From Thermomicrobiales bacterium (GTDB lineage: Bacteria; Chloroflexota; Chloroflexia; Thermomicrobiales; UBA6265), in the NCBI GenBank assembly GCA_020432165.1, contig JAGQGU010000009.1, forward strand, positions 1 to 57,478: DNA of 57,478 nucleotides, read 5' to 3'. Made by a program: the position numbers and the translations under genes. Under the pieces are notes generated by a model. It worked only from the letters and a program-made list of their open reading frames with translations. It searched no databases and was not told the origin of the DNA. Positions within the stretch are counted from its first letter, which is position 1, and each line of letters opens with the position of its first letter. Below, piece after piece: positions 1 through 57,478 of the stretch.

Positions 1-109
1 TCAATGACCGGAGCGTGGACACATGAGGACCTAGGGAACCTGCCATCGGATGTCTCCTCTACGTGTTCCCATTGTGCCAGACTGTCACAACTTATTGATA
101 TGCGCTTAG

Positions 110-140
110 AAAGACCGGGGCATTATCGCCTCGGTCTTTT
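110..140 (+). terminator. Rho-independent terminator of a gene upstream of the window
   Basis: A 12-bp stem (110-121 pairs with 128-139, one G-T pair) has a 6-base loop and ends in TTTT followed by GCG. The first 109 bases hold no convincing gene. They probably carry the 3' end or untranslated tail of an upstream transcript. Confidence 0.75.
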
Positions 141-158
141 GCGTTAAGTCACACTTCC

Positions 159-190
159 ACCGTCACCTTTTCGAATCACCCGCCTAATAC
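159..190 (+). promoter_or_regulatory. Putative ECF-type promoter of first sigma operon
   Basis: ACCGTCACC (159-167) is followed by exactly 17 bases and then TAATAC (185-190). It lies 47 bases upstream of the ATG. The second sigma gene has ACCGTTACC-N17-TTATCA at exactly the same distance from its start codon. The shared motif and spacing suggest both operons are read by the same (possibly their own) sigma factor. Inferred from two sites only. Confidence 0.45.
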
Positions 191-213
191 ATAGCAAGCG
201 GTGGAGGAGCGGC

Positions 214-759
214 ATGGCCTACAACCAAACTGAGGAGGACGACGCCATTGTGCATGCTGCTCGTGAGAATATCGACGCCTTCGCACCGCTCTACGATCGC
301 TACGCTCGTTCCATCTACCGCTGGATGTATCGGGAAACGGGCGATCCAGATACCGCCGCCGATCTGACCGCGCAGGCATTCCTGAATGCCATGAAGGGGT
401 TACCAGGCTACGATGACAGCCGTTCCTCGAGCTTTCGTAGTTGGCTCTTCACCATTGCCCGGAATGTCCTGCGGGATCGCTGGCGGCGCTTTCAATCGAC
501 ATCATTACCGCCCGATGTCGTCGATCAGCGACCAGGCCCGGAAGAGTTGGCACTGCAGCGTACGCGCATCGATGAAATCAGGGCAGCCTTCGCGCACTTA
601 CCCGATCGCCAGCGAGAGATTGTCGAGCTTCGTCTCAGCGGACTCTCCATGCGGGAGATCGCCGAGATACAGGGAGCGACAGAAGACGCTGTGAAAGCTG
701 CCCAGGCACGCGCGTTTCGAACACTGCGCTCGCTGTTGCGCCAGGAGGTGACATCGTGA
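214..759 (+). CDS. ECF-type RNA polymerase sigma-70 factor (copy 1)
   Basis: This 181-residue sigma factor would direct RNA polymerase to a small regulon. Region 2 is visible at about residues 20-92 (FAPLYDRYARSIYRWMYRE through WLFTIARNVLRDRWRR). Region 4 with its helix-turn-helix lies at about 127-172 (LPDRQREIVELRLSGLSMRE, then AEIQGATEDAVK). There is no region 1 or 3, and the size is normal for ECF factors. ATG 214 follows GGTGGAGGAGC. The stop overlaps the next start (GTGA), so sigma and anti-sigma-like protein are translationally coupled. A paralogue with the same neighbour lies 1.7 kb downstream. Which ECF group it belongs to cannot be told from sequence reading alone. Confidence 0.93.
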   Translation: MAYNQTEEDDAIVHAARENIDAFAPLYDRYARSIYRWMYRETGDPDTAADLTAQAFLNAMKGLPGYDDSRSSSFRSWLFTIARNVLRDRWRRFQSTSLPPDVVDQRPGPEELALQRTRIDEIRAAFAHLPDRQREIVELRLSGLSMREIAEIQGATEDAVKAAQARAFRTLRSLLRQEVTS

Positions 760-1817
760 ATGACGATGAAGAACTGTTTCGAGACATTGCCCGGCAAGTG
801 AACGGAGCCCACGCTGAACTACCTGAAGCTGATGACGCTCCTGTAGCGCTTTGGCAGCACATTCGTTCTCAGTATCAACCAAATAGGGAGGGAGATATCA
901 TGCACGTCACGGCCAGTCCTTTTACACCAGCTATCGGTGTGCATCCGACACCACAATGCCAGAATCGATCACTTCGCTACTTTGCCAATGTTGCCGCGAC
1001 TATTGCCGTGGTCGCCATGCTCGCGCTTGGTGGTTGGTTTGCCGCCATGAATCTGCGACCAACAGGTGATTCGAACAACGGTATGGCCTTCGCACCCGCC
1101 ACACCGGATTCCGCGCAGACTTGCGATGTCGAACCCCTCAGCGCTGAACGCGTCATGGAAATAGTGAAGAATCCAATCAGGTTTATGGAGAATGGTCCGG
1201 CTGGTGAACCGCGGAGTATGGAGGATATTTCCTCGAATAGTTTTGAGGCTCGAGAGTTGTATGAGGCGGCCCCCTGGGAAACTGTGGTTCGTGATTGGGG
1301 ACCAACCGAGACACCGACCGAAGCTGAGTTCGAAAGCGGCAGCGATTTTGCGAATCGGTATCTGGCCTGTGTGTTGCATGGCACTCAGGGACAAGTTTGG
1401 GCATTCTACAATCCCGTGCATATTCAGGTAGAGGTGCTCTATGGATTCCCTGTCTTTAGCGATGAAGCCGCAATCCAGTCATGGATAGAAGAAGTGATTT
1501 CACGACCCGCGACCGATATGGACACGTTGATTTCCGTATTCAACCGGCCCGTGAATGCATATGGACCAGTTCTGATTACGGTAAATCCGGATCCTCAGTT
1601 GGCTTTGGCGCAAAGAACCAACAACGCGTTCATTCGAGAGACAGTGTCTTTTGGCGTCAAATTCTTCGATGCCGATGGGAAACCGATCTACCTTACAAAT
1701 GGCGTCGGTAGCGAACTGATCACCAACCCATCCGTCAACCAGTTCAATGCAAAGGTATCTATTGGTCGGTGGGGACCGGATGGGAACTGGTACGTGCTGC
1801 CTGACTGGTGGCGTTAG
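756..1817 (+). CDS. Membrane-anchored anti-sigma-like protein (copy 1)
   Basis: Likely regulator of the sigma factor encoded just upstream. The GTG start overlaps the sigma stop by 4 bases and follows CCAGGAGGTG. Layout of the 353 residues: about 65 N-terminal cytoplasmic residues, one membrane helix near residues 76-97 (NVAATIAVVAMLALGGWFAA), then about 250 residues that should lie outside. The N-terminus lacks the HxxxCxxC of zinc anti-sigma factors, so the anti-sigma role rests on gene order and topology. The outer domain keeps a Cys near 127 (CDVEPL) and another in CVLHGTQGQVWA, both also present in the paralogue. That may mean a disulfide or a ligand-sensing fold. I do not recognise the outer domain. 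Confidence 0.75.
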   Translation: MNDDEELFRDIARQVNGAHAELPEADDAPVALWQHIRSQYQPNREGDIMHVTASPFTPAIGVHPTPQCQNRSLRYFANVAATIAVVAMLALGGWFAAMNLRPTGDSNNGMAFAPATPDSAQTCDVEPLSAERVMEIVKNPIRFMENGPAGEPRSMEDISSNSFEARELYEAAPWETVVRDWGPTETPTEAEFESGSDFANRYLACVLHGTQGQVWAFYNPVHIQVEVLYGFPVFSDEAAIQSWIEEVISRPATDMDTLISVFNRPVNAYGPVLITVNPDPQLALAQRTNNAFIRETVSFGVKFFDADGKPIYLTNGVGSELITNPSVNQFNAKVSIGRWGPDGNWYVLPDWWR

Positions 1818-1849
1818 CACTCATCACGATTCCGAACGGATCATTTTAC

Positions 1850-1885
1850 GAGGGCCGAGGCGTTCGCCTCGGCCCTCTCTCGTTA
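1850..1885 (+). terminator. Rho-independent terminator between sigma operons
   Basis: A perfect 12-bp GC-rich stem (1850-1861 with 1866-1877) with GTTC loop is followed by TCTCTCGTT. It separates the two paralogous operons, so the second one needs its own promoter. Confidence 0.8.
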
Positions 1886-1894
1886 ATGCTCCTT

Positions 1895-1926
1895 ACCGTT
1901 ACCCAATCGTCATACTGGCGTTATCA
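1895..1926 (+). promoter_or_regulatory. Putative ECF-type promoter of second sigma operon
   Basis: ACCGTTACC (1895-1903), 17 bases, then TTATCA (1921-1926), 47 bases before the GTG start. It matches the motif and spacing in front of copy 1. The stretch AAGCGGTGGAGGAGC around the ribosome-binding site is also shared by both. Confidence 0.45.
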
Positions 1927-1949
1927 GGGTTAAGCGGTGGAGGAGCAGC

Positions 1950-2504
1950 GTGCAGCACAACGGAATCGAGCCAGCTCGAGAGGACGATGCCATTGTCGCG
2001 GCCGCGTGTGTGCATCCGGAAGCATTCGCACCACTCTACGAAAAGTACAGTGTGCCTGTCTATCGCTGGTTCTACCGCGAGACTGGCCATGCCGATGTGG
2101 CTGCCGATCTCACCGCGCAAGTTTTCGTCCAGGCGCTGCAGCACCTGCATCGCTATCAACCGCAGCGGCAGGCGAGTTTTCGCAGTTGGCTCTATGCTAT
2201 CGCGCGCAATTTACTCCGCGATCAGTGGCGACGCTATCGTCCCTTCGTGTCACCGCCCGAGATGATCGATAGTAGCCCCGGTCCTGAGGAGATCGCCGTG
2301 CATCGGAGCGAGATGGATGCATTACGCGCCGCGCTCGATCTGCTGCCGGAACGACAGCGCGAGATCGTGGAATTACGGCTGAGCGGACTCAGCATGCGCG
2401 AGATCGCCGAGATTCAGGGCACCAGCGAGGATGCCGTGAAGACCGCCCAGAGTCGCGCGTTCAAGACACTGCGCACGCACCTGCGTGAAGGAGTGACCCC
2501 ATGA
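1950..2504 (+). CDS. ECF-type RNA polymerase sigma-70 factor (copy 2)
   Basis: 184 residues, clearly a paralogue of the sigma factor at 214-759. The region 2 core (FAPLYEKYSVPVYRWFYRE, WLYAIARNLLRDQWRR) and the region 4 segment LPERQREIVELRLSGLSMRE are nearly identical. The GTG start at 1950 is preceded by GGTGGAGGAGC, as in copy 1. The stop codon overlaps the ATG of its partner membrane protein (ATGA, 2501-2504). Near identity in region 4 together with a shared promoter-like motif suggests overlapping target promoters, with the specificity difference lying in the divergent partner proteins. This is a tandem operon duplication followed by divergence. Confidence 0.93.
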   Translation: MQHNGIEPAREDDAIVAAACVHPEAFAPLYEKYSVPVYRWFYRETGHADVAADLTAQVFVQALQHLHRYQPQRQASFRSWLYAIARNLLRDQWRRYRPFVSPPEMIDSSPGPEEIAVHRSEMDALRAALDLLPERQREIVELRLSGLSMREIAEIQGTSEDAVKTAQSRAFKTLRTHLREGVTP

Positions 2505-3565
2505 CCGATCATGACGAGTACCTGGATGAACTCCTGTACCATGCCGACCGCATCCACACGCACACGCCGGGTGCAGCGACACCACCGAGCCAGACATGGC
2601 AGCGCGTATTGGCGACGATCCTGCCTGAGGCAAATCACCAAGGAGAACCCGAGATGACAACATTCGCCACACTCTCATCACCGGTTGTTGCCCGGCCAAA
2701 GCCGACCGGATTTATCCGTTTCGCCAATACCGCTGCCAGCGTGGTTGTGCTTGTCGCACTTGCATTTGGCGGTTGGCTCGCAGCCATGCACCTGCGACCG
2801 GCCGGAGAGGACGATCCCAGATATGCAGCACTAGGGTTGTTGCAGACGGACGCAGGGAATGGTGTTTGTGATGTCGAGTCGCTGACAGTCGATGAGGCAG
2901 TGCAGATCGTACAGAATCCGCTCGTATACCTCTATGGCAGTGAGGAAGCCGTGCAAGCGGCGGGACTCGATGGAGAAGTTGATCTTCAGAATTTTGTTGG
3001 TGCACAGCCCAACGACTGGGACACGCTCATGTCGCTGGCATCGTACACATCCATACCACTCTCCGATGATGAGTTCTTCGCCGCGAGAGCATTCTCGACG
3101 GAATACCAGGAGTGTATTCTCACCGGTACCAGAGGACAGATTTGGGCGATGATGGATCCGATTCTGGTTCAGTATCAGATCATTACCCGTATCCCTCTGC
3201 TCCAATCTCCGGACGAAACCGAAGCGGCCATCGCGGATTTGCTGGACACCCCTTACGCGACACCTACTACCTACGCCACGGTGAGCCGAATCTGGCAACC
3301 AAACCCTGATCGGGAGTTGATGACGCGGGTCGACTACGGTCTCACCTGGTCGTCAAATTCCAGCTATATCGTCCCGATGCAGACTCTCGACGTCGATGGC
3401 AACGTTTTGGCTTCGTATGACATCTTTGGGAATCGGCTAACTGATATGGCCGTGGATGATACAGATCCCTTCAACATGGTGGTTGTACATTCCAACATCA
3501 ACGGTGCCTGGTACTACGTCGGCGCATTCGCATCGAGCCCATATGCCGATGTCACAGAAAACTAA
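2501..3565 (+). CDS. Membrane-anchored anti-sigma-like protein (copy 2)
   Basis: 354 residues, paralogue of the protein at 756-1817 with the same architecture. It has a cytoplasmic N-terminus, a membrane helix near residues 75-97 (SVVVLVALAFGGWLAAMHLR) and a roughly 250-residue outer domain. Shared landmarks are CDVESLTVDEAVQIVQNP (CDVEPLSAERVMEIVKNP in copy 1) and the GTRGQIWAM segment after a second Cys. Much of the rest has diverged, as expected for a sensor module that now sees a different signal. No zinc anti-sigma motif is present. An RseP-type site-2 protease is encoded at 29.8 kb and could release such an anti-sigma factor by intramembrane cleavage, but nothing in the sequence links the two directly. 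Confidence 0.75.
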   Translation: MTDHDEYLDELLYHADRIHTHTPGAATPPSQTWQRVLATILPEANHQGEPEMTTFATLSSPVVARPKPTGFIRFANTAASVVVLVALAFGGWLAAMHLRPAGEDDPRYAALGLLQTDAGNGVCDVESLTVDEAVQIVQNPLVYLYGSEEAVQAAGLDGEVDLQNFVGAQPNDWDTLMSLASYTSIPLSDDEFFAARAFSTEYQECILTGTRGQIWAMMDPILVQYQIITRIPLLQSPDETEAAIADLLDTPYATPTTYATVSRIWQPNPDRELMTRVDYGLTWSSNSSYIVPMQTLDVDGNVLASYDIFGNRLTDMAVDDTDPFNMVVVHSNINGAWYYVGAFASSPYADVTEN

Positions 3566-3574
3566 CTCTCCACT

Positions 3575-3590
3575 TTCCGGTTAACCGGAA
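3575..3590. promoter_or_regulatory. Perfect 16-bp palindrome (possible operator)
   Basis: TTCCGGTTAACCGGAA is a perfect palindrome with no loop, between the second anti-sigma-like gene and the small membrane protein gene. The lack of a loop and of a T-run argues for a protein-binding site and not a terminator. TACTAT (3613-3618) just downstream could be a -10 element for the small gene. Confidence 0.35.
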
Positions 3591-3656
3591 CGATTCTGAC
3601 CTCCTTCGCCCGTACTATGGTGGCAACAACGCGTTTCGGGTGAAGGAGATCAACTT

Positions 3657-3845
3657 ATGTGGTGGCACGATTTGCTTTGGGGACTTTTCAATGGCTTTAC
3701 TGGCTGGATTGTCGTGATCGGGCACATCTTTGGATTCCTGGAGGATCAGCCGCTCTATGATGTGCTCCGGCAAGGTACCTGGTACGATGTCGGCTTCCTG
3801 GCCGGTGCCGGTTCGCCATTGCTCGGCTTCCTCCGCCGGAAATAG
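3657..3845 (+). CDS. Small hydrophobic protein, function unknown
   Basis: 62 residues, starting at ATG with a strong ribosome-binding site (GAAGGAG, 8 bases upstream). It is rich in Trp and Gly and has two hydrophobic stretches, one around residues 6-28 (LLWGLFNGFTGWIVVIGHIF) and a weaker one near the C-terminus (FLAGAGSPLLGFLRRK). The end is basic, which suggests a small inner-membrane protein with a cytoplasmic C-terminus. I do not recognise a family. Its position behind the sigma/anti-sigma operons makes it a candidate regulon member. The palindrome at 3575-3590 may be its operator. Confidence 0.6.
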   Translation: MWWHDLLWGLFNGFTGWIVVIGHIFGFLEDQPLYDVLRQGTWYDVGFLAGAGSPLLGFLRRK

Positions 3846-3860
3846 CCGCGAACCAATTGT

Positions 3861-4030
3861 GGACCCGGGGTTAATCCCGGGTTTCTGGCCGAGATCTCCA
3901 AGGGGGTGCTCCCGGGGGAGACGTGGCATGAAGATTCGTCGTAGGCCCGCAGTTTACCTGCGGGTCGAACGTGGGTTCCGTCGCCGTCGAATCGCGCCAC
4001 CAGCCCGTGGATCAACCACGGGCCTACGGC
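3861..4030. repeat. Cluster of three REP-like palindromes
   Basis: Three hairpins in a gene-free stretch: CCCGGGGTTAATCCCGGG (3866-3883), CCCGCAG-TTTAC-CTGCGGG behind GTAGG (about 3942-3963), and GCCCGTGG-ATCAA-CCACGGGC followed by CTAC (about 4006-4030). The loops TTAAT/ATCAA and TTTAC and the GTAG/CTAC foot recur at many other sites in the window. They lie between the convergent small-protein and M16 peptidase genes. Confidence 0.75.
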
Positions 4031-4082
4031 CACGACTCGAGGATTTCCCGGGCCCACGTACCGAAACCGATGGTTCCCGGGA

Positions 4083-6695
4083 CTACGCCGGTCGCGCGAT
4101 CCCGATCGCCAGTCTCTCCGGATCGAGATGCTGTTGCGCGGCCCGCAGCACATCCGCCTTCGTTATCGCGCTGATAATCGCGGGATAGCGATCGATGTAG
4201 TCCAGACCCAGCCCGAACTTCTCCAGCGTCAGCAGCAGATCCGTCACACCACCCAGTGATTCCAGACCCAGCGGGAGCGATCCGATCATATAGCTTTTTG
4301 CGTCTGCCAGCTCCTCGTCACTGACGTCCTCGCACTGAATCCGGCGCAACTCCGTCTCGATACCGGCAAGAGCGCGATCAACATTGCCGGGATCAACACC
4401 AGCGGCCGCACTCCACAGACTGTTCTCACGACCACCGCGTACGCTGCTATAGGCGTAGTAGGCGAGTCCTTGCTTGTCCCGCACTTCGGTACCGAGTCGG
4501 CCCATAAGCCCAAGCTGTCCCAGAATCATGTTCGCGACCTGGAGGGCGTAGTAATCCGCGTGCGCGCGGGGCAGGGTGGGGTATCCGATGCTGACATCGG
4601 CCTGACTCTTCCCTTCGATCAACTTCTCCAGACGCGTGGTGGCAGCAATGGGTGTGACTGCCGGCGCGTGCCGCGGTGCCGGTACATCCTTCTGCCAATC
4701 GCCGAAGACGCGTTCCAGGCGCTGCACGACATCGTCAATATCCTTCACGCCGCCGGTGAGCGCGATAGTGGTCACATTCGGGCCAAGCCACGCGGTATGA
4801 TAGGCATCGAGATCAGCTCGGTTCACTGCCGCCACACTTTCGCGGGTGCCACCGGTCAGGATGCGATAGGGGTGGCCTTCGGGATAGAGCAGCTCGCCCA
4901 TCGCGCGACCAGCCATTGTGCGCGTATCCTGCTCCTGCTCCTCAATGCTGGTCAGTAGCTGCGGCTTGATCTTCTCCAGCTCCTCCTCCGGGAAGGTGGG
5001 ATTGAAGATGACATCGCCAGCGAGATCAAGGACGTGATCAATATCCTCGCTGAGTGCGTGCCAACCGATATCGATACTGCTCCGACTCGCGCTCGCACCG
5101 AATTGAGCAGCCAGCGAATCGATCTCCTCATTCATCTCCTCAAAGCTGCGATTCCGGGTGCCACGCGTCAGCATCGTTGCCATCATGCCTGGCAGGCCAG
5201 GTGTCTGCTCACCGGTGCTGACATGGCCAGCCTCGATGCGAATGGTGCCATCGATAGCGCCATCATCCGGGCGGGGCTGGGCCAATACCACGATGCCATT
5301 CGGTAGCACCGTGCGCACGAATCCTTGAGTGTTCGCTTCGCTCGGGCTATCGGCGAAGTTGGCGACATCCATCACTGCTTCGCCCTCGACCCCTGCCATA
5401 TCGAAGATGACCGCGGAGTCCGCAGGTAGTTGCCAGCCGATCGTGCGCTTCTCCGGCACCAGATAGGTCTGTGCCACTCGCTGCACATCCTCCGGCGTCA
5501 CCGCCTCAAACTCATCCGCGAAGGTATCGACTCGACCCGCGTGGTCGACGATCTCCATATTCCCGAGCCAGAATGCCTGCCCGGTGACGGTCTCCAGGCT
5601 GTAGACGTAGTTGGCCCGCATCTGCTTGCGCGCCTTGGTGAACTCCTCTTCGCTCACCGGTTCGTTCTTCAGCCGCTCCAGCTCTGCTTCGATGGCCGCC
5701 TCGATTCGTGCTGGTTCCACACCGGGCAGGGCGGTGGCGCTGAAGCTCCAGACGTTCTCCTCAATCTCTGGATCAGCACTGGAACTAATGTTCCGGGTCA
5801 GTCCGCTCGCGACCAGCGCCTTGTAGAGGCGAGAGCTCCGGCCGTTGCCGGCCCCGCCGCCCATACCCATCGCCTTGGCTCCGCTGAGGATCGCGTCCGC
5901 CATCATGATTGCCGGGATATCAGCATGCTTCGCACCCGGCATCTTGTAGCCCATCATCAGATAGGCGGCGGGCGATGGGCGCTTGATCGTGACGCGACGC
6001 TCCGCGAACTGCGGCGGTCCGGCCACCACGGGTGGAATTGCGAGATCGGGATTGGCGATGTGTCCGAACGATTGCTCGATACGGGCAGCGAGCTCCTCGG
6101 CATCGAAGTCGCCGACGGCGGTGATGAAGGCGTTATCCGGGCGATAGTAACGACGATAGTGATTGTAGAGATCATCGCGCGTCATGCTGCGCAGGTCGGT
6201 CTCGTAACCGATCACGCTGTGACCGTACCCGCCACTCTGGAACGCCGTGCCGATCAGCTCCTCATAGAGATGATAGGTCGGTCGATTCTCGGCACCCTGA
6301 CGTTCGCTGAGGATGACTGTGCGTTCACTCGCGACCTCGTCGGGATCGTAGAGCGAGTTCACCATACGATCGCTTTCAATACGCAGGCTGAGATCAAGCT
6401 CGCTGGCCGGGATCGTCTCGTAGTACGCGGTCCAATCGGTGCTGGTCATGGCGTTCAATTGTCCGCCGATCCGGCTCACTTCACCGAAGATCGCACCCTT
6501 GGCCAAACCGGGTGTGCCCTTGAACTGCATGTGCTCCACCCAGTGGCTGATACCGGTGATACCCGGTACCTCATTGCGCGAACCCACGCGATACCAGGTC
6601 CAGAAACTGGCGACCGGCGCATCGTGTTTTTCCTGCAGGAAGAGGGTGAGACCGTTATCGAGCGTAATGGTTTTGCGGGGAGGGGTAGGGGGCAT
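4083..6695 (-). CDS. M16 family zinc metallopeptidase (two-domain)
   Basis: 870 residues containing two tandem M16 (pitrilysin/insulinase) units. The first carries the inverted zinc motif HxxEH as HWVEH (51-55), with a downstream Glu region (ERTVILSERQGAENR) that supplies the third ligand. The second unit (from about residue 450) lacks HxxEH, as is usual for the inactive half. Typical substrates are short peptides or misfolded/processing intermediates. Family members resemble the processing peptidase beta/alpha halves fused in one chain. No signal peptide is visible, so it is probably cytoplasmic. ATG 6695 has GGAG 7 bases upstream. The gene runs in the same direction as the ABC exporter genes behind it, 61 bases away, and may be in their operon. 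Confidence 0.92.
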   Translation of the reverse strand: MPPTPPRKTITLDNGLTLFLQEKHDAPVASFWTWYRVGSRNEVPGITGISHWVEHMQFKGTPGLAKGAIFGEVSRIGGQLNAMTSTDWTAYYETIPASELDLSLRIESDRMVNSLYDPDEVASERTVILSERQGAENRPTYHLYEELIGTAFQSGGYGHSVIGYETDLRSMTRDDLYNHYRRYYRPDNAFITAVGDFDAEELAARIEQSFGHIANPDLAIPPVVAGPPQFAERRVTIKRPSPAAYLMMGYKMPGAKHADIPAIMMADAILSGAKAMGMGGGAGNGRSSRLYKALVASGLTRNISSSADPEIEENVWSFSATALPGVEPARIEAAIEAELERLKNEPVSEEEFTKARKQMRANYVYSLETVTGQAFWLGNMEIVDHAGRVDTFADEFEAVTPEDVQRVAQTYLVPEKRTIGWQLPADSAVIFDMAGVEGEAVMDVANFADSPSEANTQGFVRTVLPNGIVVLAQPRPDDGAIDGTIRIEAGHVSTGEQTPGLPGMMATMLTRGTRNRSFEEMNEEIDSLAAQFGASASRSSIDIGWHALSEDIDHVLDLAGDVIFNPTFPEEELEKIKPQLLTSIEEQEQDTRTMAGRAMGELLYPEGHPYRILTGGTRESVAAVNRADLDAYHTAWLGPNVTTIALTGGVKDIDDVVQRLERVFGDWQKDVPAPRHAPAVTPIAATTRLEKLIEGKSQADVSIGYPTLPRAHADYYALQVANMILGQLGLMGRLGTEVRDKQGLAYYAYSSVRGGRENSLWSAAAGVDPGNVDRALAGIETELRRIQCEDVSDEELADAKSYMIGSLPLGLESLGGVTDLLLTLEKFGLGLDYIDRYPAIISAITKADVLRAAQQHLDPERLAIGIARPA

Positions 6696-6756
6696 GTATG
6701 CTCCAATGAATACCCGATGGGGTCAATGCTTCACAGTGGAAAGTATAGGAATGCCG

Positions 6757-8145
6757 TCAAGGAGCTGGTCTCGCCAGTATTGATGTTAGCCGTCGCTCAC
6801 CGATGTAGAAGGCGACGGCAGCCATGACACAGCCAAGGAGAACGGTGGTTATCGTTTGCCAATGGTGCAGCTGACGCATCCCAAACACCAGCATCCCGCC
6901 CAGTCCGGAAGCGAGCCCGATCGCGAGCAATCGCCACACTCGAAATGGAAGATGCTCCACAGTGAGTACCTGCACTGGGCTATTGAGTGAGAGACGCATA
7001 TCCAGGTCGAATGTGCTCATGGCCGTAATGACAATACCCGTGACCAGAGTGATGGTGAGGGCAATCGGAAATGCTTGCCTGACGTCAGATCCAGCCAGGA
7101 TGAGCACGCCAGCGCCGACGGTGATCTGTGCAATATTGACGACGATCACGCCCAAGAGTTTGCCAAGCAATATCTCCCGCGCACTGACTGGTGTGAACCA
7201 GGTATGAGTGAATCGGTCGCCTTCCATACCGATGGGGCTGGGCGTGATCTCGAGATAGCCGTAGCACCCGACCAACAGGAGTACGATCAGACTGGCCGTG
7301 TTATCTCCCAGGTTGCTGCGTAGAATCAGCCAGAGTGGTGCGCTGGCCAAAACAAGCACATAACGGATCGCGAAGAAGCCATCGCGTGATTGCAGAGTGA
7401 TGTCCCTCAACGTGATTGCAAGCGTGGGATTCGCGTGATTGTGGAGAGCTTTATCGAGAATATCTGGTAACGGTCCCAGCCAGGATTGTCCGCGTAGTGG
7501 ACTGTGGATCAAGTCTTGTGCAGTCCGGACATACCAGTCTCCCAGTGTATGGGCACCAACACCGATCCCGACAACAACGATGAGCAACGGATCAATCGTG
7601 AGGAAAACCGGCGAGACAGAGGTGAATGCGCCAACATGCGCAGCCACCATCACGATCGCCACGATTGCTGGTATTGCGGGAAGAGCGAATTTGGCCACTC
7701 TCTGTGTTCGTATTGCCCAGAGCTGGATGGTCAGGACGGTACCAAGTACATTGCCCGCAATCATCCAGAGAGCAGCGACAACATGCCACATGATGCCAGC
7801 GGAGCCTATCTTCCACATTCCAAACGTTGCCATCACCAACAGAGGTGCGCTGACATCAGCTAGGACGGCGACGATGACCCGCCGCCAGAGCTGTGCAGGT
7901 CGGAGTGGTGCCTGTAGCAGATGCCAGGCACGGGTGCGATCCAGTGCGGTGCCGAAGGCTCCAAATGCTGTGAGCGTGAGGCTGCTGAGGAAGAGTTGCA
8001 CCACGGTCTGACCGGGAAGAGATTGCTCGATACCCACCCGTACCGGCAAGCCTGGCGTCTGCACCAGCATAAGTATCCCTGCGCTGAGAGTCAGCAGCGC
8101 GAACCAGCGGACAACATCAGTCCTTGGCCATTTGTGGGCGATCAT
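6757..8145 (-). CDS. ABC-2 type exporter permease
   Basis: 462 residues with about a dozen hydrophobic segments and no soluble domain, as in large ABC-2 permeases of antibiotic/peptide exporters. A segment in the middle (LRDITLQSRDGFFAIRYVLV) is the probable interface before a second set of helices. The start codon overlaps the stop of the ATPase gene (ATGA, 8142-8145), so the two proteins should be made together and form one transporter. The substrate cannot be deduced. The neighbouring M16 peptidase raises the possibility of peptide export or processing, which is only a contextual guess. Confidence 0.8.
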   Translation of the reverse strand: MIAHKWPRTDVVRWFALLTLSAGILMLVQTPGLPVRVGIEQSLPGQTVVQLFLSSLTLTAFGAFGTALDRTRAWHLLQAPLRPAQLWRRVIVAVLADVSAPLLVMATFGMWKIGSAGIMWHVVAALWMIAGNVLGTVLTIQLWAIRTQRVAKFALPAIPAIVAIVMVAAHVGAFTSVSPVFLTIDPLLIVVVGIGVGAHTLGDWYVRTAQDLIHSPLRGQSWLGPLPDILDKALHNHANPTLAITLRDITLQSRDGFFAIRYVLVLASAPLWLILRSNLGDNTASLIVLLLVGCYGYLEITPSPIGMEGDRFTHTWFTPVSAREILLGKLLGVIVVNIAQITVGAGVLILAGSDVRQAFPIALTITLVTGIVITAMSTFDLDMRLSLNSPVQVLTVEHLPFRVWRLLAIGLASGLGGMLVFGMRQLHHWQTITTVLLGCVMAAVAFYIGERRLTSILARPAP

Positions 8146-9440
8146 TCGCGCACCATGAGTTCAAGGAATCTGTCCTCCAGTGATTCGGCATGAGCTTGCA
8201 CCGATTGCGGTGCTCCCTCAACCACGAGCTTACCCTGATCCATGACTCCTATCTGATGACAGAGACGAGCGACGAGGTTGAGATCGTGAGAGGAGAGGAG
8301 AACAGCACCACCGTTCGCGGCGAAATCGGATATGAGATGTTGCAGGCCGCGACTGGTTTGAGGGTCGAGTCCATTGAATGGCTCGTCCAGAATCAGCGCG
8401 CGCGGTTGATGAAGAAGTGCTATCGCCAGCGCCAGTTTGCGTTTGGTGCCGAGAGAATAGGTCTCCGTGTACTCATGTATGTGCCGGTCTAATTCAAGCC
8501 TGGATACAAGCAAACTGATGCGCTCGTCTGTGAGTTGTGGGGAATATCGATGCATACGAGCCGTGTATCGAAGGTGCTCCAAACCAGTTAGCTTCGGGAA
8601 GAGGGGAGGTGTATCCGCGACATAGCCGAGGGATGACTTGTAGCCCACCGGATTGCTTTCGAGAAGATGTGAGTCAATGCGGGTGCTCCCCGATGTTGGT
8701 GCGAGGAGTCCAGCAAGCATGCTGATTGTGGTTGATTTGCCTGCACCGTTACGTCCAATGAATCCGTATATCTCTCCGGATCGGATAGTGAAACTCACGT
8801 CATCGACGACCGTATTCTCGCCGAATCGTTTGGACAGTTCAATCGCTTCGATCATCGGCTGGCCCATGGAAGTGGCCGGGCTCATGACCACATCGATTCT
8901 ATCTGCTGGATGCCCAGTGGTTTGAGGCATGTCTGCTGTCAGGACGCGGATGAGCTCACCAGAATCATCGATGTTGATCAACAATTCCCGGAACTCTCCT
9001 TTGGCACGGCGATGAGACGAGTAAACAGGCGGATCCAGATGCAGTAGCATCTGACCCGTATGTGACATCGTGAGTTGCGCGCGGGAATCGGAAGTACGGG
9101 TCAAGGTCGGGGTAAAGGGAATCACGGCTTTGTCATGGATTGGTGTAGCGTCGATGATGGAGTGGCGAGGTACCGCAAGGCGAAAGGCACCAAATCGAAG
9201 TATCAACTCTGACTCGGTCACGACATGCGTTGTGGCGAGAGGAGCTCGGGCCTTCTTGACGAACAATGCCAGACCACCCATCGCCAGAAGAGGCAGCAGT
9301 AGTTTCAACCAAAACCACGGTGCAACGATGACAGCCAGTGTCACGAGGACTATCCCTTCAAAGGAGAAAATCAGCGCCCACGTGACCACAAACGAGTTCA
9401 GCGGTCTGGTATCGCGTGTATAGGTGAACTCGTGCCGCAT
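8142..9440 (-). CDS. ABC exporter ATPase with N-terminal membrane/PH-like domain
   Basis: About 432 residues from ATG 9440. Two membrane helices (about residues 15-55, VVTWALIFSFEGIVLVTLAV and LLLPLLAMGGLALFVKK) are followed by a roughly 130-residue beta-rich region (VTESELILRFGAFRLAVPR) reminiscent of bacterial PH-like membrane domains. Then comes a complete ABC ATPase: Walker A GRNGAGKST, a YSLGTKRKLALA signature, Walker B LILDEPFNGLD, H-loop SSHDLN. Most ABC-2 ATPases lack such an N-terminal membrane part, so this is an unusual fusion. An in-frame start at 9563 would add 41 residues that look non-conserved. The ribosome-binding site is weak at both. It is translationally coupled to the permease gene. 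Confidence 0.85.
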   Translation of the reverse strand: MRHEFTYTRDTRPLNSFVVTWALIFSFEGIVLVTLAVIVAPWFWLKLLLPLLAMGGLALFVKKARAPLATTHVVTESELILRFGAFRLAVPRHSIIDATPIHDKAVIPFTPTLTRTSDSRAQLTMSHTGQMLLHLDPPVYSSHRRAKGEFRELLINIDDSGELIRVLTADMPQTTGHPADRIDVVMSPATSMGQPMIEAIELSKRFGENTVVDDVSFTIRSGEIYGFIGRNGAGKSTTISMLAGLLAPTSGSTRIDSHLLESNPVGYKSSLGYVADTPPLFPKLTGLEHLRYTARMHRYSPQLTDERISLLVSRLELDRHIHEYTETYSLGTKRKLALAIALLHQPRALILDEPFNGLDPQTSRGLQHLISDFAANGGAVLLSSHDLNLVARLCHQIGVMDQGKLVVEGAPQSVQAHAESLEDRFLELMVRE

Positions 9441-9568
9441 GACCTCATCCAGATCCCGAATGCACACCTTGGCCGAAATGCTTGCCCCGATAAGGGAGTT
9501 TGTGTTTGCTGGCAAGTATACCCTCGCGTGCGGATGGGGAAGCCGGTACAATTGCGACATCATCTCCT

Positions 9569-9588
9569 GTCACCCACGAGGGGTGACG
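9569..9588. promoter_or_regulatory. Inverted repeat between divergent genes
   Basis: GTCACCC and GGGTGAC (7 bp each) are separated by 5 bases and sit between the ABC ATPase gene (minus) and the small gene starting at 9616 (plus). It could be an operator for either side or a hairpin in the leader of the plus-strand gene. Confidence 0.35.
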
Positions 9589-9615
9589 CTACCATCGCTG
9601 CCTTGGGAGGAAACC

Positions 9616-9945
9616 ATGCCGCTACGTTCCGATCTGCTGATCAATGAGCACCTGATCGAACATGTCACCGACTACTTGCAGACGCTCGATCCTGTCTACT
9701 TCCCCTTCGCGGCGAAGTTTGATGACGAGCGCCGTAACGCGTTTGTGCGCGACCTGCGTATCGGTCTGAGCGATCTCACCGAGAGTGGTTCCAAGCGTGG
9801 TACCAGCAGCGTCGGCTATATCACCAGCGACAAGCGCCTGCATCAGATTGTGGACGACTGGGCTGCAGCAGGCGGTGGTTGGCCGAAGGGACAGAATCCG
9901 AAGAATCCCACCGGTGTCGCTGGCGTCGCATCTTTCGACGAATGA
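9616..9945 (+). CDS. Conserved-looking small protein, function unknown
   Basis: 109 residues from ATG 9616, which has GGGAGG 5 bases upstream. A longer in-frame start upstream would overlap the divergent ABC gene and its upstream residues look random, so it is not used. The protein is soluble and mixed-charge. It begins PLRSDLLINEHLIEHVTDYL and ends in a Gly/Pro/Asn-rich tail (about 88-109). I see no catalytic motif, membrane segment or known domain. It sits alone between a divergent exporter operon and a REP hairpin. Confidence 0.7.
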   Translation: MPLRSDLLINEHLIEHVTDYLQTLDPVYFPFAAKFDDERRNAFVRDLRIGLSDLTESGSKRGTSSVGYITSDKRLHQIVDDWAAAGGGWPKGQNPKNPTGVAGVASFDE

Positions 9946-9961
9946 CCACCGTCCAGCAGTT

Positions 9962-10004
9962 GGTAGCGTCGCCCCTTGTGGGCGACTCGGTCAGCGATGC
10001 TACC
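9962..10004. repeat. REP-like hairpin with CTTGT loop
   Basis: GTCGCCC (9968-9974), loop CTTGT, GGGCGAC (9980-9986), framed by GGTAGC (9962-9967) and GCTACC (9999-10004). It belongs to the GTAG-footed repeat group seen throughout the window, and to the CTTGT-loop subgroup also found at 51.5, 51.7 and 55.1 kb. Confidence 0.7.
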
Positions 10005-10039
10005 CATCGTCGACCCCGCCGTCTGGGTGATTGAGTCTC

Positions 10040-10570
10040 GTGCCTATCTGTGGCTCTCCCGAAACCAAACTCATCATCATTCGCGGCAACTCCGCCAGCG
10101 GCAAAACAACTGCCGCCTGGGAGATCAGGCGACGGTTCGGACGCGGACTCGCTATCGTGAGTCAGGATGTGCTGCGGCGCGATATCCTGCGTGTGCGGGA
10201 CGAGCCGGTAAACCCGGCTATCGGCCTGATCGATCTCACGGCACGATACGCACTTGATCATGGTTACCACGTCATCGTTGAAGGCATCATGTCCAATGCC
10301 AGTTACGGCGAGATGCTAACGACGTTGGTTCATGATCATGGCGGAAGCTCGGCGGCGTTCTATTACGATCTCAGCTTCGACGAGACCGTGATGCGCCATG
10401 CTGGTAAGCCGGAGTCCGCGGAATACGGCCCGGAACTAATGGCCGGGTGGTATCGCGAACGTGATCTCATTCCTGCACTACATGAACACATCTTCGACGC
10501 CGATATCTCCCTGAATGACGCAGTCCGTGCGGTGATGACCGCGGTTGATCTACCTGTCAGAGAAGGGTAG
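10040..10570 (+). CDS. P-loop kinase-like protein (AAA_33 type)
   Basis: About 176 residues. The Walker A motif GNSASGKTT appears within the first 25 residues (KLIIIRGNSASGKTTAAWEI). Next come a substrate-binding-like SQDVLRRDILR and VIVEGIMSNASYGEML, and a lid-like region rich in Arg/Glu. This pattern matches small AAA_33/zeta-like or chloramphenicol phosphotransferase-like kinases that phosphorylate small molecules. The substrate is unknown. The start is uncertain: GTG 10040 or TTG 10031, neither with a strong ribosome-binding site. No antitoxin-like gene flanks it, so a zeta-toxin role is not supported. Confidence 0.75.
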   Translation: MPICGSPETKLIIIRGNSASGKTTAAWEIRRRFGRGLAIVSQDVLRRDILRVRDEPVNPAIGLIDLTARYALDHGYHVIVEGIMSNASYGEMLTTLVHDHGGSSAAFYYDLSFDETVMRHAGKPESAEYGPELMAGWYRERDLIPALHEHIFDADISLNDAVRAVMTAVDLPVREG

Positions 10571-10590
10571 AGGGGCAGTTAGTCTGCCCC
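10571..10590. repeat. REP-like hairpin after kinase gene
   Basis: GGGGCAG-TTAGT-CTGCCCC (10572-10590) lies immediately behind the kinase stop codon. The same stem (GGGGCAG/CTGCCCC, different loop) recurs at 51573 and 51772 near ileS. It may act as the transcription terminator here, but there is no T-run. Confidence 0.55.
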
Positions 10591-10668
10591 AAAAGGGAGA
10601 CTGACGCCCCTGCTGCCAGGTTCAAACTTCTGTAATCAATCTCGTCTACGCTGAAGGATTCCATCACC

Positions 10669-11715
10669 ATGAATAAGCACAAACTACGTTTCGCCATCAT
10701 CGGTCTCGACCACTGGTACTCGGCAGTCGAATTGGCACAAACCCTTATGAGCCACCCGAATACCGAGTTGATCGGTATCGCTGATAACAATGAAGATCAT
10801 GCCCGCGAGGTGGCGGAACAGATCGGATTGGATGAGTACACGACCGATCTGCAAAAGTACATCCACGATGACCGCATCGATGTCGTCGCCAGCTTCGTGA
10901 CGGTCGATCAGAATCCTGCGATTGTGATTGCGGCTGCGGAAGCCGGCAAGGACATCATTTCCGTCAAACCTTTCGCCAACACGCTGGAGGAGGGAAGTCG
11001 TATCGTCGAGGCCGTGCGCAAGGCGGGTATCACCTTTGTCCCTGCGGAAACACGCTTGCGCCAGTCGGAGCTGAATCGATACACCAAGAACCTCATTGAT
11101 AATCGCACGTTGGGTGAGGTTGTTTCCGGCAACTTCAATGTCATCTCATCGTTGCCACAGAATTGGCCGGACGCACCGTTCGATGGCGGTTGGTGGGTTG
11201 ATCCCTCCAAGGTGCCGGGTGGTGGCTGGATCGATCACGCGATCTATCAGGTCGATCGCTTGCGCTGGTTCCTGGGCGAAGAGCCTGTCCGCATTTCTGG
11301 CCGTATTGCGAATCTTGTTCATCCCGAACTCCAGGTTGAGGATTACGGACACGCAATCGTCGAGTTTGCCAGTGGTGCCACCTTCACGATTGAGGATACC
11401 TGGAGTGGCCCCTTCGCTTCGTGGCGCGTCTCCTCGACCATCATTGGCACCGAGGGGGCTGTGAGTCAGGACACGACTAGTCCGGATCTGACAGTGTTTG
11501 GCATGGGGGGCTCTGGCTGGACGACCCAGCCTGCACCAGACGACGATTCCAGTTCGCTTGAGCCACTGATCGCGCACTTTACGGGTGAGGATACCTCGCT
11601 CTTCGGCACGGTTGAGGATGCCTGGGCGAACCTGGCCGTTTGCCTCGCCTTTTACGAAGCGGCCAAGTCTGGTACCGCTGTGGCTATTCCGCATCTCGCG
11701 GCTCACCAATCGTAG
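10669..11715 (+). CDS. Gfo/Idh/MocA family oxidoreductase
   Basis: 348 residues. An N-terminal Rossmann fold starts at once (LRFAIIGLDHWYSAVELAQT), but the usual GxGxxG is loosened to GLDHWY. The family's EKP motif near residue 98-105 appears as VKPFANTLEE. The C-terminal alpha/beta domain includes GGGWIDHAIYQVDRLRWFLG, the catalytic-domain segment with the conserved Asp-His pair. These enzymes oxidise or reduce sugars and cyclitols with NAD(P). The substrate is not evident. The gene is a single unit, with palindromic repeats on both sides. A second, more typical family member lies at 20.6-21.7 kb. Confidence 0.88.
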   Translation: MNKHKLRFAIIGLDHWYSAVELAQTLMSHPNTELIGIADNNEDHAREVAEQIGLDEYTTDLQKYIHDDRIDVVASFVTVDQNPAIVIAAAEAGKDIISVKPFANTLEEGSRIVEAVRKAGITFVPAETRLRQSELNRYTKNLIDNRTLGEVVSGNFNVISSLPQNWPDAPFDGGWWVDPSKVPGGGWIDHAIYQVDRLRWFLGEEPVRISGRIANLVHPELQVEDYGHAIVEFASGATFTIEDTWSGPFASWRVSSTIIGTEGAVSQDTTSPDLTVFGMGGSGWTTQPAPDDDSSSLEPLIAHFTGEDTSLFGTVEDAWANLAVCLAFYEAAKSGTAVAIPHLAAHQS

Positions 11716-11845
11716 GCCCGGGGTTGATCCCCGGACTTGAGTCAGGACTCGGCGTCGCAGAGTCTCTCGGCCGGGCGGATACCTTTCAGGATCCGCCCCA
11801 CCGTGGATCGCCCCCTCGACCCGCGCGTAAAGCGCGGGCCTACGA
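11713..11845. repeat. Three REP-like palindromes at convergent gene ends
   Basis: GTAGG + CCCGGGG-TTGAT-CCCCGG (11713-11736), GGGCGGAT...ATCCGCCC (about 11774-11799), and CCCGCGC-GTAAA-GCGCGGG + CCTAC (about 11818-11842). They fill the 138 bases between the convergent oxidoreductase and UvrA-like genes, overlapping the oxidoreductase stop codon. Outer members point towards each other. Confidence 0.75.
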
Positions 11846-11853
11846 CCCAGAGG

Positions 11854-14193
11854 TTATCCCTGCACCCAATCCTTGAGATATCGTGCAGTGGCGGTTTTGC
11901 TCTTCGCGATCATCTCCGCAGGTGACCCCTCATAGACCACCTTGCCGCCATCGTGCCCGGCGCCGGGGCCGATATCGATGATCCAGTCGCTCTGCGCCAT
12001 CACGGCCAGATTGTGCTCCACCACAATGATGCTCTTGCCGCTATCCACCAGCTTGTGCAGCATCGCAATCATATTGTCGGTATCGGCCAGATGCAGGCCA
12101 TTCGTTGGTTCGTCCAGTACATAGATCGGGGCATTATCGGTACGGAGCGAGGCTGCCAGCTTGAGCCGCTGACGTTCACCACCGGAGAGCGTATTCAGTT
12201 GCTGGCCGATCCGGATATACCCGAGTCCGACATCGTTGAGCAGACCGATGATCTTGCTGGCGTTGCCTGTCGTGAAGTGACCGGCTGCTTCTGCTGCCGT
12301 CAGATCAAGCACCTCGCTGATATTCAGGCCATCCAGCCGGTACTCCAGCACCTCTGCGCGGTAGCGTTTGCCGCCACACTCCTCGCAGACAGTGGAGACA
12401 CTGGCCATAAAGCCGAGATCGACCGTGATCACACCGGTGCCATTGCAGACCGGACAGGCGCCCTCACTGTTCGCGCTAAAGAGCGCCGGTTTTACGCCAT
12501 TGGCCTTGGCGAAGGCCGTGCGGATGGGATCGAGCAATCCACTGAAGGTTGCTGGATTACTACGAATACTGCCGCGAATCGGCGATTGATCGACGATCAT
12601 CACATCATCGCGCCTGGCCAGTCCGGCATCGATAAGGCTGCTTTTGCCCGATCCGGCGACCCCCGTGATCGTCACCAGTACACCGGTGGGAATATCGATA
12701 TCGACGTTCTTCAGATTGTGAAGATTGGCATCGCGGATCGGAATCGTGCCATTTGGCTGTCGCGAATCACCACGCAGGCCAATGCGTTCTTCCAGATGCT
12801 TTCCGGTCGTGGTGTCGCTGGAGAGGAGTCCTTTCAGATCACCCTGAAAAACGATTTCACCACCGGCGGCCCCTGCTCCTGGCCCCATATCGACCAGGTA
12901 ATCGGCAATCGCCATCACACTGGGTTTGTGTTCCACCACCAAAACGGTATTGCCCTTGTCGCGCAACTGCTGTAACAGCGCGTTCATGCGTTCAATATCC
13001 GCCGGATGAAGTCCAGCAGTGGGTTCATCGAAGACATAGGTAACATCGGTCAGCGCCGAACCGAGGTGGCGAATCATCTTCACGCGCTGGGCCTCGCCAC
13101 CGCTGAGTGTGCCCGCCGGTCGATCCAGCGAGAGGTAGCCGAGTCCGATCTCGACAAAACTGTTCAGGATCCGTTGTAGTCCCTCCAGCAATGGAGCGAC
13201 CGATGGCTCCTTGATTCCCTTCACCCATTCCGCCAGATCGCTCACCTGCATGGCGCAGCAATCGGCGATGTTCTTTCCCATGATCTTCGAGCCAAGCGCC
13301 TGCTGACTGAGGCGTGTGCCGCCGCATTCCGGGCAAGTCTCAAAGGTGACCGCGCTCTCCACGAAGCGACGCACATGTGGCTGCATCGCATCGACATCTT
13401 TGGCCAGCATCGTCTTCTCAATGCGACTGAGCACACCTTCATACGTGACATTGATGCCATCGACCTTGATACGGGTCGGTTCCTTATAGAGGAGAGCGTG
13501 GAGTTCGCGCTTGGTGAATTTCTTGACTGGTTTGTCCGCGGGGAAGAAATCGCCATTGGAGAAGATGCGTCCGTACCAGCCATCGATAGAGTAGTTCGGT
13601 ACCAGAATGGCACCTTCGGTGATCGTCTTCTCCTCGTCGTAGATCTTCGTCATGTCGTAGCCGCTGACCGTGCCCCGACCCTCACACCGCGGACACATAC
13701 CACCCAGAATGTTGAAGTCGGCCTTCTCGGTGATCGTGCGATCGCCACGCTGCACGGTGATGCCACCGGAGCCGCTGGCCGAGGGCACATTAAAGGAGTA
13801 CGCGTTGGGAGAACCGATCTGCGGATCGCCACAGCGGCTGAAGAGCATACGTAGCATCGCGTTTGCATCGGTGGCGGTGCCGACGGTGCTCCGCGGATCG
13901 CTCCCCATCCGTTGCTGATCCACGATGATCGCCGTGGTCAGGCCATCCATGAGATCGACTTCGGGTCGCGCCAGTGTTGGCATGAATCCCTGGACAAAGG
14001 CAGGATAGGTCTCGTTGATGAGTCGTTGGCTCTCCGCCGCGATCGTGCTGAAGACGAGACTACTCTTGCCCGAACCGGAGAGACCGGTGAAGACGGTGAG
14101 CCGCCGCTTGGGCAGATCGATATCGATATCTTTGAGGTTGTTCACCCGGGCTCCGCGGACCCGAATCGCGGCATGATCATCGGCTGGATGCAT
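11854..14193 (-). CDS. UvrA-like ABC protein (short, UvrA2/DrrC type)
   Basis: 779 residues from ATG 14193, which has AAGGAG 7 bases upstream. It has two ABC modules: Walker A GLSGSGKSS (37-45) and GVAGSGKSS, and signatures LSGGEAQRV and LSGGERQRL. Zinc-binding Cys pairs are seen at CPRCEGRG, CPECGGTR and CPVCNGTG. At 779 residues it is about 160 shorter than true UvrA because the UvrB-binding/insertion region is missing. Such UvrA2-like proteins are linked to drug tolerance (DrrC of Streptomyces) and DNA-intercalator resistance, not to core excision repair. No uvrB or uvrC is nearby. Monocistronic. Confidence 0.9.
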   Translation of the reverse strand: MHPADDHAAIRVRGARVNNLKDIDIDLPKRRLTVFTGLSGSGKSSLVFSTIAAESQRLINETYPAFVQGFMPTLARPEVDLMDGLTTAIIVDQQRMGSDPRSTVGTATDANAMLRMLFSRCGDPQIGSPNAYSFNVPSASGSGGITVQRGDRTITEKADFNILGGMCPRCEGRGTVSGYDMTKIYDEEKTITEGAILVPNYSIDGWYGRIFSNGDFFPADKPVKKFTKRELHALLYKEPTRIKVDGINVTYEGVLSRIEKTMLAKDVDAMQPHVRRFVESAVTFETCPECGGTRLSQQALGSKIMGKNIADCCAMQVSDLAEWVKGIKEPSVAPLLEGLQRILNSFVEIGLGYLSLDRPAGTLSGGEAQRVKMIRHLGSALTDVTYVFDEPTAGLHPADIERMNALLQQLRDKGNTVLVVEHKPSVMAIADYLVDMGPGAGAAGGEIVFQGDLKGLLSSDTTTGKHLEERIGLRGDSRQPNGTIPIRDANLHNLKNVDIDIPTGVLVTITGVAGSGKSSLIDAGLARRDDVMIVDQSPIRGSIRSNPATFSGLLDPIRTAFAKANGVKPALFSANSEGACPVCNGTGVITVDLGFMASVSTVCEECGGKRYRAEVLEYRLDGLNISEVLDLTAAEAAGHFTTGNASKIIGLLNDVGLGYIRIGQQLNTLSGGERQRLKLAASLRTDNAPIYVLDEPTNGLHLADTDNMIAMLHKLVDSGKSIIVVEHNLAVMAQSDWIIDIGPGAGHDGGKVVYEGSPAEMIAKSKTATARYLKDWVQG

Positions 14194-14424
14194 CCTGAAC
14201 TCCTTCTCGTGACAATTGCGACTCGTAGTATACACGCAATCCGACACCAAAACGTGTCCTGTTTCTGTCTCTGGCCGACAGCGATGGCATACGCCGACTC
14301 GCCCTTCGCTCCCGATGAGGATGGGTTACTTCGGTACACACTTTGGCAGATGGGGCTACTCACACTTAATGACGTATGCGATAGTAGTTAGACATAAGGA
14401 CTTTCCACCAGAGGATCATTATTC

Positions 14425-17400
14425 ATGCGCAAAGCACACCATTTGCTTCAGGCAGCACTCGTCTTCGTGATGCTGGCATCGGCATTCTCCCCGCTCGTGA
14501 GCGTTGCTCAGGAAGCCACGCCGACTGTTGAGGAAGATTCGTCAGCACCGGTAGCAACGGGGGAGCCCGATACTACTGATCTGATCGTCGCTGACCCGGA
14601 TTCGTCAACCGTCGAGACCGATGAAGGTACCCAAAACCTTTCGCCGCTGGCGGAGCCTCCGCTGGAGATCTCGATAAATGGCGAAACGGAACATGTTATT
14701 TTGCCCGGTGGAGACCAGACAGTCATTCCGGAAATTCCGAATGGTGCAGAGTGGAGAATGTACCCCGGTGCGAACTGTACCGGTGGTTCCCCGAACGATG
14801 TGTGGTTGTCTGCGGGCTTTGGTTTTATCTGGCATACGCCCGGCGATTTCTGGCTCCAGGCCAGGTGGGAAAATGACCACACCGTTCTCTCCAACTGTCT
14901 CCGCGTAACAATTACCAACATCCCGGTAATGACAGTAGCAGGTGCCACCAGCGCCACGGCCGTTGTCTCCGGGAGCAGTTTCAAGGCGAGCAGCTCCGCG
15001 GGCAGTGAATGGTCAGCCTTCCCCAATGCGACCTGCACGGAGGATGTGGCGCAGGCGTGGTTTACGAGCGAAAGAACGTTGGAAGCGCCCGAGCCAGGCG
15101 TATGGTCTTTCCGGGCCAGGCTCACAGCCGATAACACCGTCACATCTGCATGCATACCGGTTACATTCGTGAATCTGCCAACACTCACCGCCAATGGTTC
15201 CTTCGTGTCCATTGCGGTGCCGATCGACACATCGGTCTGGGTTGCTGCATCGTCGGATGCCAGTTGGTACTACTATTGGTCCGCCGATTGCTCTGGCGGT
15301 CCCGCTGGTGGGGACAATGGCGGTTTTAGTTGGTATCAGTATGCGCCGAAAACGATGTCGTTCCAGCCATACCTGCGGGCATACCCCTCGATCGTAGGTA
15401 AATGTGTGACAGTTACCTGGCGAGAAGCAACGCCAACTGTCAGCGTCAATGGCGCTACTGATATTGCCTATATGCAAGACGGAACACAGACGCACCTGAC
15501 GTTTCCCGTAGGAGCTGAAGTTGCAATCTTCGCTAACACCACTTGCTCTGGGTCAACGATCTATCCGTGGACGACCAGTACTGCCGGATGGCAAGGATAC
15601 ACGCTCTCTATGTCGGTTCAGGCGAGATGGATAGGCGATGATTCCACTCGCGGCAACTGTGTCATTGTCCACTGGGTACCATCGCCGCCGCTAACGGTCA
15701 ATGGATCATCTGGTCCACTCACGCTCAGTCCGAACGCGAATGCAACACCCGAGTTGCCCGACGGGGCACAATGGCGCGCTTACACAGGGGAGAACTGTAC
15801 CGGAGAGCCGGTCACCGAATGGTCCGCCACAGCGTCTGCTAGCGCCAATGTTGATACCACCTGGTCATTCCAGGCACGGTGGAGCACTAACGATGCGACC
15901 TACAGCAACTGCGTCACTGTCACCTGGCAGGCAGCGACACCGACAACCATAGTGAACGGGCGGTCAACATCGTTTGTGGTGCCTATCGGTACAACCCTCT
16001 ATACGGAATACGTCTCGGGCGCAGAGTCGGGGTTATTCGTCGGTGATGCCTGTGTGGGCAACCCGGTCACAGGTTGGGGGGCGACTACGGGCTTTGAGAT
16101 GTCCGCGGAATATGTTATTTCCTTCGTGTTGCGATGGTACGGAGATGACAGCACCCGCGGTAATTGTGTCACCGTCCGCGGGGCATCGTCGCCTCAGATT
16201 ACCGTGAATGGATCCTCAGATGCGCTCACCCTCAATCCGAACGCACCTGCAACACCCACCTTCCCCGACGGCGCACAATGGCGCGCCTACGAGGGTGCTG
16301 AATGCACCGGGAACCCGGGCACCGAGTGGTCTGCTACGGCATCGGCCCAGACCGATGTGGATACGACCTGGTCATTCCAGGCACGGTGGGGGACCGATGA
16401 TGCCACCGCAGGCAACTGTGTTAATGTCACCTGGCGAGAAGCAACGCCAACTGTCAGCGTCAATGGCCACACAACTTCCTTCACGGTACCGGTTGGCACC
16501 ACGGTCAACACCGGGGAGATATCTGACGCAGAGGCGGGAATGTTTGAAGGGAATAGCTGCGAGGGTGATTCTGAAGGGTGGTCCGCCACCCAGGGCACGC
16601 GGATGGTATCGCCCGGCGTGTATTCCTTCCAGGCCCGCTGGGCTGGAGATGATAGTACGCGTGGTAACTGCGTCACCGTCACCTGGGAGCCGGTAAGCGT
16701 GCCCGTTCTGGCATCCATCGTTTGCGGCAATGATAACGATGTCATCACCGCCCCGATGGTGCAAACGGGTATTACAGTCAGCGATTCGGGTTGGTTGGGC
16801 AATCACCGTACCGTCACCCTTTCGGCTGTCGATGGGTACACATTCCCGGTTGAACAGCAGACGGTGTTTGAGTTCACCGATGACGGACTGTGTGTGACCG
16901 ATGCACCGATTCCACCGGTGCAGACAGCGTTATGCGGCACCAACAACGACACCGTAACCGTGCCAGACCAACCTGCCAATGTGCTCGTATCAGATACCGG
17001 CTGGGTCAACGGCGAGCGTACAATTACCTTCTCCGCAGCCGCTGACTATGCCCTGCCCACTGGCACCCAGACGGAATACATCTTCACCGATGCTGGTTTG
17101 TGCGAGACTGCTGCCCCGATTCCACCTACCCAGAGTGCGGTTTGTGGCGTCAACAACGACATCGTAACCGTGTCGGATCAACCAGCAAACGTGTTGGTCT
17201 CTGATACTGACTGGGTCAACGGTGAGCGCACGATCATATTCTCCGCAGCCGCGGACTATGTGTTGCCCACTGGCACCCAGACCGAATACGTCTTCACTGA
17301 TCTTGGGCTGTGCGAAACTGCCGCGCCGATTCCACCGGTGCAGACAGCCGTTTGCGGCACCAACAACGACACCGTAACCGTGCCAGACCAACCCGCAAAC

Positions 17401-18483
17401 GTGTTGGTTTCTGATACTGACTGGGTCAACGGCCAGCGCACGATCACCTTCTCCGCTGCTGCTGACCATGTACTGCCGTCTGGCACCCAGACCGAGTACG
17501 TCTTCATTGATGCTGGTTTGTGCGAGACTGCCGCTCCGATTCCGCCCACCCAGAGTGCGGTTTGCGGTATCGACAACGATACCGTGTCAATTCCGGACCA
17601 ACCCGCCAATGTGCTCGTATCAGACACCGGCTGGGTCAATGGCGAGCGCATAATTACCTTCTCCGCAGCTGATGACTATGTGCTGCCCACTGGCACCCAG
17701 ACGGAATATGTCTTCATTGATGAAGGCCCATGCGTTGCCGATTCCGTGAACGTGCCCGTCCAGACGGCTGTCTGTGGGCCAGACAATGACAGCATCGATA
17801 TCCCGGAGGATCAGCCGGTCGGTATCTCGTTCGGTGAGGATTCAGGCTGGATTGGTAATCAGCGCATCATCAGTTTCGATGTCGATCCCAATTACACAGC
17901 CACCGGAGAAACCACATTTACGTTTGTCGATGATGGCACCGCATGCCCACCAGCGACATCGCAGGTGGATATTCTCCTGGTGATATCGGATGGTGGATCG
18001 GTTGTGGGTGCACCTTACGAACTCTATGCGCCCACGGCGTCGCTGGCTGCGCAGTCCTCACCCTATCTTCAGGGTACGATCGGCGAGGGTAATACGATCG
18101 ACCTCGGCGAGATTATGGTGGGTACCTATCGTCTTGTGGTAACAGCCTCGGGATACGAAACGCTGGACACGACCTTCGTCGTGGCAGATGAAGACACGCA
18201 AACGATCGAGTTGCCATTGGTGGCCCTGGCAACCGCGACCCCCTCGCCAGCCACGCCGACGACAACGGCGGAGCCAGCAACCCCGACGGTAACTGCGGAA
18301 CCTTCTACACCGACATCAACGGCCGAACCTTCGTCTCCCACACCGGTGGCCACCACTGCAGTTGTCTCGTCATTGCCGAATACCGGTAGTGGCGTGGATA
18401 GCGTGAACATGGCGACTCTTGTGTTGTCGGCAACAGCGGCTGCATTCCTCCTGGGTGTGGGACTGCGGCGACGCGCGAGGTGA
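14425..18483 (+). CDS. Large repetitive LPNTG-type cell-surface protein
   Basis: 1352 residues. Signal peptide at about 1-29 (LLQAALVFVMLASAFSPLVS). Residues of about 75-755 hold some eight divergent copies of a roughly 85-residue domain, each with a paired Cys, a DGAQWRAY-like strand and a SFQARW...NCVTVTW end. Residues of about 758-1170 hold about six copies of a 70-residue unit (VCGTNNDTVTVPDQPANVLV...) with exact 210-base periodicity at DNA level. Then come a carboxypeptidase-regulatory/SpaA-like domain (VGTYRLVVTASGYETLDT), a TP/AEP-rich stalk, LPNTG, a hydrophobic helix and RRRAR. This is the layout of a sortase-anchored adhesin or fibre. No sortase is in the window, and the ligand is unknown. 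A truncated relative begins at 56.8 kb. Confidence 0.88.
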   Translation: MRKAHHLLQAALVFVMLASAFSPLVSVAQEATPTVEEDSSAPVATGEPDTTDLIVADPDSSTVETDEGTQNLSPLAEPPLEISINGETEHVILPGGDQTVIPEIPNGAEWRMYPGANCTGGSPNDVWLSAGFGFIWHTPGDFWLQARWENDHTVLSNCLRVTITNIPVMTVAGATSATAVVSGSSFKASSSAGSEWSAFPNATCTEDVAQAWFTSERTLEAPEPGVWSFRARLTADNTVTSACIPVTFVNLPTLTANGSFVSIAVPIDTSVWVAASSDASWYYYWSADCSGGPAGGDNGGFSWYQYAPKTMSFQPYLRAYPSIVGKCVTVTWREATPTVSVNGATDIAYMQDGTQTHLTFPVGAEVAIFANTTCSGSTIYPWTTSTAGWQGYTLSMSVQARWIGDDSTRGNCVIVHWVPSPPLTVNGSSGPLTLSPNANATPELPDGAQWRAYTGENCTGEPVTEWSATASASANVDTTWSFQARWSTNDATYSNCVTVTWQAATPTTIVNGRSTSFVVPIGTTLYTEYVSGAESGLFVGDACVGNPVTGWGATTGFEMSAEYVISFVLRWYGDDSTRGNCVTVRGASSPQITVNGSSDALTLNPNAPATPTFPDGAQWRAYEGAECTGNPGTEWSATASAQTDVDTTWSFQARWGTDDATAGNCVNVTWREATPTVSVNGHTTSFTVPVGTTVNTGEISDAEAGMFEGNSCEGDSEGWSATQGTRMVSPGVYSFQARWAGDDSTRGNCVTVTWEPVSVPVLASIVCGNDNDVITAPMVQTGITVSDSGWLGNHRTVTLSAVDGYTFPVEQQTVFEFTDDGLCVTDAPIPPVQTALCGTNNDTVTVPDQPANVLVSDTGWVNGERTITFSAAADYALPTGTQTEYIFTDAGLCETAAPIPPTQSAVCGVNNDIVTVSDQPANVLVSDTDWVNGERTIIFSAAADYVLPTGTQTEYVFTDLGLCETAAPIPPVQTAVCGTNNDTVTVPDQPANVLVSDTDWVNGQRTITFSAAADHVLPSGTQTEYVFIDAGLCETAAPIPPTQSAVCGIDNDTVSIPDQPANVLVSDTGWVNGERIITFSAADDYVLPTGTQTEYVFIDEGPCVADSVNVPVQTAVCGPDNDSIDIPEDQPVGISFGEDSGWIGNQRIISFDVDPNYTATGETTFTFVDDGTACPPATSQVDILLVISDGGSVVGAPYELYAPTASLAAQSSPYLQGTIGEGNTIDLGEIMVGTYRLVVTASGYETLDTTFVVADEDTQTIELPLVALATATPSPATPTTTAEPATPTVTAEPSTPTSTAEPSSPTPVATTAVVSSLPNTGSGVDSVNMATLVLSATAAAFLLGVGLRRRAR

Positions 18484-18505
18484 TCCTCAGTAACAGAGTG
18501 AAGTG

Positions 18506-18542
18506 ACACACATCCTCCGATCTCGAACCGGAGGATGTGTGT
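18506..18542 (+). terminator. Strong terminator after surface protein gene
   Basis: A perfect 14-bp stem (18506-18519 with 18529-18542) has a 9-base loop and is followed by TTACG. It lies 22 bases behind the stop codon. Confidence 0.8.
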
Positions 18543-18638
18543 TTACGTTGATCGCTTTCTTCGCCATCAGCCGTGCGTAACGCCTCATCTGCGGCGATAC
18601 TACCGATAGCGATATGACTCCGGTGGAGAGGATAGATA

Positions 18639-19772
18639 ATGTCAGGCAAGAGTGCAGAGGTAATCGTTATTGGTGCGGGCACCATGGGTGTCGCGGCGGT
18701 GTGGGCATTGGCGCGTCGGGGTGTGGATGTGCTGGCGCTGGAGCAGTTCCAGTACTACAACAAAATGGCCAGTCACGGCGGTCATACTCGTATCTTCCGC
18801 CACTGCTACTTCGAGGGCGAGAGGTACGTGCCGTGGACGATTGCAGCCGATCGTCTCTTCAGCGAACTGCAGGATCGTACCGGTCTAGAGCTACAAGTCC
18901 GTGCCGGCTGCCTCGATATCGGTACACCAGAGAACGGCCATGCCCGTCTCGCCCAGGCGACCGCAATTGAGCACAATCTGCCCTATGAGATTCTCACTGG
19001 TAAGGAAGTGAATGAGCGCTATCCCGGCTGGAATTTGCCAGAGGATTTCGAGGCCTGCCTCGATCCCGATGGCGGGGTATTGCGGCTGGAGAATGTCTTC
19101 ACAGCCTTCCGGCAGGAGCTCGAGGCCGCGGGCGGACGTATCCTCGAGAATCAGAAGGTCCTTGGCTGGAGTGCCGATGATGACGGTGTCTCCGTTGAGA
19201 CCGCCGATGGTACCTACACGGGCAAGCATCTGATCATCACCGCCGGTGCCTGGGCGGGTAAGGTGCTGAGCGATCTGCATCTGCCGTTGCAGGTCACGCG
19301 CAAGCCGGTGATGTGGTTCGATGTCGATGACACTGCCGTCTTTGCACCGCAGAACTTCCCGCCGTTCATCATCGATTGTGATATCGAGCATTTCTACGGA
19401 CTGCCCGCAGTCGCACCGGATAGCCTGAAGATGGGTATCCATAGCGATATGAATGTGATCGATCCGGACAATTTCCAACGCGAGGTGCAGCCGGAGGATA
19501 TGGTGCCGGAGTTCGTGGAGTTCGTTACGACGATGTTGAAGGGTGTGCATCCGCGCACGGTCAATACCGGTATGTGCATGTACACGATGACACCCGATGA
19601 GGATTTCATCATCGATCGCCACCCACAGCACGACAATGTCAGTATCGCCGCGGGATTCAGTGGTCACGGCTTCAAGTTCGCCACCGTTATCGGCGAGCAT
19701 CTCGCCGATCTGGCGACGGATTCGTCCGCCAGCACCATGCCTGCCTTTACGGTGAGCAGATTCGCCCAATAG
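18639..19772 (+). CDS. solA: Monomeric sarcosine oxidase / N-methyl amino acid oxidase
   Basis: 377 residues. The FAD dinucleotide motif GAGTMG lies at 12-17, followed by the MSOX/SolA signature SHGGHTRIFRHCY (about 47-59). Cys313 in MCMYTMTPDEDFIID matches the cysteine that carries covalent FAD in this family. These enzymes oxidise N-methyl groups of sarcosine, N-methyltryptophan or related secondary amines, giving formaldehyde or the aldehyde plus H2O2. The exact amine is not predictable, so the symbol is family-level only. ATG 18639 follows GGTGGAGAGG. It is monocistronic between two strong hairpins and convergent with the Gfo/Idh-ThuA operon. Confidence 0.85.
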   Translation: MSGKSAEVIVIGAGTMGVAAVWALARRGVDVLALEQFQYYNKMASHGGHTRIFRHCYFEGERYVPWTIAADRLFSELQDRTGLELQVRAGCLDIGTPENGHARLAQATAIEHNLPYEILTGKEVNERYPGWNLPEDFEACLDPDGGVLRLENVFTAFRQELEAAGGRILENQKVLGWSADDDGVSVETADGTYTGKHLIITAGAWAGKVLSDLHLPLQVTRKPVMWFDVDDTAVFAPQNFPPFIIDCDIEHFYGLPAVAPDSLKMGIHSDMNVIDPDNFQREVQPEDMVPEFVEFVTTMLKGVHPRTVNTGMCMYTMTPDEDFIIDRHPQHDNVSIAAGFSGHGFKFATVIGEHLADLATDSSASTMPAFTVSRFAQ

Positions 19773-19794
19773 AGGCGAATCGAGACAGAGATAC

Positions 19795-19830
19795 AAAAGG
19801 CGGGAGGAGAAATCCTCTCGCCTTTTCATG
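19795..19830. terminator. Bidirectional terminator with GAAA tetraloop
   Basis: A 14-bp stem with one wobble (19795-19808 with 19813-19826) is closed by GAAA, with A-run on the left and T-run on the right. It serves both the oxidase gene (plus) and the ThuA-like gene (minus). Confidence 0.85.
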
Positions 19831-19844
19831 CTCAATAATGTGGC

Positions 19845-20600
19845 CTAATAATCCTGGCCGTATTCCTTGTTCACATATCCCTCAATCGGTTCGATCGGAT
19901 TGAAGTTGCCGAAGACGATTGCCGGGACATCAATCGGTGCGGCCCACTTGACGCCATTGACGATCACCTTCTGGATCGTTTCGTTATAGTAGGTCGGGTT
20001 CGTTTCATGACCAGGCTGGAAGTAGAAGATCTTGCCAGCGCCACGGGTGAAGCAGCAACCACTGCGGAAGATTTCGCCACCGGCAAACCAACTCACGAAA
20101 ACGAGTTCATCCGGCTGCGGGATATCGAAGTGCTCGCCGTACATCTCCTCGGATTCCAGTTCGAAGAAGGGGCCGATGCCATCAACGATCGGATGACCCG
20201 GATTCACCACCCAGATGCGTTCCTTCTCGCCAGCTTCGCGCCACTTGAGATTACAGGTTGTGCCCATAAGGCTCTTGAAGATCTTGCTGAAGTGGCCGCT
20301 ATGCAGCGCTACAAGTCCAGCCCCGGCGAGAATGCGCTCCTTCACCTTGGCCACGATCTCATCGTCGACCTCATGATGCGCCATGTGGCCCCACCAGACG
20401 AAGACATCGGTGTTGGCAATCACCTCATCGGTGAGGCCATGCTCCGGCTCATCCAGTGTGGCCGTGCTGGCATCGTAACCGGCAGCGTTCAGGAAGCTGG
20501 CGATGACGGTATGAATACCATCGGGATAGACATCGCTGGCCTTGTGATCGGTGTCCTTCTCGTGGCGGAACTCGTTCCAAACAGTTACGCGAATACCCAT
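19845..20600 (-). CDS. ThuA-like protein (trehalose utilisation family)
   Basis: 251 residues of the ThuA family, a class-I glutamine-amidotransferase-like fold. Visible blocks are [12 protein letters not shown] at the start, [14 protein letters not shown], the nucleophile-elbow-like [11 protein letters not shown] (about 107-117), and the C-terminal [18 protein letters not shown]. ThuA and relatives convert oxidised (keto) disaccharides in trehalose/sucrose-type catabolism together with Gfo/Idh/MocA dehydrogenases. That is exactly the neighbour here, 23 bases upstream. AAGGAG precedes the ATG by 10 bases. A role in sugar or cyclitol breakdown is likely, with the precise substrate unknown. Confidence 0.87.
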
Positions 20601-20623
20601 GACAGCTGCTCCTTACCTGAAAA

Positions 20624-21730
20624 CTACTCGGATATCTGGGCGATCTCTTCGTCCAGAATCACTTCACGGCCAAGCGCGGCCGATTTGTAAATCGCATCAA
20701 TCAGCTGGATATTGGCCAGACCCTCAAGTCCACTTGGCTGCATCGGCGCGCCATTCAGAATGGCATCAATGAAGCTGTGAATCACCTGACCGTGACCCTC
20801 ACGTGCAAATGTGCGTGGCTTGCTATCCTGCGTGGTATCGCCGAAATTCTTGTAGATCTCCAGCGAATCGGTGAGAGCATACTGCTTGGCGAAGATCCGG
20901 GCACCACCCTCAGGCCCATAGACCTGAATACCGAAATCGTCGACCATCTCGGTGAAGCTCGCCCAGCTGGCCTCCAGCAGCACCGTACCGCCGTTCTTCA
21001 GGCGGATGAATGCGCTGGCGAGATCTTCCACCTCATACGGCTGTTCGGCGGTTACTTCAAACCGACCGCGGCCTGGCCAGCCACCGCGACCGGTTGGACC
21101 GATCTGGGCATAGGTGGTACCGGTAACCGAGTGGACCTCGGGATTCCCCATGACATACATGAGCATATCCAGCACATGCACACCGAGATCGATCAGTGGT
21201 CCGCCACCGGCGGCTTCCTTGCTGGTAAACCAGCTGCCGAGCCCTGGGATACCAGAGCGACGCATCCACCAGGCTTTGGCGTAATAGATATTGCCGAACT
21301 CGTTGTTATCGATGGCGTGCTTGAGGAGTTGCACGTCGTGGCGGGTACGACGCTGGAAGCTCACCCCCAGCACTTTGTTATGCGCGCGGGCTGCTTCCAC
21401 CATGGCCACACCTTCGGCGGCGTTGCGGGCCAGCGGCTTCTCCACTAATACATGCTTCCCGGCTTCGAATGCAGCCAGTGCCACCGGCATGTGCAGGAAG
21501 TTCGGAACGGCCACACTCACCGCGTCGATATCATCGCGCGCCAGCATTTCCTGGTATTCGCGGTGCGTATCCTTCACGCCGTACTGATTGGCCAGTTTCA
21601 CCACGCGGTCAGTATCCAGACCGGCAATGGCGACAACCTCGGCGCGATCATCCTCGCCGTATCCCTTCAGGTGAAACTCACCGGCACCGCTGCCGATAAC
21701 ACCGACACGAACAATATCCTTGCTGGACAT
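20624..21730 (-). CDS. Gfo/Idh/MocA family dehydrogenase
   Basis: 368 residues from ATG 21730 (GGGAAGG upstream, spacing 8). It has an N-terminal Rossmann motif GVIGSGAGEFH, the family hallmark EKPLARN at about 95-101 and the catalytic-domain segment GGGPLIDLGVHVLDMLMYVMG. The latter contains the conserved Asp/His that binds the substrate hydroxyls. It is an NAD(P)-dependent sugar or inositol dehydrogenase. It forms an operon with the ThuA-like protein (gap 23 bases), a pairing known from disaccharide 3-keto pathways. The in-frame extension to 21775 has no better ribosome-binding site and looks non-conserved. Confidence 0.9.
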   Translation of the reverse strand: MSSKDIVRVGVIGSGAGEFHLKGYGEDDRAEVVAIAGLDTDRVVKLANQYGVKDTHREYQEMLARDDIDAVSVAVPNFLHMPVALAAFEAGKHVLVEKPLARNAAEGVAMVEAARAHNKVLGVSFQRRTRHDVQLLKHAIDNNEFGNIYYAKAWWMRRSGIPGLGSWFTSKEAAGGGPLIDLGVHVLDMLMYVMGNPEVHSVTGTTYAQIGPTGRGGWPGRGRFEVTAEQPYEVEDLASAFIRLKNGGTVLLEASWASFTEMVDDFGIQVYGPEGGARIFAKQYALTDSLEIYKNFGDTTQDSKPRTFAREGHGQVIHSFIDAILNGAPMQPSGLEGLANIQLIDAIYKSAALGREVILDEEIAQISE

Positions 21731-21868
21731 GGAGATTCCTTCCCGCCGGTCGGCGGAGTGCGTATGCGGATGCATGCCGAAACCTACGATAGCGATATAG
21801 GGTGACCCAATATCCTCATGATATTGGCACCCAAATCGGAACCGCGCAAGTAGGAAATTCCGGCAATT

Positions 21869-22645
21869 CTAGATGTGAATGAGCACGATTTCTGGGCGGC
21901 TATGGAGTCGCAGGGGTGGACGGTACATACCGATCCCGCGGCTCACATAAAGTGGCATGCCATCGATGTTGTAGTGTCCCGCAACATGTCTCTTGCCAAG
22001 CAGTGGTGTCGCCAAGGGACCGATGATGGGCAGCCTCATTTGGCCACCATGCGTGTGCCCGCTGAGCATGATCTGGGGGTTGAACGGAGCCACCTTCTCG
22101 GCCCAGTCCGGCTCGTGCCAGAGCGCGATGACGCGGGCGCCATCTGGCACCTGAGCGAAGGTTGCAGCGATCTCAGGTGTACCGAGTAGGGCGTCGTCGA
22201 TACCGACCACCCAAAGATCACCCGCCAGATGCGCGACCTCATTTGTCAGCATGGTGATACCCGAATTTGCCAGCACTGGAGCCACACGTGCACGAATATT
22301 GGCGATATCGTGATTCCCCCAGACACCCCAGCTACCGATGCGCGCGGTTGCCGCCATCTGCCTTAGCGGAGCCTCAAGTTCGCGCAGAAAACGTGGTGAT
22401 TCGCTGATAAAGTCGCCACCGAAGAGGATCACATCTGGCTGTATCCGCTCGAGTTGACGGATCGTTGGTGCCAGGTCGGTAGCGTGGAAGTGAGGGTTGA
22501 TGTGGATATCGGTAACAAGCGCTACGGTAAGATCGCCGCCAAGATCGATGTCCGTTACCTCAATGCGTTTCGGTTCGATGTAGCGGGCATATATGGCTAG
22601 TCCGAGGCCGGTGAGCAGGCCGGCACCAAGGATTTTTCCGATCAT
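21869..22645 (-). CDS. Membrane-anchored metallophosphoesterase (YaeI-like)
   Basis: 258 residues. The N-terminal hydrophobic segment (ILGAGLLTGLGLAIYA, 4-19) probably anchors it to the membrane. All calcineurin-like metal motifs are present: DIHINPH, GGDFIS, GNHD, HEPDW and SGHTHGGQ. Relatives (YaeI/YkuE type) are phosphodiesterases, some acting on UDP-diacylglucosamine or lipid-linked phosphodiesters. The start overlaps the permease stop by 4 bases, so it is the last gene of the ABC importer operon. That makes processing of an imported organophosphorus compound conceivable, though this is context only. Confidence 0.87.
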   Translation of the reverse strand: MIGKILGAGLLTGLGLAIYARYIEPKRIEVTDIDLGGDLTVALVTDIHINPHFHATDLAPTIRQLERIQPDVILFGGDFISESPRFLRELEAPLRQMAATARIGSWGVWGNHDIANIRARVAPVLANSGITMLTNEVAHLAGDLWVVGIDDALLGTPEIAATFAQVPDGARVIALWHEPDWAEKVAPFNPQIMLSGHTHGGQMRLPIIGPLATPLLGKRHVAGHYNIDGMPLYVSRGIGMYRPPLRLHSRPEIVLIHI

Positions 22646-23400
22646 TGTGATCGCCAGGGGATGGCGTAGCGCTCAACAACATCCAGCGCCAGGTTCATCG
22701 CCCAGCCCATCAGGCCAGTGATGATGAGTCCGACGAACATCTCCTTGATGCGAAGGATCTGGTAATTCTGCCAGATGACGAAGCCTATACCTTCCTTGGC
22801 GGCCAGAAACTCGGTACCGACGATCACGATCAGGGCAAAGCCGAGCGCCAGTCGCATACCCGTGAAAATCGCCGGCAGACTGCCGGGGAGGGCCACGGTG
22901 ACGATCATCTGCCACCGATTCGCGCCCAGGTTTGTGGCGACATCGTGGAACTGATCGTCGATGGCCAGAACACCACTCATGGTGCTGAGCGCGATCATGA
23001 AGAAGATGCTGATTGCCACGATCATGATCTTGCTGAGTTCACCGATACCGAACGCGATGATCACCAGCGGCAGAATGGCGATTTTGGGGATGGCATAGAT
23101 GGCCGAGGCCAATGGCATGAAGAAGATACGCACCGGCCACCACAGACCCATTGCCAGGCCCAGCAGCACCCCGGGGACGGTACCGATCACGAAGCCCGCA
23201 AAGATACGCCAGAGGCTCGCGGTGATATCGCTCCAGAGCCCACGGTCGCGGAACATCTCCACCGCGGTGCCCCACAGTTTGCTTGGGGCTGGCCAATAGA
23301 AGGGGCTAATTACCTCGAGACGACTGAGTACTTCCCACACCAACAGCAGGAGTGCTGGTCCGGCGATTGTTAAGAAAAGCTCGGTGGAGCGGCGATTCAC
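22642..23400 (-). CDS. ABC importer permease (nitrate/sulfonate/taurine family)
   Basis: 252 residues, BPD_transp_1 domain with about six helices. The family-typical segments are PSKLWGTAVEMFRDRGLWSD, KIAILPLVIIAFGIGELSK, and the EAA-like loop (DVATNLGANRWQMIVTVALP) that docks the ATPase. It matches SsuC/TauC/NrtB in size. It overlaps the ATPase gene upstream and the phosphoesterase gene downstream by 4 bases each, so the whole set is translationally coupled. Confidence 0.9.
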   Translation of the reverse strand: MNRRSTELFLTIAGPALLLLVWEVLSRLEVISPFYWPAPSKLWGTAVEMFRDRGLWSDITASLWRIFAGFVIGTVPGVLLGLAMGLWWPVRIFFMPLASAIYAIPKIAILPLVIIAFGIGELSKIMIVAISIFFMIALSTMSGVLAIDDQFHDVATNLGANRWQMIVTVALPGSLPAIFTGMRLALGFALIVIVGTEFLAAKEGIGFVIWQNYQILRIKEMFVGLIITGLMGWAMNLALDVVERYAIPWRSQ

Positions 23401-24221
23401 GAGAATGCTCCTCCGCGTTCAACTTCCTCGCGCAACGTGCTCCAGATCTCTTGAAAGAGTGGTGCAAATGCGGGATTGGCCCGAATCTCGGTGAGTGTGC
23501 GTGGTCGGCCGAAAGGCACCGATACCTCACGCGCGATGTGACCAGGACGCGCCGTCATCACCAGCACCCGATCACCCAGCATCAACGCTTCCTCGATAGA
23601 GTGGGTTACGAACAGAACGGTCTTGCCACTATCGCCCCAAATCCGCAGTAACTCTTCCTGCAGAATGTAGCGGGTTTGCTCATCCAACGCCCCAAATGGC
23701 TCGTCCATCAACAGCAGATCTGGATCGGTAGCCAGAGCGCGGGCGAGAGAGACACGCTGGCGCATGCCCTCGCTAATCTGGTGTGGCCAACTACGTTCGA
23801 ATCCGCGCAATCCTACCAGTTCCAGGAGCTCATCCGCGCGCTCGTAGGCCTCAGCCGCGTTGACACCATGCATTTTGGGGCCGTACGCCACATTGCCGCG
23901 CAGTGTCAGCCATGGGAAAAGCGTGCGTCCATGAAAGACCATGCTGTTGGTGGCATGTTTACCTTCGGGTGCAAGGAGTTCGATGCTGCCGTTGGTCGGC
24001 TGATCGAGTCCAGCGATCATTCGGAGCAGGGTAGATTTGCCGCAACCGGATGGTCCCACAATGACCAGAAATTCTCCGGGCTTCGCCTCCAGATTAACGT
24101 TGCTTAGCGCGATGACTTCACCCTGTTTGCTCTCAAATACACGATCGGTGTTGCGTACAACAACATGGACACCCCGTTCAGGGTGTCCAGTCATCTGCTC
24201 GTGTTTGAGAGCGAGGGTCAT
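23397..24221 (-). CDS. ABC importer ATPase (SsuB/TauB-like) with altered motifs
   Basis: 274 residues. Walker [10 protein letters not shown], Walker [14 protein letters not shown]-loop and H-loop ([10 protein letters not shown]) are normal. Two positions are unusual. The Q-loop, normally VFQ before the PW of this family, reads [10 protein letters not shown], putting His for the Gln that couples to the permease. The signature, normally LSGGM, reads ISEGMRQRV. Such changes need not abolish activity but are worth noting. The first about 20 residues form a short extra N-terminus. It overlaps the permease start by 4 bases and lies 5 bases behind the binding-protein gene. Confidence 0.9.
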
Positions 24222-24226
24222 TGCGA

Positions 24227-25282
24227 TTACCGCGCGCCAATCACAGCGATAGCTGCATCAATCACGTCCTGCCGTATCACGGTAGCCGGATCGATTGGCT
24301 CATCGAATGCGAGTAGTTCGCGCTCGCCGAAGAACTCCTGCAGAATCACCAGATTATCCGCGTGAATCTCGGCATTGACTTCGTAGGTTGGGCGAACGCT
24401 GGCCGCGATCAGATCAAGCGGCACGGATGTGTACTTGTTGATGATGGTCAGGTTCAACGGATCGTTCGGTGCATCTACCAGATCACGACAACCCTGGATG
24501 TAAGCAGCCACGAAGTTGGCGGCGGCTTCCGGATTGGCGTCGATCCATTCGGTATTGCTGAAGAGCGCTGTTACCTGCACGCCTGCGACATCGAAATCGT
24601 TGCTGAGAATAGCCAACGTGCCATTCTGCAGACCCTGTGTAGCCAGGGGTTCACCGATCATCGCGGCATCGAGAGCGCCAGCATCCAGTGCCGTCACGGC
24701 ATCCGGGAAGGAGAGGTACTGGAGATCGACATCGCCAATGGAAAGTCCACCGGTTTCCAACGCCTTCTGCAGCCAGTATTCGGTGGCGCCAGGTGCGTTC
24801 ACCGCTACCTTCTTGCCTGCGAGCTGATCGACTGCGGTGATAGCGCCACCGGCTTTGGCCATCAACGGTGTCGCCACCGGATTACCTTCTTCATGTCCCG
24901 GGGCCACGATGTTCAACGGCAGTCCCGTATCGATACCGTTCCAGAAGGCTGGTCCTACACCGCTGAGCGCAAATTGCAGATCGTTGGTGCTTACCATCAC
25001 GGTCAGATCGGTGCCGCTGTTCATTTCGGTTGGCTTTACGTCCAGACCGTAGGCGGCGTAATAACCCTTCTCCAGTGCGACATAGATGGGGGCGTAGATC
25101 ATGATCGGCAGAAAGCCGATATTCACTTCCAGCGCGTCGGCTGGTACCTCGAAGCCCGGAATCTCGACCGGCTCAATCGAAGTCGGTGATGCTTCCGGAG
25201 TGCTCTGGGCGGAGACGGAGCGGACTGTCGCAAGGGCCGCCACCATGGCGGCAAACGAACGTCTGTTCAAAGTTGTGCTCAT
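24227..25282 (-). CDS. ABC importer substrate-binding protein (NMT1/SsuA-like)
   Basis: 351 residues. The N-terminus LNRRSFAAMVAALATV has twin Arg and a short hydrophobic stretch consistent with Tat export, followed by a TPEASPTS linker. The body begins VNIGFLPIMIYAPIYVALEKGYYAAYGLDV, the hallmark opening of NMT1/SsuA-type proteins that bind nitrate, sulfonates, taurine or thiamine precursors. LAGKKVAVNAPGATEYWL is the hinge region. First gene of the four-gene importer operon. No N-terminal lipobox Cys is visible, so anchoring is unclear. Which ligand it binds cannot be decided by eye. Confidence 0.88.
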   Translation of the reverse strand: MSTTLNRRSFAAMVAALATVRSVSAQSTPEASPTSIEPVEIPGFEVPADALEVNIGFLPIMIYAPIYVALEKGYYAAYGLDVKPTEMNSGTDLTVMVSTNDLQFALSGVGPAFWNGIDTGLPLNIVAPGHEEGNPVATPLMAKAGGAITAVDQLAGKKVAVNAPGATEYWLQKALETGGLSIGDVDLQYLSFPDAVTALDAGALDAAMIGEPLATQGLQNGTLAILSNDFDVAGVQVTALFSNTEWIDANPEAAANFVAAYIQGCRDLVDAPNDPLNLTIINKYTSVPLDLIAASVRPTYEVNAEIHADNLVILQEFFGERELLAFDEPIDPATVIRQDVIDAAIAVIGAR

Positions 25283-25428
25283 CTCGATCTTTCTCCTGTC
25301 AATGCGATCATAGCGGGGGTTAATCTCGCACGGTCACCGCAGATCATACCACCCGGTGCCCCCTCCCTGAATGGCGATCTGATCACACTGCACATATCGA
25401 AAACCGTGATAGCCAGCGAATGTTATGT

Positions 25429-26844
25429 CTATCGAATGTGCTTATTCACGTATGCAGCCACTTCAGTCATGGGCATACGTTGTTGCTCCATACTGTCTCG
25501 ATCCCGCACTGTCACAGCCCCATCCTCCAACGTATCGAAGTCGACCGTGATGCAGAACGGCGTACCGATTTCGTCCTGCCGACGATAGCGCTTGCCGATA
25601 TTTGCGGTCTCGTCGTAATCGATCATTGCATTCGTTTCGATCTGCAATGTCTCGAAGAGTTCCTTGGCCACCCCGGTCAATTCCGGCTTCTTGGCCAATG
25701 GCAGAACAGCGGCCTTGAACGGTGCCAGCTTGGGGTCGAGGCGGAGGACCGTGCGGATATCGCTCTTGCCGTTGACATCCACCGTCTCTTCTTCGTCGTA
25801 GGCATCCACCAGCAGCACCAACATGGTGCGATCTACACCGAATGTTGGCTCAATCACATAGGGCAGATAGCGCGTATTCTCGGCCTGATCGAAGTAGGTG
25901 AGGTCTTCGCCGCTGTGCTCCTGATGTTGACGCAGATCAAAATCGGTGCGATTGGCAAGCCCGTACAGTTCCTTCCAGCCGAGCGTACCCGGGAAGAGAT
26001 ACTCGAAATCCACTGTGCGATCGCTATAGTGGCTCAGTTCTTCCTTGGCGTGTTCGCGTACGCGAACATGCTCCGGATTCAAACCGATGAGTTCCACCCA
26101 CGCCTTCATATTTGCCAGCCATTGCTCAAACGTCTCGGCAGCTTCGCCGGGCTTGCAGAAGTACTCAATCTCCATCTGTTCGAATTCCAACAGACGGAAG
26201 ATAAAGTTGCCCGGAGTAATCTCGTTGCGGAAAGCCTTACCGATTTGGCCGACGCCGAAGGGTACCTTCACGCGCTGCGTATTCAGCACGTTCTTGTATT
26301 GCACAAAGATGCCCTGCGCAGTTTCCGGACGCAGATAGACACTGGTACCGCTCTCGCTCACCGGACCGATGGTAGTCGTAAACATCATATTGAACTTGCG
26401 GGCATCGGTCAGCGTGCGATTGCCGCAGACCGGGCAGGCCAGATTCGCCTCGCGGAGAATCGCGCTCATTTCCTCTGGGGTCTTGGCGGCCGCATCGGCG
26501 ATGTGGAGCTTGTCCTCCAGCAGGTGATCAGCCCGGAAGCGGCTCTTGCAGGTCTTACAGTCCACCAGAGGATCCGTGAAGTTGACCACGTGTCCACTTG
26601 CTTCCCAGACCTTGGGATTCATGAGAATACCGGCATCCTGGCCTAGCATATCTCGTCGGCGTTGAACAAATGTGCGCCACCACAGCTGCTTGATATTGTT
26701 GCGCAGCTCCGCTCCCAGCGGTCCAAAATCCCAGGTGTTGGCGAGACCGCCGTACATTTCCGATCCCGGAAAGACGAAGCCGCGACGCTTGCTGAGCGCC
26801 ACGATCTTGTCCATGGTGGCGACACGATTTGGTTCAGATGTCAT
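25429..26844 (-). CDS. glyQS: Glycyl-tRNA synthetase, single-chain dimeric type
   Basis: 471 residues from ATG 26844 (GGAGAG, spacing 7). It charges tRNA-Gly. The alpha2 GlyRS class-II core is plain: [20 protein letters not shown] opens the protein. A Cys-rich insertion follows ([12 protein letters not shown] and [11 protein letters not shown]). Motif 2 region is [30 protein letters not shown] and motif 3 region [14 protein letters not shown]. The C-terminal anticodon-binding domain holds [11 protein letters not shown]. There is no T-box in front of it, unlike ileS. An in-frame extension to 26898 lacks a ribosome-binding site. Confidence 0.96.
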
Positions 26845-26868
26845 GCAAGAACTCTCCATGCCAAAAGT

Positions 26869-26895
26869 CGGCGGCCTCCAAACGCGAGACCGCCG
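26869..26895 (-). terminator. Hairpin between recombinase and glyQS genes
   Basis: CGGCGG/CCGCCG stem with inner CTC/GAG pairing, read on the minus strand and followed by ACTTTT. It probably ends recombinase transcription just before glyQS. The T-run is short. Confidence 0.5.
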
Positions 26896-26929
26896 CACTT
26901 CTGATTGCTGATGGATATTCTAGGCGAGG

Positions 26930-27817
26930 CTAATCGCCGCTGCTACTTTGGCGCTGATAGCTTGCCGTTGTGGCCCGGCTAACATGCCCGAGCGAGGTTT
27001 GGACCTCGCTGAGTGGCACGCCTTGCTCCAGCGAATGCACGGCGAAGCTGTGGCGCAGAATGTGTGGCGAGAAGGCATCGATACCCAGCTTGCTGGCGTA
27101 GCCTTTGAAGAGCAGCCACAAACCCTGGCGGGTCAATCGGGTACCCCGGTGATTCACAAAGACAGCGCTTTCCTCATGATCCGCACCGGTGAGTTCGTTA
27201 CGTCCACCTTCGATATACGCACGCAACGCCTGGGAAGCCGATGGGCGTAGATTCAGCGTGCGATCAAACGCGACCGGGTCAGAAGTGATCACAATGGTGT
27301 CAAACTCCGGCCCAATATCGTCCATATTCAGCGAGAGAAGTTCGCTGGCGCGGATACCGGTGGCATAGAGGATCTCCATCATCGCGCGATCTCGCAGCGA
27401 TTCCGGACGATCATCGTCGCTTGTCGTCGAATCGATGAGCACGCGCACCTGCTGGTGCGTGAGCACCTTGGGATTGCTGCGCGGAACCGAGGGCGGACGC
27501 AGATGCACCACGCCATCGAAGTCGATTGCGCCCTCATCCTGTAGCCACTGAATGAAGATACGTAACGCCGCGACCTTGCGAGCGATGGTGGATTGCACAT
27601 ACTCATATGCATCCAGATCATCCACAAAGGTTTCCAGATGCTCGCCGGTGAGCTTGTCCCAGCGGTCTATTTTGAGGCGCTCGTATCTTTTCTCCGGTGG
27701 TGCCTGTAAAAAGTCGAGAAACTGTATAAGATCGCTTTTGTAAGCGAGCACAGTGTTCTCCGAGGCCTTGCGTTCGTTTCGCAAATAGCTGAGAAACGCG
27801 TCAACCTGAGTGATCAC
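26930..27817 (-). CDS. Tyrosine recombinase (XerC/D-like), atypical
   Basis: 295 residues from GTG 27817, which has GGAAAG 6 bases upstream. An alternative ATG at 27865 has none. The N-terminal SAM-like domain (FLSYLRNERKASENTVLAYK) is typical of Xer proteins. In the catalytic domain, Arg (GIRASELLSL), HxxR (HILRHSFA), His (LGHVS) and the nucleophile Tyr (TTASYQR) are present. The beta-hairpin that normally carries the catalytic Lys (usually a GKG.K stretch) instead reads VITSDPVAFDRTLNL, with no Lys. It may be the chromosome-dimer recombinase of this lineage or an orphan integrase. No att-like repeats were found beside it. Confidence 0.82.
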   Translation of the reverse strand: MITQVDAFLSYLRNERKASENTVLAYKSDLIQFLDFLQAPPEKRYERLKIDRWDKLTGEHLETFVDDLDAYEYVQSTIARKVAALRIFIQWLQDEGAIDFDGVVHLRPPSVPRSNPKVLTHQQVRVLIDSTTSDDDRPESLRDRAMMEILYATGIRASELLSLNMDDIGPEFDTIVITSDPVAFDRTLNLRPSASQALRAYIEGGRNELTGADHEESAVFVNHRGTRLTRQGLWLLFKGYASKLGIDAFSPHILRHSFAVHSLEQGVPLSEVQTSLGHVSRATTASYQRQSSSGD

Positions 27818-27832
27818 GGTCGTCTTTCCTTC

Positions 27833-27861
27833 CGTCGGACAGAACCATCCTTTCCGTCCGA
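27833..27861. promoter_or_regulatory. Inverted repeat before recombinase gene
   Basis: GTCGGAC and GTCCGAC (7 bp arms, 15-base spacer) lie just upstream of the chosen GTG start of the recombinase gene. This could be an operator or a leader hairpin. There is no T-run on the minus strand. Confidence 0.3.
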
Positions 27862-27923
27862 CCATCGTGCGTTTGTTTTACCGGGCAGCCTACCCGGCAA
27901 CGTGCACGAACCTCGAAGGAGAA

Positions 27924-29054
27924 TTAAGCGGAAACCTTGCCGTCAATCGCATCCTGAAGCGCTACAGCCGTCTTCCCAAAGGCTGTGGCAACACCGGGTT
28001 GCACGATCTGACCATTAATGACATTTGCGCCCAGCGCCAATGCCTGATCGTCGGCAAGAGCCTTCTGCCAACCTTTCGAGGCTATGGCTACACCGTACGG
28101 CGTAGTCACGTTCGTGAGCCCCTGTGTGCCAGTTCGGGGCACCGCACCTGGCATATTAGTAACACAATAATGAACAACACCGTTAATTTCGAAGACGGGA
28201 TCGCTGTGTTTGGTGGGTCGAGAGGTCTCAAAACACCCTCCCTGATCAATAGCCACATCCACCATAACGCTACCCGGGCGCATCGCTTCAACCATATCGG
28301 CGGTGACCAACTTCGGCGCCCTTGCACCTGGAATCAGCACCGATCCAATCACCAAATCAGCCTTGGCTACGGCCTCCGCGATGTGCATCCGGCTGGATGC
28401 AAGCGTGTGGACCTTGCCGCTCATGGTGTCATCCAGATAGCGGAGTCGCTCCACATTCAGATCGATGATCGTGACGTTTGCGCCCATGCCCGCGGCGATC
28501 TTGGCCGCATTGGCGCCAACCACGCCTCCGCCGATAACGACAACTTCCGCCGGCAACACGCCCGGGATACCGCCGAGGAGGATACCCTCGCCACCATGTG
28601 TCTGCTGGAGGTAGGTAGCACCGACCTGGATGCTCATTCGGCCGGCAACCTCGCTCATCGGTGTGAGGAGAGGCAGGGAGCGATTCGGCAATTGCACGGT
28701 TTCATATGCAATTGCCTGCACACCTCGTTCCACCAGAGCATCGGTCAATGGCTTGTCCGCCGCGAGGTGCAGGTAGGTGAAAAGCACTTGACCACGGCGC
28801 ATGAGTGGATATTCGCTGGCGATCGGTTCCTTTACCTTCACGATCATATCCGCGCGTGCCCAAACTTCCTCGGCGGTATCGACAATCTCGCAACCCTGGG
28901 CAGAGTAGGCAGCATCGCTATAGCCACTGCCATTGCCTGCATTGGCCTGCACCAACACCGTATGGCCACGCGCGATATAGTCGCTCGCCGATCCCGGCGT
29001 GGCGCCCACGCGGGCCTCATTGTCTTTAACTTCGGCCGGTACACCCACGATCAT
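27924..29054 (-). CDS. ald: Alanine dehydrogenase
   Basis: 376 residues. It catalyses reversible NAD-dependent deamination of L-alanine to pyruvate and ammonia. The start MIVGVPAEVKDNEARV, the substrate-binding KVKEP at about 73-77, LFTYLHLAA with catalytic His, the NAD motif VIGGGVVGANAAKIA and the end-piece GLTNVTTPYGVAIA are all family hallmarks. Length is normal (about 370). It is transcribed towards the recombinase gene with a 106-base gap. A regulator is not adjacent. Confidence 0.95.
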   Translation of the reverse strand: MIVGVPAEVKDNEARVGATPGSASDYIARGHTVLVQANAGNGSGYSDAAYSAQGCEIVDTAEEVWARADMIVKVKEPIASEYPLMRRGQVLFTYLHLAADKPLTDALVERGVQAIAYETVQLPNRSLPLLTPMSEVAGRMSIQVGATYLQQTHGGEGILLGGIPGVLPAEVVVIGGGVVGANAAKIAAGMGANVTIIDLNVERLRYLDDTMSGKVHTLASSRMHIAEAVAKADLVIGSVLIPGARAPKLVTADMVEAMRPGSVMVDVAIDQGGCFETSRPTKHSDPVFEINGVVHYCVTNMPGAVPRTGTQGLTNVTTPYGVAIASKGWQKALADDQALALGANVINGQIVQPGVATAFGKTAVALQDAIDGKVSA

Positions 29055-29227
29055 GACATCTTCATCCTTGACGAAAACGAATCAGCACTCATCGGCACCA
29101 CAGCGTGTTGGCAGCACTGGTCTGGTGTCGATCTCGATAGCGTCATCATAGCGCCAGTGGCATCTGGCGCAACAGGTAGAGCCAGTGGAAGTGATACCCT
29201 GTAATCGATTCAACTGGAGCAGCAACC

Positions 29228-29716
29228 ATGCAGGTGTTCACGATCGGTGTTTACGGATATACGCGGGAGACTTTTCTGGCAGCACTGAAGGATGCCGGGA
29301 TTGATGTGCTGATCGATATTCGCCGTCGCCGCGGTGTGCGCGGTCCGGATTACACCTTTGCCAACAGCCAACGCCTGCAGGAAGAGATGGCGGAACTGGG
29401 CATTCGCTATATCCACGAGATTACGCTGGCACCGGGTGAAGATATTGTGCATCAGCAGATCGCGCACGATACCGAGCATGGTGGCAGCATCCGCAAACGC
29501 ACCGAGCTTCTGCCCTCCTTCCGGGAGGCCTATCACCATACCGTGCTTGATCACTTTGATTTTGCAGCCTTCTTTGCCGATAACCACATTCAGAATGGCA
29601 ATATCTGCTTCATGTGCGTGGAGCGCACCGCTGAGGCCTGCCACCGCGGCATGGTTGCCGAGAAGCTGCACGAGCTTTACGGCTGGCCAGTCACGAATCT
29701 GGAGCCAGCGGAGTAG
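29228..29716 (+). CDS. DUF488 family protein
   Basis: 162 residues. It opens FTIGVYGYTRETFLAALKDAGIDVLIDIRRR, the DUF488 N-terminal pattern, and ends with ICFMCVERTAEACHRGMVAE, matching the family's C..ER...CHR motif. The function of DUF488 is not established. The paired Cys and His suggest metal or redox chemistry. It is divergent from ald, and the ATG follows GGAGCAGCAACC. Confidence 0.85.
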   Translation: MQVFTIGVYGYTRETFLAALKDAGIDVLIDIRRRRGVRGPDYTFANSQRLQEEMAELGIRYIHEITLAPGEDIVHQQIAHDTEHGGSIRKRTELLPSFREAYHHTVLDHFDFAAFFADNHIQNGNICFMCVERTAEACHRGMVAEKLHELYGWPVTNLEPAE

Positions 29717-29788
29717 GGTAAACTCATCCTGAATCGTGCGTTATTCGTTACACGCATCCTGACATCGCACCAAGGCTACCTATCCCGC

Positions 29789-31381
29789 ATGCATTATCTC
29801 GCCATTATTCCTATCCTCGCGTTTCTCATCGTTATCCACGAACTCGGGCACTTCTTTGCCGCCCGCAGTGTTGGCGTGACGGTTGAGGAGTTCGGTATTG
29901 GTCTGCCTCCACGTGTAACCGGCTGGAAGTGGAAGGGCACACTCTGGAGTCTGAACTGGTTGCCCATCGGCGGCTTTGTCCGGGTTAAGGGTGAGGATGC
30001 CAACGATCGCGAACCCGGCTCCATGCAGATCGTTTCCCCATGGGCGCGAGGCTGGTTCCTGATAGCCGGACCACTCATGAATCTGCTCGCGGCGCTCCTC
30101 ATCTCGATGGTGCTGGTCGCAACCACCGGGACTTCTACCGAGGGTGCATTCATTAATCGTGTCGAGCCAGACTCCCCGGCGGCGTCAGCCGGTTGGCTCC
30201 CGGGTGACCGCATTCTCGCGATAGATGGTGTTGAGATTCAGGGAACCCAGGACGCAATCAGTGCCGTGAACGCGCATCGCGGTGAGGAAATCACCGTCAC
30301 GATCCAGCGTGGTAACGAGACGATCGATACCAGCGTGGTTCCGCGCGAGAATCCGCCAGCGGGGCAGGGGAGCACCGGTATCACCTTTGGTGATAGCCGT
30401 ATGAGCGATGTGAGAGTGGATGCGATCAGCGCATACTCTCCCGCAGCGGAGGCCGGACTTCAACCGGGCGACAGAATTCTGGCCATCAACGGGGTTGAGG
30501 TCATCGCGATGGCGCAGGCTGTTGGCATTATGGATGGTGCCATCGGCAACGATGTCACGCTTACCATCGAGCGCGACGGTGTGCAGAGCGATGTAACACT
30601 AACGATCCCCGCGCCGTCGTTACCGATCACCAGTGTGAAGAGCGATTCGCCTGCTTCACGTGCCGAACTCTACGCCACCGATGAAATCACCAGTATCAAT
30701 GGTGTACCCATCACCACTGGCGAGGATTTCATCGCCAGCCTGATGGCTGCGGGCGATACTGACGTGGAGATTGGCTTCACGCGCATGACCACCAATGGCC
30801 CGGTTGATTTGACCACGGCCATGTCCATTCCTGATCTCTCGAATCTGGAGACCACACAGGTTCTTGCCAGTGTTGGTCTCGCCCTCCAGCAGCCGAGCGG
30901 TTTCTATCAGGTTGGCATCGATCCGATCGGTCGGGTGACCTACGAATCTGTATCCGCCAATCAGATCGTTGGGGAAGGATGGCACCAGTTCACCTATGTC
31001 TTCACCGGCACCATTGATGCGCTCCAACAGACATTCTCTGGCGGCACCTCTCTCGATCAGTTGGCTGGCCCGATTGGTATGGGGCAGGCGACAGGTGAGT
31101 TGCTGGATGATAGCCAGGGCAACGCCGTACCAGTGGTGCTCTACCTGACCATGCTCATCTCGATTTCGCTGGGGCTCTTCAATCTTTTGCCGATTCCGGC
31201 GCTGGATGGTGGTCGGCTTATGTTCGTCATCATCGAGATACTGCGGGGTGGCAAGCGCGTTCCACCGGAGAAGGAAGGTGCGGTGCATATGGTCGGGATG
31301 CTCCTGCTCCTTGGCCTCATGTTCTTGGTAGCCTTTGGCGATGTCATGCGCATTCTGGATGGTAATTCGCTCTATCGGTAA
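29789..31381 (+). CDS. rseP: RseP-like site-2 intramembrane metalloprotease
   Basis: 530 residues. The zinc motif HELGH lies at 17-21 in the first membrane helix. GPLMNLLAALLISM and the C-terminal LLPIPALDGGR (third zinc ligand Asp) complete the M50 site. In between are three PDZ-like repeats (about residues 115-190, 195-280 and 285-350), one more than the usual two and making the protein about 80 residues longer than typical. It cuts membrane-bound anti-sigma factors or remnant signal peptides. It lies 87 bases upstream of ispG, a common pairing, although the usual dxr is absent here. Confidence 0.92.
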   Translation: MHYLAIIPILAFLIVIHELGHFFAARSVGVTVEEFGIGLPPRVTGWKWKGTLWSLNWLPIGGFVRVKGEDANDREPGSMQIVSPWARGWFLIAGPLMNLLAALLISMVLVATTGTSTEGAFINRVEPDSPAASAGWLPGDRILAIDGVEIQGTQDAISAVNAHRGEEITVTIQRGNETIDTSVVPRENPPAGQGSTGITFGDSRMSDVRVDAISAYSPAAEAGLQPGDRILAINGVEVIAMAQAVGIMDGAIGNDVTLTIERDGVQSDVTLTIPAPSLPITSVKSDSPASRAELYATDEITSINGVPITTGEDFIASLMAAGDTDVEIGFTRMTTNGPVDLTTAMSIPDLSNLETTQVLASVGLALQQPSGFYQVGIDPIGRVTYESVSANQIVGEGWHQFTYVFTGTIDALQQTFSGGTSLDQLAGPIGMGQATGELLDDSQGNAVPVVLYLTMLISISLGLFNLLPIPALDGGRLMFVIIEILRGGKRVPPEKEGAVHMVGMLLLLGLMFLVAFGDVMRILDGNSLYR

Positions 31382-31468
31382 CGCCGTCATCACATACGGC
31401 TAAATGAGGACCCGGTGATACAATCATCGTGATGTGGCATCGTTGCCACACTTGTTCCCGGAGGTTCC

Positions 31469-32647
31469 ATGTCGCTCATCGCTCCCCGTCGCAAAACACG
31501 CGAACTTATGGTTGGAAATGTCGGAATCGGTGGACATAACCCGATCCGAGTGCAGAGTATGGCCACTGCTGATACTCGCAATCCGGCAGCGACACTTGCA
31601 CAGATTCAGGATTTGGCCGATGTCGGTTGCGAGATCGTGCGGGTGGCAGTGCTGGATCGTAAGGCTGCCGCGGCCTTGCCCGAGATCATTCCCTACAGCC
31701 CGGTACCGTTGATTGCCGATATCCATTTTGAACACACACTGGCACTCAAGGCGCTTGAGGCTGGTATCCATGGACTGCGCCTTAATCCTGGCAATATCCG
31801 CAAGGAAGAGGATGTGCGCGAAGTCGTGGAACTGGCGAAGAAGAAGCGGGTGCCGATTCGCATCGGTGTCAACTTCGGCTCCGTGGCGCCGATGACCGAA
31901 GAGTTCGTCGACGAGATGGCGCAGAAGAACGCCAGCCAGATTGAGCTGCGGGCAGAGTGGCTGGTACGCTCGGCGCTTGGCCATATCAAGATTCTGGAAG
32001 ACCTCGATTTTTACGATACCAAGGTTAGCCTGAAGGCGTTTGAGCTTCCGGTTCTGATCGAATCGTACCGACGATTTGCCGCGCTGGATAACGACTATCC
32101 TCTCCACGTGGGCGTGACGGAAGCAGGTACACCACGTGCAGGCTCTGTGCGCTCTGCCGCCGGTATCGGCACGATTCTGGCGTTGGGCATTGGTGATACC
32201 ATCCGTGTTTCGCTGACGACTGATCCGAAGGAAGAGGTCTTTGTCGGCTACGAGATTCTCAAGAGTCTCGAGTTGCGACAGAAGGGTCCGATCATGATCG
32301 CCTGCCCCACCTGTGGGCGCGTTCAGGTTGATCTCTTCAAGCTTGCCAACGATGTAGACAAGGTTCTGGAGAAGGTCAACGAACCCATCCGCGTGGCTGT
32401 GATGGGGTGCATCGTGAATGGTCCGGGTGAAGCCAAGGATGCCGATGTTGGTATCGCTGCTGGTGCGGGCAAGGGCATCATCTTCCGCAAGGGCAAGATC
32501 GTGAAGAACGTGCTCGAGGAAGACATGCTGGAGGAACTCACCAGGGAGATCTATCAGGTGATCGAGGATCGCAAAAACGGTATCTTCGATGAGCCCGACG
32601 ATCCGATTTCCGCCTACAAACCCACGATTCCATTGGTTCAGGTTTAA
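31469..32647 (+). CDS. ispG: 4-hydroxy-3-methylbut-2-enyl diphosphate synthase (IspG/GcpE)
   Basis: 392 residues. Penultimate step of the MEP isoprenoid pathway, a reductive ring opening of MEcPP on a 4Fe-4S cluster. The TIM-barrel half has VGIGGHNPIRVQSMATADTR at the start and ADIHFEH. The C-terminal half has CPTCGR and MGCIVNGPGEAKDADVGIA, which hold the three cluster cysteines and the Glu ligand. GGAGG lies 5 bases before the ATG. Likely co-transcribed with rseP. Confidence 0.96.
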   Translation: MSLIAPRRKTRELMVGNVGIGGHNPIRVQSMATADTRNPAATLAQIQDLADVGCEIVRVAVLDRKAAAALPEIIPYSPVPLIADIHFEHTLALKALEAGIHGLRLNPGNIRKEEDVREVVELAKKKRVPIRIGVNFGSVAPMTEEFVDEMAQKNASQIELRAEWLVRSALGHIKILEDLDFYDTKVSLKAFELPVLIESYRRFAALDNDYPLHVGVTEAGTPRAGSVRSAAGIGTILALGIGDTIRVSLTTDPKEEVFVGYEILKSLELRQKGPIMIACPTCGRVQVDLFKLANDVDKVLEKVNEPIRVAVMGCIVNGPGEAKDADVGIAAGAGKGIIFRKGKIVKNVLEEDMLEELTREIYQVIEDRKNGIFDEPDDPISAYKPTIPLVQV

Positions 32648-32668
32648 CCGACGTCAAGGTGACCGACC
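32648..32668 (+). repeat. Solitary arm of class-B inverted-repeat element
   Basis: CCGACGTCAAGGTGACCGACC directly follows the ispG stop codon. It matches one arm of the four paired elements between 42.7 and 49.1 kb, but no opposite arm follows. Confidence 0.6.
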
Positions 32669-32694
32669 TTCTTTATGAGGGGGCCTCGGAATGA

Positions 32695-33166
32695 CGCTGG
32701 GCTGGGCAATGAGACGTAGCCCTAGGGGTTGATCCCCGGGGTGCGCATAGAGTGCCTTGCCCATGGCGACGCTACCATCGACTCGGACGATCCCTCGCTT
32801 CGGAATGACGAATGACAGAGCAATGAGACGTAGCCCCGGGGTTGATCCCCGAGGTGCGCATAGAGTGCCTTGCCTCTGTCTATGCCACCAATCGTTCGGC
32901 TGATTCCTCGCTGTGGCCTCGGAATGACGAATGGCTGGGCCATGAGACGTAGCCCCGGGGTTGATCCCCGGGGTGCGCTGGGCGTTTGGCCTCTGGCCAT
33001 GCTACCAATCGTTCGGTTGATTCCGCGGCTGTGGCTTCGGAATGACGCATGACTGGGAAACGAGACGTAGCCCCGGGGTTGATCCCCGGGGTGCGCATAG
33101 AGTACCTGGCCTCTGTCGATGCCACCAATCGTTCGGTTGATTCCGCGGCTGTGGCCTCGGGAATAC
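32695..33166. repeat. Four ~118-bp tandem repeats upstream of LPNTG gene
   Basis: Units are anchored by GAGACGTAGCC at 32711, 32825, 32944 and 33062 (spacing 114-119). Each unit contains a REP-like hairpin (CCCCGGGG-TTGAT-CCCCGGGG), then a segment with ACCAATCGTTCGG or ACCATCGACTCGG, then CTTCGGAATGACG or a variant. Two further units of the same repeat lie downstream of the next gene (35.1-35.3 kb). Stretches in the minus frames stay open by chance of the repeat and are not genes. This accounts for most of the 658-base gap between ispG and the surface-protein gene. Confidence 0.88.
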
Positions 33167-33305
33167 CATTGCAATTGGACGAGATATTCACATAAGATGT
33201 ACAAAGTCTTGACGCGCTCCATTTATTATCAAATCGATTGCGGGACTCGCAACCCGGCCAACGGCTTTGGTTTTTCGATGAGCGCGCCGTTCAAGGAGAG
33301 AGTTC

Positions 33306-35021
33306 GTGACCCAGCAAGTGTTATCCCGGCCGTTCAGATATGTATCGGTCGCCCTTTGTCTTGCCATCGTTCTGATGTTTATGCCCCACCCGAGGCATGT
33401 TGCTGCTGCCGAAGAACCGTCATTTCTCCTTACTACTGCCTTTGTGAACTGCGAAACCTCCACGATTACGCTGTTTTGGAGCTCTGAGGGGAGCTTTTCA
33501 CAATTCACCGCTACTCTCGTTGATAACGATACTGGCAGCGAATTTCAGCTGAACGCCCTGAATATGAGCTATCCGCCTCAGTCTGACGGTTGGGGATTCC
33601 TTGCGGACCTTCCTCATCTCCACGAGCTGGACATGGATGTGACGATGTCGGACGGCTCCACTTATTACTATGCGATTGATACGAACGGTTGTGGCGAGCG
33701 GGGCTATACCGGTGGTCAGGTGACTGGGCCGATAACGCCACCGGTAACGCCGACAGAGACTCTGCCACCGGTAACGCCGACAGAGACTCTGCCACCGGTA
33801 ACGCCGACAGAGACCTTGCCACCGGTAACGCCGACGGAGACCCTACCACCGGTGACGCCGACAGAAACCGTGCCACCGGTAACGCCGACGGAGACTCTGC
33901 CACCGGTGACGCCGACAGAGACCTTGCCACCAGAGACACCGACTGTCCAGCCAACCGAAACAGTTGTGCCATCGCCGACACCTGGTGATGAGGATCACGC
34001 GACGCCAGCTCCGCAGCCAACTGATTCTGTGATCGTACCTTCGCCTCCATCAGATACCAGCACGCCGGTGACGCAACCAACCAACCCTCCGGTAACCCAG
34101 GTTGCAGAACCTCCAACTCCCCAACCACTCAGCATCGTATTCCAGGTGCCGGAACCAACAGGTATGCAATGGAACGTCCCCGAAGCTTCGGCGTCGTCAA
34201 AACCTGGGGACAGGGTTCGAGTCAATATCGCTGCATCTGGTGAACCCGAGGATTGGGTAATCATCACGATACCGGACCCCAAGGACGGTCTTCCTGCATT
34301 CAATGCGACGCGCGAGGTTCAGGCGTTCTACAAATGGCTGAAAATGGCGCCGACAGTTGGTGGTTTGTATTTCACTGAACTTCCTACCATACAGATCGTG
34401 CCACGGCCACCGGTCCTCATCGAACAAAAGGAACCCAAGAAGAAGAGTTGCAACAGATCGCTGGGCGCACTATTTTCGGGCTGTGGCGATACTGAAGATA
34501 ACGGTGAGTGGGTTGGGATCGCGCAGAAAGCCACGGTGATCGCGGCAGTGGCGACTGTGGGCGCCGTTACAGGTGGCTTCCTGGTGGCTGCATACGGCCC
34601 CTGGAATGCCGTGCCGGCTGGCACGATCTTCCTGGCCGCTGCTTCACAGGATGGGATTGGCGCTCAACCCATTTTCTACTTCTTCGTGGCACCTGAACAG
34701 GAATCCTGGGCGCTCCCGGAGCTCCCTGTGGGTACCTACATGATGAAGTTGGAGACATTGGATGGTCAGGTATTCCAAATGCCATTCACCATCACCGATG
34801 ATCCTGACCAATCACTCTCGATGCAGCAGAAGGACGATGGAAGCTGGGAGATCGTTACCGAGCACAACGGCAGCCAGGCGGAACGTGTGAATGCTTTGCC
34901 AAATACCGGTGCCGGGAACGCATTCGCGTTACCAATAACCATTCTCGGGCTGGCAGTTATTGGTCTGGGGCTTATGGCACTTGGCATCCGATTGGTGCCG
35001 ACACCATCTCGCAAACGATAA
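33306..35021 (+). CDS. LPNTG-type surface protein with PPVTPTETL stalk
   Basis: 571 residues from GTG 33306 (AAGGAGAG, spacing 5). Signal peptide at about 1-35 (YVSVALCLAIVLMFMPHPRH). A roughly 100-residue N-terminal beta domain follows. Then comes a Pro/Thr/Glu stalk (about 140-280) that includes seven perfect-length 27-base repeats encoding PPVTPTETL. Next is a globular region of about 230 residues with a possible hydrophobic segment (VIAAVATVGAVTGGFLVAAYG). The end has LPNTG, a hydrophobic helix and RLVPTPSRKR, the cell-wall sorting layout. The globular part is not a domain I know. It is flanked on both sides by ~118-bp repeats, so this may be a mobile or recombining locus. Confidence 0.85.
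   Translation: MTQQVLSRPFRYVSVALCLAIVLMFMPHPRHVAAAEEPSFLLTTAFVNCETSTITLFWSSEGSFSQFTATLVDNDTGSEFQLNALNMSYPPQSDGWGFLADLPHLHELDMDVTMSDGSTYYYAIDTNGCGERGYTGGQVTGPITPPVTPTETLPPVTPTETLPPVTPTETLPPVTPTETLPPVTPTETVPPVTPTETLPPVTPTETLPPETPTVQPTETVVPSPTPGDEDHATPAPQPTDSVIVPSPPSDTSTPVTQPTNPPVTQVAEPPTPQPLSIVFQVPEPTGMQWNVPEASASSKPGDRVRVNIAASGEPEDWVIITIPDPKDGLPAFNATREVQAFYKWLKMAPTVGGLYFTELPTIQIVPRPPVLIEQKEPKKKSCNRSLGALFSGCGDTEDNGEWVGIAQKATVIAAVATVGAVTGGFLVAAYGPWNAVPAGTIFLAAASQDGIGAQPIFYFFVAPEQESWALPELPVGTYMMKLETLDGQVFQMPFTITDDPDQSLSMQQKDDGSWEIVTEHNGSQAERVNALPNTGAGNAFALPITILGLAVIGLGLMALGIRLVPTPSRKR
33738..33926 (+). repeat. 27-bp minisatellite, seven copies, inside stalk region
   Basis: Unit CCACCGGTAACGCCGACAGA + GACTCTG is repeated at 33738, 33765, 33792, 33819, 33846, 33873 and 33900 with few substitutions. 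A decayed eighth copy follows. Length change in multiples of 27 bases would keep the frame, so stalk length may vary between strains. Confidence 0.9.
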
Positions 35022-35031
35022 AACCAGAATC

Positions 35032-35067
35032 GATCGAGAAGGACTCCATCCGGAGTCCTTCTCGATC
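35032..35067 (+). terminator. Long hairpin after second LPNTG gene
   Basis: A perfect 16-bp stem (35032-35047 with 35052-35067) with ATCC loop, 11 bases behind the stop codon. No T-run, but the stem is long enough to act as terminator or RNA end stabiliser. Confidence 0.7.
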
Positions 35068-35085
35068 CCAAACAGGTGATCCTCG

Positions 35086-35340
35086 CTGCGCTTCGGAATG
35101 ACGAATGGCTGGGCAGAGAGACGTAGCCCCAGGGTTGATCCCCGGGGTGCGCATAGAGTGCCTGGCCTCTGGCCATGCCACCAATCGTTCGGCTGATTCC
35201 TCGGCTGTGGCCTCGGAATGACGAATGACTGGGTAACGAGACGTAGCCCCGGGGTTGATCCCCGGGGTGCGTATAGAGTGCCTGGCCCATGGCGACGCTA
35301 CCATCGACTCGGACGATCCCTCGCTTCGGAATGACGACCG
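35086..35340. repeat. Two ~118-bp repeats downstream of LPNTG gene
   Basis: Same repeat as at 32.7-33.2 kb, anchored by GAGACGTAGCC at 35118 and 35238 (spacing 120), in the same orientation. Direct repeats on both sides of the 1.9-kb gene could allow its deletion or amplification by homologous recombination. Confidence 0.85.
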
Positions 35341-35346
35341 CGGCAC

Positions 35347-36327
35347 TCACAACCCCAAATTGATCTCAATCAACGCATCTTTCAGCGCCTGAATGGCATC
35401 TGGACTCACCGCGGTCGCGCGAAAGACATGGCGGAGGTTCGGGTGGGGTGGGGCATAGACCTCGATACCGCGCGCGTGCAAATCCGCCACGATCTCATCG
35501 CGATCACCTCGCTCGACCTGTGCCAACAGAGCCGGACCCCAACTCGGATACGGCACACTCACGATGCTGAGCTTGCGTAACTCTCGCCAAAGCTGACCCT
35601 TCAGGCGGGCCGCATAGCGCTCGGCCGGGAAGGTATCGATCTGCCCGTAGCTCATCACCTCGGCGATCGTTTCCTGCGGCACCGGCTCCAGATGCTCCTG
35701 AATCAGCGGACGCATCGCTGTCGGATGCACCATCCAGGCGAATGGAGAGATTTCGCCTGGCATGTGGAACGGGAAGCGTTGAATCGAAACCAGATTCTCC
35801 CATTCCTCGATGAGTGGTGTGAGCCGACGCAGACTAAACGGCGCGAGCTGTTCATCCATCACTACCAGGGCGAAGTGTCGGGCCAGCCTCACCATCTCCT
35901 GCACCGTGGCGATGCGTCCGGATATCGGTTCGGGTGTCGAAACGATCAGCGTCGCCGCCGGATCCTGTTCCAGTAATGTACCGATCGGGAGCCGAAACCC
36001 ATTCAGCAAGGGGATGTCGATGATATTGCCATGAAGCTCGGTAACCTCGCCCGCGTTCGGGACAAGGCGAATGATCGGTGCGTTGTGGCGCATCTTCTGA
36101 ATGGCGTCGTAGGCCGCACCCACGCCATTGCTCACGGAAAAGATCTGGTTATTGGCGGAACGCAACCACGATTCCCCCGCGGCATGTGGATGCCGGGCCA
36201 GGCCCTGCCTTACCAGAATCTGATCAAGCGAAAGCAGATCCACGGCGCGATCGGATAGCAGTTCGACTGGAAAATCCGGAATGAGCGTCGCCAAATCGAG
36301 ACTAGCTGGCATTGCTGACTTCTTCAC
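35347..36327 (-). CDS. Aminotransferase-fold protein lacking PLP lysine (HisC-like)
   Basis: About 326 residues from GTG 36327, which has GGAGG 5 bases upstream. The order of blocks follows histidinol-phosphate aminotransferases, but the catalytic ones are eroded. The NPNNPTG position reads TPEPISG and the Asp-Tyr block reads MDEQLAPF. Where HisC has TLSKAFG with the PLP-binding Lys, this protein has SIQRFPFHMPGEISPFAWMV, with no Lys. It therefore probably does not act as a normal PLP enzyme. The N-terminus is also shorter. It overlaps the phosphoesterase gene upstream by 26 bases and should be co-translated with it. A binding or regulatory role is possible; function unknown. Confidence 0.72.
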   Translation of the reverse strand: MKKSAMPASLDLATLIPDFPVELLSDRAVDLLSLDQILVRQGLARHPHAAGESWLRSANNQIFSVSNGVGAAYDAIQKMRHNAPIIRLVPNAGEVTELHGNIIDIPLLNGFRLPIGTLLEQDPAATLIVSTPEPISGRIATVQEMVRLARHFALVVMDEQLAPFSLRRLTPLIEEWENLVSIQRFPFHMPGEISPFAWMVHPTAMRPLIQEHLEPVPQETIAEVMSYGQIDTFPAERYAARLKGQLWRELRKLSIVSVPYPSWGPALLAQVERGDRDEIVADLHARGIEVYAPPHPNLRHVFRATAVSPDAIQALKDALIEINLGL

Positions 36328-37129
36328 GCGAACCTCCACGAGTTGCATCGAAGGCGACCGGGATGAGTCCGACATCCGTCACCGTGCCGTCGGTATCGAA
36401 TTGCAGGAGGCGGATACCACCGCTTACCGGTACCGCCACATTGCGTACTGGCACACCTCCATCGGTCTGGCCGATCTCGTTGCCCAAATGTGCGTGTCCA
36501 TGGAAGACCATGGCCGGGCTGAATTCATCGATCGTGCGGCCAAGCAACGCATTACCAAGCATCCAATATTTGAGCACGGGCTCGGTGCCCAGCGTGCTGG
36601 GAGTGGGCGAGAAATGCGTCAGCACCACCGTCACATCTGGATTCAGGAGTTCAAGCTCTCGCAGCGATTTCCGGAGCAGGGCGGACTCGCGTCGGCTCTT
36701 GTGCATGGCTGCGCGGGTCACGCGCGCGCTCGGACCCTCTTCCTCGCCATCGGGACGGAATCCGCCGCCGGATCCCGTTACGCCCGCGATGCCAAGCGTC
36801 GGATAGCCAGCGATCTCGACCAGTGCCCCGGAGCGCTCAAGCACGCGGACACCAACGGCTCTGAGTACCTTGATCATGGCGCTGCGTCGCATGCCGCGGC
36901 GATCGTGATTGCCCAATACGGCGATGATGGGAATTGGAATCTCTGCCAATATCGGCGCCAGGTACTCCATTTCCGCCAGACGTCCGACATCGACCAGGTC
37001 ACCCGCGATCAGCAACACATCGGCCTGGGCGGCAGCCTGCAGCAATGCCGTGCGGAGATACGCGAGATCGTCGCCGATGCGGATGTGCAGATCGGCGGTG
37101 GCAGCGATACGAATGGAGGAAGAAGTCAC
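36302..37129 (-). CDS. Metallophosphoesterase, calcineurin-like
   Basis: 275 residues from GTG 37129. Soluble. Metal-binding motifs in order: ADLHIRI (7-16 region), AGDLVDVG, LGNHDRRG, THFSPTPS and HGHAHLGN. This set is complete for a two-metal phosphoesterase. The substrate is unknown; the family covers nucleotidases, phosphodiesterases and protein phosphatases. The 3' end overlaps the lysine-less aminotransferase-like gene, forming a two-gene operon divergent from the D-Ala-D-Ala carboxypeptidase gene. Confidence 0.87.
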   Translation of the reverse strand: MTSSSIRIAATADLHIRIGDDLAYLRTALLQAAAQADVLLIAGDLVDVGRLAEMEYLAPILAEIPIPIIAVLGNHDRRGMRRSAMIKVLRAVGVRVLERSGALVEIAGYPTLGIAGVTGSGGGFRPDGEEEGPSARVTRAAMHKSRRESALLRKSLRELELLNPDVTVVLTHFSPTPSTLGTEPVLKYWMLGNALLGRTIDEFSPAMVFHGHAHLGNEIGQTDGGVPVRNVAVPVSGGIRLLQFDTDGTVTDVGLIPVAFDATRGGSREEVSNAS

Positions 37130-37275
37130 GTAGTCCAGGTCCTGTGCCAGTTGCGGATACCTCAGCGGATCATTTTACCAGTAGTGGAAGATGCGCGGAA
37201 ACGCCGCCTATACTACGGAGGAACGCAGTTGGCGAGGTTGTGGCGTGCGCCGCAATCACCACCCGAAACGAGTCC

Positions 37276-38439
37276 ATGCCGAAATCCAACGCGAAAACGC
37301 TATTCATCACGCTGCTAATGGTGCTCTCACTGGCGCTGCAATCGTTGCCAGCAAGCGCTGGCGTTACCCTGGTGAGCCCGATCGCGCCGCCGGAGGTAAC
37401 GGCCAAGGCGGTCTATGTCGTTGATCAGACGACCGGTATTCCGCTCTATAGCCAGAATCCGGATGAACGCCTCGGTATCGGCTCCATGGTAAAGATCATG
37501 ACCGCCCTGGTCACACTTAAGTGGGTGGAAGATCCAGACAATACCCGGGTGACGATCACCGATTACGATCCGGTTGATCCGGTGTATTCCAAAATGGATC
37601 TACAGGTCGGCGATACGCTGACGGTGACCCAACTCCTCTACGGATTGATGTTGCCAAGCGGTGGCGATGCTGCCAATGCCCTCTGTCGCTATGTTGGTGG
37701 CATTATCAGCGGTGTCACCGAACACCCGAGTATCGCCTGCGAGTCCTTCGTTGGTGAGATGAACACTTATGCCGCCGAACTCGGTCTGGACAACAGTCGC
37801 TTCACCAATCCTGATGGTCGTGATGCCGATAACGCCTATTCCTCGGCGCAGGATGTCTATCTGATGACCGATGCCATGATGCGCAACGACAAGCTGATGG
37901 GCATCATCACGCAGAACGCCTATCAGTTCTACTCCGTTGGTCCGGAGAATCGTCTGTACGCCGCTGATTCTACGTTGGCAGAGTACCTGACCAACGGCAT
38001 TATCGGTGGCAAGACGGGTTCGGAAGTGAAAGCCGGTGCGAATGTCTCTGCTATTCGCGAAGTGAATGGCGGCAGTAACAAGGTCATCATCGTCGTGATG
38101 GGTTCCGATCTGCAATATAACAGTGTCGGCGGTATTGAAGTGGATACCCGCTGGGATGATGTAGCCGCCATCAATGCCGCTATGGATGCCGACTTTAGCT
38201 GGCAGAATCCCTCGGAGAGCGGGGTGATTCCGGGGTTGACCACCGAGATGATGGTGTGGGATGTGCAGTTCAAGAATCCTCCCGCGATTCCCATACCGGT
38301 GAGCGGCCAGATCGCTTATCAGATGCAGATTGGACCAGTGGTTACCACTGGTGAGCCAGCCGGAACACTCTTCCTCTACTATGGTGATACACCCGTTGGG
38401 GAGCTTCCCCTCTATCAGGCCGAAATTGCTGGCCAGTAA
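37276..38439 (+). CDS. D-alanyl-D-alanine carboxypeptidase (PBP5/DacF type)
   Basis: 387 residues from ATG 37276. Signal peptide at about 1-25 (LFITLLMVLSLALQSLPASA). The serine transpeptidase-fold motifs are SxxK as SMVK (about 66-69) with nucleophile Ser, and KTG in GGKTGSEVKAG. The second motif, normally SxN (SGN), reads PSGGDAAN, with Gly at the Asn position. It trims the terminal D-Ala from peptidoglycan stem peptides. There is no clear C-terminal amphipathic anchor as in PBP5. The ribosome-binding site is weak. It precedes rluB by 11 bases. Confidence 0.88.
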   Translation: MPKSNAKTLFITLLMVLSLALQSLPASAGVTLVSPIAPPEVTAKAVYVVDQTTGIPLYSQNPDERLGIGSMVKIMTALVTLKWVEDPDNTRVTITDYDPVDPVYSKMDLQVGDTLTVTQLLYGLMLPSGGDAANALCRYVGGIISGVTEHPSIACESFVGEMNTYAAELGLDNSRFTNPDGRDADNAYSSAQDVYLMTDAMMRNDKLMGIITQNAYQFYSVGPENRLYAADSTLAEYLTNGIIGGKTGSEVKAGANVSAIREVNGGSNKVIIVVMGSDLQYNSVGGIEVDTRWDDVAAINAAMDADFSWQNPSESGVIPGLTTEMMVWDVQFKNPPAIPIPVSGQIAYQMQIGPVVTTGEPAGTLFLYYGDTPVGELPLYQAEIAGQ

Positions 38440-38450
38440 AGGCGTATCCC

Positions 38451-39476
38451 ATGCCTGATACCGAGAAGAATCCGCAGCAAGAAGGTGAGCGGCTGCAACG
38501 TGTGCTCGCACAGCGAGGAGTCGCCAGCCGTCGTGCCTCCGAGGATCTGATCCGTGAGGGACGTGTGCAGGTGAACGACGTGGTCGTCACCGAGCTCGGT
38601 ACACGGGTTCATCCGACCAAAGATCGCATTGTGGTGGATGGCAAGCCTATTGGTCGCCAGAAACCACGCTATCTCGTTCTGAACAAGCCACCCGGATTCA
38701 TCACTACCGTTAGCGATGAACGAAGCCGCTGGACGGTGATGGATCTGGTCACGGTGCCCGAACGCGTCTATCCGGTCGGTCGGCTCGACCGCGAAACGCA
38801 GGGATTGCTGCTGCTCACCAACGATGGCGATGTCGCCAATCGCGTTATGCACCCACGCTACAAGCTCACCAAGGAGTACCAGGTCATCACCGATCGTCGG
38901 CCCAGCAATGGTCAGCTGCAGGAACTGCGGGATGGTGTGCTGGTGCAGGACAAACTGGTGATACCAGACGAGGTGCGGTTGCTGCGGGAGACGCCAGAGG
39001 GTGTCATCATCAAGATGGTTATCCACGAGGGCATGTTCCACGTGGTGCGCCAGATGATGGACAAGGTCAATATCACGGTCGTCAAACTGCAACGGCAGCG
39101 AGTGGGGCCGCTCTCCCTGAGTGGTATTCCGCTCGGAGCCTGGCGCGATCTCACCCCGGGTGAACTCGAGCAGCTTTTTCAGGCGATCGGTATGAGTGCG
39201 GAGGAGGCCAACACGGCAAATGCGCGCCGACCGATGCAGCTCGATCCCGTTGGCGGGTATTCGCCACCACCGAAGATTCGACACCCGAAACGCTATGCTG
39301 AAGTTGCACGTCATCGCGAACGGCTGGAGCAAGGCGTAACCACGAATAAGCGACGCAAACCTGTGGATGCTCGTGAGGGCACCGGATTTGGCCAGGGTGC
39401 CAGCGGAGGAAACCGAAGTGGCAAAGCACGATCATCGCAGAGTCATCGCAATCGACGGCCCGGCGGCAGCCGGTAA
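38451..39476 (+). CDS. rluB: Ribosomal large-subunit pseudouridine synthase, RsuA/RluB family
   Basis: 341 residues. An N-terminal S4 RNA-binding domain (ERLQRVLAQRGVASRRASED) is followed by the catalytic VGRLDRETQGLLLLTNDG with catalytic Asp, and KEYQV. The C-terminus carries a basic, Gly/Ser/Arg-rich extension of about 80 residues (KRRKPVD... to RRPGGSR), common in RluB of this kind and probably an RNA-binding tail. Its last 59 bases overlap the cmk start region in another frame. It likely modifies helix 89/93-type sites of 23S rRNA, though the exact position is not predictable. Confidence 0.9.
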   Translation: MPDTEKNPQQEGERLQRVLAQRGVASRRASEDLIREGRVQVNDVVVTELGTRVHPTKDRIVVDGKPIGRQKPRYLVLNKPPGFITTVSDERSRWTVMDLVTVPERVYPVGRLDRETQGLLLLTNDGDVANRVMHPRYKLTKEYQVITDRRPSNGQLQELRDGVLVQDKLVIPDEVRLLRETPEGVIIKMVIHEGMFHVVRQMMDKVNITVVKLQRQRVGPLSLSGIPLGAWRDLTPGELEQLFQAIGMSAEEANTANARRPMQLDPVGGYSPPPKIRHPKRYAEVARHRERLEQGVTTNKRRKPVDAREGTGFGQGASGGNRSGKARSSQSHRNRRPGGSR

Positions 39477-40122
39477 AACAACCGTCGCCAAAGAGCTGGC
39501 GGATTCGCTTGGCATTCTGCTTTTCGATACCGGCTCGCTCTATCGCAGTGTTACCCTGCGATCCTTGCGCAAAGGCGCTGATCTCAACGACGAACAAGCC
39601 ATCGCGAAACAGGCGAAGAAGGCCAAGATTAAACTGAAAGCACCCAGCATTGAGGACGGACGCAGTGCCGATGTCATGCTGGATGGCGAGGATGTCACCT
39701 GGGCGATTCGGCAGCCGGATGTCGATGCCAATGTCAGCAAGGTTGCAGCCTATCCCACGGTGCGGGAAGCACTGCTGGAGGTGCAGCGCGAAAATGCCGA
39801 TGGTAGCGCCGTGGTGATGGTGGGTCGGGATATCGGTACCGTGGTTACACCGGATGCCGGCACCAAGATCTATCTCGATGCCACCGTCGAGGAGCGTGCC
39901 CGCCGCCGGTATCAGGATATGCGGCGGCAGGGCGAGGATATGGACTATATCTCCGTGCTTGAGGAACTGCGCGAGCGCGACTTCAAGGATTCCACCCGCG
40001 CCACGGCCCCCCTGCGGGTGGCGGACGATGCCATCCATATCAAGACCGATGGTCTGGATGTCGAGGATATTGTTGGGCAGATCGAGAAGATCGTGCGTGA
40101 GCAGTGGGCGAGCATCGCATGA
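39418..40122 (+). CDS. cmk: Cytidylate kinase
   Basis: 234 residues from GTG 39418, which has GGAGGA 7 bases upstream, inside the 3' end of rluB. Phosphorylates CMP/dCMP with ATP. Walker A IDGPAAAGKTT is at the N-terminus. FDTGSLYRSVTLRSL is the CMP-binding block. VMVGRDIGTVVTPDAGTKIYLDA and the lid RDFKDSTRATAPLR complete the family pattern. The stop overlaps the plsC start (ATGA). An upstream in-frame ATG at 39367 would lie deeper in rluB and lacks a good ribosome-binding site. Confidence 0.94.
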   Translation: MAKHDHRRVIAIDGPAAAGKTTVAKELADSLGILLFDTGSLYRSVTLRSLRKGADLNDEQAIAKQAKKAKIKLKAPSIEDGRSADVMLDGEDVTWAIRQPDVDANVSKVAAYPTVREALLEVQRENADGSAVVMVGRDIGTVVTPDAGTKIYLDATVEERARRRYQDMRRQGEDMDYISVLEELRERDFKDSTRATAPLRVADDAIHIKTDGLDVEDIVGQIEKIVREQWASIA

Positions 40123-40823
40123 GCGAGCAGATCGATCTCCATAGTGGGGTGATTCGCCCGCGGACATTTCAGTGGGCACGCAAGGTGGTTTCGGCGCTGT
40201 GCCTGCTCATTTTCGGCCTGAAGGCGAGCGGTCGGGAGAATATCCCGACGGATGGTCCCTTCATTCTGGTCGGGAATCATCTGCACAATCTCGATCCGGT
40301 GTTTGTGCTGACATCATCCACACGACCGATTTACTTTATGGCCAAACAGGAATTGTTTGAGATACCGGTGATCCGGACGATCGTCCGTTGGGCCGGTGCG
40401 TTTCCGGTGAATCGCGGCAAGATGGATCGGAGCGCCATTCGGCACGGCCAGGCGGTGCTGGAGGCGGGAATCCCACTCGGTATCTATCCGGAGGGGACAC
40501 GTAGCCTCGGGATGAAGATCGAGAAAGTGCTGCCTGGTGCCGGACTCTTCGCCACGGGTGCCAAAGTGCCGATCGTGCCCTGCGCTATTACTGGTAGCGA
40601 GCGCGTCTTCTTCAATGGCGCCAAGGGCAAGCGCAAAGATCGCGTCTTCCCCGATCCCGGACACCGCGGTGTCCGCGTCCACTTCGGCGAACCCTTCTAC
40701 CTGCCCGACGAGATCGATGGCAAACGCGTCAGCGCTGCCATCGCCACCGATTACATGATGGGCAAGGTCGCAGAGATGCTCCCGGAAGCGTATCGCGGAA
40801 TCTACGGATCAGCAGAAACGTAG
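40119..40823 (+). CDS. plsC: 1-acyl-sn-glycerol-3-phosphate acyltransferase (PlsC family)
   Basis: 234 residues. Its ATG overlaps the cmk stop. It has an N-terminal hydrophobic segment (VVSALCLLIFGL), the catalytic H-x4-D motif as NHLHNLDP, and the phosphate-binding EGTR as YPEGTRSLGM. It transfers an acyl chain to lysophosphatidic acid to give phosphatidic acid at the membrane. The cmk-plsC order is a familiar pair in many bacteria. Translational coupling along rluB-cmk-plsC is evident from the overlaps. Confidence 0.92.
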   Translation: MSEQIDLHSGVIRPRTFQWARKVVSALCLLIFGLKASGRENIPTDGPFILVGNHLHNLDPVFVLTSSTRPIYFMAKQELFEIPVIRTIVRWAGAFPVNRGKMDRSAIRHGQAVLEAGIPLGIYPEGTRSLGMKIEKVLPGAGLFATGAKVPIVPCAITGSERVFFNGAKGKRKDRVFPDPGHRGVRVHFGEPFYLPDEIDGKRVSAAIATDYMMGKVAEMLPEAYRGIYGSAET

Positions 40824-40861
40824 GGGCGGATCTCGGAGCCGAAGGCGCAGAGTATCCGCCC
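40820..40861. repeat. REP-like hairpin between convergent genes
   Basis: GTAG foot, then GGGCGGAT (40824-40831) pairing with ATCCGCCC (40854-40861) around a 22-base loop. It overlaps the plsC stop codon. The same stem occurs at about 11774-11799. Confidence 0.6.
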
Positions 40862-40872
40862 GAAGCGATCTT

Positions 40873-42192
40873 CTAGATAACCTTCTTCGATGCCCGCAGC
40901 GTATCTGCCAACTGCAGCATTGGCGCTGTCATGCCCTGATAACTGAGGATAAAGTCCTGAATCCATGGTCCTATTTGCCCGGCGACAACGGCCGGATGAT
41001 GGGCAAAGCCGATATTCCGGGTGATTTCCTCTGGTGTTAGTGCATCATCTCGAGTCGAATTTAGGAGGATGTCGGAGGGGTACTCCAGTACATTCTCGAA
41101 GCTGATGGCTTCCCAGAATCCGCCCTGGCTCGACTCCACTTCCACAAAGTTGACTCCCAGCTGCTTGTAAAACGCCAGGTCTGACCAGTCATCCACTACC
41201 ACGGCGTTCCAGGTATCGTAGACACCGATATAGGTCACCAGTGTTGTGAGATCGGATGCTTCTTCGGCAGCGGCGGTGAGGCCGGCCCGCGCACCCTCGA
41301 AATCGGCCTGGGCCTGAGCGACATTTGGATCATCCTCCGCAATCCCAAGCGCAATCGCCAGTTCATGGAAGCGCTTAAGTCCCGTCTCCGCATCGTATAG
41401 ACCGCTGATAGTCAGGAATGGCACCACATTGTTGACCATTTCGTACTGCTCGTACTCAATGCCGAACTGATACTGGACGTCGCCCGGATCCCAGGTCATG
41501 GTGATATAGATATCAGGCTCGGTGTTCAGCATCGCCTCGATATCAACCAACTCCTGCTCGGCGGTGAGATCTGGCACATCCGGGTCAATATTGCCCATCG
41601 CGGGATTGTCTCGTTGGAGCCCCATGGCAAAGATCGCGACCGGTCGGATGCCGAAATCCCACAGTGGTGCGGCGGCATTGTAGTTGGCGAAGATGCGCTC
41701 AGGTCGTTTGGGCAGCGTCACCGTGACTCCGCGATCATCGGTAAAGGCCCAGGTGCCGTCTGGCTGGACACCATTAGCCGGCACATCTGCCGCGGGACTG
41801 GCCGATGGTGTCTGCGCTGCGGTTGGACGGATACCGGTAGCAACCGCCGTACTAACCACGCCAGCTGTGGCGAGCATTGAACGACGTGAGAGAGTGGAAC
41901 GGAAGAGTGCACGGGGATCACGAGGGTGAACTGACATGGTGGTTGCTCCTTTATGTGTGGGGAGGGGAAGAGAGGGGAGCCCAAGCTCCATACGCGAGTT
42001 GGTGGCGCGGGCGATGCGCTGAATCGTGCTGAGGCGGGGCAAACCCGCACCTCGCTCCATACGGGCGATGGCACTTTGGGTGGTGCTGATCGCCTGGGCG
42101 AGATCGCGCTGTGTCATACCAGCCCGTTTACGCGCGGCGGCGATGGCTCCCGCGATCTGTCGGACCTCGCGCTCGGATTGTGCGTCCTTCAT
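40873..42192 (-). CDS. XRE helix-turn-helix fused in frame to Tat-type iron/siderophore-binding protein
   Basis: 439 residues if read from ATG 42192. Residues of about 5-80 form an XRE/HigA-like HTH (AAARKRAGMTQRDLAQAIST, SAIARMERG, STIQRIARATN). No stop codon follows. At Met86 (ATG 41937) there is a strong internal ribosome-binding site, AAAGGAGC 7 bases upstream. It opens a second protein with a Tat-like signal (LSRRSMLATAGVVSTAVATG), a TPSASP linker and a FecB/periplasmic-binding fold (VTLPKRPERIFANY). The exported part would normally be a separate protein. Either two products arise from one frame, or an ancestral stop was lost. The binding protein lacks permease or ATPase partners nearby. 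Confidence 0.8.
   Translation of the reverse strand: MKDAQSEREVRQIAGAIAAARKRAGMTQRDLAQAISTTQSAIARMERGAGLPRLSTIQRIARATNSRMELGLPSLPLPTHKGATTMSVHPRDPRALFRSTLSRRSMLATAGVVSTAVATGIRPTAAQTPSASPAADVPANGVQPDGTWAFTDDRGVTVTLPKRPERIFANYNAAAPLWDFGIRPVAIFAMGLQRDNPAMGNIDPDVPDLTAEQELVDIEAMLNTEPDIYITMTWDPGDVQYQFGIEYEQYEMVNNVVPFLTISGLYDAETGLKRFHELAIALGIAEDDPNVAQAQADFEGARAGLTAAAEEASDLTTLVTYIGVYDTWNAVVVDDWSDLAFYKQLGVNFVEVESSQGGFWEAISFENVLEYPSDILLNSTRDDALTPEEITRNIGFAHHPAVVAGQIGPWIQDFILSYQGMTAPMLQLADTLRASKKVI
41935..41958 (-). promoter_or_regulatory. Internal ribosome-binding site and start inside fused ORF
   Basis: On the minus strand AAAGGAGC, then AACCACC, then ATG (41937). It is as strong as any gene start in this window, although the reading frame is already open across it. 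It decides that the binding protein can be made without the HTH. Confidence 0.6.
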
Positions 42193-42244
42193 ATCTCCCT
42201 CGATTGGTTGTTTGGCGGATATCACCCGGCCGAGTGGTATCCCT

Positions 42245-42284
42245 GTTCATGAACATTGGCGACATGATATAGCAATACTGCTAT
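42245..42284. promoter_or_regulatory. Two palindromes in divergent intergenic region
   Basis: GTTCATGAAC (42245-42254) and ATAGCA-ATAC-TGCTAT (42269-42284) lie between the HTH fusion gene and the UPF0060 gene. Both are perfect in their arms and could be operators for the XRE-type HTH encoded alongside. Confidence 0.4.
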
Positions 42285-42379
42285 TTCCGACAAATTCAGT
42301 AGGAATATGTATGACGTGCGATGATTGCTATAGTGAACGCAGCATGTGGGATCCCGTTTTGCAGCGAAAGCGTTACCCA

Positions 42380-42724
42380 ATGGATATGGCTACAATCGGG
42401 CGATCGGTGATGCTGTTTGCGTTGGCTGGTCTTTTCGAGATCGCTGGCGGGTATTTTGTCTGGCTATGGCTGCGCGATTCCCGTTCCGCCTGGTTTGGCA
42501 TGCTGGGCGGACTCGTGCTCTTCGTTTACGGGATTCTGCCCACGCTCCAGCCGGAGGAGCTGAACTTCGGCCGCGTTTACGCCGCCTACGGTGGCATGTT
42601 TATTGTGCTTTCGCTGCTCTGGGGCTGGGGTTTCGATGGCCACCGCCCGGACCGTTTCGATATCGTGGGTGGTGTTATCGCATTAGCTGGCGCAGCGATC
42701 ATCGTCTACGCCCCACGTGGATAA
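42380..42724 (+). CDS. UPF0060 (YnfA-like) small membrane protein
   Basis: 114 residues from ATG 42380. Four hydrophobic helices; the opening VMLFALAGLFEIAGGYFVWLWLR and FGRVYAAYGGMFIVLSLLWGW are the family's signature blocks. YnfA-type proteins resemble small multidrug-resistance transporters, but their substrate is not settled. The ribosome-binding site is weak. ATG 42344 is a possible earlier start adding 12 residues. Confidence 0.85.
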   Translation: MDMATIGRSVMLFALAGLFEIAGGYFVWLWLRDSRSAWFGMLGGLVLFVYGILPTLQPEELNFGRVYAAYGGMFIVLSLLWGWGFDGHRPDRFDIVGGVIALAGAAIIVYAPRG

Positions 42725-42747
42725 ACCTGCCATATCCAGGCACAGCC

Positions 42748-42806
42748 GTGACGTCAAGATGACCGACCCTCCGCGTGTACGGTGAGTTGGTCACCTTGTT
42801 GTTCAG
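42748..42806. repeat. Class-B inverted-repeat element, copy 1
   Basis: Left arm GTGACGTCAAGATGACCGAC (42748-42767) and right arm TTGGTCACCTTGTTGTTCAG (42787-42806) are imperfect inverted copies, about 20 bases apart. The right arm overlaps the stop codon of the EamA transporter gene. Confidence 0.7.
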
Positions 42807-43720
42807 GTAGGGGATGCAGCGGTACTGGCTCGGGGCAGGCGATGGTTCGCCAGATTCGCCGTCACGATGCCACCAACCACCAGCGCTACACCAACTCCCG
42901 CGACGAACGGGAGCGATTCTCCGAAAACGGGGACGGCGATGATCGCGACGAGTGCCGGACTCATGGCCCCAACCGTGGCAGCGGTGATCGCACCCAGGCG
43001 ACGAATGCTGATGGTGTAGGCGATGCTGGAGATCACACCGGTACCGATGCCCTGCATGAGCGCAAAGCCCAGGATATCGGATGTCGGTGCGGTCAGGAGG
43101 TTTGAAGCCGTTGCTCCGGAAACAAGCAGCAGCAATGCGGCCATGGCCGAGGGGAGGCAGACCAGGAGCGTCGCCGTAATCGGATCGAGACGGGCGCGCT
43201 GCAATCCGATCGTGTAGACGGCCCAACACAGCGCTGCCAGCATGAGCACCCAGGCACCAGCTATGTGCGTGGAGTGGGCCGATGCTGCCACCATGGCGAA
43301 TAGTCCAGTCAGGATTGCGGCGTAGCCGAGCAGCGATGTAAGCCGAAAGCGTTGGTGGAAGAGAACAAAGCCGATACACGCGACGTAGAGCGGCGGCATA
43401 CCGGGGTTGATCACACCCACAAACGTGGCGCTGGTGAGATCGCCACCGATGGCGGTCAGGAGATAAAAGGGAAGCCCAGCGCCAATGGCGATGAGAAGGC
43501 AGGCAGCGACGGGTGCCTGTCGCACCTGGCGAATAGCCCGCGGGAGGAAGGGCAGGAGTACGACTGTCGGTACGCCAAAGCGGATAACGGCCACATCCAC
43601 GATGGTGAGTTGGGAGAAGGCGATGGCACGCATGGTCAGCGCGAATCCGACCCAGAGGATAACGGTGACGATCATCGCCGACCATCCGGCAATATCCAGG
43701 CTTCTGTGGGTATCCGACAT
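42803..43720 (-). CDS. EamA/DMT-family transporter
   Basis: 305 residues from ATG 43720 (CGGAG, spacing 7). Ten hydrophobic helices in two repeats of five, as in RhaT/RarD-type drug/metabolite exporters. The second EamA half opens at HIAGAWVLMLAALCWAVYTI. It probably exports an amino acid or small metabolite. It lies 72 bases behind the XRE-cupin regulator in the same direction, a frequent arrangement in which the regulator controls its transporter. Confidence 0.88.
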   Translation of the reverse strand: MSDTHRSLDIAGWSAMIVTVILWVGFALTMRAIAFSQLTIVDVAVIRFGVPTVVLLPFLPRAIRQVRQAPVAACLLIAIGAGLPFYLLTAIGGDLTSATFVGVINPGMPPLYVACIGFVLFHQRFRLTSLLGYAAILTGLFAMVAASAHSTHIAGAWVLMLAALCWAVYTIGLQRARLDPITATLLVCLPSAMAALLLLVSGATASNLLTAPTSDILGFALMQGIGTGVISSIAYTISIRRLGAITAATVGAMSPALVAIIAVPVFGESLPFVAGVGVALVVGGIVTANLANHRLPRASTAASPT

Positions 43721-43792
43721 CGTGACACTCCGGTGACGGCAGGAGTTCCTGCCGGGCATTCAACATCCGGAGAGATGTCCTCGATCTGATCT

Positions 43793-44362
43793 CTAGTCCA
43801 CGCGTGCCAGATAGTAGGCACAGAGTTCATCACCGCGATTCTCGAATCGATGCTCGCATTCACCGTCGAATGAGATCGAATCACCGGCATTCAGATCGTA
43901 CTCGGTCCCGTTGATCGTGAGTGTGAGCGTGCCTGTTTCCACCGCGATGTGCTCGCGCGCACCGGGTCGGTGCGAGGGGAAGACACCGGCATCGACATGG
44001 GATGGCATTTCCACCCGCATGTACTCGAACTCAAGCCCTCGAATCGTGGGTGCCAGGCTACGACGTGTCCAGCCCGAAGGATCGGTCACCGTCGGTTGCT
44101 GGCTGTGTCGCAGCACAATCACCTGATCGGTTTCCGGCGGCGAAATGAGATCGACCAATCGTAATCCCAATCCGCGCGCTACCCGATCCAGAACCACGAT
44201 CGTTGGCACCTTACCGCCCGTTTCGATCGCGGAAATCATCGCGCGGCTCACACCGGTTTTGGTGGCGAGTGCCTCCAGTGTGAGATTTTGGCCGATGCGT
44301 TCGTTCCGTAGCCGAATACCGAGGGCTCCGAGATCAACGGCTGAACCATGTGGATCAGTCAA
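43793..44362 (-). CDS. XRE-family regulator with cupin domain
   Basis: 189 residues from TTG 44362 with AGGAG 6 bases upstream. No other in-frame start has a ribosome-binding site. N-terminal HTH (about 12-70: LRNERIGQNLTLEALATKTG, SRAMISAIETGGKVPTI) and C-terminal cupin (about 105-185, HRPGAREHIAVETGTLTLTI). This layout (PuuR-like) senses a small ligand with the cupin pocket and controls a linked enzyme or transporter, here presumably the EamA exporter. The palindrome CACTATAGTG just upstream is a candidate operator. Confidence 0.9.
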   Translation of the reverse strand: MTDPHGSAVDLGALGIRLRNERIGQNLTLEALATKTGVSRAMISAIETGGKVPTIVVLDRVARGLGLRLVDLISPPETDQVIVLRHSQQPTVTDPSGWTRRSLAPTIRGLEFEYMRVEMPSHVDAGVFPSHRPGAREHIAVETGTLTLTINGTEYDLNAGDSISFDGECEHRFENRGDELCAYYLARVD

Positions 44363-44388
44363 GGATTTCTCCTGAAGTAGAATTACAC

Positions 44389-44398
44389 CACTATAGTG
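44389..44398. promoter_or_regulatory. CACTATAGTG palindrome (candidate XRE-cupin operator)
   Basis: Perfect 10-bp palindrome 27 bases upstream of the XRE-cupin start and also upstream of the divergent GH114 gene. An autoregulatory operator is a reasonable guess. Confidence 0.4.
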
Positions 44399-44512
44399 TC
44401 GGATGTCAATGTGCCAGAATGGCGCTAGATGCATTCTACCCGGCGGGTGTCCGCTGGTGGTCCCCATCAAGGTCCTGGAAACATATCTCCTGCACGGAAG
44501 GGGAGGTTGTTG

Positions 44513-45373
44513 GTGCGAATCCTGTCCATAGTCCTCGTGGTATTCGTATTGCTCGGAGCATCCGGTTTGGTCAGCGCGGCGGAGCCTGACACCTGGACGT
44601 TGCCTCCGACCACTGGCGTGCTGGACTATCAGCTGGGCGGCACATACGACACCCTGCCAGATGGCACGCCGATTGATGTGGTCGCGCGGGATGTCACCGC
44701 CTCGCCGCTGGTGGGTGCGTACAACATATGCTATCTCAACGGCTTTCAGACGCAGCCGGAAATGCTCGACCAGTGGCTCGACTTGCCCGTCGATGTGCTG
44801 TTACGCGATAGCAGTGGCGAACCGGTGGCCGATCCTGACTGGCCGGATGAGTACATTCTCGATCCGTCGACGATTGAACAGCAGGAGGCCATCCTGACCA
44901 TGATCGCGCCGCAGATTCGCGCCTGTGCCGAAGCGGGGTTCGATGCGGTCGAGTTCGATAATCTGGACACGTTCCTTCGCTTTCCCGAGCTCGATGCTGA
45001 TGGCGCATTGGTGCTGGCACACAGATACATCGATCTCGCGCACGAGCACAACCTGGCGGTGGCGCAAAAGAACACCGCTGAACTCGCCCATCTCAAGGAA
45101 GATATGCCGATGTTGCTTGTGGATGTGCCCGTCTTCGATTTTGCTGTGGCAGAATCTTGCGCGGTCTACGACGAATGCCAGCTCTACACCGAGGTCTATG
45201 GCGATCACGTCCTTCAGATCGAGTATCCGGACGAGTTAGCGGGTGCCGAAATGACCTTCGCCGATGTCTGCACGATGGAGAACCGCGCACCGTTGGCGAT
45301 CTTGCGCGATCGCAATCTGGTTAGCCCGGACGATGCGGACTATGTGTATGAGGCGTGCTCACCACGCGCGTGA
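44513..45373 (+). CDS. Secreted GH114-family glycoside hydrolase
   Basis: 286 residues from GTG 44513, with GGGGAGG 6 bases upstream. Signal peptide at about 1-22 (ILSIVLVVFVLLGASGLVSA). The TIM-barrel family pattern is clear: GFDAVEFDNLDTF with acidic catalytic residues, NLAVAQKNTAEL, and VFDFAVAESCAVYDECQLY with the conserved Glu and Cys pair. GH114 enzymes cleave alpha-1,4-polygalactosamine of microbial exopolysaccharides. It may act on the biofilm or cell envelope of this or other bacteria. Single gene, divergent from the XRE-cupin regulator. Confidence 0.87.
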   Translation: MRILSIVLVVFVLLGASGLVSAAEPDTWTLPPTTGVLDYQLGGTYDTLPDGTPIDVVARDVTASPLVGAYNICYLNGFQTQPEMLDQWLDLPVDVLLRDSSGEPVADPDWPDEYILDPSTIEQQEAILTMIAPQIRACAEAGFDAVEFDNLDTFLRFPELDADGALVLAHRYIDLAHEHNLAVAQKNTAELAHLKEDMPMLLVDVPVFDFAVAESCAVYDECQLYTEVYGDHVLQIEYPDELAGAEMTFADVCTMENRAPLAILRDRNLVSPDDADYVYEACSPRA

Positions 45374-45424
45374 CCCGATGATGTTTGCCCGTATTGCTCG
45401 TGTGCACCGCTGCCTTGGAGCGTT

Positions 45425-45470
45425 GGCCCGCACTTTACGGGCGGGCAGCCCATGCGCCAAGCATGAGTCT
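45425..45470. repeat. REP-like palindrome after GH114 gene
   Basis: GCCCGC-ACTTTAC-GGGCGGGC (about 45429-45449) lies in the gap between convergent genes. It is the TTTAC/GTAAA-loop type also seen at 3.9, 11.8, 51.3 and 55.2 kb. Confidence 0.6.
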
Positions 45471-45509
45471 GAGTCGGTTACTGGGTGGGAACGCCGTTGC
45501 GCGCGTGTG

Positions 45510-46025
45510 TCATCCCCCATGCGCCAGAATCTGGAGGGAGATCACGATAAAGCCCAGACCCGCCTCCGCGCCAAGCACGATCAGCTTCTGGAGGAAGGTT
45601 AGCTCCAGTTTGCGCACAGCCAGGAAGCCGATACCGACTAACGAGACCAGTAACCAGCCAGCCGACCATTTCAGCGCTGAAACGGCATCCCAATCGGTGA
45701 AATGCGCGATCGCCAGGAGCACGAATGGCACAGTCACCGCACCAACTGCCCCAAATGTGGTTCGCACCATATGCCCGAACTCGGCGCGCGTGGGAAAGGT
45801 CTCGTGCACGACGATGTGAGAGACGACATCCGCCACAAACATGGAGAGCAGCAGACCGAAGACGGTTACGGCCAGCGTCCGCGCCGCCGGCCCGGCCTCG
45901 GCATGACCATGTGTCGTGAGGGCGATCACCACCGCCAACGAGGCGAAGGTGAGGTAGATGCGTTCCTTCAGCGCTGCCGCACGACCCGCGCGCTCGTGTT
46001 CGTCAGGATGAGGATTGGTGTGCAT
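45510..46025 (-). CDS. Membrane protein of unknown function
   Basis: 171 residues from ATG 46025 (AGGAGC close upstream). The His/Asp-rich hydrophilic start MHTNPHPDEHERAG is followed by about five helices, with a HGHAEAG loop after the first and SHIVVHETFPTRAEF in the middle. The histidine-rich loops hint at a metal or proton-linked role. I do not recognise the family. It is convergent with the GH114 gene. Confidence 0.75.
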   Translation of the reverse strand: MHTNPHPDEHERAGRAAALKERIYLTFASLAVVIALTTHGHAEAGPAARTLAVTVFGLLLSMFVADVVSHIVVHETFPTRAEFGHMVRTTFGAVGAVTVPFVLLAIAHFTDWDAVSALKWSAGWLLVSLVGIGFLAVRKLELTFLQKLIVLGAEAGLGFIVISLQILAHGG

Positions 46026-46099
46026 GCGTGCTCCTGAATTGCAGTGGGAGATATAGCTATCGGCATCGTACCATGGCCGATGCCTCCCGCCTGGTGACC

Positions 46100-46167
46100 G
46101 TGACGTCAAGGTGACCGGGGTGACGTAAGGAGAGAAATGCGCCGCCACAACCCGGTCATCTTGATGA
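46100..46167. repeat. Class-B inverted-repeat element, copy 2
   Basis: Left arm GTGACGTCAAGGTGACCGGG (46100-46119) and right arm AACCCGGTCATCTTGATGA (46149-46167), inverted, about 29 bases apart. It sits just behind the stop codon of the helicase-like gene. Confidence 0.72.
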
Positions 46168-46171
46168 GCGG

Positions 46172-47290
46172 CTAGAAGAGTTCCACCTCTCCCGGTTTGG
46201 TGAAAGGGAGTGGCAGTGACCAGTACCAGCGATCCTTAACGCGAATACTCTGCACATTCATCTCCTCCTTTGCACGCCGAAGAATACGCGTGGTGTGACC
46301 TTCGGCAATAGCTGCGGCTTCGATTTCATACGGCCGCTTCATTCCGCCCGCCAAAAACGACTGCAGAAAAGCCTTTGCCTTGTCCCGTTCCTCCGATCCG
46401 GTGGTCGCGGTTTCGCGTGGTTTTCGCCAGCTAAACACATCCTCCAGACTCATCGAACTCGGGCCATGAAATTCCACCGCGCTATCCAGCGGCCGACTAA
46501 AGAGGAGCGGTGTGGGCGCGATAGCGTAGTTTGATTTGCTCACACCCAGCACTTTGCGGGTGGGAAGCTCCTCCTGCTGCATTTCGTCGGGCAATGGCAC
46601 CACCATCCAGACACTGCGCGCGAGGGCAGTGAAGGCCGTGCTCCCGAGCAATCGTTGCATCGATCGTTGATAGGCATCGCTCTTGCCGACATGCATGATC
46701 GCGATGACCGCTACACCGGTTTCCTCCAGCACCTGGATCAGCGGAGCCAGGCTATCTCGCACATCACCTTCGCTATTACGATCGCTGGCGGAGAGGAAGC
46801 TGCTGAGGGGATCGATCACGATCAGTCCGATATCCTGCGTGGTGATCACATGGCGGAGCAGATTGATGTCTGTCACCAGATTGATGGGTCGGTTCGTGAC
46901 GCCATCGGTCGATTTACCCGTGAGGCTGATGATGCGATCAACATCGGCTCCGTGCGCATCCAAACGGGTACGTACCACATGCTCAAGATCGTCTTCAGCA
47001 AGGAGCAGCAGGGTGTTTGTTACCGGCGCCTTCATGCCATCGGGCAGCGTTCCGCCGGTGCTGAAAGCAGCAGCCAACGCCATTGTGATCGTGCTTTTGC
47101 CATCACCGGCGTAGCCGCCCAGGATGGTGAGCATCCCTTTTGGCAGCCAGCCTGGCCAAAGCCAATCGATCTCCCGTGGCTGCACCTGACTGAGGCGAAC
47201 CAGGGTTGGAATTTCGGCGAGGCCGGAGGTAGGCAATTGGGGCAATGCATCGTAGTCGGCGAGTTGGTTAGCGAGTGTGGCGGTTGTCAA
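46172..47290 (-). CDS. RecA-fold ATPase/helicase, RepA-like
   Basis: About 372 residues, start taken at TTG 47290 (AGGAAGG upstream). Walker A GGYAGDGKST lies at about 56-65, then LLLAEDDLEHVVRTRL and Walker B GLIVIDPLSSFLSA. MHVGKSDAYQRSMQRLLGSTAF with sensor residues matches hexameric RepA/DnaB-like replication helicases of plasmids and phages. The C-terminal winged-helix-like part (about 310-372) is FLAGGMKRPYEIEAAAIAEG. It overlaps the CHC2 primase-like gene upstream by 23 bases, so the two form a replication-type module. No integrase or capsid gene is adjacent. Confidence 0.82.
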   Translation of the reverse strand: MTTATLANQLADYDALPQLPTSGLAEIPTLVRLSQVQPREIDWLWPGWLPKGMLTILGGYAGDGKSTITMALAAAFSTGGTLPDGMKAPVTNTLLLLAEDDLEHVVRTRLDAHGADVDRIISLTGKSTDGVTNRPINLVTDINLLRHVITTQDIGLIVIDPLSSFLSASDRNSEGDVRDSLAPLIQVLEETGVAVIAIMHVGKSDAYQRSMQRLLGSTAFTALARSVWMVVPLPDEMQQEELPTRKVLGVSKSNYAIAPTPLLFSRPLDSAVEFHGPSSMSLEDVFSWRKPRETATTGSEERDKAKAFLQSFLAGGMKRPYEIEAAAIAEGHTTRILRRAKEEMNVQSIRVKDRWYWSLPLPFTKPGEVELF

Positions 47291-47870
47291 AGGTGTGTCC
47301 TTCCTGTTCGAGCGCATGGAGCGCATCCATAAATGAACCATTGTTCAGATACCAACGGGTGAGTTCGATCACATCGCCACCGCGCTGACAGCCGAAGCAA
47401 TAGCCAACGTTCTTGATGAGATCGACATGGAAGCTGGGCGAAGAATCGTCGTGGTTTGGTAGAGGGCATCGGCAAATGGCTGCGTGAGGACCGCGCGGAG
47501 TCAGCGTGCAGCCGAGTGATTGCGTGAGAAAGAGATCGATAGGCCATCGTTGTCTGATCCGTTCGATCCTCTCACGACTGTTGCGCAGCTCGCCGCTCTG
47601 CCAGGCAGGTGCCAGTGGATGATGGCGTTGTCCCTCCAGCAGCTTTCGACGCCGAAGAAGTTCCGCCAGAATCACCTCGATCTGATAGCGAAAGTAGGTC
47701 TGGACCACGGTTGACTGACATTCTGGTTCGAGGACCAACCAGCGCTTGACCTCCAGACTGTCTTCCAGTTCGGCCACAGTCATCTGTCGTAGCGATTGTT
47801 CATAAGCGGACCGGGTCAGTCCGAGAGGGTAGCCGGTAAAGATCCGGTCACCGATATCTGGCTCGGGCAT
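47268..47870 (-). CDS. CHC2 zinc-finger protein, primase-like (no catalytic domain)
   Basis: 200 residues. The C-terminal half holds a CHC2 DNA-primase zinc finger: CRCPLPNHDDSSPSFHVD, then YCFGCQRGGDVIEL, giving the Cys-His-Cys-Cys set. The TOPRIM catalytic domain of DnaG is absent, so the protein alone cannot make primers. The N-terminal half (about 1-110) is helical and basic (YFRYQIEVILAELLRRRKLL). It is paired with a RepA-like helicase in an overlapping operon. It probably recognises DNA for that helicase in a mobile or phage-derived unit. Confidence 0.8.
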   Translation of the reverse strand: MPEPDIGDRIFTGYPLGLTRSAYEQSLRQMTVAELEDSLEVKRWLVLEPECQSTVVQTYFRYQIEVILAELLRRRKLLEGQRHHPLAPAWQSGELRNSRERIERIRQRWPIDLFLTQSLGCTLTPRGPHAAICRCPLPNHDDSSPSFHVDLIKNVGYCFGCQRGGDVIELTRWYLNNGSFMDALHALEQEGHTFDNRHTR

Positions 47871-47964
47871 GGGCGTGCTCCCTGGTTATGTGGGGTGGCT
47901 ATCGCGCGGATATGCGATAGAGAACATATGTTCTGCTATCTATACGCATTGAGCGAAAATTTTC

Positions 47965-48030
47965 TGCCAAGATGACCGGGGTTAGATAGGAGAGGGGGTG
48001 TTACGAGGAAGGTCGGTCATGTTGGCGTGG
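47965..48030. repeat. Class-B inverted-repeat element, copy 3
   Basis: Left arm TGCCAAGATGACCGGGGTT (47965-47983) and right arm AAGGTCGGTCATGTTGGCG (48009-48027), inverted and imperfect. It lies in the 280-base gap between the CHC2 gene and the DUF3800 gene. The rest of that gap is AT-richer and shows nothing else I can name. Confidence 0.68.
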
Positions 48031-48150
48031 ATGGTACGATTCCTAAATGTGCGAATGTGAGCAGGTATCTACTGGATTGTGGAAGTACTTCTAGAAAGAT
48101 CGCCTTCCAAATCGATAGTTGGCAAATATGTCGCGATTGGGTGAACTGAG

Positions 48151-48894
48151 GTGAAGGTTCTGTTCCTGGACGAATCTGGTGATCATAACCTCCGCAGGAT
48201 TGACCCAGCTTACCCAGTTTTTGTTCTGGGCGGCATTGTGGTGGACCGCTCATATCTTCATCACACGCTAACTCCAGCGGTTGACTCCTTCAAGAAGCAG
48301 TATTTTGATACCACTGACGTTATCTTCCACACATCGGATATTGTTCGCGCCAGGGGTGAGTTTTCGTATTTGGCGGACCCAGAAATCAGAGACACCTTCA
48401 TGCATGGGCTCAATCGCCTGGTTGCCGAAGCCGATGTGCGGGTGATGGCCTGTGTTATTGATAAACAAGCGCATGTTGACCAGTACGGTGATTTTGAGTT
48501 TGATCCCTATGATCTGGCACTAGAGGTCTTGATCGAGCGGTTTGTTAGAGAAATCGGACCCACATCACATGGAGGCATTATCGTTGCCGAACGTCGAGGT
48601 TCCGTTCTGGATGCTGCTATCGAGAGAGCCTGGGTTAACCTTTGCCGAACTGGTACCGATCGTGTATCTGCCACCAGGCTCAGTGACCGCATAGTTGATT
48701 TGGTGCTCAGAGATAAGAGGGCAAATATCGCCGGTCTTCAGCTCGCTGATCTAGTGGTGAGTCCGATTGCTCGACACGCTTTGGGAAAGCCGCCGAAAGA
48801 AGACTGGAGGATTGTGGAGTCCAAGCTATGTAGACGGGAATCAGGCAAATATGACGGACACGGGTTGGTGATATTGCCCAAAAAGAGAGGGTAA
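48151..48894 (+). CDS. DUF3800 domain protein
   Basis: 247 residues from GTG 48151 with a weak ribosome-binding site. It starts VLFLDESGDHNL, the DUF3800 hallmark with an acidic pair like RNase H-fold enzymes, and ends with IAGLQLADLVVSPIARHALG, the family's second conserved block. DUF3800 proteins are often found near defence or mobile elements, and an RNase H-like nuclease role has been proposed but not proven here. Base composition is visibly more AT-rich than the neighbours, suggesting transfer. It is bracketed by class-B elements at 47.97 and 49.0 kb. Confidence 0.85.
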   Translation: MKVLFLDESGDHNLRRIDPAYPVFVLGGIVVDRSYLHHTLTPAVDSFKKQYFDTTDVIFHTSDIVRARGEFSYLADPEIRDTFMHGLNRLVAEADVRVMACVIDKQAHVDQYGDFEFDPYDLALEVLIERFVREIGPTSHGGIIVAERRGSVLDAAIERAWVNLCRTGTDRVSATRLSDRIVDLVLRDKRANIAGLQLADLVVSPIARHALGKPPKEDWRIVESKLCRRESGKYDGHGLVILPKKRG

Positions 48895-49004
48895 GAGCCC
48901 CGCTTCGCAGTGCATCTTACCCTCAACAGGCCCTGCGTTTGCTGAGCCCGTCTCGCCAGTCGCGCTGGCAAGCTTCATGCTTAGGCTAACAACCGTGGAG
49001 GCCG

Positions 49005-49072
49005 GTGTCAACATGACCGACCCATTCCATGGCACCCCTCCCACCCGGAACCCCGGTCATCTTGACGTCGAC
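49005..49072. repeat. Class-B inverted-repeat element, copy 4
   Basis: Left arm GTGTCAACATGACCGACCC (49005-49023) and right arm CCCCGGTCATCTTGACGTCG (49051-49070), inverted. It lies between the DUF3800 gene and the broken LLM oxidoreductase gene. Together with copy 3 it brackets the DUF3800 gene. Confidence 0.7.
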
Positions 49073-49157
49073 TTAACTCATCCATTCACGGTATAGTGGT
49101 CATCACATACGAATTGTAAGTAGCTTCCTGAACGGAAGTAAACCGAGGTGACCACAT

Positions 49158-50116
49158 ATGACCATGATCAATGCAGGGCTTGTTCTCCCACGCGATAACC
49201 GCGGCTCGGCTGGACTTCTGGCAAACGTTCAGCAGGCGGAAGCTCGCGGTATCGAGCGTGTGTGGTCGACGGTCGGTGGCGCGTTCCCCGATCCCGTGAC
49301 GGGTTTTGCTGCAGCTGCCGCGACCACCGAGCGTATCGGCTCGGTACGTCCATCACCCCGGCCTATCCCATTCACCCGATCACGCTGGCGTCGCAGGTAC
49401 TGGCGCTGGAAGGATTGGCCCCTGGTCGTATCCGCCTCGGCATCGGCACGAGTCACCGACCCATCATTGAGGATCGCTTCGGTATCCCGATGGTGCGACC
49501 GCTGGCGTATCTGCGCGAGTATCTCACCGTTCTGCGTGGTCTGCTGTGGGAGGGTGCCAGCGAGTTCTCCGGTGATTTCTTTAAGGTGACGATGGAGTTG
49601 CCAGCGGGTATAGCGCCGACGAAGACACCCGTGCCGATTTCCGCGCTAAGAACAAATGCGTTCGAACTCGCTGGCGAGTTGAGCGATGGCGCGATCACCT
49701 GGGTGACACCGATTCACTACATCCTCAACACAGGTATCCCGGCGATGGAACGAGGCGCAGAGAAGGCCGGTCGCAGTCAGCGACCTCCTGTCATTGCCCA
49801 TGTGCCGGTCGCTGTCTCCGCCGATCGTGAGGCCGCACGGCAGGCATTCCGTAATCAATTTCCCATGTATAGCAAGCTGCCATTCTACGCTGCCATGTTT
49901 AGCGATGCCGGATTCCCGGTCACATCACGAGGTGAGATGACAGACGAACTGGTGGACGAGCTAGCGGTATCCGGCAGCGAGGCGGAGATTCGAGAGCGAT
50001 TGTTGAAGTTGCACGACCTCGGCATCGACGAGCTTCTGATCTCGCAGGTCATCGTGCACGATGCTGCGGAAGAGTTGGAGCAGCTCTCGGCGATTCTGGC
50101 GAATCGGATCTTGTAG
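49158..50116 (+). pseudogene. LLM-class flavin-dependent oxidoreductase, frameshifted
   Basis: From ATG 49158 the frame encodes INAGLVLPRDNRGSAG through AAATTERI, the start of a luciferase-like monooxygenase/F420-dependent oxidoreductase. At about 49337 the frame is lost. The expected continuation RLGTSITPAYPIHPITLASQ is found in the next frame and runs unbroken to 50116, including GRIRLGIGTSH and PVPISALRTNAFELAGELSDG. One missing base (for example a C in ATC-CGG) explains it. The combined protein would have about 319 residues, full family length. It is a true pseudogene, a very recent mutation, or a sequencing error; the rest is undamaged, so it is young. Confidence 0.85.
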
Positions 50117-50699
50117 ACCTGTCTGCATGCCTTCTCGTTGATTGGTTTTGTTGGAGGAGAGACAGAGGAGATCGTGAGATGAACTCGACCTCCTCTGCAC
50201 CCATAAACTTGATAGAGCCTGACGCTTTGATCGCATACGACCCCGACGGAGTGTTTACTGTCGCGATTCGTTCGAGTTCGTCGATGAAGCTCTGCCAGCC
50301 GGCGAGGACTCCAGCCTGCTGCTCGGGCGAGAAGCCTGGGGTCTCCTGCGTGAAGTGCATGCGAGTACCACCCGGGATTGCCGTCAGCTGAATAACAATT
50401 TGGGCCTGAACCGGCTCAGCCGGGCGATCGGTGAGGGTGAAGACGAGACGCTCGTCAGGCACGACTTCGATGAACTCACCGGCCCAGTCGATCGTGTGAC
50501 CATCGGGCAGAACCATTTGCGCAGTCCATGCGCGGCCGGGTTCGGCGATGAAATCGAGGCTGTCTAGCGGTACCTGCACATCCTTGCCGCCGAACCAACG
50601 CGCGAAATGCTCCGGTGTTGTCCAGGCAGCGAAGACTGCCGCGGGAGGTGCGGCGAAGTCGCGATCGATCTCTATACCGTTAGCGTTTGTTCCAGTCAT
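50049..50699 (-). CDS. SRPBCC/AHSA1-domain protein
   Basis: 216 residues. Residues 1 to about 150 match the AHSA1/START-like fold (IEIDRDFAAPPAAVFAAWTT, ARWFGGKD, GGTRMHFTQETPGF, GWQSFIDELE). The last about 65 residues (from SGSYAIKASG) are Ser/Arg-rich and lie partly antisense to the 3' end of the LLM gene, so this tail is probably a recent stop-codon extension. Paired with the ArsR gene (4-base overlap), as in many bacteria, where the ArsR-like regulator controls the lipid/hydrophobic-ligand-binding partner. Its ligand is unknown. Confidence 0.85.
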   Translation of the reverse strand: MTGTNANGIEIDRDFAAPPAAVFAAWTTPEHFARWFGGKDVQVPLDSLDFIAEPGRAWTAQMVLPDGHTIDWAGEFIEVVPDERLVFTLTDRPAEPVQAQIVIQLTAIPGGTRMHFTQETPGFSPEQQAGVLAGWQSFIDELERIATVNTPSGSYAIKASGSIKFMGAEEVEFISRSPLSLLQQNQSTRRHADRSTRSDSPESPRAAPTLPQHRAR

Positions 50700-51037
50700 T
50701 GTTTTTCCTTGTCAGTAAGTGTGGCCAGGTGATCGTCGAGTGCATCGAAGCTATCGCTCCAGAATTGCTGATAGTCGTCTATCCAGGCAGCGGCGGCGCG
50801 GAGGGGACGTGCATCCAGAGATGCGGGACGGTATTGGGCGTCACGTCCGCGGCTGACAAGCCCGGCATTCTCTAGCACCCGCAGGTGCTTGGAAACCGCA
50901 GCGAAGCTCATATCGAACGGCTTGGCGAGCTCCCCGACTGCAGCAGAGCCATGCGCGAGCTGCGCGAGGAGGGCCCTGCGCGTGGGATCGGCGAGCGCTG
51001 CAAAGGTTCGACTCAGCTCGTCGACCTGCATGTTCAT
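50696..51037 (-). CDS. ArsR-family transcriptional regulator
   Basis: 113 residues. Winged HTH is evident: FAALADPTRRALLAQLAHG, SAAVGELAKPFDMSFAAVSK, HLRVLENAGLVSRGRDAQYR. There are no CxC or other metal-binding cysteines, so it belongs to the non-metal ArsR group that accompanies AHSA1 proteins. AAGGAG precedes the ATG; either Met1 or Met3 could be the start. The stop overlaps the AHSA1 start. A 35-bp inverted-repeat operator candidate lies 18 bases upstream. Confidence 0.92.
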   Translation of the reverse strand: MNMQVDELSRTFAALADPTRRALLAQLAHGSAAVGELAKPFDMSFAAVSKHLRVLENAGLVSRGRDAQYRPASLDARPLRAAAAWIDDYQQFWSDSFDALDDHLATLTDKEKQ

Positions 51038-51054
51038 TACTCCTTTCTTTGATC

Positions 51055-51089
51055 ATTCAACCGATTGGTATAGAACTTATTGGTTGAAT
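51055..51089. promoter_or_regulatory. Candidate ArsR operator
   Basis: ATTCAACC (51055-51062) and GGTTGAAT (51082-51089) are perfect inverted 8-mers with a 19-base spacer. Within it TATAGAAC could overlap the promoter of the minus-strand ArsR operon. Spacing and position fit autoregulation. Confidence 0.5.
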
Positions 51090-51130
51090 ATAGAGAATTT
51101 CGCCGTTACTGTCAAGATTGAGACGGTGGA

Positions 51131-51139
51131 TGCTACAAT
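51131..51139 (+). promoter_or_regulatory. Extended -10 promoter of ileS leader
   Basis: TGCTACAAT (51131-51139) fits TGnTATAAT. No good -35 is at the usual distance, which an extended -10 does not need. It would start the T-box transcript near 51146. Confidence 0.45.
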
Positions 51140-51475
51140 ATCGGCTGGAATCATCGGGGGATCAACCCGATGTGACCTACATATGGCGTTGAACGAGACA
51201 GCGCCCACGTAGCGGAATCGCACAGCCAGTCCGGGATGATGAGAGCCGGGCCGCCAGCCGTTCGTGGGAGATCACTCCGGAGCCGCGACCTGAACCGCCC
51301 ATTCGTAGCCCGTGCTTCATGCACGGGTGACCCGCACGTAAAGTGCGGGCGTACGCTAAGTGGGTGACGAAGTAAGGAAGCCGGGATTCCGATCCGATAT
51401 TCGGTTTCAAGTGGGTCATTTTCACGATGATCAATTGAGGTGGTACCGCGGGCTTGCTCGTCCTCTATGTGGGGG
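51140..51475 (+). ncRNA. T-box riboswitch of ileS, interrupted by REP repeats
   Basis: The T-box core GAGGTGGTACCGCG (51437-51450) is almost the consensus AGGGTGGNACCGCG. GAGG pairs with the CCTC at 51462-51465 to form the antiterminator/antisequestrator, leaving the TGGT bulge that reads the NCCA end of uncharged tRNA. Upstream, GGCTG (51143-51147) can pair with CAGCC (about 51224-51228) as the base of stem I. AATC at 51216-51219 offers the Ile codon ATC as specifier. Between stem I and the core lies a REP hairpin pair (51305-51354). No canonical terminator follows, so control could be translational or act over a distance. Confidence 0.85.
51305..51354. repeat. REP hairpin pair inside the T-box leader
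   Basis: GTAG + CCCGTGC-TTCAT-GCACGGG (51305-51327) is followed by CCCGCAC-GTAAA-GTGCGGG (51331-51349) and CGTAC. It splits the riboswitch between stem I and the antiterminator. Matching palindromes stand alone at 11.8, 45.4 and 55.2 kb. Confidence 0.8.
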
Positions 51476-51490
51476 CGGGCCGTCAGTCCT

Positions 51491-51830
51491 GCGCGTAGCG
51501 CAGGATCCCCCGAGTAGCCATAGGCCGGTCTAGGTGACGAAGATTCGGTAGAGGAGGAGCTTGTCTCCTCCGGGGGCAGCTCGTCTGCCCCGCTACCAAT
51601 TGACCTCCGGGCTCAACCCGGGGGCTACGGATGAATACGATGATTGAACCCCCGGGCTTAACCCGGGGGCCACGTCCCCGGGGATAAGGGCAGCAAGCTG
51701 CCACCTTCGGTACCCCCGGGGCTACGGATGAGACGATGAGGATTCGGTAGAGGAGGAGCTTGTCTCCTCCAGGGGCAGACGAGCTGCCCCGCTACCAATT
51801 GACCCCCGGGCTCTACCCGGGGCTACGAAT
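51491..51830. repeat. REP cluster with a ~100-bp direct duplication before ileS
   Basis: The 365 bases between T-box and ileS are almost entirely hairpins: TCCTGCGC-GTA-GCGCAGGA (about 51487-51505); GGAGGAG-CTTGT-CTCCTCC (51554-51572); GGGGCAG/CTGCCCC + CTACC; and CCGGG...CCCGG types. The block from about 51541 to 51625 is repeated from about 51741 to 51830 with small changes (loop CTCGT in one becomes ACGAG in the other). No reading frame or promoter is evident within it. Confidence 0.8.
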
Positions 51831-51839
51831 GAGGGATGT

Positions 51840-54800
51840 ATGTCAGAGACTACCGCCAAACGAGCCACTTTTGCTTCTCTCCCCACCAAGGTCGATTTCC
51901 CCGCACTGGAGCGTGAGCAGCTCCGCTGGTGGCAGGAAGATGGCGTGGTGCAGGACTATCTGCATAAAAACGACAACTCCGGCACAACTTTCAGCTTCAT
52001 CGATGGCCCGATCACGGCCAATAACCCGATGGGAGTCCACCACGCCTGGGGCCGCAGCTACAAGGATCTTTTCCAGAAGTACCACAACATGCTCGGAGAC
52101 GAGCAGCGCTTCCAGAACGGATTCGACTGCCAAGGACTCTGGGTCGAGGTTGAGGTTGAGAAGGAACTCGGCCTGAAGAACAAGCGCGAGATCGAGGAAT
52201 ACGGGATCGCCAACTTCGTCGAGCGCTGCAAGCAGCGTGTGCTCACCTATAGCGCTCGCCAAACCGAGCAGAGCAAGCGCCTCGGTTACTTCATGGACTG
52301 GGATCACAGCTATTTCACCATGTCCGATGAAAATAACTACACCATCTGGCACTACCTCAAGACCTGCTACGAACGTGGCTGGATCTACAAGGGGCACGAT
52401 GTCATGCCCTGGTGCCCGCGCTGCGGCACTGGCCTCAGCGAGCACGAGATTGTCACCGAAGGCTATCAGGAGCGCACGCACCTGGCGGTCTTCGTGGCCT
52501 TCCCGCTGGTCGATGAGGATGCCAACCTCATGGTCTGGACCACCACACCCTGGACCCTCACCGTGAACACGATGGCCTCGGTCAATCCGGAGCTGGATTA
52601 CGCTCTGATCCAGCAGGATGGCAAGCGCTACTGGGTTGCTGTCGACGCGATCCGTAATGCCATTCGTGGCGAACACGAGATTCTGGAGACGATCAAGGGC
52701 GCCGAGCTGGTCGGCAAGCGCTATCGCGGCCCATTCGATGATCTCCCGGCCGTGCAGGGACTTGATCGCCATGTCATCTCCTGGAGCGATGTCAGCCCGG
52801 AAGAGGGCACGGGTATCGTTCACAATGCCCCTGGCGCTGGTAAGGAAGACTTCGCACTCGGCAACGAGAACGACTTGCCCGCGATCGCTCCGATCGACGA
52901 GTTCGGCAACTTCCTGGAAGGCTTCGGCTGGCTCACCGGCATGTCCGCCTCCGGTGCGGCCAAAGATATCGAAAAGTATCTGAAGGAAAAGGGGATTCTC
53001 TACCGCTCCGAGCAGTACACCCACCGCTATCCCGTCTGCTGGCGCTGCGGCACCGATCTGCTCTTCCGCCTGGTGGATGAGTGGTTCATCAGCATGGATG
53101 GCTTGCGGGAACAGTTGAAGGAACAGGCCCGCACCGCCAATTGGTATCCGGCATTCGGTCTCGAGCGCGAGATCGACTGGCTGGAAAACATGCACGACTG
53201 GATGATCTCAAAGAAGCGCTATTGGGGTCTGGCGTTGCCGATCTTTGATTGCGAAGAGTGCGGCACCTTCGAGGTCATCGGCTCCGAAACCGAGTTGAAG
53301 GAACGCGCCGTCGCGGGTTGGGAATCGTTCGAGGGCCATACTCCGCACCGCCCGTATCTGGACGATATCGAGATCGAGTGCAAGGAATGCGGTAGCCGCG
53401 TTCACCGCGTTAAGGATGTTGGTAATCCCTGGCTGGATGCCGGTATCGTCGCCATGAGCACGCTTCACTACCGCAACGACAAGGAATATTGGGAGAAATG
53501 GTATCCCGCCGATCTTATCAGCGAGAGCTTCCCCGGTCAGTTCCGCAACTGGTTCTATGCGCTGCTGACGGAGAGTGTCGCGCTCACTGGTCGCGCACCT
53601 TTTCGGAATGTCTACACCTACGCCCTCATGCGCGATGAGAAGGGCGCGGAGATGCACAAAAGCAAGGGCAACGCGATCTGGTTCGACGATGCTGCCGAGG
53701 AGTTCGGTGTCGATGTCATGCGTTGGCTCTTCGCGACCGTGAACCCGAGTGTGAACATGAACTTCGGTCCGCATGTCACCGACGATGTGCGCCGACGCTT
53801 CATCCTGCCGTTGTGGAATAGCTATAGCTTCTTCGTCACGTATGCGAATATCGATGGCTGGAGTCCATCTGCTAATCCGACTCCCGTCGCCGAGCGCACG
53901 CTGCTGGATCGTTGGATCATCAGTCAGTTGAACGCGCTCGTGGCGTATGTCCGCGAGAAGATGGACAACTTCGATCCAACCAGTGCCGCCCGCGCCATCG
54001 AGAATTTTGTGGTCGAGGAGTTGAGCAATTGGTATATCCGTCGCAACCGTCGCCGCTTCTGGAAGCCAGAGAGTGATGCGGACAAGGCCAACGCCTACGA
54101 GACGCTCTATGAAGCACTCGTGACCGTGAGTAAGCTGATCGCGCCGTTCATGCCGTTCCTCTCTGACGAGATTTATCGCAATCTCGCCGTAGCCCCGGGG
54201 TTTAGCCCCGGGGTTGATGGGGGTGATGCGCCACCCCGATCCGTCCACCTCACCGGCTTCCCGGAAGCCGACGACTCACTGATCGATGCCCAGCTCAATC
54301 GCGAGATGGCTGCGGTGCTGGATGTGGTTAAGTTGGGTCGCGCCGCCCGGAGCGAGGCGAACATCAAGGTGCGGCAGCCATTGGCAGCCATCCTTGTGCA
54401 CACGCCTGATCCGACCGATGCCGAGGCAGTTGTGCGCCTCAAGGATCAGATTCTGGACGAGCTGAACGTGAAGGATGTTCGCGCTATCACTGAGCTCGGT
54501 GGCATCCTCAGCTATGAGGTCAAGCCGAACCTGCCGTTGTTAGGGCCGAAGTATGGCAAGCAGCTCGGTGCACTTCGCCAGGCCATTGGCGCGCTCGATC
54601 CTGCCGCGGTCGCGGATATCGTCAACGCCGGGCAAGATGTCCCCGTGACCCTCACGGACGGAACCTCGGTCACCTTGACGTCGCAGGAACTGTTGGTAAC
54701 GATGCGCAAGAACGAGGGGTACGCTGCGGCCCAGAGCGAGGCTGCGACGGTTGTGCTCGATACCGAGCTGACGCCGGAGTTGATCGCTGAGGGATACGCG

Positions 54801-55037
54801 CGCGATTTCGTCCGCCAGGTGCAGGATTTGCGGAAGCAGCTTGAATTGAACATCGATGACCGTATCGTGGTGGGCTACAGCGTCGACGGCGAGGTCGCTG
54901 CCGCCATTGCGGACTGGCGCGACTGGATCGCCGCAGAAGTGTTGGCGGTATCGTTAACTGCTGCCGATGATCTCGTCGACGCCACGGAGATCAAGGTTGG
55001 TAGCGACACCGTGCTGGTCAGCATTTCAAGGGCGTAG
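51840..55037 (+). CDS. ileS: Isoleucyl-tRNA synthetase, type 2
   Basis: 1065 residues. Charges tRNA-Ile. The HIGH region is ITANNPMGVHHAWGR (GVHH at 65-68). The editing domain has VWTTTPWTLTVNTMASV. CPRCGTGLSEHE and CWRCGTDLLFR are Cys pairs, and the KMSKS loop is HKSKGN (606-611). The NNPMGVHH form and length are those of the eukaryote-like type-2 enzymes, which often resist mupirocin. Residues of about 784-799 (VAPGFSPGVDGG...) are encoded by a GTAG-footed REP palindrome inserted in frame, between the conserved FLSDEIYRNL and SVHLTGFPEAD. Regulated by the T-box upstream. Start ATG 51840 follows GAGGG. Confidence 0.97.
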   Translation: MSETTAKRATFASLPTKVDFPALEREQLRWWQEDGVVQDYLHKNDNSGTTFSFIDGPITANNPMGVHHAWGRSYKDLFQKYHNMLGDEQRFQNGFDCQGLWVEVEVEKELGLKNKREIEEYGIANFVERCKQRVLTYSARQTEQSKRLGYFMDWDHSYFTMSDENNYTIWHYLKTCYERGWIYKGHDVMPWCPRCGTGLSEHEIVTEGYQERTHLAVFVAFPLVDEDANLMVWTTTPWTLTVNTMASVNPELDYALIQQDGKRYWVAVDAIRNAIRGEHEILETIKGAELVGKRYRGPFDDLPAVQGLDRHVISWSDVSPEEGTGIVHNAPGAGKEDFALGNENDLPAIAPIDEFGNFLEGFGWLTGMSASGAAKDIEKYLKEKGILYRSEQYTHRYPVCWRCGTDLLFRLVDEWFISMDGLREQLKEQARTANWYPAFGLEREIDWLENMHDWMISKKRYWGLALPIFDCEECGTFEVIGSETELKERAVAGWESFEGHTPHRPYLDDIEIECKECGSRVHRVKDVGNPWLDAGIVAMSTLHYRNDKEYWEKWYPADLISESFPGQFRNWFYALLTESVALTGRAPFRNVYTYALMRDEKGAEMHKSKGNAIWFDDAAEEFGVDVMRWLFATVNPSVNMNFGPHVTDDVRRRFILPLWNSYSFFVTYANIDGWSPSANPTPVAERTLLDRWIISQLNALVAYVREKMDNFDPTSAARAIENFVVEELSNWYIRRNRRRFWKPESDADKANAYETLYEALVTVSKLIAPFMPFLSDEIYRNLAVAPGFSPGVDGGDAPPRSVHLTGFPEADDSLIDAQLNREMAAVLDVVKLGRAARSEANIKVRQPLAAILVHTPDPTDAEAVVRLKDQILDELNVKDVRAITELGGILSYEVKPNLPLLGPKYGKQLGALRQAIGALDPAAVADIVNAGQDVPVTLTDGTSVTLTSQELLVTMRKNEGYAAAQSEAATVVLDTELTPELIAEGYARDFVRQVQDLRKQLELNIDDRIVVGYSVDGEVAAAIADWRDWIAAEVLAVSLTAADDLVDATEIKVGSDTVLVSISRA
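54189..54237. repeat. REP palindrome within the ileS coding sequence
   Basis: GTAG + CCCCGGGG-TTTAG-CCCCGGGG (54189-54213), then GGGTG...CACCC (about 54220-54236). It reads in frame as codons 784-799. The first hairpin is the same type as the intergenic CCCCGGGG-TTGAT-CCCCGGGG repeats at 32.7-35.3 kb. Confidence 0.8.
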
Positions 55038-55057
55038 GCCTGTGTTTTCTACACGGG

Positions 55058-55250
55058 CTTGGAGTAGATCGGTAGCGGCGGAGCTTGTCTCCGCCCAACG
55101 TGGCACCGGGCCTTGTGCCCGGTGCGGAAGATGGACTCTTCCCACCGCATATCAAATGCGGTGCTACTTTCCCGCTCTGCGCCGCCCAGTGGCACCGGGC
55201 CTTGTGCCCGGAACACCTCACCCGCACGTAAAGTGCGAGCGTACGTATAT
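55058..55250. repeat. REP cluster between ileS and ychF
   Basis: Hairpins in order: GTAG + CGGCGGAG-CTTGT-CTCCGCC; GCACCGGGC-CTTGT-GCCCGGTGC; CACCGCATATCAAATGCGGTG; a second CACCGGGC-CTTGT-GCCCGG; and CCCGCAC-GTAAA-GTGCGAG + CGTACG. They fill nearly all of the 254-base gap. One of them may terminate ileS. Confidence 0.8.
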
Positions 55251-55291
55251 CGACACATATCATTCGGTATAGGGAATAGGGAACAACCTTC

Positions 55292-56368
55292 ATGAGTCTC
55301 TCAATCGGAATCGTCGGACTGCCAAACGTCGGCAAATCCACTCTCTTCAATGCGCTGACGGATAACGATATCCTGGCCGCGAACTATCCCTTCGCCACAA
55401 TCGAGCCGAACACCGGTATCGTACCGGTGCCGGATACGCGGTTGAACAAACTCGCGGGTATCTTCGGCAGCGAACGCATTCTCCCGGCCACGGTGACCTT
55501 TGTCGATATCGCTGGCCTCGTCGCTGGCGCGAGCAAGGGGGAGGGGCTGGGCAACAAGTTCCTCGCCAATATCCGCAACTGCGAGGCGATTGCCCATATC
55601 GTTCGTGCATTCGAGAACGACGATATCCTGCACGTCAGCAACAAGGTGAATCCTGAAAGCGATATCGCGGTTATCAACACCGAACTCTGTCTGGCCGATA
55701 TGCAGACGATCGATGGTCGCCTGCAACGCTTGCAGAAAGAGTTGAAGGGAAATCCCAAGGCGGCGGGTTCTGCAGCATACCTTGAGAGCCTGAAGGCACA
55801 CCTCGATCAGGGCACATTGCTCTCTACACTGCCGAATCTGGATATGGAGGCGATCTACGATCTCCACCTTCTCTCGGCCAAACCGGTCATCTATGTCTTC
55901 AATGTCGATGAAGACACTCTGGCGGATAGTGACCGCCAGCAGGAACTGCGCGATATGGTCGCGCCCGCGAAGGCCATCTTCGTTTCGGCCAAGCTGGAGG
56001 AGGAGCTGCGCAGCCTCGATGAGGCAGATGCACTCGAACTGCTGGAGGGTTACGGTGTGAGCGAGAATGGCCTGGGTCAACTTATCCATGCCGCGTATGA
56101 CACGCTTGGTCTGCAAAGCTACCTGACTGCTGGCCCCAAGGAAGTACGCGCCTGGACCATCTCCCAGGGTGCTACTGCCCCGCAGGCTGCCGGTGTGATC
56201 CACACCGATTTCGAGCGCGGATTCATCGCCGCTCAGGTCGTTGATTTTGACGATCTGGTAACGCTCGGTTCCATGAATGCTGCCAAAGCCGCTGGCAAGG
56301 TGCGCACCGAGGGCAAGGAATACATCATGCGCCCCGGCGATGTGGTGGAGTTCAGATTCAACGTTTAG
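55292..56368 (+). CDS. ychF: Redox-regulated ATPase/GTP-binding protein YchF
   Basis: 358 residues, universally conserved Obg-like P-loop protein. G1 is GLPNVGKSTLFNALT (about 8-22), G3 DIAGLVAGASKGEGLGN and the G4-like FNVDED. The C-terminal TGS domain starts around SYLTAGPKEVRAWTI and ends EYIMRPGDVVEFRFNV. YchF prefers ATP and is tied to ribosome function and oxidative-stress response. It follows ileS in the same direction after a repeat cluster. Confidence 0.96.
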   Translation: MSLSIGIVGLPNVGKSTLFNALTDNDILAANYPFATIEPNTGIVPVPDTRLNKLAGIFGSERILPATVTFVDIAGLVAGASKGEGLGNKFLANIRNCEAIAHIVRAFENDDILHVSNKVNPESDIAVINTELCLADMQTIDGRLQRLQKELKGNPKAAGSAAYLESLKAHLDQGTLLSTLPNLDMEAIYDLHLLSAKPVIYVFNVDEDTLADSDRQQELRDMVAPAKAIFVSAKLEEELRSLDEADALELLEGYGVSENGLGQLIHAAYDTLGLQSYLTAGPKEVRAWTISQGATAPQAAGVIHTDFERGFIAAQVVDFDDLVTLGSMNAAKAAGKVRTEGKEYIMRPGDVVEFRFNV

Positions 56369-56400
56369 TCGGAGATTGGTGGCTGTTGGTATTCCCCTCA

Positions 56401-56441
56401 ACACATCAGCGCGAGTCCGATTCGGTCTCGCGCTGATGTGT
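56401..56441 (+). terminator. Terminator after ychF
   Basis: A perfect 15-bp stem (56401-56415 with 56427-56441) with an inner CCG/CGG pair. No T-run. The gap 56442-56779 is AT-rich and holds the inverted repeat TCTGAAA...TTTCAGA (56517-56543) and a promoter; I see no gene in it. Confidence 0.75.
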
Positions 56442-56705
56442 AGTCAACCAATGAAGGCATCGGACTCTTCAGCATCCTATAACTGAAGATATATGATGTA
56501 GTTTCAATCTTGCCCTTCTGAAAATTCTGAACGTTCTTTCAGACTGGACAGGAGGGTATGGGCACAGATATCGTGAACCCCGACTTGATTGGGAGCCATT
56601 GGGTTGTGCAATGGATCTAAATTGATATGGATTATCAGCACGAAATTTGTACCAGGGACCAATTTGCGATGTCAGTATTCTCCTGACAAGTGATTCTGTG
56701 GACAG

Positions 56706-56734
56706 TTGCTTTCCCTTACGTCATCTGTTATCTT
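56706..56734 (+). promoter_or_regulatory. Sigma-70-type promoter of third surface protein gene
   Basis: TTGCTT (56706-56711), 17 bases, TATCTT (56729-56734) with TG one base before the -10 (extended form). It lies 45 bases upstream of the start codon. Confidence 0.45.
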
Positions 56735-56779
56735 GTTAGGAGTCATTCGTTGACAGATAAAACCATGAGGGAGAAGAGT

Positions 56780-57478
56780 ATGTCACGAGGGTTGTGGGGG
56801 AGAGTTGTGGCTCTCTTCTTTGTGCTGTCGTTGTTTGCACCGCTCGGTCAGGTCTCTGCAGCTGATCCTCCTGTGTTGACGCTCAATGGAGCAGTCCAGG
56901 ATGTCACTGCCGCCAATATGGAAAACGTAACGTTTCAATGGCCAACTGGTGCTGAAGTAGCAATTTGGTATGGCTACCAATATACCGCTGGCTGCGTAGG
57001 CACGCCGAATGATCCTGGCTGGACAATCGCCTATGGCGGCAACATTAACTTAACGGGAGGATATGTCGCATATCTGCAGGCACGGTGGATTGACACTCAG
57101 GAGACTAGCCCATGTCTGCGGATCGAGTGGAGTGCCTCCGCACAACCGACCCCGACTGAAACATCGACTCCAACTGAAACACCGACGGAGATCGTTACGC
57201 CAACGGAGACAGAGACACCGCTTGGAGTGCCGGTTCTGACCTTGAATGGAGGCACGGAAAGCATTGAGGTGCCGAACTATACCTACGTGTACTTCACATG
57301 GCCAGAAGGAGCAGAGGTTGCGATCTGGAACAGCCAGGATGGAGCGACCGGTTGTACTGGCACTCCATCGGGACCGGGATGGACACCATACTATGGAGGC
57401 AGCTCGATTTACACAGCACCGACGACGCTGTGGTATCAGGCGCGATTGATTAACTATCCTGATGTGACCAGTGATTGC
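56780..57478 (+). CDS. Secreted repeat surface protein, start only (cut by window end)
   Basis: Open from ATG 56780 (GGGAGAAG upstream) through the last base, 233 codons, no stop seen. ATG 56765 is an alternative start without a ribosome-binding site. Signal peptide at about 1-27 (VVALFFVLSLFAPLGQVSA). Then two copies of an about 75-residue domain (VLTLNGAVQDVT... and VLTLNGGTESIEV...), each with PxGAEVAIW, a central Cys and a YLQARW or YQARL end. A PT/TETPTE linker joins them. The domain is the same type as the first repeat class of the 1352-residue LPNTG protein at 14.4 kb. An LPNTG end is expected but lies outside. Confidence 0.85.
   Translation, partial: MSRGLWGRVVALFFVLSLFAPLGQVSAADPPVLTLNGAVQDVTAANMENVTFQWPTGAEVAIWYGYQYTAGCVGTPNDPGWTIAYGGNINLTGGYVAYLQARWIDTQETSPCLRIEWSASAQPTPTETSTPTETPTEIVTPTETETPLGVPVLTLNGGTESIEVPNYTYVYFTWPEGAEVAIWNSQDGATGCTGTPSGPGWTPYYGGSSIYTAPTTLWYQARLINYPDVTSDC

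Follow-up and report, generated by a model that had tools for sequence, protein, structure and literature searches.

A predicted hairpin RNA convergent with a DUF3800 gene beside a CHC2 and RepA-like gene pair in Thermomicrobiales

Described nuclease-RNA pairs and replication modules

Type III toxin-antitoxin systems (ToxIN, CptIN and TenpIN) pair a nuclease with a small structured RNA, which is encoded upstream as co-directional tandem repeats. The nuclease ToxN has a MazF-like fold. TnpB, an RNase H-like (RuvC) nuclease, uses its own 3'-end RNA; this omega-RNA is encoded by the strand of the nuclease gene, covers the 3' end of that gene and has its guide beyond the element. RNA motifs associated with DUF3800 genes (DUF3800-I, DUF3800-IX and others of Rfam) were reportedly described by Weinberg et al. 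in 2017. A link between structured RNAs and DUF3800 has been noted (PMC10910872), and such families are listed in Rfam (PMC11701678). DUF3800 has also been assigned an RNase H fold and a role as accessory to CRISPR loci, where a TPR-DUF3800 accessory of this family is found in Cas12a2 / type VI-F loci (PMC10910872, PMC12669027). The gene for the anticodon nuclease PrrC is located within a type I restriction locus (PMC12707154). Phage PhiTE carries a pseudo-ToxI, an RNA mimic that acts against ToxIN (PMC3475682).

A locus that resembles several of these systems in part was analysed in a contig of a Thermomicrobiales bacterium (the window, meaning the whole analysed stretch of 57,478 nucleotides). 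It shares with the Rfam DUF3800 motifs a conserved structured RNA adjoining a DUF3800 gene, but a search of the Rfam 15 families against the RNA of the window and of the relatives searched gave no covariance-model match, with permissive E-values or with gathering scores, and for the present RNA the orientation, promoter and terminator are resolved, as are the orphan copies in viruses. One distant DUF3800 locus (L101) gave a weak Rfam match to BjrC68, but this match did not recur in the rhizobial and methylobacterial plasmids that were looked at and was set aside. The locus also shares with type III toxin-antitoxin systems the pairing of a nuclease with a small structured RNA. It is formally not of this type because the position of the RNA, its copy number and the protein fold differ: the RNA is downstream and convergent, is single in most loci and accompanies an RNase HII-like rather than a MazF-like protein. 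The TPR-DUF3800 accessories belong to the same RNase H-fold family, whereas neither a Cas gene nor a TPR domain nor a CRISPR array was detected at this locus, and the protein is compact and has its own RNA.

The DUF3800 protein and its hairpin RNA

The DUF3800 gene (48151..48894, plus strand) encodes a protein of 247 amino acids that matches the Pfam profile PF12686 with 57.1 bits (gathering score 21; E=4e-15). Its AlphaFold2 model, built with 65 sequences, has a pLDDT of 93.5, and the best PDB match of the model is RNase HII 1eke (probability 0.99, E=0.0098, TM about 0.5). Residues D7, E8, E129 and E147 are invariant in the 65-sequence alignment and D200 is nearly so. The invariant motif D7-E8-S-G recalls the D-E-A-G of RNase HII, and the protein is predicted to be an RNase HII-like nuclease that cuts RNA or DNA. 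GC3, the GC content of the flanks and a coding score for which ileS was the main training gene were used to judge composition. The gene is AT-rich, as the preliminary description had stated, with a GC3 of 0.51 compared with 0.76 for ileS and a GC content 7.6 points under that of the 30-45 kb stretch of the window; the ileS-trained gene caller passes over both DUF3800 and the neighbouring CHC2 gene. Phyla are intermixed in the DUF3800 tree, and the GC content of the gene is lower than that of its flanks in 50 of 60 loci, which together indicate transfer of DUF3800.

Protein relatives were collected as 80 DUF3800 loci from many phyla. The motif CCGCTACGCAGT follows the DUF3800 stop codon with at most one mismatch in 64 loci and with three mismatches in one further locus. 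Read on the minus strand, this motif is the apex of a hairpin, GGCUGGUC A CUGC GUA GCGG G GGCUGGCC, followed by Us. Among 48 distinct sequences, 97.7% of the minus-strand stem cells are paired, and two-sided changes occur in 8/8 lower-stem pairs; when the partners are slid by one position, stem pairing falls to about half. Pairing on the plus strand is 73.4%, because U-G pairs become A-C. A sigma-70 promoter was identified on the minus strand, with a -10 box that ends 16-18 nt ahead of the core in 38/65 loci, and the hexamers TTGACA and TATAAT stand out as information peaks across the RNA loci. The ten bases past the stem are 64% T on the minus strand and 29% on the plus strand. From the promoter position and the U-tract, the RNA would therefore extend from the hairpin base to just past the hairpin, giving an RNA of about 40 nt that is usually present in a single copy per locus. 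The transcript would contain little beyond the hairpin, since the distance from promoter to hairpin is fixed. An RNA on the plus strand was rejected by the pairing, promoter and U-tract tests.

Rarer relatives of the RNA have an altered apical loop and keep the ACUG/CGGG stem. With a model of the RNA (R1), convergent copies were found at the 3' end of DUF3800 in 60/63 of the main-clade loci that were searched. The same model gave no match in 12 DUF3800 loci that are more distant and carry other hairpins in this position. Seven of 400 genomes of the phylum were matched by R1, five of them at the DUF3800 stop codon. The remaining two carry the RNA without DUF3800 nearby, one with a strong match (42.6 bits) and one with two weak matches (about 27 bits).

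The predicted RNA gene of the window (48880..48977, minus strand), which had no annotation, is convergent with DUF3800. It contains a terminal hairpin with the conserved apical loop (48887-48924, fold z=-4.9) followed by a U-tract (48880-48886); a fold z of -4.6 was obtained for its 117-nt region. A sigma-70 promoter (48983..49011, minus strand) is predicted from the sequence and the family-wide promoter position and consists of TTGACA (49006-49011), N17 and TAGCCT (48983-48988); the -10 box is weak, and so is the assignment. The window RNA is longer than others and, in this genus, has two additional hairpins at its 5' end. It diverges from the family, scoring 29.9 bits against 40-53 for most members, and its loop is GAA, not GUA. 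The stretch past the DUF3800 stop codon has gene-like conservation, with 86% identity over 111 nt to the corresponding locus (L046) of the Thermomicrobiales genome ACE_NR_CHLO14 (G003).

Restriction genes are frequent neighbours of DUF3800 elsewhere. As judged by homology to a few HsdR and HsdS seeds, the gene immediately downstream of DUF3800 is hsdR in 13/85 loci, at a distance of about 80-290 bp and including the near-duplicate pair L210/L211; hsdR lies within 1.3 kb in one further locus, and hsdS is upstream of DUF3800 in 9 loci. These hsd-flanked loci span several classes and phyla. Other neighbours include DUF1156 and MmeI-type methylases. The placing of a nuclease gene inside a type I restriction locus recalls the guardians PrrC and RloC, but DUF3800 has no ABC-ATPase or anticodon nuclease domain and has an RNA gene, and no restriction genes (hsd genes included) are next to the DUF3800 gene of the window.

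Copies of the RNA were also detected in predicted viruses. A pattern that spans 21 bases around the core of the RNA matched 16 contigs labelled as viral by IMG/VR prediction, in about 8 independent contexts, whereas a reversed-pattern control matched none. No DUF3800 match was found in the 16 contigs; at least 14 are without the gene, and in the other two (L306 and L310) the contig end is so close to the RNA that a flanking DUF3800 could have been cut off. Among ten viral representatives, 34/40 stem positions that are not fixed by the pattern are paired (P=8e-10), and all 16 copies align to the RNA model with 99.1% paired cells. The hairpin directly follows a predicted outer-membrane protein gene in six related contigs. 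A search for orphan RNAs in GenBank phages gave low-significance matches only, which were not used.

The probable replication pair and the repeats of the block

The block is composed of two neighbouring modules that are unrelated to each other, the CHC2 protein with the RepA-like helicase (module A) and the DUF3800 nuclease with the hairpin RNA (module B). The two genes of module A are divergent from DUF3800. The first gene of the pair (47268..47870, minus strand) encodes a CHC2 zinc-finger protein that matches Zn_ribbon_DnaG (Pfam E=1.6e-11). Neither TOPRIM nor a polymerase domain was found in it, and the absence of TOPRIM had already been stated from the sequence. The zinc ligands C-x4-H...C-x2-C are kept in most relatives; for phage-encoded CHC2 relatives the alignment was too diverse for scanning. 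Compared with known structures, the predicted model resembles the zinc-binding domain of DnaG (1d0q, E=4e-5), with an all-helical N-terminus in addition. No polymerase fold was found in this model, and a hidden primase was rejected, since the model consists of a zinc ribbon and helices only. The second gene (46172..47341, minus strand) overlaps the first by 74 bases and encodes the expected RepA-like helicase/ATPase (AAA_25, Pfam E=1e-31), which shows a weak match to RSF1010 RepA (PDB 1g8y, E=0.006) and also resembles phage replication proteins. RSF1010 RepA and the phage primase-helicase modules likewise involve an AAA_25 RepA-type helicase and a CHC2 primase zinc finger. In contrast to them, module A consists of two small split genes that encode no catalytic domain of a primase, and neither RepB nor RepC nor an initiator is nearby.

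A standalone CHC2 gene followed by an overlapping or adjacent gene for a RepA-type or other helicase-like protein is recurrent in the order. Related pairs are accompanied by small genes for HTH_17 excisionase-like proteins, by TubC_N-like genes and by serine recombinases, all three together at one locus (L144), and a recombinase accompanies the pair at another (L135). The CHC2 protein and RepA-like helicase are probably the replication pair of Thermomicrobiota integrative elements. No tRNA lies near the block of the window, and the tests for integrase, excisionase and terminase relatives found none there, in agreement with the absence of an integrase recorded earlier. The sole tyrosine recombinase detected (26930-27865, 18 kb from the block) is probably Xer-like. 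The dN/dS values are 0.13 for RepA, 0.22 for CHC2 and 0.054 for DUF3800, compared with 0.083 for ileS, and therefore all three genes are under constraint. The suggestion that the block is the remnant of an integrated element thus fits the CHC2-RepA pair as to its origin, related pairs being found in elements, but the pair is not decaying. It is most simply read as a domesticated replication module: the pair would have belonged to an integrative mobile element, would have lost integrase and excisionase, and would then have been retained by the chromosome. Its current role might, as a guess, be helicase loading with the host primase.

Three palindrome-ended repeat units of about 60 bp are present in the block. 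C1 (46102..46170) is located at the RepA stop codon, C2 (47966..48026) between the divergently oriented CHC2 and DUF3800 genes, and C3 (49003..49070) downstream of DUF3800 in the orientation opposite to C2. The first two have counterparts at the same intergenic places in L046 (3369-3417 and 5249-5341), and further units of that genome are at 6488-6590 of the same locus. The -35 box of the predicted RNA promoter overlaps C3 in the window, but not the repeat in L046. The half-site GYCAASRTGACCG occurs 11 times genome-wide, 8 of them on the window contig, whereas a control sequence occurs once in the genome. The repeats had been said to punctuate the block; the three units are real, but they are not exclusive to it, because single half-sites are also present at 32653 and 42753 of the window. 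In ACE_NR_CHLO14, sites are also found near Fic, ParB-like and MmeI-like genes. These scattered sites argue against the repeats as element borders, and the repeats look like a low-copy repeat family. Integron attC-like sites were rejected by eye, as the attC ends were unmatched. The repeats are also not part of the DUF3800 RNA, which other-phyla loci carry in different sequence surroundings.

Possible roles of the hairpin RNA and rival readings

The nuclease, the RNA tied to it, the restriction neighbours and the viral RNA-only copies are most simply explained if the RNA restrains the nuclease and phage copies sustain this restraint, for which the pseudo-ToxI of phage PhiTE against ToxIN offers a precedent. 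Sequence comparison supports the RNA itself with its strand and structure, the fact that it is linked to DUF3800 and lies in type I restriction operons elsewhere, and the orphan viral copies, whereas we infer RNA binding to the nuclease, inhibition, the substrate and a defence function. The DUF3800 nuclease of module B and the small hairpin RNA, with its own promoter just past the DUF3800 stop codon, would form one unit. The RNA would bind the nuclease through the invariant apical hairpin (CUGC-GUA-GCGG) and hold it inactive. Falling RNA synthesis or stability, or an attack on the partner restriction system in infection, would free the nuclease, which would then stop growth, and phages would escape through their own RNA copy. 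That the block combines a retained replication pair with a hairpin-restrained DUF3800 defence nuclease countered by phage RNA copies is about as probable as its opposite. The broader reading, a widespread defence nuclease that is controlled by a convergent hairpin RNA of about 40 nt, frequently lies within type I restriction operons and is countered by orphan RNA antidotes in phages, is put forward tentatively, at somewhat under even chances. Several observations count against restraint. The window RNA is divergent, has a weak -10 box and has no adjoining restriction genes; the best PDB match of DUF3800 is only at E=0.01; a convergent RNA could instead target the DUF3800 mRNA; and two of the seven phylum genomes with the RNA lack a nearby DUF3800.

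Control in cis, in which a convergent antisense transcript and a bidirectional terminator would limit DUF3800 mRNA without protein binding, agrees with the convergent orientation, the 3' overlap with the DUF3800 gene and the terminator anatomy. It is unlikely, as an antisense RNA needs neither base pairing within itself nor one apical 12-nt sequence shared by phyla whose genes have only 40-55% identity, and the viral orphans have no adjoining DUF3800 mRNA to regulate. A role of the hairpin as a cofactor or guide scaffold of DUF3800, in the manner of TnpB, is suggested by the RNase H fold, the RNA at the 3' end of the gene, and an invariant apical stem above a variable lower stem. However, this RNA is encoded on the opposite strand, is about 40 nt long and stops at its terminator in the U-tract with no variable guide segment past the hairpin, and the phage orphan copies are easier to explain as decoys; such a role is quite improbable.

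A single three-gene unit of CHC2, RepA and DUF3800, either a satellite or plasmid remnant or one defence system, was also considered. The same three genes are found near ileS in ACE_NR_CHLO14 with gene order and repeat positions kept, so that triple and repeats share the same place in two species, and nucleotide identity is 71% across 46170-48995. This was the only further genome out of about 450 in which the three-gene neighbourhood recurred; the triple was absent from 61 genomes of the order and from the phylum sample, where counts depend on the 400 genomes sampled and on strict filters. Both halves occur widely and separately from each other, and they were not seen together in the other genomes searched from the order and phylum. 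DUF3800 neighbours in other phyla are often restriction genes and not the CHC2-RepA pair, in a scan of the 80 loci that covered mainly immediate neighbours and in which the pair was not checked locus by locus. In a genome of the same genus (G001), plsC almost adjoins a luciferase-like gene and the 8-kb stretch between them is absent, so that, among the relatives compared, this stretch is variable within the genus. A three-gene system was accordingly rejected and is given very little probability. The earlier idea of a compact, possibly defensive system suits DUF3800 with its RNA; it does not suit all three genes as a set. Least probable of all is a strong conserved intrinsic terminator and nothing else, with ordinary terminators in the viruses, which would account for the GC-rich stem, the U-tract and the position after the outer-membrane protein gene in the six viral contigs, but not for the fixed promoter-hairpin distance or for a 12-nt apical sequence and apical pairs kept across phyla.

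DUF3800 has so far been tied to unexplained RNAs and CRISPR accessories, with no function assigned. For the restrained nuclease, the fixed strand, promoter, terminator, invariant loop, restriction neighbours and phage orphans permit a direct test of silencing by the hairpin and of rescue by the phage copies. By comparison, the three-gene reading would be ordinary. If true, restraint of DUF3800 by its hairpin RNA would represent a new RNA-based pair of defence and counter-defence in many phyla.

Accessory stretch and repeat families

The window contains an 8-kb accessory stretch (40873-49072) between plsC and a luciferase-like gene, which is lacking at the compared locus (L056) of the congener G001, where plsC almost adjoins the luciferase-like gene. 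A low-copy palindromic repeat family with the half-site GYCAASRTGACCG was identified in the window (32653, 42753 and 46105-49066), in L090 and L091, and in L046, the CHC2/RepA/DUF3800 locus of Thermomicrobiales ACE_NR_CHLO14 (G003). Eight of the 11 half-site matches in the window's own genome cluster in the window contig, and G003 contains 26 matches versus 0 for the control, with palindromic repeats near accessory genes (Fic, ParB-like and MmeI-like). Two repeats belong to families other than the palindromes: a 45-nt inverted pair (window 45419-45463 and 51313-51357), whose copies bracket some of the accessory stretch together with its neighbours, and, upstream of ileS, a direct repeat of 88 nt (window 51536-51822). 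A T-box leader-like match upstream of ileS in L046 (8030-8225, + strand; Rfam RF00230) scored 73 bits, short of the gathering score (93), and homologous sequence is present at window 51128-51535.

Integrative element carrying CHC2 and RepA

An integrative element (L144, 1991-9820) encodes a serine recombinase, XRE regulator, TubC_N-like protein, RepA, CHC2 and HTH_17 excisionase; no capsid gene was noticed in the sequence that was read. The genome carrying L144 resembles Sphaerobacter thermophilus.

RNAs and DUF3800 genes

A strong copy of the DUF3800-associated RNA (42.6 bits) occurs in L298 (genome contig G165:C324) with no DUF3800 gene within 1 kb, and is possibly a provirus copy or one whose nuclease was lost. 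Other conserved hairpins follow the stop codon of more distant DUF3800 genes (L280-L293 and L302-L305), some of them on plasmids and one in Pseudomonas phage JBD68, and several of the hairpins contain a CCGACCGGGGACACCCCAATCC-like sequence. These hairpins suggest that further RNA classes accompany distant DUF3800 genes.
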